A stretch of 64,000 nt of DNA from Mesaphorura yosii (taxonomy: Eukaryota > Arthropoda > Collembola > Poduromorpha > Tullbergiidae): the NCBI GenBank assembly GCA_009869945.1, contig WIXG01000299.1:33124-97123 (forward strand), in the 5' to 3' direction. Shown in pieces: positions 1 to 64,000 of the stretch (position 1 is its first letter; each line of letters begins with the position of its first letter). The position numbers and the translations under genes were made by a program. The notes below the pieces were generated by a model that saw nothing but the letters and a program-made list of their open reading frames with translations, was not told the origin of the DNA and did no database searches.

Positions 1-891
1 GCGTGCAGTACTGGAGCACCTCCGCCGTGAAAGTGAGCACGATGAAAATGTAGAAGAACAGCGAGTGGAATTCTGGGTCGCAGTCCAGCGAGAAGGCTGG
101 AATCATGAGCAAAGCGATGATCTCCAGCACGTCGATTGCGTACGCGACCTTGAGCACGATGCAGTTGATCGTCGAGTTTTCGTACCAGACGAGGTACATT
201 CTGTGCAGGAAGTGCGTGCTCAGAAGCCGAGCTACAAACACGATGGCCATCGCGATCGTCCAGATCCCCAGTCCGATGCGGAAGGAACTCATGGATCGAG
301 ACAGCGACGGGAGCACGTTGAACGGATAGATGTACTCCGAGCTGGGGTTGTCCTTCTCCTGCTTCTGGTCGCAGTACTCCCTCGTGGCCTTGGAGAAGTC
401 GATGACCAGCGCCCAAATGACGCCGCACGTCATCGTGATCCAGATGATGATCTCCAACCATTTGAAGTACAGCTCAAAGTTGATTGTCACTGAAGAAGAG
501 CAGAATACAGAGGGATAGTTCCAGTTAACAGCTGATTCAGTTCGCACGCGCCTTTGGCCGCCTTACCTTCGACCGACGGCATTTCCCGTTGAAACTCCTG
601 CAGCGAGATCCTCTCGTCGTCTCCCGGGAGCTCGTTTCCATTCTCCTCAAGCACAGTCTGAGTGTACGGCTCTTCTCCTTGCCCGGACCCGGATACCGCA
701 TTGGCCTCCGCCGCTGCTTTTTCACCTACGGGCTGGGTCCTCCGTCGACTGTAAGTTGTGGCAGAGCGCTGGAGTCTACGTCCGGCTGCGGCAGCGCCTG
801 GCTCACCTTCGCTTTCACCCTCTCCTTCTGCGTCTGCATTGGGGCTGTAGAACGAAGCTCGACTGTTGAGCGTATGTCGAAACATGACCAT
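1..891 (-). CDS. Frag1/DRAM/Sfk1-family (PGAP2-like) membrane protein, 3' end outside window
   Basis: Exons are about 891-567 and 489-1, joined in frame by a phase-1 GT-AG intron of 77 bp. The downstream exon encodes four or more hydrophobic segments. The first runs from WLEIIIW to WALVIDF and is followed by a Cys-containing loop, a YPFNVLPSLSRSMSSFRIG stretch and then HRMYLVWY, which resembles the Frag1/DRAM/Sfk1 fold of PGAP2 (Golgi remodelling of GPI anchors). Upstream lies an acidic, Ala/Gly-rich linker of about 90 residues. The first in-frame ATG (891) sits at the end of a further hydrophobic stretch (GILLVVVSTIVIGMVMF) that is open upstream to about 1047, so the true start is probably in an earlier exon. 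PGAP2 itself lacks this extra segment as far as I know. The family call is moderately secure; the exact member is not. Confidence 0.6.
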
Positions 892-1487
892 GCCGATGAC
901 AATGGTGCTGACGACGACGAGCAGAATACCAGCACCAGCACCCGCTGCTCCTCGGAACTCATTTAAAAGCTGGAGCGATACTCGCCGCTTGCATGTGATC
1001 GGCTGATCTTGTAGGTGTAGCCCAGCCCAATCGCTGTGGTGTGATTATTACGAACCCAACAGCTAGCTTATCAGCAAACACATTGGGCATTCGGGTGATG
1101 AGCCGATGTTAATGCTAAATGCTGATGTCGAGATCACTGCAGACTGCGTATTACTAGCAGTAACTCTGTAACTAGTATTGAAAACACAAAAAGCACCCAA
1201 AGGTATCAGAAATCCGTGTAAATTGAAGGTGAACTCACTGTTTACAGTAGATAAGACGAGTTTGTATTTATTTTAACCTCACCACATTTACAAACTTGCA
1301 GTTGTGATTTGTAAAGGTAATTTTAAAATTGCCGTCATCACGCATAAATTAACCGTTTAAAAAGCTTGCAGTGCGAATGTAGTACAATAAAATCTCATGC
1401 TAAATGCTTTGCTTCTCGCTGCGCCTGTACCTGTAAAGCCCGTCTGCTTTTCTGCTTTTTAATCTACTTTCTATTTGGCAACGAGCA

Positions 1488-3587
1488 TTAAAGTTTACTG
1501 TTCGTCTGCTTCTGCAGCAACCGATCGCTATCGCGATCATCATCCTCGGACTCCGATGTATGTTGTTGCTGTTGTTGATATCCATCGAAAACCATTTCGT
1601 AGGAGGTTGACCGGCCCGTGCCCGCCACCGAGTCAAGTCCCAGTCCCCCAAACCGCTCCGCGATCTTCCCCATCGCCTTCACCCACCTCCTCGCCGTCTC
1701 CATGTCCGAGGCCACTCTCGTCGCGGCCGCGTGCTCCAGGAGCAGAGTACCAATCGTGATTTCTGCCACGCTGAACGCCAGCAATCTCGCACGCGCCATC
1801 GCCTCGTCAACGCCCAGGCCTGGCAGAAGATTCTGCAGCGCCTCAAGTTCTTTCAGCAGTACATCCACGTCCGAGCTCAGGTCAGGAGCGATTTTTACGG
1901 TGTCGACCAGCCTCCGACTCAGGTTCTCATGCAGAGCGACGAGTGCCTGGCCTTTCGTGGTCGCGATGGCCCGCAGCATGTCAAGCGAGAGGACGTTCGT
2001 AGTTCCCTCCCAGATCGGAGTTACCTGCGCGTTACGAAGAATGGCGGGCAGTCCCGTGTCTTCGATGTAGCCCTGCCCCCCAAAGCACTCGAGTCCTTCG
2101 GAGGCAACGGCCACGCATTTCTTGGCCGTGTAGAGCTTGGCGACTGGAACGAGACATCGGAGCAGGAGCGCTTCCTGCTCGGTGTTCGTGTCTGTGCCGG
2201 CGCTGCTGCTGCAATGTTCTGTTCGCCCAAGCAGCCGCAGGAGTTCGAAGAGCAGCACCGTTCCGCCTCGGGCCTGGAGCTCCATCTCGGCCAGAGTGTC
2301 CACGTGCAGCGGGAAGTCGCTGATACGCTTTCCGAAGCAGTCTCGTTTAGTTGCGTAGTCTCGAGCAAGGAGCAGGACGCGTCGCATGCCTGCCACACTG
2401 CCGAGTGTGTTGTGGAGCCTCGTCATGGTCAGCATGTGCGATATGCAAGCGACTCCTCGCCCTATCTCCGACGCGAGTTCGACCTCCACACCGTCGAGCA
2501 GTAGTTCGCCAGTCGGCAGGCTCCGAGTGCCAAGTTTATTCTTTAGCCGCATGACATGGATGTTGTTTAGACTCCCGTCAGGTTTTCTTGTCCGAAGGTA
2601 GAACATTGAAAGGCCGGAAGTTCCCTGCAACGAAGTAAAATTGGGAAAATGCCAGTAACTATCTTGATCATTGATTTTATCACTTTATACACCAGACTGT
2701 TAATTACCTCTTTTACATTTCCGTCCGAATCCTGAATCCGTGCGAGTGTGAAGGCGACGTCTGCGTCAGTCGCTGACGAGAACCATTTGTAGCCGTACAA
2801 CAAGTATTTTCCGGTGCCCGCGGCGGCTCCTGGCATGGGCACGGCCACCGTCTCCGTGCCCCTCGCGACGTCTGACCCGCCCCTCCGCTCAGTCATCCAC
2901 TGCCCCGACGTCCAAAATGTGACGGGATCACTCGATGTCAATCTGCGGTGCGCCTCGTCAAATTGCCTGAGCTTAAGGGCCTGAATTGTTTTGGCGGCTC
3001 CGTCGGTCATTGCGAGTGGGCAACTGTACAACCCCGACGAAGGGTGAAAGACGAAGCACTTGGCAAACTGGTAAATGCGGCCCAGCTCCCCGTACTTGGA
3101 GTCGTAGCCACTGGAGATGATGCCCTCTTCAGCGGAGATTGTCTTCATGCGCTTCCACGCGGAGCAAGTTACTAAATCGTAAAAATCATACGGTTTCGGA
3201 CGTGTAAAACACTGCTAGAACGCTAGAAGAGCTCATAATGACCGTGTTTGCTTACCAACTTCGTCCACTCTTTTCCCCCAGCTATCGAATTGGTTCAAGT
3301 ATGGTGGATTCTGTTCGCATTCCAGACCAAGCGGGTCAACTTCCGTCTGAACTCGATTCCCAAGTCGTTCGAGGTCTGCATGGATTTCCTGGAATATCTG
3401 GAACCCAATTCTCAATCAGTTTCAGAGTCAGAGTAGTAAAGATCAGCTAGATTTAACTGACTTGTGGAGGAAGCAACCTTTGCAGCACGCGCTGAAGGAA
3501 TCCATCGCCAAGGTACACGTTTCCGAGCACGGGTCTTGGTTGGAAGAAGGCTCCGATTCTGGAGTGCTGGAAGATGGGTTTCTTCAT
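1488..3587 (-). CDS. Acyl-CoA dehydrogenase, AidB / ACDH-11 type
   Basis: Four exons (3587-3462, 3397-3256, 3171-2708, 2624-1488) give about 622 residues. This is a flavoprotein of the acyl-CoA dehydrogenase superfamily, which oxidises acyl thioesters with FAD. The N-terminus has the NPPYLNQFDSWGKRVDEV segment typical of the bacterial AidB / nematode ACDH-11 branch. It is followed by the flavin-binding WMTERRGGSDV motif (an ACAD 'MTE..GGSD' signature) and, near the C-terminal domain, FGGQGYIEDTGLP and PIWEGTTNVLSLD, which are also diagnostic. The length matches this branch (540-620 aa) better than mitochondrial ACADs (about 400 aa). A glutamine run and an acidic tail close the protein. No obvious mitochondrial presequence was seen. 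An antisense AATAAA lies near 1272-1267, about 220 bp past the stop. Confidence 0.85.
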
Positions 3588-4270
3588 TTTTTCTCCCAAT
3601 CGTCGGTGCCCACTGCTCACAGGATTTGTAAATTAGTTGCAATCGCACTGTCCTGAGTACTCAGATTCAGAATTGCCTCCGTTTAAACAGTTAAATCTTA
3701 AAAGTGAAAGGCTGAACAGACTTTGTTATTTAGTTACACTGCTCTGTGTGGGTATGAAAAGTATGAATATGAATTGACGACTGATTGAGTTGAGACTTTG
3801 TGCGCACGAGTTCCTTATCTTCAAACTGTTATTTAATCAGGTCATTCGCTCAGTTGACAGTTCAAAGATCGTTCGTTCGTCGTACGAGAACAAATCATGT
3901 TCATCCTTTAATCACTTTCCTCACCCTTTTATGATTAAAAAAGAAGAGAATGTGAATAGGCAAAATTAAGTTAGTTGCAGTAATTTGGCAACTTTAGGGT
4001 AGAAATTAAGACAACGGACAATTGCAATTATGGCCATGGTCCAGAATACGCTTGCTTTGTCCAGACATAACGGATTTTCAACTGTTAACAGTTAGGGCCA
4101 TCTTAAAATAGATGAACAAGAGCCGTTACTGTCTAATAACAATGAGAAAAAATAAGACATTCAGTGGTACTCATCAGAACGAGAAGCCAGTGCGACAACA
4201 CAGAGAGAATTCCACACCGAAACCAACAAAGAGACCGAGCTGCTTAGTTTTTGGTTCCAGAAAGTCAGTC

Positions 4271-5849
4271 ATGAAGGTCCACATTTCATTCTTCTTCCTG
4301 ATTGTGGCGCTTGCCATTGTCACGCAGCGCTCGGAAGCTCTTGACATTGGCGTCCGACACTTTGACGGCTTCCAAGTCCTGCGAGCAGGGCCAATCAACA
4401 CTGCCGCCCAGCATGAGCTCCTCAAATCCCTCGTCCTGACCGGCGACTACGACTTTTGGCTCTCCCCAGCGCTCGGTGGGCATGCGGACATCATGGCTGC
4501 GACCGAGCAGTTGCCGGAGCTCACCGAGCAACTTCGCTCCGTCGGCCTCGGTTTCCAGCTGAAAATCCCCGACGTGGAGCGGCTCGTCAGCGAAGAGCGG
4601 ACCAACAACGAGCGGGCGGTGCGTGCGACTGGTGGCCGAATGGCTTGGAACGCCTACCAGCGTTGGACCGTCATCGAACCGTGGCTGCAGTCCTTCGCGG
4701 CCGAATACCCTGAAATCACGACCACAAGCGTTATCGGCAAAACTTACGAAGGCCGGAATATTTATATGGTAAAAGTCAGCACAGGTCAACTGGACGCAAA
4801 GGGCAGCCCGAAGAAGGCGATTCTGATCGACGCGAATATCCACGCACGGGAATGGATCGCTGGTGCGACGGGCTCCTGGATTCTCAACGAGCTGGTGACC
4901 AATTCAGCAAAGTACTCCGATATCCTGGACGAGGTGGACTTTTACGTGATTCCGTACCTCAACATCGACGGTTACGAGTACACGCACACCGTCAACCGAA
5001 TGTGGAGAAAGACGAGGAAGCCAAACTTGGGATTCAGCTCGACCGCGTGCGCAGGCGCGGACCCAAACAGGAATTTCGGGTTCCATTTCGGAGGGGAGAT
5101 GACGAGCGCTGATCCGTGCACAGAAATCTACCGTAAGTAGGCTGCGTTTGACTGTACATACGGTGGTACGGCAAGATTTTGGTGAATGGCGGCACTGGTT
5201 TTTGAATTTTGCTGGTTTCGCTTCTATTTTAGATGGCGGCTCCGCCTTTTCGCAGCCCGAGACGGCCGCGCTCCGGGACACTCTCGCGAACCTTCAGAAA
5301 GAGACCACCGTCGCTGCCTACATCACACTACACTCTTATGGCCAGCTATGGCTTCTTTCGTGGGGCTACACGCAAGGCGTCTATCCGGAGGACTACGACG
5401 AGCTGGTAAGTCTGTGCTGTGCGCCCGGAAGGGTCGACTGCCCGACTAGCCAGCCATGGCTACAGACTAAAATTAAATAATCTTTGGTTCTCGTGCCCAT
5501 ATTTTAGCTCGCATGGGGAAAATCCAGTGTCGCACAGATCAAACAGGTCGACGGACGCTCGTACACTACCGGACAAGGCGCTGATTTGCTATACGGAGTC
5601 GGCGGAGCGAGTGACGACTATGCGAAGAGTCAGGGAGTCAAGTTTTCGACGACGGCTGAGCTCCGCGACACGAACACGTACGGATTCCTGCTCCCATCGA
5701 GCCAAATCGAAGCGACGGCCAAAGGTAAGCTGCTCAGACCAAAATAGAACCGATTATCCAGGAAATCTGGGATTTTTATTCTTTTGTGAATTACAGAGAC
5801 ATTTGCTGGAGTGCTGAACACTGCGAGACACGTGATGGCTTTGCCATAA
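4271..5849 (+). CDS. Secreted zinc carboxypeptidase (M14, procarboxypeptidase A/B type)
   Basis: Four exons (4271-5132, 5233-5405, 5508-5724, 5797-5849) encode about 434 aa. The start chosen is the ATG at 4271, because it opens a clean signal peptide (MKVHISFFFLIVALAIV); an in-frame ATG at 4112 would bury it. An activation propeptide of about 100 aa precedes the peptidase. Visible catalytic features are the zinc site HARE (H191, E194) and second zinc His in LHSYGQ (H321), the substrate-binding PNRNF (R267), and the catalytic Glu in ELRDTNTYGFLLP (E396). The specificity-pocket segment reads GGASDDYA; Asp at the position equivalent to CPA Ile255 is seen in carboxypeptidase B-type enzymes, but invertebrate enzymes do not always follow that rule. 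It is probably a secreted digestive enzyme. AATAAA at 5903. Confidence 0.93.
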
Positions 5850-5902
5850 ACAAGCCAAAAGCCAAAGGCGGTTATGACACCACGGCCTAAGTGCTTTACT
5901 TG

Positions 5903-5921
5903 AATAAAGACCGCATTTATT
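5903..5921. terminator. Facing poly(A) signals of two convergent genes
   Basis: AATAAA on the + strand at 5903-5908 serves the carboxypeptidase. AATAAA on the - strand (TTTATT at 5916-5921) serves the small membrane protein. They lie 7 bases apart, so the two transcripts must overlap at their 3' ends. Confidence 0.6.
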
Positions 5922-5930
5922 TTCAAACAA

Positions 5931-6233
5931 TTAAAAAATGTACTGATTAGTACATTCAGCAGCTCGTTTCTTTTCCGGTTCTTGTCCGGGCCCACGCCGA
6001 ATGAGTTGGTACAGGCTCTTGGCGGTCACAATCACGATAATCACCAGCAGCGCGATGAGAACGATGAACTTGGCTTCCTCCAGCATGTTGGCGGCAGCGA
6101 CGGCCGTGCTGCCCCCGGTGCCGCCACCGCCACTGATGGAGAGATCAACTGAAGGCGATTGAGCCTGGCCCTGACGTTGGTTTCCAAACAGTGAATTCGA
6201 GTACGTAGTGCCTATTTCTCGATCTCCGTCCAT
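5931..6233 (-). CDS. Small single-pass membrane protein, unknown
   Basis: A single-exon frame of 100 aa begins at ATG 6233, which has a good context (AAAATGG); an upstream ATG at 6254 is possible. The N-terminal half is polar with a Gly/Ser-rich linker. It is followed by one strong membrane helix (FIVLIALLVIIVIVTAKSLY) and a basic, Arg/Lys-rich C-terminal tail, so a tail-in-cytoplasm orientation is likely. I do not recognise the family. The gene converges on the carboxypeptidase: its stop is 82 bases from that gene's stop, and both poly(A) signals fall between them. A real gene is supported by the shape of the protein and its own antisense AATAAA, not by homology. Confidence 0.5.
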   Translation of the reverse strand: MDGDREIGTTYSNSLFGNQRQGQAQSPSVDLSISGGGGTGGSTAVAAANMLEEAKFIVLIALLVIIVIVTAKSLYQLIRRGPGQEPEKKRAAECTNQYIF

Positions 6234-6254
6234 TTTCGATTCTGAAAGCCACAA

Positions 6255-8421
6255 AACTTGCTACTTGCTACTGCTGATTGATTGGTGCTGATGGTTGATC
6301 TTGATTCTTGATCTTCCTGACTCTTGAACGTGCAGCAGAAGAATGACAGCTGCATTTGCACTGAGCGTGCACGCTTGCACCGCAGAATACAAAAATTTGG
6401 GTCAATGTTGGACCACACGGCGCCTGGCGCCTGGCCACATGCCGATAACGTAAACAATAGCATTGCAACGGTTTTATTACTTACGGGAAAACAGAAGCGC
6501 TTGTCGACTAATCTGAGATTTTTATTTCTATTGTTTTGCGAAACTGCGTCGAATCGAACGGCGAACGGAACGCAGATCACATTTCTCCTCTTCTTTGCTC
6601 ATGAAACTCGTAAATCTCGTAAATCGAAAATCGAAGGAAATCACAGAGCAAACGCGATTCGCGAAATAATTACGGAGTGAAGGTCCGGAAGTAAAGCCAA
6701 GATTTGACAGCACAGCTGCACTGAGCCGAGGCGTCGAGTACGGAAACTTTCCTTTCTGAATTACATAACATTAAGATAAGATTGAGATTTAAGATAAATC
6801 ACGAGATTCGAGATTCCGCTTGCGAGTTGCGAATTTCCGTTTCTGTGCAAAAATCATAACCACATCGCATCACTCATTCTCTCACGCACAAATGTACGTC
6901 AAGTCAAGTTGCGTTTACGTTACGTTACGTTACCTTACATTACATAATTATTGTCATTTCTAATTTTTTGCTTTTATTTCTGCAAATTGCAAAAAGCCAC
7001 ACTTCTCGACGTCGACGTCGTTTCGTGTTCTGTCTTCATTCACTGATCATTGTTATCTGTCTTCGCTTATTCGCCTTCGCACATCGTTTGTCAAGATCTC
7101 CCATGCATTTTGCATTAAACATCTTGTTGGAATGCTGATGACGAAGATTCAATTAAGTAAGCCGTAACCGTAAGTTAACTTTCTCTCTGCTCGCCAATGC
7201 TGACGCCAACTAACTAATGGTTTACCTTCACGCCTTAACGCAGACTCATCTCGAGACAAGAACAAGATTGCAAAATGCCAACTACAAATGAAATGAACTA
7301 AACTAAGATGAAGATGAATGAATAATGCGAAAGAAGATGAACTGCACCAAATCTTAAATCAGTGAGTGACTAAAACAATGTAGCAATTATTAATCCTTCA
7401 AGATCTTCCGCAACCGCAACGCAACCATCACAATCGAACTTTGTTAAGGACGCCACGCCACACCGCAAAAACACAACAGACAAGATTTTAAAGCAAAATG
7501 AGGAAATCTACCACGAAATTATGCAAGTGCACAGCACAATTCGCAAAAATCGAAGAATTCTGTCAGAACTATGCAAATCATCGAAAATTAATCAGAATCG
7601 TGCTGAATTTACGTGCATTTATGATTGATTACGAATTAATTAACCACGCTCGTGTGAAATCGAAACCCTTGACCTGACCTGGTGCCTTCTTCACGTCGCG
7701 CTCGACTGTTTTCATCGCTCATGCCATCGCCCACTTTACAGTTTGATTGATGAATGGACTTCCGCCTTGGGGCTCGCGCCGCGCTCAGCCTAAGCAGCGC
7801 CGCAACATTATTGTGAGTGAATTTTGCAACGCTTTTTCTTGACCTGAGCTCTCGTCCCGTCTTTGTCTTATTTCTTGCTGTTCTTGCCCATTTTCTTATG
7901 TAATTGAGCCTCATTCTCATAACTACAGCTTAGAAATGCCTCATTTACCTGCAACTGCAACAATCATGGCATGGGAATTGCAACAATGTGCTCAGGCTCA
8001 AGCTTGCAGGCAAAGTAATGTGGACATCTCACGAACACGAAATCGCCATAAAATGAAAACGATCGGCCGACAGCGAGCCTGGCTGCTTGGCTTGGGCTTG
8101 GAGTAACATCTTCCTGTTTCAATTCAACCCAAAGTGCAACTGCAACTGCGGCACGGTACAACAATGCAAGGCTTTCAGTTTCATTGTTGTTACACAATGT
8201 TCGAGTGGCCCACAGCGTAAGAGGAACTAAGCAATAATCATTACTCACTTTCTTACGCCTGAGCGTTCTTTGACTGACTGACTGAGTGGGTGCATCAATT
8301 TGATTGTCAGATCATCTTCGAGCCTTTGTTTTCATTCACACGCCAGCCGGAGCTTAAATTCAGTCAAGATTAACGCTTCATCCAGTAAACAACTCAATTT
8401 CCTCAGGAATTGGACAGCACG
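6255..8421. other. Intergenic region, no supported gene
   Basis: About 2.2 kb between the small membrane protein and the glycine-rich gene. Frames of up to about 120 codons exist on both strands, but they show no domains, splice logic or amino-acid pattern of real proteins. A short GTTAC run (about 6914-6935) is the only local repeat noticed. The stretch presumably holds the promoters of both flanking genes. Confidence 0.5.
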
Positions 8422-9877
8422 ATGAGATTTGTTCTGGTAAGATCCAATTCAAACATCTTTGACCATTATCACCATGGCCTGTGCCTGCCTTATTTGCGAC
8501 TTCGACTCCGTATTTTCTTCGTTTCAGTACTTCCTCGCTTTCGCAGTCACCTCACAGCTTCACTTCACGCTGGTCACTGCTGGAGGGAAGCAGCAGCAGA
8601 TTCGGTGGAGCAAGTGGATGAAGAATAAAAAGGGAGGATGGAGTCGATGGAGTGACTGGATTGAAGGAAAGCCTCCGAAGGGTTGGTACAACGCCAATTC
8701 TGGTGGCGGCGGTGGCGGCGGTGGCGGAGGTGCAGGCGGTTGGGGTAGCGGTGGGAAAGGTGAATCTGGCGGCTGGGAAGACGGTGGCTCTTCTGGCGGT
8801 GGCGGCGGCGGATGGTCACAAGGAGGAGGCGGCGGCGGAGGACAAGGAGGCTACGGTGGCGGATCGGGATGGGGCAACGAGGGAAACAATGAAGTGGGAG
8901 GCTGGGAGCAAGGCGGTGGCGGTGGTGCTGGCGGAGGAGGAGAAGGATGGGACCAAGGAGGCATCGATAACAGTGGTGGCTGGGAGCAGAAAGGAGGAGG
9001 TGGCAATTCAGGCGGAGGCGGTGGTTGGGGTTCCGACAACTCCGGAGGTTACGGCGGTGGCAGCGGAAGCGACGAAGGCTCGTCAGGCTGGGGTCAGGAC
9101 AATTCGGCTGGTGGATTGGGACAGGGCATTTCCGAAGGTGGATACGGCGGCGGCGGCGGCTCTGGGTCGGGTTGGGGACAAGAAAACTCCGGCGACGGTG
9201 GATGGGAACAAAAAGGCGGTGGTGGCAATTCCGGTGCGGGAGGATACGGAGGAGGTGGCAGCGGCGGATGGGACTCGGGCAGCTCTGCCGGCGGCAACGG
9301 TGGCGGATACAGTGGCGGTGGTGGTTCGAGCTCTAGCGGGTGGGAGCAGCAAGGAAAGGGAGGTGGAGGAGGCTCAGGCTGGGGTCAAGAAAGTTCCGGA
9401 GGATATGGTGGTGGAAGTTCCGGAGGCTACGGTGGTGGCGGAGGTGGATCCGGCTGGGGTCAAGAAAGTTCCGGAGGACACGTTGGCGGAAGTTCTGGAG
9501 GCTACGGTGGTGGCGGAGGTGGATCCGGCTGGGGTCAAGAACAGTCTGGTGGATGGGAGCAGCAGGGCAAAGGCAGTTCTGGTTCTGGAGGGTATAGCGG
9601 CGGATCAGGCAGCTCCAGTGGCTGGCAGGCACCCACGCAAGCTGGTGCAGGAGGCTGGGAAACAGGCAAATCAGGAGGCGGTGGCGGATATTCATCAGGA
9701 GGTGGGGGTGGAGGCTACGACAGCAAAGGTGCAGGTGCAAGTGGATCGTCATCTGCATGGAAGCCGATCACCGGCGGATCCAGCCACAGCCAGGCTCAAG
9801 GTTGGGGCTCCCAGCAGCAACCCGAGTCAGGCTATGGGGCCCCGAAGACAACTGCGAGCTCAGGCGGCTATGCATAG
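8422..9877 (+). CDS. Secreted glycine-rich repeat protein
   Basis: Two exons (8422-8436 and 8528-9877) give about 454 aa. The tiny first exon encodes MRFVL and splices in phase 0 to YFLAFAVTSQLHFTLVTA, which together make a typical signal peptide. A short basic Trp-rich segment (WSKWMKNKKGGWSRWSDW) follows. The rest is almost entirely Gly, Ser, Trp, Gln and Tyr in irregular repeats (GGWEQ, SGWGQ, GGYGGGSSGG). Such composition is found in cuticular, silk-like, glue and egg-coat proteins. No catalytic domain is present. Codon choice within the repeats (GGA, GGC, GGT mixed) and the uninterrupted frame show that this frame, rather than the long overlapping +2 frame, is the coding one. Confidence 0.85.
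9377..9526 (+). repeat. Two 75-bp tandem coding repeats
   Basis: Two near-identical 75-bp units (9377-9451 and 9452-9526) each encode GWGQESSGG followed by a Gly/Ser/Tyr stretch. A third unit begins at 9527 and diverges. They differ by a few substitutions only, so they look like a recent in-frame duplication. Confidence 0.8.
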
Positions 9878-10333
9878 TACAGCCGAAGATCTCAGAATAC
9901 CTGATCAAATCAGAAGAAATTGTTGATTGCGAAATGCAACGTTGATTTAATTTGTTTTGAATTTGTGACGCGACACGTGATGAAACTGCACATGAAATGA
10001 CCCATTAAAATGTGAGTTTCCGTTTTCCATTGATTTCTTTCATTATAAGTGTGGTTGCTCGAATCGAATTCGAATTCCCCGTCGTCGCCATCGCCGTCGT
10101 ACAACAAAGACGAAAGGATTCAGGAAAGCCGGCAAACTCACAATTCAATATTCAAGCAAGCGCCAGGCGGTGCGATATTTGATCGGTTGTTTTTCTTGCG
10201 TTGTTGCTTTCGGTTATCGGTTAGCAATGTCAATTACTAGTTTTAGTGAGTTTCTAAGATTAATTATTGAGTTTGCAGTCACAAATTAGTTCTTCGACAC
10301 CGCAATACTGTGGAGTAGAAATTCACTGTAAAA

Positions 10334-13300
10334 ATGGAGGCGCCCTGCTTGGCTCACGTAAGTATAGTTCGAACTTGAACTTCAGCTTGGGGCTTGATTA
10401 AGCGATTAGCACACTCAAGTTACCAGTAATTCGGTCTGGTCTTAGAAATTTGAGCGGCTGCAAACCACATCGGATGGCCCACGTCCAGAAATCCGTCCAA
10501 ATCTCCTCCGTGAGGGTGAAGTGAGCCCTTTCAAGATCTGCGTCACGATTCTGCTCCGAGAGCACTACAGTCTCCAGCAAACCATTCAACGCCCCCCTGA
10601 ACAACGAATTGCCGCCCTTCGCTGCCTGCATGACCTCGTCTCCATACCCGATCTCACATTTCGACAGTTTAAGCAGACGATGCGTGACCCTGGGCATTGC
10701 CTCCGTACCGAAGTAGTCCAAAGCGTGCTGTGCATTCTTCAGGAGCTAGATCGGAATAATATCGGATTCCTCCACGATTTCGCAAACACCATGATCGAGA
10801 TTAGCGAGTCTTCGTCGTCTGTAACAATCCTGAAGAAGAAAATCGGGAAGAACGGAGTCTTTGGTCGATTCGTGCGGGTAGTCCTGATGAGCATCCGTAA
10901 AATGAGCTACGCCCAGATAACGCATACGTATCGCGAGCTTTGTTTGTACGTCGGGCTTGTGTACAAGGTAGAGGAGAACGATAACGAGAAGGCACCAGCA
11001 ACAGCCGTAGTTGTTGATGCCGATATGAAGCCCGCGCCCGCACTGTCACTGGCGATCGCGACGAAGGAAGTGGTCACAATGGAGCAAGACGGTGAACCGA
11101 CGACGATCATGGAGACGGAGAGCGTGGACGACGAGTGTGCGATGCTGGAGCAGACGCTGAGTGATACGCAAATCAGTGACGAAGACGACGAAGAAACAGA
11201 AGTCAGTGAAAGCGAAAGTGGGAGCGGTTCGGACATGTCCGTCTCGCAATTGGAAACTCCTCCTCCGTCAAAACTCGTCTTTCCCTCCGCCAGCACCAGT
11301 TCGGTCGGCTTGGGCGCAGAAGTCGAAGTCAAAACGATTCTCTCCACGCCCGCATCCATCACGAAGCCGATTGGGTTCATCTTCGATCGAATGGAGAAAA
11401 TGGTGCCTTACGACTCGTCGCTCACGTTTAACGTTCAGACTCTGGCTGCGCCAACCCCGAACAAGGAGACGACACCCAAGCACGGGCTGGATGCCTTCGA
11501 GGAAATGCGCAGAGCCCGTATCGAAAGGAGTGTGGCAGGATTGGGCGCGACGCTGAACTCGAATTTTGCGCAGCGGCTGGAAAGACTGAAGAACAGACCG
11601 CAGATTGAGGACGGGGACGGGGAGGACAGACTCCAACATCAGCGTAGCATTTACAACGATTCGACGGCCATGGACGTTGACGTTGATCAGCCGCCCGGGC
11701 CTGCGTCAGGTGACGGTGACCGCGGCGGTGGCGGTGAGCAGCGCAATGGCAAAGGCGATGGCATCAGGCTCAGGAAGACGAAGAGCGCTGTGAGCACGAA
11801 CCCAAAATGGTGGAGCCGAAAACTGGTCGAATCCACAATTAAAATGGTGACTCGCGACTTGGAATACGGCCTGGAACAAAGAAAGTACTCGGCAAGAGAA
11901 GTGTCGACATTTGTGGAGCACGCGAGGACGAATCCGAGCGCCAAAGTCCTGCTTCCACAATTGGTAAGCGAAAAAAACGTTCTAACCCTTGTGGGTTCTA
12001 AATTCAGCTGTGAGCTGAAGGTAATTTGCTTTCTTATGCCTCGTACAGCATTTTATGGATTACATGAGCAGCTTGGAGCTGAAGGACGTCAGTCGAGCCC
12101 ACGAAGCCCTCCGTACGTCGTTCGACCTCCGCATCAAGCCCACGACTTCGGAGCTCAGCAAAGCGATTCCTTACGCGTCTTACAACTTCGCGATGCTGTA
12201 CGACCGCCTGGGATACAAGAAAGACGCGAAAATGTTCCTGGAAGAGGCATTTCAGTCGGGGCACAGTTCGGCGGACGAAACGTGTCTTGAGTACTGTCAT
12301 AATCTTTGGTCGCAATTCGAAGGCGTCGGGTACAAGGATACTTTCCGCGCGGGCACGGGCACACGTGCGGGCGGAGGCACGTCAGCGGGAAAAGAGTCGG
12401 GCAAGGGAATTGCCAATCTTCAGACGGTTCGTGCTGTAGCAAATGTGTTGGAGAGACTCAGAAACGGAGGAAGCACGCAGCTGGAACTTCTGACTGTAAA
12501 GTTCATAAAGGATCAAATTCCTACATGCCACCTGCCTTCTATACTCGTTTGTTAATTATTGCATATTGCTGTTGCTGAATTCCCAGGATCTTTACAAATG
12601 CGTGCCGACTGCGCCGGGCGGAGCGATCGTCGACGCTGCGGAGATGATGAACGGAGAGGCACTGCAGATGGAGGCTCTCATTTCGATTTACATGACGTTC
12701 GGCTGGTATCACGTAAGTTTTGCATTATGCTCTAAGGATAGCCGCCTTTTAGGCTTCTTACCCGATTTACCCGGCAATTTTTGACTCCAGTGGGCTCGAA
12801 GGGTCTGCAATTCCGTGCTGGAGCTCTCTGAAGACTTTGGATGGCCCGCGAGCACTTTCTGCTCCGCCCTCTGCGCACTGGGGCGCATCTGCCTGGTCGA
12901 GGGTCACATTGTGGAAGGTCGGAGGCTTTTTAAACACGGCGCAGGTGTGTTTGGTCCTCAGACGAACCCCGTCGGAGAGGCATTCAACAAGGAACACGCT
13001 CTCTTCCGGGCAGTCCACGCGTATTTAGCCGGCGAACCCCTGGAAGACGATTTGCTGGCCATCCTCGCCGCGTTTGACCCTGTCGAGTCTTTGTATTGGC
13101 TGGGGTACACGAAAATGCTGCAGTGTGACTTTGACGGAGCGCTGGCGACACTCCGCGAACTCTCACGCACGCTGGACGCCGCCAAAATCCCCGTCGTCGA
13201 CCTCAAAATCCGATGCCTGCTCCTTCAGGGAGAAATCTACTGCCTGATCGGCGCTCCGATGACGGCGATGCCTTTCCAGTACGACGCGCTGGAACTCGCC

Positions 13301-14104
13301 ACCCGTCTCAACTCGGATTACTTCATGATTCTGGCCAAAATCAACCTCGCTTGCGTGCAACACGCGTTGGGCCTCTACAACGAGGCGGCCCGCTCAATTC
13401 TTCCGGTTCCGGTGTCGCACTTCCTCTGCTCGGGCACTGGCTCGACGTGCTATCTCCGTGCAAGACTGAACATCCTCAACGCAAAGCTCTTCCTCGGGAT
13501 GGAGGCGCACGATCCGCTCGACCTGCACAGCACTCAGATGCTGGACCCGAGCAGCAAGCAGTCCCTCCGGCCGGAGTTGGCGACTTTCGTCATGCAGATC
13601 GCGCCCAAGCCTGAGCCTCAGCAGCCTGAGCCTCAGCGTGAGCCTGAGATGACTGAGACTGAGCCCACCGCACGGAGGTCAAGTTTTAGGCGGCCGAGCA
13701 CAAGCGGCGCTTCGACGGCTTCCGCTTCAAGCTCAAGTCCACGTCCGCCCCGTCGAAAGGAGGCGACCCGCCCCTTGCCAGTGCCAGCGACCGCGACCGT
13801 ATCGACGGCTTCGACGGTGTCGGGCCCGTCGTCGTCGCAGTCTTCAAAGCAGCCGCAGCCTGACGACGTGCAGCGATACAGAGACCGCCTGGCCTCTTCC
13901 GTGCTGGGCTCCTTGCAGGAGGCGGATAACATTTTCAGGCAGTGGCCCCCAAACTCTTACCGGAAGAAGGAAGTGCTCTACCTGCGCAGACTAGTGCTCC
14001 TCGAACTCCAACCTCACCGCGTGGACGACATTCGGCGGCTGCAGTCGGAATTCGACGCGATCGAAACGTATTTGCCTTGGGATCCGAAGACATGCGTGAT
14101 GTAG
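10334..14104 (+). CDS. ANAPC5: Anaphase-promoting complex subunit 5
   Basis: Five exons (10334-10357, 10446-11963, 12049-12495, 12587-12712, 12791-14104) give about 1142 aa. APC5 is a TPR scaffold of the APC/C ubiquitin ligase that drives mitotic exit. Matching segments in order are: SPFKICVTILL (the 'TPYKIAVLVLL' start of APC5), the GRFVRVVLMSIRKMSYAQI helix, then TPR-like YASYNFAMLYDRLGYKKDAKMFLEEA with CLEYCHNLW, and further TPR helices in the last exon. The protein is much longer than the vertebrate one (about 755 aa). The extra length lies in acidic/Ser-rich low-complexity inserts (residues about 165-450) and a Pro/Ser/Thr-rich insert near the C-terminus. AATAAA at 14128 and 14153. Confidence 0.82.
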
Positions 14105-14607
14105 CTTAGATGTAGATTTAGTCATTTAATAAATTCTCATTGGTAGGAATTAAATAAACATTCACATTTCACATGATTTTTATTCAAATTCTATTTCTTC
14201 CCACTACTTTGTTACGATTTTACGTTTATTTATAGTTCAGTACAAATAGGATTTAGCATTTAGCATAATAATGTTGTAATTCAACATGAGATTTAAGTTG
14301 TAAACTGCAAAAAGGTGGTAAAGGTAAATTTATTAATAAATGGAAAATAATTGCTAATGAACAAAAGATTCGACCGTCCATCGACTCTCGAGTCACAACC
14401 TTTAACAATAATAAATATTGATTTTTAATAATATTACGAAGAAACTGCTACACTGAGTACGGAAACACTGAAACACGTTAAAGTCGAACGTAATCAACTT
14501 AACTGACGTAATAATAATAATTATTAATGAAGATGCGTGGTTAGCGTTATAAATAATAATTAGAAAAAGAGCTCAATTACTTAATCTACATTAAATAAGT
14601 TTAAGTA

Positions 14608-15684
14608 TTAAACTTTCTTGGTACTGCCTTTGGCTTTGGGTTTGGTCGTGGCAGGCGCTGACGTACTGCTGGCGCTTGTGCCGTTGGTCACCGATTTCGA
14701 GCTCGACGGGCCGCCCGCCGATGTTGAACCAGGCGGGGGCGCAGGCGCGACTGCTGCTGGAACTACACCAAGCTCGTGTTCAATCAATTTCGCAAACTTG
14801 ATCTGCAAACTTCTGTAGTTGAGTTTCTCCGATTTGAGATTATCGTTAATCACCTTCATATAAAAGTCTACATTTTCCTTGAATATACTCCTCATCTTCT
14901 CCTTCAGCAGCTGAGGCATGTTGACCGCGTCCGCATACCTGCTTGGCGTCTCCATCATGCCAAGCACCGCCACGCGCAGCGTCTCGAAACGAATATTGTC
15001 CGTGTACTCTTCGCTCATGGACTGGTAAATCGCGGAGCCCTCCTGCCCTTCGTATGCGGGTTCATTGAAGAATGGCGACCGGTTCATGATGGACTGGATC
15101 GAGAGGAGCACGCTCTTGACCGAAAGCGCTGCGGTCCACGAAGGGCCAGGCCACGTGCCCAGAATGGACAGGCACACCTTGCCAGAGTTGTACAGATTCG
15201 GATTGAAGCGCACCTTCCCGTTCCCCGTCGTCATAAGCCTCACTCGAGGAGGCTCCCACGGGTAGTTTGATGGAATGCGGATAAAAAAGTAGAAGAAACC
15301 TTTCTCGTACGGAGTTTCACGTGGACCAATGACGAGTGCGTGCATGACCGTTGTAATGGAGTCGTCCAGGGCCAAGTAGATGCCGTCGACGGGATCACGC
15401 ATGCAGTCATTCATCTCGACGTTGATTCGGCGTACCGCAGTCTCGGTCGGGTACTCCTTGTCAGGGTCGACGGGGTCCCATTTTACGTGCAAGAATGCGA
15501 TGGGGTCTATCAGCGCACCGGCTGCGGCTGCTGCTCCGCCAGGGCCAGGAGTGCCTGCAGTGCTGGAGGGGGCGCTGCTGCTCTTGGTGGTGCCTGCAGC
15601 GGAAGCGAGCTCGGAGGCAGAGTCAGGACTCGATGAGGAGGACGATGGACCCGAGGCTGGTGGTGGTGGATTCTCGGCCTCCAT
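14608..15684 (-). CDS. UBE2Z: Ubiquitin-conjugating enzyme E2 Z
   Basis: An intronless frame of 358 aa. The UBC fold runs from about residue 75, with the conserved IRIPSNYPWEPPRVRLMTTGNGKVRFNPNLY region and the active-site cysteine in SGKVCLSILGTWPG (C171), the signature of UBE2Z (USE1), which loads ubiquitin or a ubiquitin-like modifier from UBA6. LLSIQSIMNRSPFFNEPAYE matches the C-terminal extension of this E2 class. The N-terminus (1-60) and the last 55 residues are Ser/Ala/Gly/Pro-rich and likely disordered. The gene faces MED6 head to head across about 680 bp. Confidence 0.92.
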   Translation of the reverse strand: MEAENPPPPASGPSSSSSSPDSASELASAAGTTKSSSAPSSTAGTPGPGGAAAAAGALIDPIAFLHVKWDPVDPDKEYPTETAVRRINVEMNDCMRDPVDGIYLALDDSITTVMHALVIGPRETPYEKGFFYFFIRIPSNYPWEPPRVRLMTTGNGKVRFNPNLYNSGKVCLSILGTWPGPSWTAALSVKSVLLSIQSIMNRSPFFNEPAYEGQEGSAIYQSMSEEYTDNIRFETLRVAVLGMMETPSRYADAVNMPQLLKEKMRSIFKENVDFYMKVINDNLKSEKLNYRSLQIKFAKLIEHELGVVPAAVAPAPPPGSTSAGGPSSSKSVTNGTSASSTSAPATTKPKAKGSTKKV

Positions 15685-16363
15685 GTCGATAAGTTCAAGT
15701 GCCAGTCAGTACCCAGTCGCCACGCCACCAATCCACAGGCTTCTGCTATTTCAACCGAGCAGTGCAGTGAATTAATTAAATAAATTAGGCATCGTTGTTT
15801 TTTATCCTCATGATTTAAATCACCTACCCTTGATTGTTTCGTGGATTCGCTGACATAAGTCAAGATCAAAGCGTTGTAATCGTAATCAGCAACATAATGA
15901 ATGCTGAATGGTGGCACAGTGCAATTAAATTCGATGGGAGTTCTTGAGATGGATTTCCAGCTTGAAGTTAATCCTTTTTACTTTACGTGGTCGTCGTCGT
16001 CGAGTGGTCGTGTTTCTTCGATTTCGTGTTCGTCATCTGACTCATCTGCTCTGCTTTGTAAATGAAGATTAGAAAAGTTCAAAGCAAACAGCAGGGAAGG
16101 AAGACAAGCTTTGCTGCTGGCTGGTTGGCAACTGCACTTGCAAGGTTTCATGCCGAAAGCTAAAAGGTTTTATTCACAAAATATACGAAGCATTATAAGA
16201 AAGGGAAACCCTGTGTCTCGGTTTGGTAGGAAACTTGAAGCCTGCGTGAAACGAGACGAAAACCCGACGAGTTAAATCTGTCTGGGATAATTTATCATTA
16301 TTCAGTGAATAGCATCAGATCACTGTGGATTTCATCGGCAGCCACCCGGAAACCCCCCTCCCG
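15685..16363. promoter_or_regulatory. Shared divergent promoter region of UBE2Z and MED6
   Basis: About 680 bp separates the two divergently transcribed start codons. No TATA box at a convincing position was seen, which suits two housekeeping genes. This is inferred from gene order. Confidence 0.35.
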
Positions 16364-17523
16364 ATGAATAAAGGTAAGAATTTCTCGCGCTTTGCTTTCA
16401 TGCGGATCCGGCGCTTTCAGTTGTTAAAATCAGTGATTATTTAATAATTTAATGATTTGGGTTGCAGAGAGCCTTCTCGGCATCTCCTGGCACGACACCG
16501 CCTGGATCCCGGTTCTCAACCCCGGCAATGTGCTCGACTACTTCTCAGAGCGGAGCAATATCTTTTACGATCGTACCTGCAACAATGAGATTGTCAAAAT
16601 GCAACGGCTGAGTCCTGACCAACTTGTGTAAGCAATGAAGGTTTGATTGATTGTGCCGTAATTTTCTGCAATTTCAAGTTTTATTGGTCTGTATTTTCTG
16701 TAATTTTGGTGCAGGAATATGACTGGCCTCGAGTACATTCTGCTTCATGTTCAGGAGCCAGTTTTGTACATAGTCCGAAAGCAGCACCGGCACTCGCCAA
16801 CCCAAGCCACTGCACTCGCCGATTACTACATTATCGCAGGGCGAGTTTATATGGCTCCTGATTTGGGGGCGGTGGTCAATTCTAGATTGGTCAGTCCTAA
16901 TGCGAACCTGAGGAAAGTAATTATGACTACGACCCTACCCAGCAAATGGTTCATTTTTGCAGTTGAATAGCATCAACCATCTTCAGTCCGCATTTGACGA
17001 ATGCCTCTCCTACACCCGTTACCATCCTTCCAAAGGGTACTGGTGGGATTTTAAGGACAACGAAGATCGGAGTAAAAGGTCCGAGAAGAAAGACGAAACG
17101 AGCTCCGCATTCCAGCGACAGCGGGTCGACATGCTGCTGAGTGAGATTTCAAAGAAGTTTCCGCTGCCACTGCGAGCGGTGCAGCAGCTTGCAATCCAGC
17201 AGTCCGATGCGCTGATAAGCAAGCCAGCATCCACGACGTCGAATAACGGCGGTAGGTTCCTAGTTTTCTTTTGCATTGTCCACGAAATTGTCGAAGCTGT
17301 AATTCTAATCTCGTTCTGACCTGTTCTGCCTCTGGCCTGATCAACAGATGAGACGATGGTGATCAAGACGGAGAAGGAAAATGATTCCAGCAAGCCGCAG
17401 TCTGGCGGGAATGCACCAGGTGACTCTGGAGCAGCGAGTTTGCCTCCTGTGGTCAATTCCTCAGGATTGCAGCAGCAGCAGAGGATGAAACCTCCGCTGG
17501 AGAAGAAGCCGAGGCTTAATTAA
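16364..17523 (+). CDS. MED6: Mediator complex subunit 6
   Basis: Five exons (16364-16373, 16468-16627, 16715-16889, 16963-17251, 17348-17523) give 269 aa. MED6 belongs to the Mediator head module, which links activators to RNA polymerase II. The hallmark segments are all present: [13 protein letters not shown] at the N-terminus, then [40 protein letters not shown] and [23 protein letters not shown]. The first coding exon is only ten bases. The C-terminus is low-complexity with a basic end (EKKPRLN), as in animal MED6. AATAAA at 17631. Confidence 0.95.
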
Positions 17524-18294
17524 GAAGAATACGGTTGGTATTGGTCAAAGCATTTAAATGTAATTCACTGTCACTGTTGTATTTCCCTGTTATTTATTGG
17601 TTACGCTGACATACATAACCATCATTTTGCAATAAAAAGTTACATTCAGGGTTCTTTTGATAAAAAAACTTGAAAGAAGTCTGACGAACTCGAAAACGTA
17701 TACAGTCGAAGTCAACGAATCTGAAACGAACTCATGGCATTTGTTACTTTTCCTTGCATGTTTTAAACGGAAAGAAGCTCACGTCGAACACGACAGTACA
17801 CAGAAAAGCTCGCTTCCAATTACAACTTTTTTAATTCATTGATTTACAATCCCATGACCGGAGATACAAAATATAATAATAATTATAGTAATTGAGTGCT
17901 TCAATTGCTTCCTTAATCAAATTAAAACTGCTAAGTCTCCAAGCTAATTTAAGGGTAAGACGTAAGACTAAATACTGGTTGAGATTCATATTTGATTCAC
18001 AACTTAGTTTCACACTAATTAATTATGAATTTGGGGTTTTAATTTCACGCTTCTGGAATTTCTTTGGTCTCCGCTCTGCCACTCCAGTTGTGTCTTATTC
18101 CTGGTCAAGATGCACATGTCGACGTCACCATTTCACTGAACTTTTGACGACGTGTTCTGGTTGATCAGCTTCCTGTCTGGAGCATAAGAGGTATGATAAA
18201 CTGATTGTAATTGTTAATTTATCATCGTGTCGCGTCGACACTCAGTTTCTGTATTCTTAATAGATACAAACTCCTGCATATTCTCTTCGCAAAA
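17524..18294. other. Intergenic region between MED6 and CFP1
   Basis: About 770 bp with the MED6 poly(A) signal at 17631 and AT-rich sequence. I see no gene or structured element in the remainder; the 3' part must hold the CFP1 promoter. Confidence 0.5.
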
Positions 18295-20391
18295 ATGTCC
18301 GGCTCCAAGAAAGACATCGCGAAGCAATTCGAACTCCCTGAGCGACAATCCAAGATCGCGTCTATCCTCAAGGAGTCTGAAGTGTACTGCATTTGCCGAT
18401 CAACTGATTCGACTAGTTTCATGATAGCATGCGACAACTGCGAAGAATGGTTTCACGGACACTGCGTCAATATAAACGAAGTGCAATCGAGGCAGGTTAA
18501 GCATTACTACTGCTCTCAATGCCGAAAGGAGAATCCGGGGCTGAAAATCGAGTACAAGAAACCCAAGGGCTCGAGTGCATCCCATGCCCCAGCTCACAAG
18601 GAGAAGGAAACGGTCAGGCAAGAACGAGAACCTCGTGAGCGCGACCCCGCAGCAGCAGCCAAGAGCGGAAGCAGTACAAAAAGGGGTCCGGGACGCCCAT
18701 GGAAGACGGCGGAGAAGAAAGCGGAGGTGGACCGAGACGACGAATACCAGCCTTACAGCAGCAGTCACAGCCACAGCAAAAGGCTGACACCCCGGAACGA
18801 AGTAGCAGAAGAGCCTCCGTTCGTTCCACCGCCACCTCGCTCAACTCGCCGGGGTCGACCGTCCAAAGATGATGCCGGGTTCGGTGCGGAGCTGAAAGGG
18901 CTCAGACAGTGCTATCAGCCAAAATGCAGAAAAGCTGCGCGCCCCAGCTCGAAGTACTGCAGCGACGAGTGTGGGCTCATTCTTGCTGCCACCCGCATGC
19001 AGCTCATTCTGCCGTCGCGTATTCAAGAATGGTCAGTGAAATCCGTCGCCGAAGAACACAACGACCGCGATCTGACCGAAATCAAGCGGAAATACGACGC
19101 CACGTACCAAATGATCAAAGACCTGCAGCTGAAGCGCGATAAACTCGACGAGCACATTGCAAAAGTGGAGAGGCTGCAATACGACCCCGAGCACGAAGAG
19201 GAGGAGGACGAAGAAGAGGGCACCGTGACATGCGTGAGTTGTGGGCGTGACGTACCGAGTCGAGACTCAGTCAAGCACATGGAAAAGTGCTACCACAAAT
19301 ACGAGAGTCAGATGTCTTTCGGCTCAAAGTTTGCGACGAGCGTCGAAGGCACACCGATCTTCTGCGACTTCTTCAACCAACAAAACAAGACTTACTGTAA
19401 GCGGCTGCGAGTGCTCTGCAACGAGCACACGAAGGAGCCAAAAATCAGCGATACGGCCATTTGTGGATGTCCAGCCGACAACGAAGTCAAGCCTGGCGGC
19501 CGATTCTGCCGAAATCTCAAGAAAATTTGCAGTAAACACTTCAGTTGGGAGAAACTGCGGCGTGGCGAGATTGACCAAGAGCGGGTGCGACAGTTTATGA
19601 AGATTGACGACCTGCTCGAGCAAGAACGTGTCGCCCTGCAATCGAAGCAGGATCGAGGCGGTGTCATGGGTCTTCTGCTCAACTCGACATACGACCACGA
19701 GCTGGATGCAAAGATGGCGGCAGAGGTCGAGGAACACAAACGCCAGAAGCAGGAGTACGAGGAACAAATGCGGCAGCGAGAAGAGAACGCGAGAAGAGTG
19801 CGTCAGGAGCAGGAGGCTGCGGCGGCCGCGCGGATGCGATACGAGCAGGAAATGATAAGAAGACGGGCGTTCGAAATGGAACGGGCAAAGGAAGCGCATC
19901 TCAAGCGAGAGGAGATGAAAATGAGACAGCAGATGCTCGATGCCCGGAAGGCGGCGGAGATGCACGCGAGCGCGGGCTCCAGTCAAAAACCGACGACGGC
20001 AACTTCAGCGTCAGCAGCAGGGAAATCAGTGAGCAGGCAACTCGTCGCGGCTGTTGCTGATAAGAAGAATGTCAACTACTCCTCATCGAGTGCGTCTGGC
20101 GGCTCGAGATCAGGCTCGTTCTCTGGCTCTGGCTCCGGCTCAGACAGCGGAAGCGGAGCGGCCAGCACCGAATCGGGCTCGGAGGACGAGCGGCCGATGG
20201 AAGTTGACGACGCAGACGAAGACGCGCGTGCAGGCTCCGACACTCCTCCAGCAAAAGACGAGGATCGTCCATGGCAAGACTCCTTCGTCCACCTGCCGTC
20301 GAAGAGGGAAAAGACGCGCAGGTCTTTTGATAGCGGCGACGGTGGCGGAGGGGCAGGCGAAATGACAGCGTCAAGATTGAGCAAGAAGTAA
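18295..20391 (+). CDS. CXXC1: CFP1/CXXC1-like subunit of SET1/COMPASS without a CXXC finger
   Basis: A single exon encodes 698 aa. The start (18295) precedes a PHD finger (residues about 31-77, YCICRS...CDNCEEWFH...CVNI...YYCSQC), the H3K4me3-reading module of CFP1/Spp1. From about 206 the CFP1-specific C-terminal zinc region follows without a break: CYQPKCRKAARPSSKYCSDEC, QLILPSRIQEW, CVSCGRDVPSRDSVKHMEKCYHKYESQMSFGS, FCDFFNQQNKTYCKRL, and the Set1-binding segment through WEKLRRGEID. Animal CFP1 normally carries a CXXC finger between these parts. Here residues 80-205 contain no cysteine cluster at all, but two AT-hook-like cores, KRGPGRPWK (129-137) and RRGRPSK (185-191). A C-terminal Arg/Glu coiled coil and Ser/Gly-rich tail are extra. 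AATAAA at 20438. Confidence 0.9.
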   Translation: MSGSKKDIAKQFELPERQSKIASILKESEVYCICRSTDSTSFMIACDNCEEWFHGHCVNINEVQSRQVKHYYCSQCRKENPGLKIEYKKPKGSSASHAPAHKEKETVRQEREPRERDPAAAAKSGSSTKRGPGRPWKTAEKKAEVDRDDEYQPYSSSHSHSKRLTPRNEVAEEPPFVPPPPRSTRRGRPSKDDAGFGAELKGLRQCYQPKCRKAARPSSKYCSDECGLILAATRMQLILPSRIQEWSVKSVAEEHNDRDLTEIKRKYDATYQMIKDLQLKRDKLDEHIAKVERLQYDPEHEEEEDEEEGTVTCVSCGRDVPSRDSVKHMEKCYHKYESQMSFGSKFATSVEGTPIFCDFFNQQNKTYCKRLRVLCNEHTKEPKISDTAICGCPADNEVKPGGRFCRNLKKICSKHFSWEKLRRGEIDQERVRQFMKIDDLLEQERVALQSKQDRGGVMGLLLNSTYDHELDAKMAAEVEEHKRQKQEYEEQMRQREENARRVRQEQEAAAAARMRYEQEMIRRRAFEMERAKEAHLKREEMKMRQQMLDARKAAEMHASAGSSQKPTTATSASAAGKSVSRQLVAAVADKKNVNYSSSSASGGSRSGSFSGSGSGSDSGSGAASTESGSEDERPMEVDDADEDARAGSDTPPAKDEDRPWQDSFVHLPSKREKTRRSFDSGDGGGGAGEMTASRLSKK

Positions 20392-20651
20392 TTTCAATTT
20401 CTTATCTTGTGTTAATTATAATTATGTTTCACGTGACAATAAAATACGTTATTATTCTTGAGATTCGTCGTTGTCACTCTTATTATTGGCATTTTAATTA
20501 CTGGTTGAGGCGACCGCAAACTTAACTTAAAACGGTCGAGCTCTTCTTCAAGCATGAAACCGCAGAGGAAAATCAATTCTGTAAATTAATCGGGCAGTCA
20601 GTTCCTTGAATTCGTTATTGTTCAGGCATTCTTCTTTGGCTGTACCCGAAA

Positions 20652-21139
20652 ATGACTGGCTCCGACGCGATCATTGGCAAGTGGCTGAAGGTGAGCGAGA
20701 GTGGGATCGCCGAGTACATGGCTGCTCTCCGCGCGAACGCTCCACCAAATGCACGCCTCGTCCTCGAGTGGCTCCGGGCCACGACGGGACACTGGATCCA
20801 AGTCATGCAGATCAACGAGCTGTCCCTGGGCCAAGTATTCAAGCTGGGAGAGCAGTACGACCACGAGTCATTCGATGGATCCATGGCGAAGGTAAAACAA
20901 TGCTGCCATTCGCAATTCTTCGAGACGCCTCGATTCTTTATTGATTGCAGAGCACAATCACCGTCGACGGTAACGTTATGACCCAGCTGCAGATTCATAA
21001 TGGAAATGAGATGCGAGTCGTTCGGGAGTTCAGTGGCGATAAGATGAGGACTCGCTTTACGCTGACTGGATCCGATGTGGAGGCGACAAACGACTTTGTT
21101 CGAGTTCAGAGGTGCGAGTATCAAACCGCGAGCTCATAA
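20652..21139 (+). CDS. Fatty-acid-binding protein family (FABP/lipocalin)
   Basis: Two exons (20652-20891, 20951-21139) give 142 aa, the usual size of an intracellular lipid-binding protein. It starts with IIGKWLKVSESGIAEYMAAL, the conserved FABP opening (GKWxLV..ENFxxYM). It ends with strands typical of the barrel (MRVVREFSGDKMRTRFTLTG... VRVQRCEY). There is no signal peptide, so it is cytosolic. The intron falls mid-barrel. The central part is less typical than in vertebrate FABPs, so ligand preference cannot be said. AATAAA at 21180 follows the stop by 41 bases. Confidence 0.8.
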
Positions 21140-21185
21140 TGCTCAAAATTCTAGCAATTTTTCGATGTCTGAATACAGAAATAAA

Positions 21186-22251
21186 TTGGTCAATGACTCA
21201 TGCAGTCATTTCACTGACAAATCTACAAATGGCAGTTTGTTCATGAGTAATAAGCACGAGTCTCATTTTATCAATTTTGCTGTCTTCTCTTCTTGGCTTG
21301 CTTGGGGCTGAAATGTCAACATCAACAAAGTGAGTCATCATCATCGTCATCTTTGTGCCAACATAACATAGCATAGCAGCATTAGCGCAAGGGTACCGGT
21401 ACCACAGAATATGAGATGGTAAATGATGAATGTGCATGTGGCCCGTTGCCTTGACCGCCCGGGCCGCCGTTCAGTGCACAGGTGATGATGACTAATCCTC
21501 GTGTACACGAACCATGAGCACATGTAGTCAACAGATTCACACAGGGATTTAGCACAAACAAGTCAGTAATAAGCGTGAATGTGATTACCGTCTGGTTTGG
21601 TTCAGGTTGTGGGAGTGAAGCAAAGTAATGACTGCGACGTCTAGTTCATCACTAAAGCTGGCTGCTGACGCTGAATAAGCAAAATTTGGCTCTACGCTAC
21701 TCTCTCCTACTTTACTGCTTGTACCGTGAGTAATTCAGGTTGAATAGGTTGGATTGTAGGATATTATCATTTAGTACTAAATTGGATGTGTTTACCGACA
21801 GATCACCTGGGTTTGCTGTTTCAGTATCTGCAGCTCGCAGGCTCGACCGGTGTGGTTGTTATATGCGAATTGCGAGTATTTTATTATTTAGCACGTATCT
21901 GGGACTGGCTGGCTCGATTCCTGATCACACAACCTTGCTTCCTCTTCATCATCATCACCTCGTCCGCCAAAGCTAAGCGTATATAAATGGTATGGAACAT
22001 TAATCTAATTCGCAATTCAGTTGCGCCAATTAGCAATTCACACTTGGGTAAACTCAGGGTGAATTTTAACGCACTGGACCTCATTCTCTTATCTTTTCAG
22101 CTCTCGTGATGCTGTGATGTGGAATTAGCATCGGAATCAGTATCCATATCAGTTACTCACACCACACACTTTGTATTGCTCAAGTATCCAGCAGCAGCTG
22201 GCGTAATCGCGTGAGTTTCAGTTGTTCCAGTGGCCTAGAAGAAAACGCGAG
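21186..22251. other. Intergenic region upstream of syntaxin
   Basis: About 1.07 kb. Frames here are short and unlike proteins. A TATA-like TATATAAATGG (about 21979) followed some 37 bases later by TTCAGTT is a possible core promoter for the syntaxin gene. A pyrimidine-rich TCTTTTCAG near 22092-22100 could be the acceptor of a 5' UTR intron. Otherwise nothing seen. Confidence 0.35.
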
Positions 22252-24102
22252 ATGCCCGCTGGAGTCAAAGATCGAACCAATGAATTCCTTCGCGTAAGAT
22301 CTTCCAGAATATTATAAATCACTGATTTCTGTCCTTATTATAAGTGCTTGCAATTATAATGGTTTTGCCATAGTCCAGACATCCGTCAACCTGTGTCCGC
22401 GTTATCTCGGGAACTGTTGATCGGATTCGATTGAAAATTTCAGAGTATATTTTCGGGGTCAAAAGTAAGGTTGGGGTTGCTTTTCAGCCGTTCAGCGGAA
22501 GGTAAAGTATGACACTTTACCACACAAAGTATGAAACGGTGGCGAGGGTCGACAAAGGGATCACGGAGGGGACGAATGAGATTACATGAAGCTAAATGCG
22601 GTGGGTGTTAAGCGACGGATAGAGATTGTCGCGAGCCTTTTTGTTCTTGCAAATTATAAAATGAAATGCCATTCATGACTGGTATTGTGTTATATGCACA
22701 CATGCATGCAATATACCCGGGTCGCAACTGTCTCCTGCCGCTTAAGTCACAGGTCGTATAAATCGTTCAAGTTCGTAACAATCTTACTTAAGATTTCATT
22801 TCTAGTTGCACACGGCAAGCAATTATCATTACATCAGTCCTTAAAGCGTTTATTTGTCTGGCTTAACGGTGTGCCATTTCTGTGTTATGGACAGGAAGTG
22901 GAGCTGGCCGACATTCGCCAGGACGATCTCAAAAAGTCCAAGTCGAATAAACGAGGGGGCAGCGACGGAAGCGGCGACGGGAAGCAAACAGGAAAGAAAC
23001 AAAGCCTGAAACAACTGAAGAAGCTGCTCAGTAAAGAAAAAGACGACAACTCGAATGCGCTGCGGAGCGAAGATGGCGGAAGTGATCTGTCCCATTTCCT
23101 AACCCTGGTAAGGCAACACTCGTCCTTGTGCTCGTATTTTGATGCTCGCCTGGGATCTTTACCATTTTTTCGGTCCAACAACGTTAAGGTTGCAACCACG
23201 CGTCAAATTATCGAAAGCATCAAAACCGATGGAAAGCTCATCAACGCCAAAAGCACAGATTTGGTGAATTCAGTATTCAAAGATGAGCGACGGAAACAGG
23301 ACGCCGAAACGCTGATAAGCAGACTGAAATCAAATTCCAGAACAGTCAACAAGAACTTGCAGGAGATGAAACACCTGATCCAGAAGGAAGAGGCTCGCCT
23401 CTCGCCTGCGCCGCATGGCAAAGTGGTCACCATTCCCAACGAACTCCGCATCCGGCGCACGCAGTACTTGGTGATGGTCTCCGATTTCCGGGAAACACTT
23501 AATACATTTAATATTGAGTCAGCCGATTCGCGGGCCAAGTACTTGAGTGTTATTCAGAACCGGCTGTCTATCAGTGAGTTCTGCAATGACAATGACTCAT
23601 TCAAATCATTGTGCTGATTTTATACATTTTAACAGCCGAATCGTCACGCACGGCAGAAGAAGTCGAGGACTTGATCGAGAAGGGAGATTGGTCCATTTTC
23701 ACGGATGGGGTAAGTCAGTATAAATTAACCAGTTAGCCCATAAATTGCCGGGTCACTCAGGAGCCAGCTTTTACCACGCCGCAGTTGCTCATGGACGCTC
23801 AATTAGCGAAAGACCAGCTGGATCAGCTCGACTCACGCCGGAAATTCATTCTGGAGCTGGAGACTGCCGTCACGGAGCTGCACGAAATGTTCATCCAGCT
23901 GGGGTCACTCGTCGAGGCGCAGGGCGAGACGATTGACCGGATCGAATCTCAGGTGAAGAGCACGCAGGACTACATTCAAAATGCGGAGACGCAGCTGACA
24001 GCGGCCCGGAAGTCCAAGAAGCGGGCGAGGCGCTGCAAAATCCTCACTGGAATCGCGGTGTCCGTCGGAGTTGTGATTGTGCTGGTCATAGTATTAGTAT
24101 AG
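22252..24102 (+). CDS. Plasma-membrane-type syntaxin (Qa-SNARE)
   Basis: Five exons (22252-22293, 22895-23107, 23189-23573, 23636-23709, 23761-24102) give 351 aa. Syntaxins form the Qa strand of SNARE bundles for exocytosis. The Habc domain follows a Lys/Ser/Gly-rich insert. RIRRTQYLVMVSDF is the typical end of the third Habc helix; SSRTAEEVEDLIEKGDWSIF matches the 'TSEELEDMLE' linker. The SNARE motif carries the zero-layer Gln in LVEAQGETIDRIE. A basic stretch (KSKKRARRCK) precedes one C-terminal membrane anchor (ILTGIAVSVGVVIVLVIVLV). The short first exon (MPAGVKDRTNEFLR) lies 600 bp upstream, so intron 1 is unusually long for this window. It looks closest to the syntaxin 1-4 group. AATAAA at 24127. 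Confidence 0.9.
22294..22894 (+). repeat. Syntaxin intron 1 with possible dispersed-repeat sequence
   Basis: This intron is about 600 bp, several times the local norm. Its middle (about 22380-22560) has higher GC and a distinct texture (CGCGTTATCTCGGGAAC ... TTTCGGGGTC ... AAGTATGAAACGGTGGCGAGGG) unlike the AT-rich surroundings. The short string ATATCTCGGGAAC recurs near 32114. It may be part of an inserted repeat; no terminal repeats were identified. Confidence 0.25.
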
Positions 24103-24612
24103 CATAGCGTGAAGGAGTCAGCGACCAATAAATACTAAACAAAAATACGACTTATTTGAATAAAAAAAATGTACGCGACGAGAGTCTATAGCGATAACGA
24201 ATACAAATCAAGACTCATTGACTCAGCATTGTCATTGTCAGTACTCTTCAGAATTTCATGTTGAAAGGCAAGAATGCTGATGAAGACGACGACGATTTGT
24301 CTTTCTTGACAGTTTTGTTATTCAAACCTCACCACTCACTTAAAAATAAATTGTAGTCAGTAATTCTAATTCCTTGTTAGAACTCAATTCGGATCAGTCA
24401 AATAGTTGTGTTCATATGTTTTCGCTTGCATTTAGAAGTTCCGTCCCAAGAGTTCATTGCCCACGGGTGCCTGAACTCCCTTTCCATACGTTTTACGTGC
24501 TTGCATTTTTAAAGCCGTCAACGGCAGGGAAAGCTGAAGAGCGAAAGTCTTCTATCCAGGCACAAGAATCACAGGAGCAAGAGTGAAATTGAGAAATGAG
24601 GGAGAATGCAGA

Positions 24613-25356
24613 ATGAATGGAGATCACTCACAATCCCATCTTCTCTTTCTATTGCTGACCTTGTTAGGTATTGATGTATCCTTATCTTCAGAATTAAGTC
24701 TTCTTCCAGTTACTTTTAACATACGTGTTGCTGTTTCGGTATTCTGGATTAGTCTCCAGCCGCCCGGCTCCAGAAAAGTGTAAGTAAAATAGCTGAGATC
24801 TATTTTTCGGGTTCTTTCATCAAGTAAAAAGTTTTGATTTGGGCTCCAAGGTCGACGCGAAGGAGTTATCGGAGAAGGTCAATGACAAGTCAAAGGTCGC
24901 GGCCGAAGAAACGGAAGATCAAGTCACGAATCACGATCCTAGTGAAGGCAGCGGACAGCGGAAACTTGCATATTGCATGAATACGACACGAGTCGACGAG
25001 AGTAAGATCTGTCAATTAATTTGAGTATTAGCTTGCAGGTAGGCAGCTAATTTCATTATGCTAATTCCAGGCTCTGAGTGATGTGCTGATTGATCGTTGC
25101 TCATTCTTGATTGCAGACTCTGTTGAAGCCAGTATGTCATACGATGCGGATCGGAGAAGATAAAGAATTGTCTGTGAATTAGTTGAGGGTTAATTGGGTT
25201 GTGTGATTTTAAATCCAAACTCGGAGGAGGCACAAAACTAAACTGAAGAAGGTGAGCTGGAGTCATTTCAGATCCTGCTAAGCTCTTTTTGGTGGCAGGT
25301 TGCTTAGACTAATTTAATTTCCTCTTTACAGATTCCGTGGAAGTGGAATTGGAACG
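24613..25356 (+). other. Possible small spliced gene with alternative last exons
   Basis: A frame from ATG 24613 with a hydrophobic N-terminus (LLFLLLTLLG) could end at a GTAAGT donor (24779). It could join in frame to an acidic exon starting near 24827 (SKVDAKELSEKVNDKSK ... TTRVDE), which itself ends at a GTAAGA donor near 25003. Two downstream acceptors then offer similar short terminal exons: one at about 25117 encoding (N)SVEASMSYDADRRR-stop and one at about 25331 encoding (N)SVEVELER-stop. The second stop (TGA) overlaps the ATG of the TUT1-like gene. No family is recognised, and the first acceptor is weak. It could instead be 5' noncoding sequence of the next gene. Confidence 0.22.
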
Positions 25357-28300
25357 ATGAAGTTCTACTGCGACGAGTGCGATCTCAAAATCCAGGAGTA
25401 TGTCGACTGGACAATTCATCTCGTTTCACCGGAACACCAGGCCAACGTCGAGACGAAGGTTGACGAATGGGTTGCGCAGCAAAACCCAAAGTGTCTCGTC
25501 ATCATTTCGAAGCCAGTCGGGATTCAGTTCTCAGTCTGTGACGTGGTGGCCACTCTTCTCTCGTATGGGACTCTGGTGGAAGTCTGCATTTACCTTCTTG
25601 ACGATGATCGCTCCGTGTACGTGGTCGAGTACGAGCTGAGGTTAGTCACAATCCGAATCGTGCTTCCTTCATTATGTCCACTAACTTGCTTTCGCTGACT
25701 TGAACGTAATTTGAATATAACAGTGACAGCGCAGACTACGCGTTAGGCAATCTAGCCAGAAACAAGTCATGGAAAATTGACAGTGTGCAGAAGTTGACTG
25801 ACCTTCGGCTCCTGGATTGTAAGTTGATCAGCAGCTTGAATATTTAAGATACGATAAATCATCTATGCAGCAATTTGTGTTTTGTTTATTCAGGGACCAA
25901 CTTATTGCCGGATCACGCCTTCACGAAGGCTCAGGAAAAGGCGCGCGCAGCCACGGCAGTACCGCCTCCACCACCTGAAAGGATTAAACGTCTAGAAGAT
26001 TCATGTAAATTCACCACATTTTACTGTCTGACTCGCTAATTTGTGTGCAAGAAGCAATGACCTGACCACCGTCTTGTAATGTAAACAGGCTTCCTCTTCT
26101 CAAAGGATTGCGCTGCGAAGCGAGCACTGCAAGAGATAACCGCATCAGAGGATTCTCAAAAGAAAGCTCTGTGCCAGGAGCTTAGTAGAATATTGCCGAG
26201 TATCTACGCGGTCCACAGGACAGCCCCGCCGCCGCGGCCAGCGCCAACCAGCCCGGCATATTCAATAAGCCCAGTAGTCTCAATAAAAACCGAACCAGTA
26301 TCGCCGAACATGGACGCTGGCGCTGAGCAGATGCAGCAAACTCCGAACTCGTACGAACCCCAAAGCCAAATTGGTGGTCAAGGAGTGTGGGCAGAGATCG
26401 AGAAGAGAAATGAGGGAGCTAGAAAGATGTACCGCAAGCGCAGAAACAGCAGTCAGTCAAGCAGTGCTTCTTCGGAGGCCTGGCCAGCATTCCGGGCATC
26501 GACTGAAAGAAAGAAGCCTAAGCTGATTGGGATTTGCATGCCGGAGCCCGTATTCGCATCAGTTAAGCAGGAGCCGTCCACGTCCACATCTCCGCAAACG
26601 CAGAGTTCAGAATTTACTACTACAACGACGGCAATCTCCAGCAACAAAGAGCAGTTGGAGGCCGAAATGCAAGGGTTTTACAAGGACGTCTCGTTGAGCC
26701 TGGAAGACTTGCAGAATATCAAGGAAGTCGTGATAAAGGACCTGGAATCCATTCTCCGGGCGAGGTTCCCAAATTGTCGGTTGGATATGTTTGACACAAT
26801 CGTCGCCGGAAAGAGCAATCTTGTCGAGATTCACGTGCATGGTTTGAACGGTAAGAATAAAAGTTTCGAATTTCGAATTCACACTCCTACCGAACCTTTG
26901 AAAAAGTAATCAATAAAGATTTTTAATTTAGAAATAGACTACGGTGATCTGTCCATCAACGACAAGAAAGACCGGCAGGGACTCGAAGCCCGTGAGAGTT
27001 CACGGATCACTCGCGACATTTTCAACTTGCTGCACGGCAGAATGCGAGGCGAGCCTCCGAAGGGTCGATTCATAAAGAATATCAAGATGCAGCTGGACGG
27101 CTACATGTCCCACCTTCGCTTCGTGCACACGGCCGCCCCGAAGCACAAACTAATGCTCGCCTGCTGCATTTCGAGGCCACAGGTGACGCGACGCCAAGAC
27201 TTCAAGCTGCTCGAGTTTTACATGAAGCTCAACCCGCGAGTCCGCCAGCTTCTCTGTTACATTCAATTTTGGGCGGACTCTCACGGCCTCATCGCCTTCT
27301 CCAAGATCAAGGACTACGTGCTCTCGATCCTCGTCGTCGTCATGCTCACCAAGCAGCGCGTGCTTCCTTCCCTCGCTACGATTCAGTTCTTTTGCGAGAA
27401 GTACATCGATACGACGCGCCTCAACTGGCTCATTGAGTTCTGTGACAACGAAGAACTGTGCAACGGAATCGCTGCCACGATCCGGTCAGAATTCATTTAC
27501 TCACGGAACGCGGGCTTCTCGCTTCTGGAGATGATGCGGGAGTTCTTCGTGATGTACGGCAACAAACTGCTCTCAGCGCGAGTCATCGCGACGTGGACGG
27601 CACAGTTTCTGAGCCACAAGACCTTCTACCAGCAAGGCCCCACCGCCGGCGTGCATTTGAAGGAGTACAGACGTGAAGTGCGGCTGACCGGGCGACGATT
27701 CCGAGTTGGACGCACAATCTCGGTTCAGGACCCGTTCGAACTCACGTTCAATGTCGGCTCGACCATTCCGATTCCCGTCTTCCGCTCGTTTCAGCGAAAG
27801 TGCATCGATGCGGCTATCATCATCAACCGGCTGCTGAGAAAAAGCAGAAGCATTGGAGTAGACCGACAAGACGACGTCGACTGCTGCTTCAGGAGCCTGT
27901 TTACTCCAGAAGGGTCGCCCGAACGTTTCGTGCCGCCACCGCCAAACCATAACCAGCCATCTTTCCCCACAGCGACTCCTCCTGTCCCTGTCATTCCGGT
28001 CGAGTCAATACGCACGGCGATGACCGCCCGATTCAAGCAGCGGTTGACCGTCCTCAACATTTCACCGCCCATCCCCGACGACTTCATGAAGTACGCCCAC
28101 TTCAGGATGGAGCCTGAGTTCTACGAAGCATTCGAGGCACACATGCGACGCGTCGATTCCCGAGCAGTGCCGACCCAAGTCAGACTCCAATCTTGTAGAC
28201 TCTGGTCAACGTTCGCAGTACACTTCATACGCAGTATTTGGGACTTTGCGTTCTCGATGGACACGGTGGAGAGTCCGTTGATTCAGCAGATGATTGGGCG

Positions 28301-29120
28301 TGGCGAGACTTACGGGCGGTACGAGATCGACGAGCCCGATCCCGCCTTCCCCGTCGGCTACAACCTTTACTATGGCCTCATCGACTGCAAAGGCTACTTC
28401 GGGCAGGCGGTCTCGACGCGAACAAAACTACGAACAACCAGCCGCCTCGCACAGATCAAATTCTCGCATCCGTGGGACCTGGAACGGGAAATCACAGCTT
28501 TCTCCAAGTCGCTGGAAGAGAATCGTGAAATTGGAAAAGTTACATGGCGCCTGGAGTGCGAGGTGATGTACGAGGATCTGCCGACTCCTTCCTCCGTACG
28601 GAATCCGATGATCATGTTTGTGCTGCACGGGACGGACCGCGACGTCCTGCAGTACTCTTGTGACACCTTTCGCCGAACGTTCTCTGCGTGGCATATGTTC
28701 ATGCTCAAGAACTGGTTTGACCGAAAGGAAGAGTTTGCCGCAGAGACGGAGAGCAGCCTCAGCGAGCATTCACTAAACTGCTTGTCAGGGCGGACTGCAA
28801 CGATGACGCCGACTGGAACAGCAACAGAAACGCCATCACCGAGGACGCGGACTATGGCAACTGAATCCTTGCACGAGCACATCAGGACAGAAGAATTGGG
28901 CGACGGAAGGCAGATGTTGACTTCCTCTTCTGGCGAAGGCGAGCAGCTGCAGCAGCAGCCTTCGACAACAGCGCCAACTGCAATGGTCACGCCCACGGCG
29001 ACGGCGACTCCAATCCCAAGAACAACATCAGAATCTTCGCCATCGCCGCCTCCTTCCGGAAGTTCCGGATCGACTTCGAGTTCTTCGACATCGACGTCAT
29101 CCTGCAGCCGATGCAAATGA
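25357..29120 (+). CDS. TUT1-like terminal nucleotidyltransferase-fold protein, probably catalytically inactive
   Basis: Five exons (25357-25640, 25724-25818, 25894-26004, 26089-26850, 26932-29120) give about 1146 aa. The domain order copies TUT1/Star-PAP (U6 snRNA uridylyltransferase): an N-terminal U1-type zinc finger (YCDEC...HLVSPEHQ, residues 4-27), an RRM-like fold (about 45-130), a Pro/Ser-rich linker, the nucleotidyltransferase core, and a C-terminal region resembling the KA-1-like domain. The core is recognisable from LNPRVRQLLCYIQFWADSHGL, the helix after the catalytic site, and from the nucleotide-recognition-motif region QDPFELTFNV. Where TUT1 has FGSS...DLD, this protein reads FDTIVAGKSNLVEIH; the third aspartate region reads LMLACCIS. 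Catalytic aspartates therefore seem to be missing. The last 90 residues are Ser/Thr/Pro-rich. Confidence 0.75.
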
Positions 29121-29540
29121 AGGGCGCGTGTGCATGCACGACGTGGAAGGCGCAAGCGCAATCCGCGCGGAAGTTCAAAACCCACCGATTTGTTCTCAGC
29201 ACCGTAATCCAGCAGCACTTCTTCAGTTCGCTCAGACTCAGATTAGTGTTATTTAATTGCCTAATTTACCAAATCTTTATCTTAGTCTTAGTTAAGATTT
29301 CCGAACTTTTGGTAAATTAGTTTAGAGTTTAGTATTTTAATCTTTTGGCGATCTCTTTCTCAGTTGCCCTTTGCCACTCTTTCTCGTTCTCCATTTTTTG
29401 TTTCTTACTCTTACTCTTCTTACGATGTAACAAATCTTGGTTTATTATTCAGATTAATAATATATAGACTGTTGTATGTTACAGGCTGTTGTAAAACTCG
29501 TCTTTTCTTTTGTCTCGAATGTCTTGTGTCGTACTCAGAG

Positions 29541-30779
29541 TCACAGGTTTGTTCCCGAACCGATCTTGTACTCGTTTGACCCGCCATAGCGTACGAGCAG
29601 CTGATCCTTCGGCACGACCTGCGCCAGCACCGGTCCCCATTTCTCTTGCTTCCGCCCGAAAACCTTGATGTGGTCCAACACCGAAGAATTGGCCACCGGT
29701 TTGAGCATCGTAATCAGTAGTCTGAACAGTTTTTTCGGAGCTTAGAGAAAAAATAGGTCACGATCAGTTTTCAGTGAATTTTACGATGCATTTGACTAGT
29801 CTTCAGCTTACCATTAATAACGTAGCACTGATGCAGAAATCCCGGGTAATGGTCCTCTACGACGTTGAGAAGTTCCTTGCAAAGCGGAAATACTGGAAAC
29901 AGAATTCAGATACACAGGAATCGTTCTAGGAAAAGTTTGGAAAGCAATGGTTGAAGATTGACGTACGCAATTTCGCATAGCTCGTGTACTCCGTAATCTT
30001 GACCGACTTGCAGTCAAATATCACCGTCACCGACTTGACCAGTGCCTGCTTGCCGAGCACTGCCGGATGCTCCTCCGCAGCCTTTGCAATGGCGATTCGA
30101 ATTGTTTCCAGAAGCGAAAACGTGTATCGGATCGTGCTCGCCTTGTCCTTCGCAGCCTTCTTGAGGGCGGCCTCCAGCTCCTTCTCCTCCAGCACTTGCT
30201 CCTTGGGATGAAGCACGAAAACTGTGCAAAGCAAAGTAATACGAAGCGTTTTATAATCATACAGTCGTTTAGTTCATCCTGGCACTTTTGACTTTGGCAT
30301 TGGCAGTATTTTTATTTTTCACAATTTTACCTGGCCTGTTTTCGACATCATGCCCAACGATTTCCTGCTCAGTCGGTAACCACGACGAGTCAAACGTCTC
30401 GCTCAGAATTCTGTCGATTTTGTTCTCGGCCCTCCAAGCCAGTGTCTTTCTGATCCCGGCCTCGGCCTTCTCCACTTTAAATTTCTTCTCTGAAAGCAAA
30501 GCAAATGAGTTTCACTTGATCTGACTGCATGGCGATGCACTGACGTTTTTTATCACCTTCAAGCCAGCTGACCAAATACCCGTCGCTCTGAAAATATAGG
30601 TCTGGTACACCTGTTGTCGTCACCTTCGCTCGGAGCTGTTACACGAACACAAACACAGTGAGCAGAGGCGAAGAACAAAATTATGACGGACTTTCTGAAT
30701 TAAGTGGCAAATAGCAAGAATTCCGACATACTTCAACAATTTTGGCAGCCACATCTGCCTCGGACATCGTTGGGGCCAT
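29541..30779 (-). CDS. CRAL-TRIO (SEC14-like) lipid-transfer protein
   Basis: Six exons (30779-30732, 30635-30557, 30489-30331, 30221-29967, 29892-29812, 29740-29541) encode 273 aa; every join keeps frame. The N-terminal CRAL-TRIO helical part reads YLVSWLEEKKFKVEKAEAGIRKTLAWRAENKID, the usual 'fLRaRkFdvekAe.mlrk...wR...id'. The lipid-binding domain follows (SVTVIFDCKSV ... CKELLNVVEDHYPGFLHQCYVINAPKKLFRLLITMLKPV ... VVPKDQLLVRYGG). SEC14-like proteins move phosphoinositides or tocopherol-like lipids between membranes. The last helix-turn 'DQLxVxYGG' matches the SEC14L group. An extra Lys/Glu-rich insert of about 20 residues lies before the first beta-strand. Start is the first ATG after the upstream stop-free non-ATG stretch. 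Antisense AATAAA about 29446. Confidence 0.88.
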
Positions 30780-32311
30780 GTCGTCTCGAATTCGTCGAAC
30801 GGTTTGATTCACGTGTTTCCGGTCCCGGTTTCGCTTGGAAGCTTGGATGCTGGCAGCCGGCACCCACGATTGATGTGAACTTAAATAATTTGCAATCTGA
30901 TTACGAGGAAGTACCGGCCAGGCAGTGGACAGTGACTGCTTGTCAGCAGTTTGTTCGACCTACTCGAAAAGGGCCTTCGTACTATCTTGACTTTGATTGC
31001 TGATTAAAAACTTGAGTGCGTATTCACAGCCAATTTTTGTGCCTAACAGCAGAAAAGCAGTCAGTTCATCAATACAAAACGAGTTGACAATACAACCACT
31101 TCAGGACGTGACTGACATTGGTCGTTGGCGAAAAACAATTGTGAGATAACCTCAAGTTGACAATTCTGTAGCTGTCGATGCATGTTTGTATGTGCCAGAC
31201 AAATTCCTGAATTTGATTTAGATTTAGACGGACTGGATCGCGGATGTAGAGACCGGAAGACGGAACTGGATTTTGACCTGTCACGCAGTCTAGACGATAA
31301 GAGCTTGAGACAAATCACGAAACGAGGATTTGCGTTTCTATTGCTTCCACATTCCACTGGTACGGCTCAAGGCCCAGATTACCTTACTGTACTTACTTAC
31401 TGAAGTTGCCTTCACTTGATTTGGACTTCGACATGAGCTCGGCTGCTTTACAGTTTAATGTAAAGCTGAAATTGAGAACTGTTTTTGTGGTTTTGCAATG
31501 AATGCCAATGATTACGGCAATCTACACAATGGAACATTGATTCAGGAAAGTTTAGGCAGGTGCAAGACAATCGATTGGACATCTGTGGCATCTCGTACGT
31601 GGGCTCCGGTGAAATCACTTTGCCACAAAAATCTATTCGTAATTTGAATTCAATTGCAAAATGATCAGGCGCCGTGCCAGCAAACCGTTCAATGTTGATG
31701 CGAATAGGCTAGGTTGTACGATGCAAGTACTTCACTTTACCTACAGCGCTAGAGTTTTACTTATAAAAGCTTTAGCGAGTTACGATTCATCCTGACATGA
31801 TACGAGGTTATCATTGTTACGCAGAAAGCGACAAATCACAAACTGTGCTACATTTTTCGTGATTCATAAATTAGATCGATGTAAGTGATCTTTACGATTG
31901 CTGTACACTTTATGATTATTGGACTGACTGACAACACGTACACTCCGATTCCAACTTGTACTTGACTATGTAGAACACATTTCTAGTTTGTTCTTCAGAA
32001 AATATCTGAGGTTCCCAGGTGCCTGTCTGGTTCTAGTCCGATAATAGCAATTACAGATGTCAGTCAACTCTTAAATTGGGCTACAACAAGAACAAGTACA
32101 AATTCACTGAGTCAATATCTCGGGAACAGAACAGCCTGTAATTATTCTGAAAGTAGTGCTTTCCGGGTATCCCATCAATTTTAGCATTGCCCTTGCTGGA
32201 CATTTTAATAAAATGAAAAGTAATGAAACACTTCATTCTTTCATACATGACATAAATTCGATTCAGACATTAATTAATGGGTCAATGAACACTCTCCGAT
32301 AGGATTCGTGG
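30780..32311. other. Intergenic region, nothing recognised
   Basis: About 1.5 kb between the SEC14-like gene and the ionotropic receptor. Frames of 60-100 codons occur but look random. AT-rich, without clear repeats or RNA genes. Confidence 0.5.
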
Positions 32312-34290
32312 TCACGGCAGTGGAATTGGACGTTTTGCGTAACATTTTTCTATGAGGCACACTATCCAACTGAAAGCACCTCCCACCAAGAGTACCGCGA
32401 ACGCAGCCAATAAATCCCTGAGTCCAAGATCCTCTTCACGAATGCCACTTTTCTCCCCGCAGAGGATGTGGTTATGTCTATGCCATGTGCGCAGTAGTCG
32501 CGCTCGAACTCCACTTTCTACCATTTTTACCATCGCATAGTTCAAATGCCCGAACAATGGCGACTCACGGTGCACAAATTGACTTGTTTGTGTGATCGCT
32601 CCTGGCAAAGGCACGTGATCGACCTCAGCGCAAAGAAAAGCGGCTGAGATGTTGTTCCGTACAGTGACGGGGTAGAAGACCTCCCTTGAACTGATTAATG
32701 CCAGTCTGATGTGCCCCAAGTCCCACAACTTATCCTCAACGAGTACCCCGCGCTCGTATGCAACTCTAGGTAGCTCGTGATTCGACTCCATTGCACGCAG
32801 CATAACTCCACCACTTGGAATCAACACGTCGTGCACTATGATAAAGTCCTGGTGGACCAGATCGTAGAATTCTCGTATGGGGTTCATATGCACTGATAGC
32901 AGTGATACTAGGGCACCAGAGTAAGCAACGTACAGAGTAAGGGCCGCTAAACTGCTGATCAGTCCGACAATCTTGGCGGCCACCGACACTTGCGTTGTAG
33001 CTTGCAAACCTTGCTTTAGAATTGTGGCAGCTGACCGGAACAGGGCCATGACAAACTCGACTGGAGTCCCTTCATCTTGCTGGGCAACAAACTCAGTGAC
33101 AACTGTCGCCAAACTGAGAGTAACCCAGAGGCCAAGCAACGCTATCCACAATCCAGGAGTGAATGGGTGCAAGTACACGTTCCTTACTGTCGCGGCTGGA
33201 GGTTGTCGGAAAAATGCGTATTGTCCGAGTATGGCAGTGGGCATCAGTAGCCGGATCGCATCTGGCCCACGCAACCTGTACGGAATAAAATCCGTCAACC
33301 CCACCCCGATATCGACTTCCCCTGATCTGACGCGCTCCCCAAACCCCACAAGGGTTTCATTTGGTCCAGCAGAAATCACTTGGGCTGCATCTTTGAACGA
33401 TCGTTCACTGAAGTTTAATACATCCCGGAAATAACGAAATATTTCAACATTAAATCCGCTCTCGAACTCTTCGGTTTCGTCTCGGAATTTTGTAGAGTGG
33501 TTATAGTTGAAATTTTCGACTCCAATACCGCTCACAACTACTCCTTCGAAATCGGATCGCCGTCGTATCGTACTGCTGCGAAGAAGTTCGGCCGGAGATT
33601 TAGTGATCACATGGTGTGTTATGAACTTATCGCGAATATGGTAAGATTCTTGGACATGGGTAGAGATTTGAGATCGTGGAGTTTCACATTTAAACGAGAT
33701 TAGGTACACTTGGTCTGTGATGCTGCAGAGTTGGCCAACAAATTCCAACACGGTTGGACTGGTATGAATGGCTTCCATTATCGGAATCAGCAGGTACAAG
33801 ATGTTGTGATTGGGGAATGTTCTTTCTGGTCTATGCGATACCTAAACCATTGAAAATTAAAGGCATGACAATGATATGAGGCGCCTAGTTACGAGAGTGG
33901 GTTGGATAGTGTAAGAACCTGTTGAAGAACTTGGAATAATTCGGATTCATTGTAATAAGGGAGGACTACCACCAATGGGGAGCCCTGATTCCGTGAAATT
34001 GAGTCGTTTAACTGCTGTGATGATATTACGGTGGACAGAGCAATTCCTGCGACATGACCGAAGTCTTCAGGATGGGTAATCACTTCCCTTGCTCCGTCTA
34101 CCCAATGCACGAGCATTTCATACTCATGAGTGAACGATATGGCCAGTGATAACAGGTTTTGATGCAAGGAATTTTGAACGAAGCCAGACTGACAGATGTA
34201 ATTACCCAATTCTCCGTCCGCAATGCTGAGCTGTGTGCAGCACGCAAATAGTTGGATGTAGGCCACGGTCCTGATAAAGAGCGACTTCAT
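32312..34290 (-). CDS. Divergent ionotropic receptor (chemosensory iGluR-like)
   Basis: Two exons (34290-33919 and 33841-32312) give about 633 aa. The start follows with a signal-like N-terminus (MKSLFIRTVAYIQLFACC). The second exon contains an S1-like ligand-binding lobe (GFNVEIFRYFRDVLNF ... RSGEVDIGVGLTDFIPYR), the first membrane helix (LWIALLGLWVTLSLATVVTEF), a short pore segment, the M2/M3 helix (AAKIVGLISSLAALTLYVAYSGALVSLLS), the S2 lobe, and a last helix (LAAFAVLLVGGAFSWIVCLIE). This order is that of arthropod IRs. The glutamate-binding residues of true iGluRs are not evident, so ligand type is unknown. The exon-1 donor (GTTCTT at 33918) is weak and is the least certain point. Confidence 0.8.
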
Positions 34291-34720
34291 ATTCAAGCCA
34301 TGTCTGGCGGACTGTGTGATTCATAAACTCAAGTCATCTCGACAGGTGTCTCCAACATATTTCTCCAAGTGAACCACTTTGCCAAGTCAGGTTTGTGAGA
34401 GCACACTCAAAGTCAGGCAAAGAGTTCGATTGAGAATGGGCTTGCCATGAGAGATCATTAATGCCATTCTTACATTGATTCTATTTGAAAAATGTTATGA
34501 CATTTATGCCATATTTGTCATGATTTTTCAATTTCTAAACCTAAAGATACTCATAAAGGATTTAAAGGCCCTCCATCGCACTTAAATTGAATACTAATGT
34601 CTACTAATACTGGTGTCAGACAGCCATCATATCCGCTAGTTACACGTGCACAACAAATACAATTGCTAAATCATGAAAAACACTAAAAACAGGCACGATA
34701 ATTCAGATACAAATTGGAAA

Positions 34721-34819
34721 TTAGTGTTTCAGATGATACACGATTACCGCGTATGTTGCAATAACGCTAAGTGCTGTCCCGATAAACCCATATGTGAACG
34801 AGACCACGCCCCAGGCTTC
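34721..34819 (-). pseudogene. Orphan last exon of a gustatory receptor
   Basis: After a CATAG acceptor, 33 codons read EAWGVVSFTYGFIGTALSVI, then ATYAVIVYHLKH and a stop. This parallels the C-terminus of the intact receptor at 36776-38095 (TYGFIGTAVSIILTYGIVVLQ), but without the intron that splits that gene after FIGT. No upstream exons of this receptor are visible on the - strand. The signature Gln is His. It is likely a relic of a rearranged copy. Confidence 0.5.
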
Positions 34820-35126
34820 CTATGTTGAAATAGAAGATGGATCGTGAGGCTGAGGTCGTACTGTTCACAAAATGGGCCAGATCGTACATTGTTATAAATT
34901 ACTATTACTATTTTTATATTTGACGTAATTTGAAATCGAAGCCTTGACCTACGTATGAGTATGTCAGATAAGCAAGTGTTCTTGTCCTTGTTCTACACGA
35001 ATTCAATTTATTGCGATTAATTGGATTTTGAAAAAATACAACAGGCAACTATCAACAAAAGCTACAAATTGAAATACCTTCTTGGTTTTGGCAACTTTCG
35101 TCTGGTAGAAGGTTAAACTCGAGGCG

Positions 35127-36516
35127 ATGGCGTCCGTGGAAAGTATTCGCCTGTTATGGCTCACAAATGTAGGCTACCAACTTAGACTTTTGCCTTATCG
35201 GTACGATTTTGAGGTAGACGTCAGAATGCGAAGTAGAAGCATTCATTCAGACGGAAAAGGTTACAATTCAGTAAGGGAAAAGAAAGAAACTTCGCGACAG
35301 GAAGAGGTCCTTGAGCTCGGATCCCCTGAGCACCGGTTTCAGTTTCTGGCCATGAATTTGTTCACCCTGATCCTCCAATTCTTCTTGCTTGCCGTCGGCG
35401 TATGGTACGAGTTCCGTTCGGGTAGCGATATCAAAATACCCGAACGACTCCAGTTCTATTTCTTCGCGACCGTGACGGTATTCTCGATTGTGACCCAACT
35501 CATGACCTTGTTCTACACGGAGAGAATCGTGGGCATCCAAAGCACTTTCTTTGCCCATAACCAAAATCTATACACGCACGGTCTATTAAAGGGCCTGGAG
35601 AAGGATGGGGTGGAAGGACTTCTGAAGACATTCATTGTCGTAATAATATTCGTGACTTCCTTCATGCTGCCTTTATGGTTCTCCGCGATGTATTTCGGTC
35701 TACATGGCCATGCGCTTCTCGGTAAGGGCAGTATGACAATTTCCCTGGTTTGGTCCGCCGTGTACAGTTTCGTCGTACTCTCACAATGGATACGCGTTTT
35801 TCATCTGGCATACTTTGCCGTGATCATCGCCAACTCCACCTGCCGTGTCCTGAAGGTGATCAAATGGACATCTGGAAATCAAACTCAAAATACAAGCTGG
35901 CTCGATCTTTACCATTACGAAGCATACATTTCTGACTCTGGTGAGCGATGTAGTGTTTGCTACAGTTATCGATCTGTTGGTCGCATTCAGTACCTAAGTG
36001 ATGAGAGTATACACCGAACATTTCGATTGCCTTGATAATCAATGCAGACGTGAAGTTGATTTATGTTGGGTAGTACAATTAAATCTCATGTTATATAAAC
36101 TCATAAAAATTATTACCTAAAATGGATCGTATTGCCACATCTTGATGGAATCAACTTTATGCTCATTCTGAAAAAATCTAGTTTCATCGTTATCAATGAA
36201 CATTGAATTTAGCAGTATTATGCCAGTGTTGTGAATTTATCTAATCACATAAGTAATCCTCAGTTTCAGTTGCGTTCGAGAATGGATATTCTATTTTATA
36301 GTGATCAATGTTGTGCTCGCCGGATACTTTGGATGAAGACTGTTGACTGGAAAGTCAAGCAAGCATTGGAAGAGGAATTTGAACTCAACAATCATACATC
36401 TCATGCGACAAATATTTGGAGCGCCAGTTGCAAAACTGCGTCTGATTACGTACACACTTGGGGCCGCCCTCAACGCCGTCGTCACGTACTCAGTCATCGT
36501 TCATCAACTTAAGTAG
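35127..36516 (+). pseudogene. Gustatory-receptor pseudogene
   Basis: A frame from ATG 35127 encodes about 250 residues with four or more membrane helices (e.g. FLAMNLFTLILQFFLLAVGVW, LQFYFFATVTVFSIVTQLM, FIVVIIFVTSFMLPLWF). The next helix (TFLTLVSDVVFATVIDLLVAF, about 35923-35994) is in another frame and is followed by TAA. Near 36291-36390 the frame shifts again. The locus ends in a clear receptor tail: ITYTLGAALNAVVTYSVIVHQLK then TAG at 36514. The TYxxxxxQ motif identifies the family. At least two frame changes and a stop make a working gene unlikely unless unusual introns are involved. Confidence 0.6.
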
Positions 36517-36775
36517 AAAATTGTATACCTGTCTAATTTATGAATCATCACAATGAATGGAAGTTTCTATTTCTGAGTTACTTAAATATCAATCAAAATA
36601 ATGCCTGCAGAAGTGAACCAGCTAACATGGTAAAAGGAATAGAATAAAATGGTGACAAATTGGAAACTGACATGTTGAGTTCGTGGACAATTCGACATAA
36701 TTTTCATGATTAAATTAACTTTCGACTTCATTTGTCATATTACTGAAAGATTTTGAGGAACGCGCGCATTAAAAA

Positions 36776-38095
36776 ATGGACGAACAGATTCTTCGCATAG
36801 ATTCGATTGCCGAAAAATTTAAATTACAGGAAAAATTCCGGCTCAAAATTAGTGAGCCGGAGCTAAAACCGGGCGCGGCCCGACCACCACCGATTTTGGA
36901 TCTACTCACCCAATATTTCAGATTCGGATACTTCTTACATCTGCTGCCGTACAAAATTTTGTATCGTGGAAATGAATTTGTAGTGCATTCCACCACCCCA
37001 CGCAAGATCATCTCCGCAATCTTAGAATGCATCAGTTTGTACACATACATTTCGTACTCTCGGATATTTGACGGCTCCGTTCCGCTTCAGGCCGGACTCT
37101 TTCGCGAAGAACCGACCTGCCTGAGTAAGGCCGTATTTTTCATAGTCATTTGGAGAAAGCGGGATGGATTCTTGGGCCTCTTTCAAGAAATCTACAAAAG
37201 AACGAGTACCTTCACTACAACTTTTACCTGCTTCAGAATTCATGCAATTGGCGTCGGCTTATGCTCGTTGTACATGTTTCTGGCTGCTTCCTGTACATTT
37301 GGGGGGCATCGCCTCATGAGCTTCAACCAATGGAGTCCAGCCATGTTTGTGAACAGTATGGCTGCATTCACCAGAATCATGTTATTCATGGATCCCTATT
37401 GTTCTTCTGAACTCTCGGGAACGGATTACGTCTTGGCCTTCGCCCAAATTCCGGTCCAGTTTTTTAACCAACTTACTTCCTTCTACTCAGGTCTGCTTCT
37501 ACAAACGATGGCCTTAACATTTGCGCTGCTTTGTGCAGATTTTGCGGATCGAGTCGAAGGTGGCAATATGGACACACGTCAAGCCCTACGTGGGTATGTT
37601 GACTTGCTGGCCATGACCGACCGCATCAACGATGTCGCAAGAGTCATCTTCGGAGCGTATCTGTTTGAAGAAATCTACTACACAATCTATATCAGTGATT
37701 TTGTCCCAGGAATAGATTGGCTCGTTCAAATAAGGTACTCTATCTTTGTATTGACTCTGTTCTCGTTCCTTTTCGCTGGTGCGTGGGGCACGCAGCGGGT
37801 GGAGCGAGCTATGATGCAATGGATTCGGATCGTGGATGCAAAGAAAGAGGATAGTAATCGCCTCGAATGTGGCCAGTTGACAATTGTGATCATGATGAAC
37901 GAGCTAAACAATCATCGAATCAGTTTGTCGGCTATGGGTTCTGTAACAATTACATATGGCTTCATTGGAACAGTAAGTAATTTCTGTTCTAAAACGAATT
38001 GATGTTATGGTTGATTTCTCTAAGTAAATATGTTGCAGGCTGTGAGCATCATCTTGACGTATGGAATCGTGGTGCTACAGATGAGAAAGCCATGA
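36776..38095 (+). CDS. Gustatory receptor (intact)
   Basis: Two exons (36776-37972 and 38039-38095) give 417 aa with about seven hydrophobic segments. The final exon encodes AVSIILTYGIVVLQMRKP, with the conserved TYxxxxxQ motif of the insect-type gustatory/odorant receptor superfamily; the phase-0 intron just before this motif is also typical of the family. Members are inverted seven-helix ligand-gated cation channels on chemosensory neurons. The gene sits in a cluster with one ionotropic receptor and several receptor relics (34721, 35127, 38352, 41337). Ligand unknown. Confidence 0.85.
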
Positions 38096-38351
38096 AATCA
38101 GAAGGAATATAAGAGTCAAAAGAGAGTGAATAGCGAATAGAACTTATCTTAAATCTTATAGTACATACATAGAATTCGTATTACCATTAGAGTAATATGT
38201 AATCCTACAATGATTATGCATGCACTTAAGTAGTACAATAATTAATCATTGCATTCTAAAAAGCATCCCCATTGTAACCTTCTCAAGTCATTCTGAATAA
38301 TTCTATTCCTTTAGTCAGACCTTATATTAAAGAATTCTTCGGATTCTAATC

Positions 38352-38760
38352 ACCGGTCACCGGCTCAAGAACTCCAACGCATGGACCTCGGCCAAGTTTG
38401 TGAACAATACAGCCGTATTCACTCGAATCATGCTCTTTATGGATCCCAGTCATGCGCCGGATTTCATTTGGGCAGACTATGCCTTTTCATTTGTCCAGGT
38501 TCCGGTACAATTCTTCAACCAACTGACCTCATTCTATTCTCTCCTTTTCCTACGGGTAATGGCATTCACATTTGCATGGCTTCGTGTTGAATTCTCCGGT
38601 CGCGTAGAGAACGGTGGTCTGAATACTCGGCAAGTCTTGCAGATTTTCTGGCAACTACGGATCGCATCAACAATATTCACCACCGTCGCATAAAGCTGGA
38701 CTATCTTCAATTCCGTTTCTGTTATTCTTCTCCGCTGATAGCAGATTTCAGTCAAGTCCG
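38352..38760 (+). pseudogene. Truncated copy of the gustatory receptor
   Basis: HRLKNSNAWTSAKFV, then FTRIMLFMDPS and VQVPVQFFNQLTSFYS correspond closely to HRLMSFNQWSPAMFV, FTRIMLFMDPY and AQIPVQFFNQLTSFYS of the intact receptor 1 kb upstream. The match continues to NTRQVLQ. A one-base slip then moves the homology into another frame (DFLATTDRINNI against DLLAMTDRINDV). The first third and the tail of the gene are absent. A clear partial tandem duplicate that has decayed. Confidence 0.85.
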
Positions 38761-39242
38761 AGGTTAAACTGAAGAAGTTGTCTTATGAGAAGTAGCTGAT
38801 GAATGTTTGTGGAATTTATTGCCGTTGAACCGAAACCAGACAGTACATGATAAAGTAATCGTTATCCTCGAAACTATTGGCTCTGAAATTGTCTTCACAC
38901 TGAACATTTGTGTTATCAGATAAATCGAAATCGAGCGCCTATTAGTGGCTAACCAACACTGAACTGACACTGTTGGGGTTCATGCTGTAATTACGAAGCG
39001 ATTACGTGACGCTTGAAGAGCGGGTTCAAGGTAATTGCCAAATCCTAAATTATACGACATTATTGCGCGTTGGTTAAAGCAAGACATGGTAATTGTTTTC
39101 GGCATGGGCTCTCAAGGTCAACTTGGTCTCGAATCAGGCCTATAAAAAATAGACAACTGATTTCTGGCGCGTGTGTGCATGAAGATTAACTCCGCATGTA
39201 TGTGGCGTGTATCGCAAAATGTAGTTAAAGATGGACAAAATG

Positions 39243-39249
39243 TATAAAA
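39243..39249 (+). promoter_or_regulatory. TATA box of the SDR gene
   Basis: TATAAAA lies about 75 bases upstream of the carbonyl-reductase start codon, followed after some 25-30 bases by CA-containing sequence suitable for initiation. Confidence 0.45.
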
Positions 39250-39318
39250 CGTTTAATTGTCACTACGCGTCCGCCGCAGTGTCTCGTGAAATCTTTCGCT
39301 CTTTACATATCAACAAAA

Positions 39319-40446
39319 ATGCCGAGTCCCAAAGTGGCTGTGGTTACTGGAGCTAACAAAGGCATCGGCCTGGCAGTCGTAAAAGCCCTTCTTCAGCATC
39401 CCTTCGATGGAGTCGTGTACTTGACAGCACGGGACGTTGATCGTGGACAGGGTGCGGTCAAGGAGCTCGAGAAGGCAAGCTCATTAATCACTACATGGCC
39501 ACTACTTTCGTTGTTCAGTGGTTCCAATCTGAAGTTATTTTGGCCACGCCTGAGCATTGGGGTTTAATCGTTTGCAGTTGGGCCTCAAGCCTCGATTTCA
39601 TCAGCTCGACATTACATCTCCGGAAAGCGTCTCTAAATTCCGTGATTATGTCAAGAACACGTACGGAGGCCTGGACGTGCTCGTCAGCAATGCGGCTGTC
39701 ATGTCTCGAGTAAGTCCTTAAACTCGTGCCGCTCCATGAATGTTCTAAAGAACTTTCCTGCCTTGCTTTTTAGCAAGATGCCATCCTCACGCATTATTCC
39801 ATCGACCGGTAAGGCTTGTCTCCGCTTTTTCCAGGACGCCTTATTTCTGGTCTGTAATACGCAAGCTTCCTTTAGCCCACAAGACTTCAACGAGCAATTC
39901 GGAATCCAAGCCGAGGAGATTGTCAAGAACAATTACTTTGGAAGCGTGAACCTGTGGCATGAAATATTTCCACTGCTTCGCAAAGGAGCCCGTGTTTCGG
40001 TCGTGTCCAGCGTGCTTGGCCATCTGTCTAAAATTCCAGGGGCGGAACTCCGGAAACAATTCGCGGCGGACGACCTCACCGAAACCCAACTAAACCAGTT
40101 GATGTATGCGTTCATTGCTCATGCGAAGGCAGGCACACACTCTGCATTCGGATGGCCGGATTCAACGTACACTGTATCGAAAGTCGGGCTTACGGCTCTG
40201 ACTCGTATTTGGCAGCGCAATTTCGACCAACATCAACCGAATGATATTCTCTTGAACTGCTGTCATCCTGGCTACGTCATAACTGATATGACGGCCAATA
40301 CGGGATTTCTCAGCGTTGAGCAGGGCGCGGAAGTCCCAACGTACCTGGCCCTTCTGCCGCCGGGGCACGACCTCCGCGGTGCATTCGTTTGGGCTGATAA
40401 GCAAGTGGTCGACTGGGTGAACGGTCCCTTGCCAGCAGAATACTGA
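39319..40446 (+). CDS. Short-chain dehydrogenase, carbonyl reductase type
   Basis: Four exons (39319-39474, 39578-39709, 39774-39808, 39876-40446) give 297 aa. It is a classical SDR: the NADP-binding VVTGANKGIGLAVV, LVSNAAV, and the active-site YTVSKVGL (Tyr-x-x-x-Lys). The long segment between the active site and YCHPG-like NCCHPGYVITDM and the EQGAEVPTYLALLP end match carbonyl reductase CBR1-like enzymes that reduce quinones and ketones. Intron 1 has a GC donor (AAG|GCAAGC) in place of GT. TATAAAA at about 39243, 76 bases before the ATG, is a good TATA box. Confidence 0.92.
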
Positions 40447-40948
40447 CGAATAATTAATAATTATGATCGTAGTGCTACAATTCATGTAGCCATTGTGTAG
40501 CAATGTTAAATGGCGATGAAATAAGTATAAACAAACATACAATGCGAATTGATTTGCAAAGTTCGTTGCACGTGGCTTCTTTAAATTCGATAAACACGAT
40601 TTGTGTAGCGGAAAATCTCGTTGTAATTGCCTAAGAAAGACGCATGCAAAATAAAAAACATAAATTGCAATGGACTAATTTATTCAAGAATTAATATTAT
40701 TCCACGTAACTTTTTCATAGTTCCGTATAACTTTGAGGGCATAACGAAATAATGAATTCGTATAACTTTTCTAATAAAATGCATAACCCATACAGCATAA
40801 CTTATAAAAATTAAGGTCCTAACTTCTTGATGGATTCTCACAACTCCTACTTGCCATACATTTGTATACTTATGCAGAATTTAATTATTTGCATGCACTA
40901 TAATGATAAGATATTTATGGATTGAGGATGAAGCGTTCGGAAGCATTA

Positions 40949-41275
40949 GCCTTTCATCTCAGTTGTGATTAAGCCCCTGATCGCGTCGTTTGAGCACAAA
41001 CCAGGGCCTTCACCACCCAAATCAATATAAGAAATCTGGCCAGTCCCCGGAATATTACCAACGCTTGATTCTCCAGCGTAGCGTCTCGAACCACCAAATA
41101 CATAAATTCTCCCCAGCTTGGGCACATACGCACAAGCTTGATTAGACATGTATGCGGGATATCCCTCAACTGAAACTGGTGTTTTTGGGCTACAGTTTTT
41201 TATTTTTGCGATTAATAGGCGTTGGTCTGTAGAAAAAACCCTGACTTCTGCACTTTGTCCTTTCGACTTCTGCAT
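40949..41275 (-). pseudogene. Kelch-repeat-like fragment
   Basis: A reading frame on the - strand contains QACAYVPKLGRIYVFGG followed about 20 residues later by ISYIDL, the pattern of one kelch beta-propeller blade (hydrophobic strand, GG, then xxYDL/xxxD). Only this one blade is visible. Upstream are short direct repeats (CTGAAGT, and TGCAGAAGTC twice) that look like slippage sequence rather than coding DNA. It is probably a gene fragment; a spliced gene cannot be excluded. Confidence 0.3.
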
Positions 41276-41336
41276 TTTGTCCCAATTTCAGACTTCAGAC
41301 TTCAGAGTTACTTCTGCAAATTGTACTCACCCCGGC

Positions 41337-41667
41337 TGAGGACCTTCGCAGAGACGCCCGCCCTCTAGCTGTGCACGAGCATCTGAATGAACAGGCGGAC
41401 AATGTCCTTTCTCCGATACGCGATGGCCAATTTCTAGCCGATACCGAGAACCATGATGGGTGCCGCCAAGGCGTACACAACGTGAAGTCCAGTCTCGTCA
41501 AACTTGCTGGTCAGCAGATTGATCAAGCTGAGCCATTTGGTGATAAGATTGAGTACTGCAGAAAAGACGAACAAACGGACAAAATACTTGCACCAAGATC
41601 GCGTCGGGGAAAGAAGCTTGGTCCTTTCGTCCCAGTCCATGCCCAAGGCACCGATTAGGCTGGCCAT
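41337..41667 (-). pseudogene. Chemoreceptor-like N-terminal fragment with in-frame stops
   Basis: From ATG 41667 the frame reads a short polar start, then two hydrophobic helices (CKYFVRLFVFSAVLNLITKW and TGLHVVYALAAPIMVLGI). A TAG follows, then KLAIAYRRKDIVRLFIQML in the same frame, a second TAG, and a GTGAGT donor at 41336. The helix plus 'YRRKDIVxLF' pattern resembles the first two helices of gustatory receptors. Two single-codon stops suggest a young pseudogene. Family assignment rests on topology only. Confidence 0.35.
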
Positions 41668-42525
41668 TTTGCCCCTCGAAAATGTGCACCTCGATTTCAG
41701 TTAGCATTCCGGAAGGTTTGAGTCCCGCTCGGAGTTGCAAAGGATTATGTTATCAAAGCCAATGCTTTCGAATTTCAAGGATTTTGTGAACAAATTTTGT
41801 TCATTTTAAAGGAAGCAGAACCGTCGAGTCATTTTGCTTTTCGCTAGATTTGGAAATGCGACTTAATTGCCATTTAATTTGGTAATAATTCCCTCAACTT
41901 ACTGAATCTACAACATAATCATTTCGAATTTGGCCTTCTTTTGTAAACAGCTAAGCAGAGAGTGAAGCATTCCATGCCCGTGGCGGCCTTGGCCTTTCGT
42001 TCCAGATAAAGGTAATCGATTGATGTAGTGCACATGCGTCGTGCCGAGTCGCGGGCTTATCGTCTCAGCACAGCAGGAATCGTATTTTCTTACCGCACTG
42101 CTGGTTTCCGAGTTCTGAGATCACTCGGGTCAATCTTACGAATGGCTCGTATGAATTCTGAATGGTCGTTCTGAATGATAATCTTGACATTGGCATTGAC
42201 CCTGTTTATTTGCAACTTCTTGGTGCTTTGTACTGATGAATGGTTCGAGAAATTATTTGCGAGTGCTTTCCTCAATGTATTTCAGTTTTCATCATACACG
42301 GAAGAATTCGAAGAGCTGCGTCCAGGGCCAATAGAAACCAGAGCCAGAGTTCAAGACCAAGATTTACGCCTGTCATGATACAAACTAAGCAGATTCATGA
42401 TTCGTGTCTCGGCCTGGGTCACGGATCAGTTTTAGCAGCGACTTTAACCAGGACGCACTGCCTTCAAATTTCGCTTCTTTCCTCTCAACTCCTGCACTGC
42501 ACTGGACTGCACTGCACTTGGAACC

Positions 42526-43265
42526 ATGAAGCTTGCCCTCGTCTTGCTGGTCACCGTCGCCTGCATTGGATGCTCGTCCGCCGAACCCGAACCTCAGTCA
42601 TTGAACGAAGATGCGTACTACCCGGCCCTTCACACCGTAGTCCAAGGACGTCCGGCCCGTCGCCGTGTGGTCGACGAACACCACCAGAAACCGCGACGCG
42701 TCTACGACTACGGCATGTACGAGTCTGGTCAAGGCGGAGGACGCCAAACCAACCGCCTCCAGCTGAAGGACGGACGCTACGTGCAGTATGGCAACGAGCA
42801 GCGCTGGGCAGTCTGGCCACGAACTCGAGACCAAACTCGCTACTCGTCCACGTCGCAATGGCGCGAGCAAACCACCACGACTCCTCCACCGACGAGACTC
42901 CCACCCCGCTTGATGCTGCGGTCAGGTGACAACGTTCACTTTGGAGAGGGAATCAATTGGAGCATATACAAAACCGAAACCGGGCTCACGAGAGTCGGGA
43001 CTCGAGATGGAGAGGTACATTTTTCTTAAAGTGCCTTACGACTTCTTTGTACAGTAATTGTGATCATCTCGTTTAGGTCGTTGTTCGTGTCATTCGCCCT
43101 AATCACGAGCGTCCAACACCCACGACGACCACTCCCAGACCGACGACGGAACGCGTGAGGGCCACGACCCCGTACCAATGGCAATGGCGGCCGTGTTACA
43201 CGGAGCAAGAGTGCTACCGGCAGTATGTGAACGAGTACTACCGATTCTATGCGAACAATCAGTAA
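42526..43265 (+). CDS. Secreted protein of unknown function, basic/Thr-rich
   Basis: Two exons (42526-43014, 43077-43265) give 225 aa. A clear signal peptide (MKLALVLLVTVACIGCSSA) is followed by a basic region with PARRRVVDEHHQKPRR, which contains possible dibasic processing sites. Two motifs of similar type follow, RYVQYGNEQRWAVW and DNVHFGEGINWSIY. Next come a Thr/Pro-rich stretch, possibly O-glycosylated, and a C-terminus with two cysteines (CYTEQEC). I do not recognise the family; cuticle or secreted matrix protein is a guess. The 5' leader is a run of TGCACT-like repeats. AATAAA at 43398. Confidence 0.75.
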
Positions 43266-43340
43266 AATGTTCATCGGACTCAGAGTGCTTTTAGTGCATT
43301 TAGTTATTTCCTCAAATCAAAACTATGTAGCTGTAGCTAG

Positions 43341-44509
<1,169 letters not shown>

Positions 44510-44569
44510 CCGTAAAGTAAATGTACTTGTCCAATTCCAGAATAAAGCGTTGGATCATGCAGATTTGAG

Positions 44570-45126
44570 CTTAGAATTGCCAAAATCATTGATTATTGAA
44601 GTAAAACCGGCCTCAATCTGATTCGAACACGGAACGAACAACTTGAGAGTGTAGCCAGCCATCATTGCTTTAAGAATCAGCAAAAATCATCAAAACATCA
44701 TTGTAGTCATTAAAATCTCCAATGCCAATTACATTGTTATATAAATTCATTCCATCTTCAAATCCAATTGTTCAAGTAGAATCATGAACCCCAATATCAA
44801 AGTATACGCAACAATGCCAACTTCTACTGCATTACATAAATTATTATTAACGCTAGAGCCATGCCTTATACGTATTCCAAGTTTCAAGGTTGGCTATTTT
44901 TCAACCATGCAGCAGGTAAAAAATCCATATTAAACATCTGAAGTGGGAAGTCCTGCTGGAATGGAACCGAAAAGTTATTCAGAAACTCGTGACTACTCGC
45001 GACTTGTGCTCTGTCATTGCAATTTGCGAATTGATCGGTTTATTATTCTCATTCCATCAGTTGGTTGCTGCACTTCACTTCTAGAAGGTTTGTGAAACTC
45101 TCGTTGACTCATTCGACTGGAACGAA
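44570..45126. other. Spacer between GST copies 1 and 2
   Basis: About 550 bp of AT-rich sequence with no gene seen. It must contain the promoter of GST copy 2. Confidence 0.45.
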
Positions 45127-45914
45127 ATGACAATGGCTCACCCAGAGTACAAGCTGACCTACTTCAACGCGAAAGCCCGTGCTGAACCCATTCGTATGAT
45201 TTTTGCAGTCGCAAAAATTCCATACGAAGACTTCAGGTTTGAGGACCGCGAGCAGTTTGCCAGGGTCAAGACAAGTAAGTTGGTTGATTAAATTGATTGC
45301 TTTGTTTGCCGATTTCGTATTCACTGAATAGCTCATTCGCAGCTTTCCCGTGGGACCAAATTCCGATTCTAGAGATTGATGGCCAAGTCCTCGCTCAATC
45401 ATTGGCAATTGCTCGTTACCTGGCTCGCAAGTACGACTTGATTGGAGAATCTGAGTTCGAGGCTGCAAAATGTGACGAGTACGTCGATGCTGTGAGCGAA
45501 AATCGGGACAGTGAGTCGGAGTTTGCAGATTCGAAATCGGATAATTCCTAGGAGCATTCTGCCGTAGATAATTTATGAATTAATTATCATTATTTAGAAT
45601 TGAGGTCAACCTTTTTCGAACCTGATGCTGCCAAGAAGGAGGCGCTGAAGAAGGAGTTTGTTGAAGGGCCGTTTTCTCAGTGCATGACCAAGTTTGAGGC
45701 AATCGCAAACAAAAACACTGGCAGTGATTTCCTGGTCGGGAAGAAGATGACGTGGGCTGACATCTTTTTTGCGAAACAACTCGAGTTTTTCCAGGATTAT
45801 CTTGATCCAAAGGTGTTGGACAAGTACCCACGGGTCAAGAAGGTGAAGGAGGCTGTGTATTCGGTCCCGGAAATCAAAGATTGGATTGCTCGTCGCCCCA
45901 TAACTCCTCTTTAA
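45127..45914 (+). CDS. Sigma-class glutathione S-transferase, copy 2
   Basis: Three exons (45127-45274, 45343-45510, 45598-45914), 210 aa. KLTYFNAKARAEPIR and FPWDQIPILEIDGQVLAQS carry the catalytic Tyr and glutathione-site residues. Exon 3 is very close to copy 1 (identical FEAIANKNTGSDFLVGKKMTWADI), so copies 1 and 2 are the most recent pair or have exchanged sequence there. It differs in the residues lining the second substrate pocket (FAKQLEFFQDYLD against FAHTLEFYEDTMD). The start could also be the ATG two codons later. Confidence 0.92.
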
Positions 45915-45969
45915 ATTGTAAGTGCATTTTTCTCAACATGACGAACACGTATTAACTGGAACGTCCTTA

Positions 45970-46094
45970 GAAACAATTCTCTGGAAACAATTTAATTGGA
46001 ACAGTTGTCTGGAAACAGCTTACTCGAAACAATCGTCTGGAACAATTGTCTAGGAACAATTATCTGAAAACAATTGTCTGCAAATAATTTGCCT
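45970..46094 (+). repeat. 14-bp minisatellite, nine units
   Basis: Nine consecutive units (eight of 14 bp, one of 13) of a consensus near GGAACAATTGTCTG. The same unit occurs twice in intron 2 of GST copy 1 (about 44094-44121), in the same position relative to what follows. The array is therefore an expansion inside a duplicated GST intron, not an unrelated satellite. Confidence 0.8.
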
Positions 46095-46106
46095 AAATTC
46101 TTATCA

Positions 46107-46180
46107 ACGCGATCATTTCAGTGGATTTCAAGTGGACGAATCACTCTTTCGAATGGAAGAAAGGCTTCGAGTTCGGCACC
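46107..46180 (+). pseudogene. Remnant of a fifth GST (intron 2 / exon 3 junction)
   Basis: The sequence from TTTCAGTGGATTTCAAG through CGAATGGAAGAAAGGCTTCGAGTTC parallels the end of intron 2 and start of exon 3 of GST copy 1 (TCTCAGTTGATTTCAAG ... AGAATGGAAGAAAGCATTTTTCGAGTC). Homology fades within about 75 bases. The rest of that copy has been lost or replaced. Confidence 0.6.
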
Positions 46181-46479
46181 GCTTGGAGAGTAACACATTT
46201 CGTTCCTGTTCCGATGAAAATAATTAAACACTTTTGTGCCTTTTTCGATTCCCAAATAAAATTAACTAATCAGTCGAGCATGAATCATGGCAATCTGTTC
46301 GTGCACGAGCGCATGGTCCCTCTGTCTCGATGCAACGCATTCTCCAGTAAATCTTTTAGTTACGAAAACAACAAAGTGAGCATATTTTGAAATCCTTTTT
46401 CGGTTTTTAACTTCAGCTGAGTCGCAAAAGCAGCTTTCCCGTATAAACAAGTCGAAAGTGATTCATAATCGCGAACGTG

Positions 46480-47266
46480 ATGACGAAGGTGAACACAATT
46501 TACAAATTAACGTACTTTAATCTCCGTGCTCGTGCTGAACCAGCACGAATGATATTTGCATACGCCAAAGTTCCGTATCTGGATATTCGATTGGATCGTG
46601 ACAACTGGCCAAGTATCAAACCCAGTAAGTTCAAATCACACAATGGCACCAGCAATCATTGACCTATCATTTTTGCAGTAATAAACTGCCTGGTTTACGT
46701 TAAGCTTTTCCCTGGGACCAAGTCCCGATCTTGGAAGTTGATGGCAAGATCCTGGCCCAATCGGTCGCTATCGCCCGATATCTTGGTCGAAAGTTCAATC
46801 TTGTCGGTGAAAATGAATGGGAAGCTGCTAAATGCGACGAATACGTCGATGCACTAATGGACAGTCGAATAGGTAATTAAATTGGCCTTTGTTAACAACT
46901 ATAGCTGAGCGTCTTCCGACATCAGATGTCGTCTGATTTCTAGAATGGAAAAAGGTCCACTTCGAACCCGACCAAACCAAGAAGGCGGAAATGAAGAAAG
47001 AATTACTCAATCAGCATTTCTCGAGATATTTCAGCAAATTCGATGCTATCGCGAAGAATAACAAGCCCGTCAGTGATTATCTCGTGGGCAGGAAGGTTAC
47101 TTGGGCCGACTTTACAGTTGTCTCCTGTCTGGAATTTTACGAAGACAGCTTGAATGAGCCCAAATTGCTTGATAATTACCAACATCTGCGAAGCTTCAAA
47201 GATGCTGTGTATAGCATCCCACAGATTAAGGAGTGGGTTGCAAAAAGACCGAAGACTCACATGTGA
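46480..47266 (+). CDS. Sigma-class glutathione S-transferase, copy 3
   Basis: Three exons (46480-46624, 46705-46872, 46944-47266), 211 aa. KLTYFNLRARAEPAR keeps the catalytic Tyr; FPWDQVPILEVDGKILAQS the glutathione site; CDEYVDALMDSR the helix shared by all copies. Exon 3 has a two-residue longer loop (NNKPVSDYLVGRK) and a changed second-substrate helix (WADFTVVSCLEFYEDSL). The intron-1 acceptor (TTAAG) lacks a strong pyrimidine tract but is the only one that keeps frame and homology. Confidence 0.9.
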
Positions 47267-47574
47267 ATTGTCAATTCCCTCTAGTCATTATAGTCAAAAT
47301 GTCAAGTGAAGATAAATGGACGGATGCATGTTAACTAGTAGGTAAATAACAAATAAATGATCTGCTCCTGACCATCACGTTAACAAATCATCTAGTTGCG
47401 TGGATCTGCCATACGTCAATTATGAGTTGTTAATGATTCTTGTATGCGTAGAGATGAAGATAGCAATTCTGAAGACAGAGCAGAGCTGGCAGAGCAGAGT
47501 CATTACTCCTTACGTAATGATCATGTCCTTCACTTGGAGATTTTCCGATGGAATTGCACTTCAAATCAAGATAG

Positions 47575-48432
<858 letters not shown>

Positions 48433-48474
48433 ATTTACTTTGCACTGACGTATAGCCACAAAATACTGAATAAA

Positions 48475-49096
48475 TGCGCCGCCGCCGCGCCAACGCCAAG
48501 CCCAACATGACCTCAGACGATTCACACTTTCTTCAAAGCCCTCTGCGCATGCCAAACTAAAAACTTGCGAAAACTGCAAAGTGCAAATGTGAGTTAGCAC
48601 ACCAGAATTGCAAATTAGAGCAGTTAAACCTTCGCCGCACTTAAATGGTGTGCTTTGCATAAATTTAGTCGGAACTCATCTTTACCGTATTTTTATCTTA
48701 GGAAATGATTATCACGATCAGCAGGTAAAGGATTCTGTTGTCTTTGTAGAGAAGGTCGACTTACTTCACACACGCAGCCGCTGCCACACATGACGTAGTT
48801 TTCTTCTGCGTTGGAGTCTTAACTTAATAATTAATATTAGCATTTCTAATTAGCGGCTCCATCACCATTACGGCTACGGCTCATGGGTCTTGGCTCACTC
48901 ACTCACGGCCATTTCCTAATTGCAATTACGCATTGGGCAATCTGCGTTACTCGTTTGTGGTCCTTACTCAGCAGTCAGAATAGATTTAGCCAACAATTCC
49001 ACAGATTCTGTCAGGGTTCTACCTCAGATTTAGTTTGAAGTTGGATCATTGAAGAAAAGAATCCAGTGCGACGATTCTCCAAAGGGTCAAGCGAAA
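48475..49096. other. Intergenic region
   Basis: About 620 bp between GST copy 4 and the next secreted-protein gene. No coding or structural signal recognised; presumed promoter and 5' leader of the downstream gene at its 3' end. Confidence 0.45.
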
Positions 49097-50008
49097 ATGG
49101 GCGAGAAAAACTGGACGTGGCTCCGAGTGCTTCTGATCACTGCTACCGTGGCGTTGGCGCTCGCTTCTGCAGCCGACCACCCCGCACCCGCGGCCGCAGC
49201 ACCAGCGGCTAATGGTAATAGCACTTCTAGTAATTCTACTAACACAAATTCTACCACCTCCGAGGAAGATTGTCCGCTGCTTGTCAAGTATTACGAACTG
49301 CAAAATGCTACGCGCTATAATAATTCGCTCTTGCCACCACCGCCTTCGTCCGCTTCCTCGTCGGGCTTAGGCGCTAAGCCCTCGCCTGCTCCTGCTCCGG
49401 CGCCGCTTTCGGGGCAAAGTGATATCGCCAATGCAAAATTGAATTCATCCGCCACCGTGTCCACGTCCGCGCCTGCGCCCGCCGTGCAGGGACGCGATGG
49501 CAAAGCGCTGGACCTCCCCAACACACAGTATGATCATGATCATGGAAATAATTCCACAGGAGGCGCCGGAGAACCGCACCCGGAAGCGGAGCCGAGTGGG
49601 AAACCGAAGAATGGCACCAGTGCAACTCCGGCAGCGGGAGGAAATGGGACCATGGCGGCAAATTCACCTCAAAGTGAGTGTTGTCAGACCTTTCACCAAT
49701 TTGCTGATTAGCTCAAAGTCAAGACAGTCGTGGCTCGTTGGAGGCATGATTCAAGCGATAGCGGAAATTGAATCTTTCCATTATAAATTATCGAATCCGG
49801 CCGTTATTGATCTGTCCTTTGCCTGAAATCGATACATCAGATGCATCCTAATTCTTTGCTTTCAGTGTCCGCCAAACTGCAGGCTGCCGGAAACGGAACC
49901 AGCAACTCCACCATGGCGCCGAAAGGAGGCCAGAACGGGGCCACGAGCAGGTTCAGCGTCTTGTCATCTGTTCTGATGGTTGGAAGTAGTTTAATGCTCA
50001 TCATTTAG
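49097..50008 (+). CDS. Low-complexity secreted protein, probably GPI-anchored and glycosylated
   Basis: Two exons (49097-49673, 49866-50008), 239 aa. A signal peptide (WLRVLLITATVALALASA) is followed by Ala/Pro, Asn/Ser/Thr and Pro/Ser-rich segments with about ten N-glycosylation sequons (NGTS, NSTN, NNST and others). There is one cysteine-containing stretch (EEDCPLLVKYYELQNAT). The second exon, joined in phase 1, ends in a hydrophobic tail with no following charge (FSVLSSVLMVGSSLMLII), the form of a GPI-attachment signal. A mucin-like cell-surface protein is the simplest reading; the family is not recognised. Confidence 0.72.
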
Positions 50009-53000
50009 ATTTGTAGATGGTTGACCAACAATTTAATCATTGTGCCGTAGATTTCCATTGCATTACTAAAATTTTCTAAGAACTCGTAATTCGTACGTTA
50101 CAATTTGCAAATTGATAATTGTTAAGTAATTTAAAAGAGAAAGGAGTACAATTACAACCGAGTTAATCTATTCATTTGTTTAGTAAATTGCAATTAGAAA
50201 GCTGGCAGCGGCCGAAGAAGGTTAAAATTCTTCGTTTTATCTAATTTCCATGTAAAAGAGACTCAGCCAGAACTTGACTTGCTAATTTAGCTAGGCAGTA
50301 TGATAATTATTCTAGGCTCTTGACCAATTCCTAGCCAAGCCAAACCAAACCAACTTTGTTATGTTAATGGAAGGAAGCAGCTCATTAAAATATGAATCAT
50401 GAGATTACGGTTGCGGTTTCGTTCTCGTTCCTCTTCTTATGGCTTCTTCAGAAAGGAGCTCTTGACCACGGCGACGGTGCCCACGTCAGCACAAGAGCGA
50501 TGGAACTTTCTTGCCACTTGATTGCTAACTGACATTAAAATGCTACACTAAAAATAGGACGACTCCGGATCGATTTCATGCCAAATTGAGCACAAGACGA
50601 CCGTAAATACGCAAATAGGAATCCTCAAAATGTCAAATGAGGACAACTTGAAACTGGAATTTAGGAATTTGGGAACAATCAAACAGTTCATGGTGTATTT
50701 CAGAGTTCGAGACACGTCGACATCGACGGTCTATAAATGTGACAATTTATTAGCGTGCTGAAGCGTGAATTGCGGGCTACGGCTGCGGTTGGGGTATAAG
50801 AAAGCATTTAAATGCATAAATTGATGAATTGGAGTATGAAATATAATGGTTAGACTAAATTGACCCAATTCTGTCTGAATAGACGATGAAAGGTTAAGGA
50901 ACCAAGAGCGAAGAGCCACAGTCGGTAAATAACGAAAGTGATATTCGAAATAGACACTGCGATGATAGACTATAAAATGTTGGCTGGAATGAGAACTGGA
51001 ACCGGAACAAAGCTAAAACTAGGACAAATGGCGTGGTACGCGGTTCTTCGCAATTATACGAGAAATTTGCAACTTCCGCGAATTTTACGACCGATTGTTT
51101 CATGGTTCATGAAAAATAAATAATTTTTCACTTGAATAACTTCAATTATTTCAAAGGCTTGCTGCCGCTGAGGTGAGATGAGAGTCCAGCTTCCGATTAT
51201 GCCGATACCTATTTCGAATCTGATTTACTTATGAAATAACTGCAATAGAATGTAGAAGGAATGTTTGTTGGTTAAGAAGTTCGTAAAAGAACTGGTCAAA
51301 GAAAAGGTTAGGATTAAATCGGTCGATTTCCCATTTCCGTCACGGCCGACCTTTGTCAATTTTCCGTACCCAAGTTCATCCCGCTCCTGACCCTGACTTT
51401 GCCTTTGCCTGCCTGCCTTGTCAGTCAACAATTACCCAATTGCCAATTCATTGCCTGTAACCTTTTCTTATGAAATTACTATAATTAAACCGTGATTGAG
51501 CATTGCATTGAGTGAGTAAAGTTGACAGTAACAATTAGTCGTCAAAACAAGCCATCGTTATCAAGGCCCGCATCTTGACGGACAAAATCTCTTCTTCATC
51601 TTCGGCCCGTCCTGCGTCTCAAGCTCAAGCTCAACTAAGCAAAACCCAAATTTAGTCATTTCAATTCACTGCATGCATGATTTACATACAATACACGAAT
51701 CGCGAAATAAACCCGTACCACCTCACTGCGTGGTTACGTAACAAGAGGAAAAGATGATCATGATCTCAGTCAGAATACGCGTACGAGTGTATTCTGCATT
51801 ATTACTTTGTCGATTTCCTGCATTTCGAATTCATCTCGCATGCGCACGCGCGCCCCTCGCTGCCGCCGTCGTCGTCCTGACCTTGAGCCATAATTAAGGA
51901 CCTGTTGAATACTGCTTTAATTGTTCGACGCTGATGCAGCAGTTTGAAGAAATCGAGTCGTCAACGCAAGACATGATAATTATGGTATTGATCGATGGCT
52001 ATCTGTAATTCGATGCGAAGCGTGTAATTAAAATACGGCCAGATCCAATAAATTGATTTTTTAGCGTTTTTACGAACTGGTACAAAACCTGCATTGAGCA
52101 TTGCATGGCAAAATAAGTCAGTAGTCCAAGTCCAACTACACGAGGCAATGCTAAATTGGATTTCTTATCTTAAGACTCCAGTTCCAGGACTAAAGCTCCG
52201 AAGCAAAGTCGAGCAAGGCGGCTAAAGCAAAGCCAGTAAAGTAAGAAAGTAGCAAACTAAGATTAGCAAAACCAAAGTCAAAACCGCACCGCAGCTGATT
52301 AAGCCATTGCGGTCAGTTTTTCACTTGACAAATAAACACGTTCAGCCAAAAGTCCTTCAAGGATCACGAGCTCTAGTCTGTCCACCGTGTCTGAAATTGA
52401 ACTCCTGCAGCCAAAGCCAGAAGCCAGATGCTCCGAAGTACACGGAAATATGCACGGACTTACATTTTGCGGTTAGCGAACCCGACATGGCAGAAATAAT
52501 GAGCAAGCAGCAAAGGTCTTGATCCAGGCGAAACTTTGCAAAAAAAATTGGAAATTGCAAATATAGCAATGAAGACGCTCGTACACGTGCTTTTGTTATT
52601 TCGTATTCGTGTTTCACAACAAATATGAATACCAAAATTAACGTGTGTTTAACCTTGTTTACCAATCCAAATAGCATTTTTCTTGTCTTTTCGCCTTCCT
52701 GAGGAGGAATTCGTCTCGCTGCATTAATTTGCATCCGCCACAAGAATGCAACAATGAATACTTCATTCTTTCGCCTGTTACATAGCAAACTCCGGACCCG
52801 GACTCAAAAGCCAGTCTCAAATTCGGTTGCTGCAATGAACAATTGAAGGGTATCAGCAGGCTAGCCAGCCAAAATCCATGCATACACAAAATAATAACGT
52901 TTGTCCACCAGACGGGTCTGCCCGAGCTCGATCGTTCATTTTTTGTGGTTCCTCATATCTTTGGCAAAGTATAGTATCTCGAATACTCATTCCTCAGTCA

Positions 53001-56000
53001 CACTCGCAGTCACAGCCTTCCCAACCCAACCCAAGACAAGCCAAGCCGCATACTTGCTTTCACGTACAAGGCGAGTGATTGCTGATTGCATGCGCCCATT
53101 CTCAATGTGAACTCTGTACCGTGAACACAACATAGCGCAGTGCAGTTGCTGTATTCTTCATTCTCCATACAGGCGAAAAACCAAACCGCACATTTTCTCT
53201 TTGTGCCTGCCATCGAGTGCATTGCATTTTCGTGTTTGGCATTCAGTGTACTTACCCACGATCCACTTGGATTAATCTCTGGAGCTTCTCAGCCACCAAA
53301 TTACTCGGATTTAAGGTAAAGTTATTCACAATTTTGTGATGTAAACGGACGCCATTTCGCATCCACGCGGTTTGGATGCAAGCCATAAAATTGCATTTCT
53401 GTATTCGATTGCGTAATTGTCCAAATTATGCTTATTGCATTTCATTGATTCATTTAGCGTTATACTTATATTGGCAATGCATGCAATTTTAAATGAGAAC
53501 TCGCATCTTCCACTTGAATTAATTAGCATTCATTAACGTTCGTGAGTCTGGTCAGACCAGGCTGACTACATGTGTAAAAGTTGCCCTACCCTGTGCGGTT
53601 CAGGTTTCGTTTCTTTGCTTCTTTACTTAGACAAAACAATTGCAATTGGCAATTTATTATTGCATTAATTGAATCAGTGCCAAGCCCAAAGTAAACAAAT
53701 TCCACATTAAAATTAGAAAGATGATTTGTCACAAGATCGCGTATCGCGTGGGCATACACGAAGCCAAGTCAAGCGGCCAAGCCATAGGAAATGAATTCCA
53801 ATTTGCTTGCGTTTTGCTTATACGTGATTTAATAATGCATGATTTCATTTGAACAGGCGTTTGACCTCTTCTTAAACATTCGATACGTGTATGCAAACGG
53901 TTTTATGTATGCTCACGAATGCACGTCGTACGCGAAACGCGACTCGTCCAGTTCCATAACAAGCACCTGAGGCGAAATACTCGCATTTTGCGTCCGCGTT
54001 TATCCTCGCTGTTTAGGTTTGCAAAAATGTACCGCAAAAAATTGCGAGGGTTGTGGCACAGCACAGCGAGTCGTCCGTGTCTTGTTGACCGGAAATCAAC
54101 TCAGCAAGGTGATGAACGCTCGGACGACGACAACGTGAACAAATATTTACGGCGTTAGCGCTAAGCCTGAATACGAACTCACAACTCACTCATTTCCAAG
54201 TTCATTTCACCCTAAATACGACTTCGAATTCGAACGCGGCACGACGCGCGACGGACGAAATTCCTCCATTCGCAAAAGTAAAAGTCTTACACGTCTACAA
54301 TAACGAGTAAATTGAACATAATTTACTGCACTGTTGCCTCCGCTAACAATCAGCAAAGATAAATTCCTGTTGTGCAACCGATTGCCATAAAAATCGAGTC
54401 GAGAATTGAGCGCATGATCTCAGAAGTCAAGCCACGTTCGACGCTCGCCGCGTTGGAATCTGAAAATTCTCGAAATAGCTTTTAATTCGAGATTCTTAAA
54501 TCAAGACGGTGTATGCATGTATAAAAATGAACACTTTCAGTCTCACTTCGCCCTCTGAGCAACCATGCCAAGCCAAACGGTGAATTGAAATGAACAGCTT
54601 TTTCATGTCATACAAGCTGTACAAGAAAGTGAAATGACGAGAGCACAAAACACGACACGCCGCGCCGATATGCGATGGGCCGTAAAGGTCGAAAGAGGAA
54701 TTCGACGTCGACTTCGACTGCGAGTGAGATTGAATCGTATAATAAATTATCATTGACATAATTCGATGGCAATTCAAATCTCGTATCGTACATATGTATG
54801 AATTTTGTTGACATTCGCCGTGCTCTTCGTCGTTCAAGCCAGCGTTTCTTGTTGCAGTTGCAAAGCAAAGCAACTCGCAATCGTTTTTGTGTTGACTCAC
54901 TAGCTTAATGAAACTGAACGTGGGAAAGATGAGACGAATCTTTAAGGTCTTTAAGAAAACGAAGTCTGCAGTCTGCTGCCGGCTTACGTAATTAGCAAAG
55001 CAAAGGCAATTGAGAGTAAGTCAACATTCGTTGTTCGTTGACTGTTTGCTTAATTCCAAAATTGTCATTGCAGAGTGAAGTCACAATGCACCATAATTCA
55101 GAAATGATTGAGCGACACAAATCTGTAATTATGTTGCATATTGCTTAATGGCTTGAATTGAATCCAAACCTAACATTCTATCTTCAGACGTCTCGGCACA
55201 GCTCGACTCGACTTGACTTGAGCTGCTGGCTGTTGCATTGTTGTCAACTCCTGCACACTGCAGTGCGATGCACGAATGGCCCATTTTAGAATGTGGGGCT
55301 CGGATTGGGTGACGAGTAAATGCAAAATACGAGTACTTGCACTTGCGAAATTCGTCCACCGTACGGCAGGCAGGCAGAAAGTGAATGCAATTCCTAAATT
55401 CCCAAAAACGTACAGTGCACTGTAGCAGGCCGGGACCTTGAGATTTGAGACTTGAGACTACAAAACAGCGAATTTTGGCATATTTTGACAACCAAAACGC
55501 AAATTTGGTCGTTTTCGTTTTTATTATGTGCAAATTTGCAAATGCCATAAATTATGAGTCTGTATAAGGCTGAGTCGCTGAGTCGCGTCGATCTGAAATG
55601 GAAACCCATAAATAATCGCATTAATATTTTCCTGTCATTTTCCTCATTTGAACTTTAACGTCATACGATTACTCACATGTAGTTATTGAGTGATTTGGTT
55701 TGGCTTTGTTTTATGGGCTAATAAAATTAAGATCAATAGACAATCGACAGACGGCCTGCTGTAATGTAACCAACGGAAAGTCAAGGCCAGCTTCAACTTC
55801 TCGTCTCCTTCAGGCGACGTCGCGGGTTGAAGGCTGCAATGCACAGACACAGGCAGGCACTTGACGCGACGATTTCCGGCTGAGCCCCATTGTTTTAGTA
55901 ATTAACTCGGCTGTATTGTGCAACAATGTGCAACACAAACTCAATTTTGGATATCGGACCCTCGTTTGCATTTTACCAAGCCCGGACGAGTCTCGTAACC

Positions 56001-58167
56001 CGCACGGCATAAATCAGACAATTAGGCAATTTAAGAATGTTACGCAATGACGAAAGTTGAGAGCTGACTGAGATCGGTATTCATCTTCGAATTCCGAAGT
56101 TCGTGCGAGCTTTCAGCTTGCCCTTTGTTTTGTAATTTGTTTACGTAACCTGAAAATTCCAAAGCCAAACAAAGCAGTAAAGCAGCAGCAGCAATCAAAC
56201 AAAAAGACAAAGTTAATCAATACTAAGAACCTGTTTCAGGTTTTACGCTCGCATGCAAAGTAAAGCAACACGGTCCGCATTCCCGTCCTTCTTGAAAAGT
56301 AGGTTTCACGATTTTCACCCTTTTTGTATTAAGTTGCTGCTCTCCAGAGGCAAGATGCGAGATTCTTGAGAACAATTACGCTTTGTACTTTGTTGCTCTT
56401 TGCGGCAACAATGAATTCGAGCCACAATCACGAGATCATCGCATGATAAATTGATTAGCATTCATTTCCTCAATCGCTAATCGCCACTCATTTCGTTGTT
56501 GTCGTCGCGTGGTCGGCCGTCCTTTCACCCTCGTCCAACGCAATGTCCAATTACGTTATCGTAAGTCCCCAATCACAATAGAGCAAGGTCCTTGATTTGG
56601 AGCATGCTTAATTATATCGATTGATTTACACGGCATTGGCAATCGGCGTCTTCTTTGCTCCAATTCCATTCTTCCCTTATTGGATCAAGGTCTGCTGCTT
56701 CTGTAGCAAGCAGACAATGCACAAAGTAACCATCATTAAATTATTAAAGTCATTAACTGCGATATAATGCAATGTACTAATGTTGCGTTTCCTAATTGAA
56801 TGTAAAATAAGGCATGTTGCAAGGAAAAGAAGTTCTTGTGTCTTTGCTTTGCTGCTGATTCTTGAATTTTGCTACTGCTGCCCAGTCCAGAATCGAATTT
56901 TTATTTGGCATCGTGATTCGCGACCCAGAAAAACGCGAAAATGCTTTCAAGTTAATTGATTCCATGTGTTGGGCGGAATTTTAACTAGCCTGAGATTAAA
57001 CCGATCTCGAGCCGTTTCAGGCGACGATAAATCTCTGCGAGACAAGAAAATAGCAACGCATAAGTATTAAAGCATGATTGAGATTAGAGATTAAAGTATT
57101 AAAGGCAAGTGCGAACAATAATTTCCAATGAAGGAGTGGGCTAGGCACCTTGCTTTTGCTTTCTGACTCCGAGGACCTAGAAACAGAAACCAGTAAGAAC
57201 TTTGCAGGTTGCAAGGTGGCCTGGTGGGAGCCCAGCCGGCCCAGCGTGCACCAATGCGAGACAATGACACAGACTCGACTCAGAATTCAGACTCAAACAT
57301 AAAAATCAATTATGTGATGTAATGAAAATGAAAAGTCAGAAAAGTAGTGGCTTTACCTGTTCGATTCTGTTCTGCCTGCGCTGCCCTGCCCTGCCCAATC
57401 CATGTCCGTGGCCCATGTCTTGCCTTGCCATAATCTATTATTTAATCCAATGACTAATAATAAATCCACTTCCAAGTCTGGCCTTTCCTGAACCCAAACC
57501 CAAGCTTAAGCCCATGCTTACCCAAGATTAATAGTAAAAGCCAATAAATAAGTAAAGTCAAAGGAAGAAGTGAAGTAAAGTGGAGTAGGTCGCAATTGAT
57601 TTTTATTGCCGAATTTTTCCATGGCCAGGCCATCACCAAAACGTAAAAAGCCAAACCATCACTGCGCCCAAAGAAATGAAAAGGAAGCACTTACAAAGGA
57701 AGTTCGCCTACGACTTACGAACACGAACTCGACCTACAATCATAATCACCTCGTTGTCGTTGTTAATCGCATTAAAAGCCAATATTAATAACAATTACCT
57801 TTGTCTGATGTAAGTCTGGGCCAGCGTTTGGGCACGAAAAGGTGTGAACGATGGCGGCAGACACGCGGTAGCCTTGCTCCGCGTTCGCTCTCACCTTCTC
57901 GGCATTCTCATTCATTCATTATGTACTGAAAGCAAGCTGAAGTGGCGAGATCTCATCTCATCGACTATTTGCTCGAGACTTTGGAGTTACTCTGGTTAAA
58001 TATTTAAAGATTCGCACGTTATTTGCCTTCCGCTGGAGAAATTCCAGACAAAAGCATATTTGTCATTGCGACTGAGGCTCACAAAATCAATTGAAATATT
58101 GCCGACTGCGCTACGCTCTGAGAAAAATGCCTGATTGTAAAATTAATCTGTTTTACGTACCTTTCAG
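50009..58167. other. About 8 kb without a supported coding gene
   Basis: No frame here shows a domain, signal peptide or splice pattern I can support; the longest (about 140 codons) look random. The next coding exon (58168) begins immediately after a TTTCAG acceptor, so at least part of this region is the first intron of that gene. A possible noncoding first exon ends at a TTTAAG|GTAAAG donor near 53316 after an initiator-like TTCAGTGT (about 53243). AT-rich, with many short A/T-Cys-like oligonucleotide runs (AAGCAAAG, GCAAAGC) but no long repeats seen. Confidence 0.45.
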
Positions 58168-58648
58168 ATGAAAACCACACGAGCAAAACTCCTGATCGTC
58201 TGCGGACTCTTCTCCTTCCTCCTCTGCCTCTCCTCCCTCCAGACGGTGCGGGCAGAGGAAGACGCTGCCGAAGGAGCCGCCGCTGAACCCGAGCCTGCGG
58301 CCGAACCCGCTGCGGAGCCCGCTGCTGCTGAGGGGGCAGCCGAACCGGCGGCGAAGGACGAGACCGCGGACAACAAAGACTTCCCGAAAGACCAGGCGGC
58401 TGGAGCGGAGCCAGAAGGCGAGCCAACAGCGGACGAAGACCTGAAGCAGAGCCAGAAGGCTCAGCCACAAGGCGGACAGCCAGGTATAGTAAAGTGTAAA
58501 ATTAAGATGTTTCTTCACGCTTTGTTTAATTGGCCGTTTTTTCTCTGGCTCAATTGCAGGAGCTGCGGAGGGCCGAAATGGAGCAGGAGCTTTACTGAGT
58601 CAGGCGATTCCTCTGCTGGTCACACTCACTGTTGCAAAATTCATCTAA
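58168..58648 (+). CDS. Small Ala/Glu/Pro-rich secreted protein with GPI-like tail
   Basis: Two coding exons (58168-58483, 58560-58648), 134 aa. A signal peptide (KLLIVCGLFSFLLCLSSLQTVRA) precedes an acidic repeat region (EPAAEPAAEPAAAEGAAEPA), then a Gln/Gly-rich part. The last exon, joined in phase 1, supplies NGAGALLSQAIPLLVTLTVAKFI, a GPI-signal-like tail. The ATG directly follows an acceptor, so a noncoding exon lies upstream. Architecture (signal, low complexity, phase-1 intron, hydrophobic tail) resembles the gene at 49097, though the sequences do not align. Family not recognised. Confidence 0.72.
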
Positions 58649-58959
58649 TTTAGCCGCGTACTCATTCAAGTCATAAAACTACTACTTAAATGTTATGCCA
58701 TCTTAATATTTCAATTATTACATCAGTTGCACGTTGAACTGAACAATCCTATGTTCTAGAATTACAATTTTACTAGAGTTGGTTAGGTGGAATGAATAAA
58801 CTCATGACATGACGATGACGTCGATTCTCTATAGCGATATCAGTAAGGGTGATATTTGATGTGTGCGATTGGTTTAGCCTATATCGCTCAATTGAATTAT
58901 TCACGGTATCACCGTGTCGGTCAGCAGCCTTCCTCAAACGACATTTTAATGTAAACTTC

Positions 58960-59400
58960 AAATCAATTAATTAAATTAGGTCATCTACTCGCAATGACGT
59001 GGAAAGTGTGTCTCGTATTTATTCAATATCGTTAACAGGATCCAAGTAACACTTTCCCGCTATACAAATTAGAAACACAAAAATGTGCTCCAGAAAATGG
59101 CGTTTGCCTTGTTTGTTCCTGCTAAAATTGAAAGGTTAATATTGACTCTAAATCGGTGGCCAGTCAATCACCCGGTCTCATTAATTAAAAGAAAACACTT
59201 GGTTTATGAAATTAGTATAAAAAGCGGCGAATTTCAGTGCGAATTCATAATTCATCAGTGATGAATCATCACACTTTGTCCATCCTAGACAAGTTGAATT
59301 AATTTCTTCATACTTCCGAAAACTCACCACAATTTCGCGTCTCACCAGCCATCCACAATATGGAAAAGACGGAACTTTGAACCATTCGCATGGCCGATAA
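58960..59400 (+). pseudogene. Decayed duplicate of the defensin-like gene's 5' region
   Basis: This stretch parallels 59590-59945: CGTTTGCCTTGTTTGTTCCT against TGTTTGCCTTGTTTGTTCCT, AATTAAAAGAAAAC against AATTAAAGGAAAC, GAATTCATAATTCATCAG against GAATTCATCATACTTCATTC, and GTTGAATTAAT in both. At the place of the peptide start codon it has ATGGAAAAGACGGAACTTTGA, which stops after six codons. It keeps a TATAAAAAG (59217) that the downstream copy lacks. Confidence 0.5.
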
Positions 59401-59930
59401 ACCGGTAATCACTGTTGTTTTACCCAAACCCAAGTCAGTTTAATCGGAAACGAATTTTAAATGGATGTTCCGGCATTTATCCGTAAATGAATACGCCTGT
59501 AGCAAATGTTGCATGCTGATTTATTAAGAACATCAAAAGTCAATATCAGCCAATTCGGTCATTAAATCATTTGCTCATATCAGACGCGGAATAAGTGACC
59601 CTAAGTTATTTCACTTGTTAGCGTGTTACAACACCAAACTAACACTTTTCGCTATGCGGACTACAAACACAGGAGTGCTCCCGGAAAATAAACAGTGTTT
59701 GCCTTGTTTGTTCCTAGTAAAATTGAAGTCAGTATTGCGTGTGAATAAGAGAAAATTCATCTGGCGAGTGCACTAATTAAAGGAAACGGCTGCGTTTATT
59801 AACTTGGTATTGAAGGGACGAGTTTCGGTCTGAATTCATCATACTTCATTCGTCAAAGCCGGAGTTGAATTAATAGCTTTCAAATACCGACCATAATCAA
59901 CGACAATTTTCGACAGCTACGAGTTTCAAC

Positions 59931-60275
59931 ATGCGCAAGGCTATTCTCGTTCTTTTAGTGTTGGTGGTCGTTTGCGCCGCTTTGGGTAAGTCCACCAGTA
60001 CAATAATAAGCAGCAAATTACTTGTCCAGTTTTTTTAACAAGTATTCATTGCTTCAGTTGCAGGTGACAAAGGCTGTCCGGAAAATGAGGCGGAATGTGC
60101 TGCCAGCTGCGGAGGCCGGGGCAAATGCGAAAGGGTGTGGTACAGGTGGAGTTACCAAAGCCGATGCATATGCGACCCATGCCCGGGGCGATTTTTCCGG
60201 CTGCGTTCAGTCATACTAGTCTGCCTCTGCCCGCAGCCTGGTCCAGATGGAATACCCATCCTTGTTCCTTGCTAA
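59931..60275 (+). CDS. Ten-cysteine secreted peptide with a CSalphabeta-defensin-like core
   Basis: Two exons (59931-59985, 60064-60275) joined in phase 1 give 88 aa. The first exon is a signal peptide (MRKAILVLLVLVVVCAALG). The mature part begins DKGCPENEAECAASCGGRGKC. Cysteines fall at 23, 30, 34, 40, 53, 55, 58, 72, 74 and 88. The first six follow C-x6-C-x3-C-x5-C-x12-C-x-C, with GKC giving the GxC of the gamma-core, which is the cysteine-stabilised alpha/beta layout of invertebrate defensins. The C-terminal third, with four more cysteines, is not part of that fold and is unusual. An alternative acceptor six bases upstream would add VA and stay in frame. AATAAA at 60387. Confidence 0.6.
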
Positions 60276-60684
60276 GCGCTGCTCGCTCTGATTGCTGTCT
60301 CAAGGAAATTTAATTACTGTAGTTTTTTTTTAAAATCTGGCTTCCAAATCTTCCTTTTCTGCATGTTTCATGAATTTGTGTTATGAAATAAACCTTTATT
60401 GCTCTCAACTCAACATTTTTCATCACTCGAGATGCTTTTTATTTTATATATTCCACTAACAGTATCAGATTCGCAATGTAAAATGCGTTTCTCAATTATT
60501 TCAGCAGCATGAGCAATCAACAGACTCGAGACCCAAGACTCGTGGAGCTTGAGCTTCTGATTCGTGAGCTAGAGGCCACACAGGATGGATACGGCAATAC
60601 ATTGGGCATTGCGATAGTAAATGCCATGAAGCAATAAAATTGGATCGGTATTCAAAATATTACTCTGAGTTGCTCAAAATTGGG

Positions 60685-62365
60685 TTATTTTATTGTCAGC
60701 ACCAATTTATGAGGTGATGGCATCATAAGTCCAATTGAATTGCTTTCCAGTGATGGAGGCGGCCCATTTTTGTCCGTACCGACCTGAAAAGCCTGGAACA
60801 ACGCCGCAGTAAACAGGAAAAGTTGATCCCGCGCCAGTCGTTCGCCCAAACAGACTCGTTTCCCCAGTGAGAATGTACACAGCCCTTCATGGTGGACAAA
60901 TCGGCTCTCGTCTTGGTTCAGAAATCGATCCGGTCGAAAATTTTCCGGGTCACCCCACAGCTCAGGGTCGTAATTCGCATCGTACAAATTGAGGAAGATG
61001 GTCGTATCCTTAGGGATGTGAAAACCTTGAAAGTTGGTCACATCCTCCATTGTGCATTGCATTGTGACTGGGAAAAGTGGGCAGACGCGGAGGACTTCAT
61101 GGATCACAGCCTCCGTGTAAGGCATGGAGGGTCGATCGGTCAACGATGGTAGCCTCGAATTTCCGACGACACGCTCAATTTCTTGGCCCATTTTCTCCTG
61201 AATGTGCGGGTGTCGAGCCATAAATAGGAAAATCCAGGTCAGAGTCGTACTCGTCGTCTCGCCACCAGCCATAAACAGGTCGACGATGGTGAATATGAAT
61301 GACATGAGCTTGTCCGCATGAAAACTGGAGTCTGGATCTGAAGTGGCTTCGATTTCATCAATGTACGTGTCGATAAAGTCACGGGGCTGTCCGGCGACAT
61401 GTGATTTCATATGTGAATCGATCTGTGTTCGAATGAGGGCCTGAACGGCGTCCACGGGGCCGGCGAGCTTGGAGGAGCCACTGACCCAGTCCGGACAGTA
61501 TTTTGCAATGGCGGGGATAAAAATGGACAGAATTGCGCGGAAATCGACGGCGCTCAGGTCCCTAAAAAAACTCTGTCAATCAGGCGTTGATACCCAATAA
61601 TTTGGGACCATTATTGAACTTACTGAGTGAACAGACGAAATATTTCATTAACTTTCGGATCGTCTTGTCGAAATCGTTCCCCAGCCACGATTGTCCAAAG
61701 TGCATTGATTACAGCTCCATTGAATCGGTTCTGCATGCTGATGGGCTTGCCCACATCCTGTTTGAGTCGTTCAATAAGTTCCTGGATCTCGTCCTGGACG
61801 ATGGCCTCCATTGACCGGGTCCCGAACCCAAAATCACGGAGGCGGCGGAGGGCGAACCGTCTCTGTTCCTGCCATTTGCGACCTTCTGTGAATACGATGC
61901 CTTCAGGTGTGCCGCCAGAGCGATCGGCCATAAACTGGACTTTGGGGCGCCCGGCGAATGTGAGCTCGGATGCAGCGGCTTTAAGAAGTTTGTAATCACT
62001 GATTCCAATGGCTCTGCAATTCGGAGCGAAGAATCCGAGTTAATTAAGGTGTCACTTAAATTGACGAGCTGGACAGAAGCTCTTACCTCACGCCTGCAAT
62101 CGAATCGAATCCGACTATCGGCCCGTACTTTACTTTCAATTTGGTCAGGCTCCGATAAGGGTACTTGCCCAGCAGCGGAAGGGCGCCGATCAGCGGGAGC
62201 CCCGGCGGACCTAAAATCAAGTGTCAGTTATCGATGCGCAGTTCGTGGGCCCTTCCAGGTACCCCAGGAGGGAATCTTACCTGGAGGGAAGTTCTTTGGC
62301 CTCTTGGCTAGCCCCCAAAAGTAAAGCACTATCAGTGCTACAAGGCACAGTACAATTGGCACCAT
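60685..62365 (-). CDS. Cytochrome P450, CYP2-clan-like
   Basis: Four exons (62365-62281, 62210-62087, 62013-61624, 61561-60685) give 491 aa. An N-terminal membrane anchor (MVPIVLCLVALIVLYFWGLA) is followed by the proline hinge (FPPGPPGLPLIGALP). The I-helix oxygen-activation motif AGGETTST, the ExxR of EVLR, the FRPDRF segment and the heme-binding FSLGKRVCLGE (Cys437) are all intact. WQEQRRFALRRLRDFGFG is typical of the C-helix in CYP2-clan enzymes. Microsomal monooxygenase, needing NADPH-P450 reductase; substrate not predictable. Exon phases agree throughout. Confidence 0.95.
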
Positions 62366-62799
62366 TTTGGGGATAAAATTTGTGAACCTGACTCCCGATC
62401 AGCTGAATCTGTACAGACCGATCCAGCACGCGATGGATCATGTGCTTAGCTTTGCTCAGCTCACCGATCTGCTGACTAGACCTCCAATTGTCCTTCAGCC
62501 TCTACTACAGTAAGGATGAGCTCATCACGTGTGTCCATCATCATGTGTGTACGTCTATGCAAAGATACAAGACAGTGTGTGCTGAGTGTTACGTAACAGA
62601 TGGCAAATGACCATGAATTCTTCTCGCCGATTTTCATGTAATCCAAACCAAAAATTGCAAATGCTGCTCATTGCAATTATAAATAAGACAAAATGTAGGC
62701 ACACAACATGTTTTTTTGCTGCATGAATTAATTTATTCAGTCAAATGCACGTTTCCCCATGAAACCAATAACAAAATTACAAGAAATACAGAGTCGCGT
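62366..62799. other. P450 upstream region
   Basis: About 430 bp between the P450 start and the 3' end of the broken LRR-like gene. No gene seen; presumed P450 promoter. Confidence 0.4.
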
Positions 62800-63219
62800 T
62801 CACAAATGAAAGAAAAACTCGATCCTTGGAACCGATTCTGCAATGTTAGAAGCCCAGAATGAGACGATAAACTTGTCAAAGTACTCGCCCTGCTCCTCCT
62901 CGGTCCTCTCAAACTCAAAGTGACCGTCCAATATGCAGCTGGCAACTGATGGGCAGCTGTCACGAATGAATTCCTTGAAGGGTGCTCAATCGTTGGTGAA
63001 ATCAAAGTCTTGCGGTTCTGAGCGATGAATGCAGAGTTCCGTCAACTTGGAACGCTAGACGGCTGACCTCAAAGTGTTGTATACAGCGGACGATCCCGAG
63101 ATTTCCAAACATTCCAGTTCCGCTGTATTGTTGCTTTTCACTTGTTGCAAAACAGTTGGAAATGGCCATGGCTGCCCGTCCCCCAAGTCCAGGCGAGATA
63201 ATTCGTTTAGAGTCAGCCG
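62800..63219 (-). pseudogene. Broken gene with leucine-rich-repeat-like sequence
   Basis: One frame on the - strand reads RLTLNELSRLDLGDGQPW ... ELECLEISGSSAVYNTLRSAV, a TAG, SKLTELCIHRSEPQDFDF, a TGA, then PFKEFIRDSCPSVASCILDG through FWASNIAESVPRIEFFFHL and a final TGA at 62800. The spacing of Leu in L.L..LSRLDLG and L.CLEISG is leucine-rich-repeat-like, as in F-box/LRR proteins. Two in-frame stops indicate decay unless introns remove them. More upstream pieces may lie between 63220 and 63950 but could not be tied together. Confidence 0.4.
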
Positions 63220-64000
63220 TCTGATGGTAGCCGGTGAATTTAGTCAACAAGTAATGCAGTCCATTAGTTGTTTCCCCGGTGCACTTCAATGCACAACTCG
63301 AGCCTCACCAGATTGGCATCGGTGAGTATCTGTGTGGCAGCCTCGCAGAAGTGGTTACGTTTCAATTGTGACACCACACCCACATAGTTCATTTCTATTA
63401 GTTCTAGAATACGAACCAACAAGCCAAATAGAGTGCGTTCGAGCCAAATCTAATCAACAGCCCACCGCATTATCAACTTTAATTGGGTTTATTTTCCTGG
63501 TTCAAACTAGATGGGCTTGGTTCTATCCACAACCGTGGTGACATCCGTCTCCATGCACTTGACCTAACCTACACAATTTCTTTAATAACATGTGCAAGTC
63601 GTGCACTTCGTTTCTTTCTTCATGTCAAAACCGGAATCCATCAGAGCCCTGGTCAACTAAAAGACTTTCACGATAATATCATTTCCTAGTGGATTAGACT
63701 TGAAATTCATTTTTAGTTGATCGAATCCAACTTTCTACAGCTCAATACAGTATTCGGCATTGAAGAGTTGGCCGTAATCGATCCAAGTAGATTTCACAGT
63801 CTGCATTTCAGCTTGAATGAACTGGTTCCTGCAAGGTAGAAGGGCTCCACAGACCTTAGTTGCTGTTGCATAGTCTGGCCTGTTATTAAAAAAGGTGGAT
63901 CGATGTGTTCGGCTCCAAGATTGAGATTTTTCTGACGCATTCATTTACCATGAACGGTCGTTTTTATTAAACACACAAAAATTAGGCAATAATAATGAAA
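63220..64000. other. Window end, no supported gene
   Basis: A - strand frame at 63735-63944 (ending VKSTWIDYGQLFNAEYCIEL) has fairly natural composition and might be another exon of the broken LRR-like gene, but no splice path was found. Nothing else recognised. Confidence 0.3.

Follow-up and report, generated by a model that had tools for sequence, protein, structure and literature searches.

The single CFP1 found in the springtail Mesaphorura yosii has no CpG-binding CXXC finger

Introduction

How would the H3K4 methyltransferase complex SET1/COMPASS be targeted if its CFP1 subunit had no finger with which to bind CpG? The question is raised by a gene of the springtail Mesaphorura yosii (Collembola; Tullbergiidae) that lies within a 64,000-nucleotide stretch of contig WIXG01000299.1 (assembly GCA_009869945.1, positions 33,124 to 97,123 of the forward strand), which in its whole length is referred to here as the window. 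An initial annotation read the gene as a CFP1 in which two AT-hook-like motifs stand where the CXXC finger would be expected. Here we compare that reading with domain searches, searches of the whole genome assembly, and what is in print on CFP1 elsewhere.

Results

Translation of the window gave, at exact coordinates, one frame that ended in a stop codon and contained no internal stops (Table 1). Its N-terminal PHD finger matched PF00628 at 37.5 bits against a cut-off of 24 (E 2.4e-9), and a search of the PDB returned as its best chain 9c0o, a CXXC1 chain; three Spp1 chains matched as well, ranked below PHF2, PHF8, DIDO1, and BPTF. The C-terminal zinc region matched PF12269 (CpG_bind_C) at 271.8 bits against a cut-off of 26.3 (E 7.6e-81) over positions 1-236 of the 236-position profile. 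When the C-terminal region alone was compared with the PDB, no Spp1 chain was returned, and the two matches that appeared (E 0.43 and 0.81) were not meaningful. The four-cysteine stretch from C206 to C226 occupies what we take to be the place expected for the SET1-interacting region, a function that it would presumably serve. We conclude that the PHD finger and the C-terminal CFP1 zinc region are intact, as the initial annotation had held, both being recognized by Pfam and CpG_bind_C being present at full profile length.

Table 1. Features of the CFP1 gene and its surroundings, in coordinates of the window
Feature	Position	Strand	Basis or remark
Possible 73-nt 5' UTR intron	18191..18263	+	GT...AG, candidate, by eye
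CFP1/Spp1-type gene	18295..20391	+	One open coding frame, 698 aa
PHD finger, residues 32-76	18388..18522	+	Pfam PF00628
Cysteine-free linker, residues 77-205, where CXXC would sit	18523..18909	+	Sequence
Weak AT-hook-like motif KRGPGRPWK, residues 129-137	18679..18705	+	PGRP in place of RGRP
AT-hook-like motif RRGRPSK, residues 185-191	18847..18867	+	Full RGRP core
Four-cysteine stretch C206-x4-C211-x10-C222-x3-C226	18910..18972	+	Cysteine positions
CpG_bind_C domain (CFP1 C-terminal zinc region), residues 231-461	18985..19677	+	Pfam PF12269
Predicted long charged helix, residues 437-558	19603..19968	+	Single-sequence model; overlaps end of CpG_bind_C
Low-complexity tail, residues 559-698	19969..20388	+	No predicted structure; Ser/Gly/acid-rich in later part
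AATAAA poly(A) signal	20438..20443	+	Sequence

Between the two domains, by contrast with what CXXC would require, the protein contains no cysteine: the cysteines fall at residues 32, 34, 46, 49, 57, 73, and 76, then at 206, 211, 222, and 226 and ten further positions, and there are none at 77-205, which rules out an eight-cysteine CXXC finger in the linker. Consistent with this, zf-CXXC was not among the 8 Pfam families listed for CFP1 at E<=10, and residues 80-205 gave no Pfam match. The other two forward frames of the linker contain stops, and a six-frame scan of the window for a CXXC pattern gave no match, although the scan used one fixed spacing and would miss a loop as long as that of the KDM2-like finger described below. 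The linker itself (residues 78-205) has a net charge of +9, consists to 80% of disorder-promoting residues, and was without predicted structure in a single-sequence model. Moreover, a search for a second CXXC1 copy found none: PF12269, run over the whole genome (93.0 Mb, 1127 contigs), gave 1 match, the CFP1 gene at 18295-20391. We conclude that the absence of the finger noted initially stands and that the only CFP1 found in this genome is a form without the CpG-binding finger, the finger presumably having been lost, as opposed to never present.

Beyond CpG_bind_C, CFP1 continues for 237 residues (462-698) as a long helix and a low-complexity tail, and this C-terminal extension (window 19603-20388) was absent from the initial annotation. 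For the helix, the block pLDDT was >90 over residues 481-550 (single-sequence model, mean pLDDT 51). As the model was of low confidence even for the PHD finger and the C-terminal domain, we draw on it only where the linker and long helix are concerned. No Pfam family exceeded its cut-off in the extension, and a coiled-coil contact with a partner would be a guess. Elsewhere in the window, an ionotropic-receptor-like open reading frame (Lig_chan) was seen at 32312-33841 on the minus strand, and two plus-strand frames (35109-36035 and 36773-38002) were gustatory-receptor-like by eye, with no Pfam match at E<=0.01. A search for COX1 gave no match and hence provided no mitochondrial marker.

A SET1 gene with an N-SET and a SET domain was found on contig C502. 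For complex membership, H3K4me3 binding, the recruitment route, and the role of the linker, we infer the following, which taken together we consider quite probable. The CFP1 found would be an Spp1-like form that still belongs to SET1/COMPASS by way of C-terminal parts binding SET1 and RbBP5 and whose PHD finger reads H3K4me3, as the domain families suggest. Targeting might then run by H3K4me3 feedback and Pol II-coupled recruitment, by analogy with yeast, where recruitment of COMPASS by phosphorylated Pol II has been proposed and deletion of Spp1 is described as mainly cutting H3K4me3 (PMC5603731). The basic, disordered linker would make at most weak, non-CpG contact with DNA.

An AT-hook consists of an RGRP core with basic flanks. 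Two GRP-core motifs had been noted at residues 129-137 and 185-191, and their positions were confirmed; a basic-flanked RGRP is present at 185-191 and not at 129-137. Because the patterns were picked after the motifs had been seen, the shuffle and frame figures that follow flatter the GRP motifs: when residues 77-205 were shuffled 20,000 times, 0.4% of the shuffles had a basic-flanked RGRP, 0.7% had two GRP cores, and 0.015% reached, in a looser count of [R/P]GRP, at least the observed 3, a number that is inflated because matches of the two motifs overlap; a basic-flanked RGRP occurred in 1 of 61 stop-to-stop frames of at least 200 codons, that of CFP1 (264 kb including the window; many of these frames are not genes); and in a looser scan of 33 sources, from which one locus (L005) was left out as a repeat of the window and in which some loci overlap each other, a basic GRP occurred in 10 of 545 frames of at least 100 codons, two being found in the CFP1 frame only. 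We conclude that the GRP motifs of the CFP1 linker are somewhat unusual.

The initial annotation had gone further and suggested that recruitment switched to the AT-rich minor groove. According to this explanation, CpG recognition gave way to AT-rich minor-groove binding by the motifs of the linker, which steer COMPASS to AT-rich promoters. Consistent with it are the low frequency of a basic-flanked RGRP in shuffles and long frames and the fact that the linker carries a pair of basic GRP motifs, as does no other of the 545 frames. The 800 bases upstream of CFP1 are also 55-71% AT per 100 bases, which is not telling because the window overall is 53% AT. On the other side, the motif at 129-137 has PGRP and not RGRP, and the Pfam AT-hook (PF02178) was unreported at E<=10 for the whole of CFP1, for residues 80-205, and for two 27-residue pieces, a result to be read with the caution that a model of this short length may be lost at the HMMER filters and that the search had no positive control. 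Moreover, AT-hooks are described as usually insufficient alone for selective location of a protein, while supporting promoter recognition (PMC5870349). Among the literature matches listed (titles and abstract starts), none placed an AT-hook in CFP1, which is no claim of absence from print. A peptide-pattern search for relatives matched 22 stretches in a genome-contig collection and 2 in a viral-contig collection, none of which was confirmed. We conclude that an AT-hook switch in CFP1 is possible but unlikely and that this part of the initial annotation is not supported; a switch in COMPASS targeting would become testable if the RGRP motif were conserved in relatives.

Loss of the finger from CFP1 is not general to CXXC fingers in this genome. 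PF02008 (CXXC), searched over the genome at E<=10, gave 4 matches, of which 2 exceeded the cut-off and none lay on contig C299, which carries CFP1; weak matches can be chance, because one control genome, that of B. subtilis, also gave a match below threshold. The two matches over the cut-off belong to other genes, one KDM2-like (L002) and one of TET/CXXC4/5 type (L001). The KDM2-like finger (L002:1357-2115, minus strand) has KDM2B as its best solved relative, and a PHD_4 finger comes after it in the same orientation. It scored 28.7 bits in the genome search, over the cut-off, and 26.0 against 26.5 as a protein piece, just under it. Eight cysteines are present, the KFGG motif is missing, the loop is longer, and an RQ dipeptide precedes the seventh cysteine at a distance greater by one residue than that of KQ in the KDM2B chain. 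The second finger (L001:1423-1722, minus strand) also has eight cysteines, together with an HQ dipeptide, and the six solved relatives that match it best comprise methylcytosine dioxygenases (TET), CXXC5, CXXC4, and a Xenopus chain identified as TET3 in PMC3685328. This finger lies on contig C104 and the TET catalytic exons on contig C74; the two may belong to separate genes or to one gene split in the assembly.

In CXXC fingers KQ or RQ is described as contacting CpG, KFGG as making no specific CpG contact, and HQ as carried by type-3 fingers (PMC3685328). Since RQ and HQ are kept in the KDM2-like and TET/CXXC4/5-type genes, as are all eight cysteines, CpG reading by CXXC fingers is probably not abolished genome-wide; in KDM2, with the changed loop of its finger, CpG reading may or may not persist. 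One may also imagine a lineage in which AT-hook binding took the place of CpG recognition in CFP1, which steers H3K4 methylation to AT-rich promoters, while KDM2 and the TET/CXXC4/5-type protein still read unmethylated cytosines, an arrangement that we regard as quite unlikely.

The initial annotation had tentatively tied the missing finger to a loss of DNA methylation. PF00145 (DNA_methylase) at E<=1 identified in the genome one gene only, as two pieces at one place, the best solved relatives of which are Dnmt2; a TGA read across in the first piece was taken for an intron. Thus, the search for DNMT1 and DNMT3 found no DNA methylase gene but Dnmt2. UHRF-type SRA, DNMT1-RFD, and the CDCA7-type zinc finger gave no match in the genome; as no control genome matched either, we claim no absence for these. 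TET gave 3 matches, 2 over the cut-off and all on contig C74, and MBD gave 6 matches, 4 over the cut-off. The ratio of observed to expected CpG had a mean of 1.03 (standard deviation 0.15) in 200 1-kb pieces from 20 stretches of contigs C5 to C425, and one component fitted better than two by BIC; the ratio of the window was 1.07. We conclude that Dnmt2 as the only methylase found, together with undepleted and unimodal CpG, fits absence of CpG methylation.

The route by which the finger disappeared could have been replacement of the gene by a reverse-transcribed mRNA without the CXXC exon, an event that would account at once for the lack of the finger and for the lack of introns in the coding frame. 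CFP1 is indeed one open coding frame, while a short intron seems, by eye, to interrupt the neighbor gene at 20652. A long intron-free frame is not special in this genome, however, because SET1 also lies in an open frame of 1365 codons; moreover, no remnant of a poly(A) tract was seen by eye, and plain deletion or decay fits the data equally well. We consider such a replacement improbable. The SET1 frame (L011:1-2415, plus strand) makes SET1 a second COMPASS gene with a long intron-free frame. Finally, that the absence of the CXXC finger is merely apparent, through a skipped exon, an assembly error, or a second CFP1, is highly improbable: an assembly of 1127 contigs could lack some sequence, but the PHD finger and the C-terminal domain share one open frame in a window without N, the contig holds no CXXC match, and no second CpG_bind_C occurs in 93 Mb.

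Discussion

The reading that we prefer, a single-copy Spp1-like CFP1 probably targeted by routes other than CpG, can be set against systems already described. Mammalian CFP1 (CXXC1) has in common with that of M. yosii an N-terminal PHD finger and a cysteine-rich C-terminal domain (PMC6868398) and differs in its CXXC finger, through which unmethylated CpG is bound (PMC6868398, PMC7294231). C. elegans CFP-1 is the reverse of the M. yosii protein, as it keeps CXXC and is described as without PHD (PMC6868398); it is likewise one domain short, in an animal for which no functional DNMT is reported (PMC5934874).

The methylation state of M. yosii is comparable to that of another springtail, Holacanthella, for which Dnmt2 and Tet, no Dnmt1 or Dnmt3, and unimodal CpG are reported, with a lower CpG mean (0.7 versus 1.03; PMC5644144). 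With regard to the proposed link between loss of CXXC and loss of DNA methylation, the missing CXXC and a search that found only Dnmt2 are supported, CpG is undepleted, and the link is in print for Drosophila (PMC7294231), but it is not a rule, since C. elegans CFP-1 keeps CXXC (PMC6868398). Methylation loss need not cause loss of CXXC, because C. elegans retains the finger despite its reported lack of a functional DNMT.

In Drosophila, the lineage of which lost DNA methylation, CFP1 is described as encoding no functional CXXC (PMC7294231, with two reviews cited there), and M. yosii appears alike on both points. CFP1 homologues without CXXC are also described for S. cerevisiae and S. pombe (PMC7145517), in agreement with the earlier mention of yeast Spp1 as a CFP1 relative without CXXC, which the same source states. 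Spp1 (Cps40), a COMPASS subunit, shares with M. yosii CFP1 the PHD finger, the C-terminal zinc region, and the lack of CXXC (PMC7145517); the M. yosii protein differs in the GRP motifs of its linker and in its long helical and disordered C-terminal extension. As yeast and Drosophila have already been described without CXXC, M. yosii CFP1 belongs to a kind that is already known. We conclude that, as a clean case in single copy and accompanied by SET1, it extends the published pattern of a CFP1 without a CpG finger where DNA methylation has been lost.
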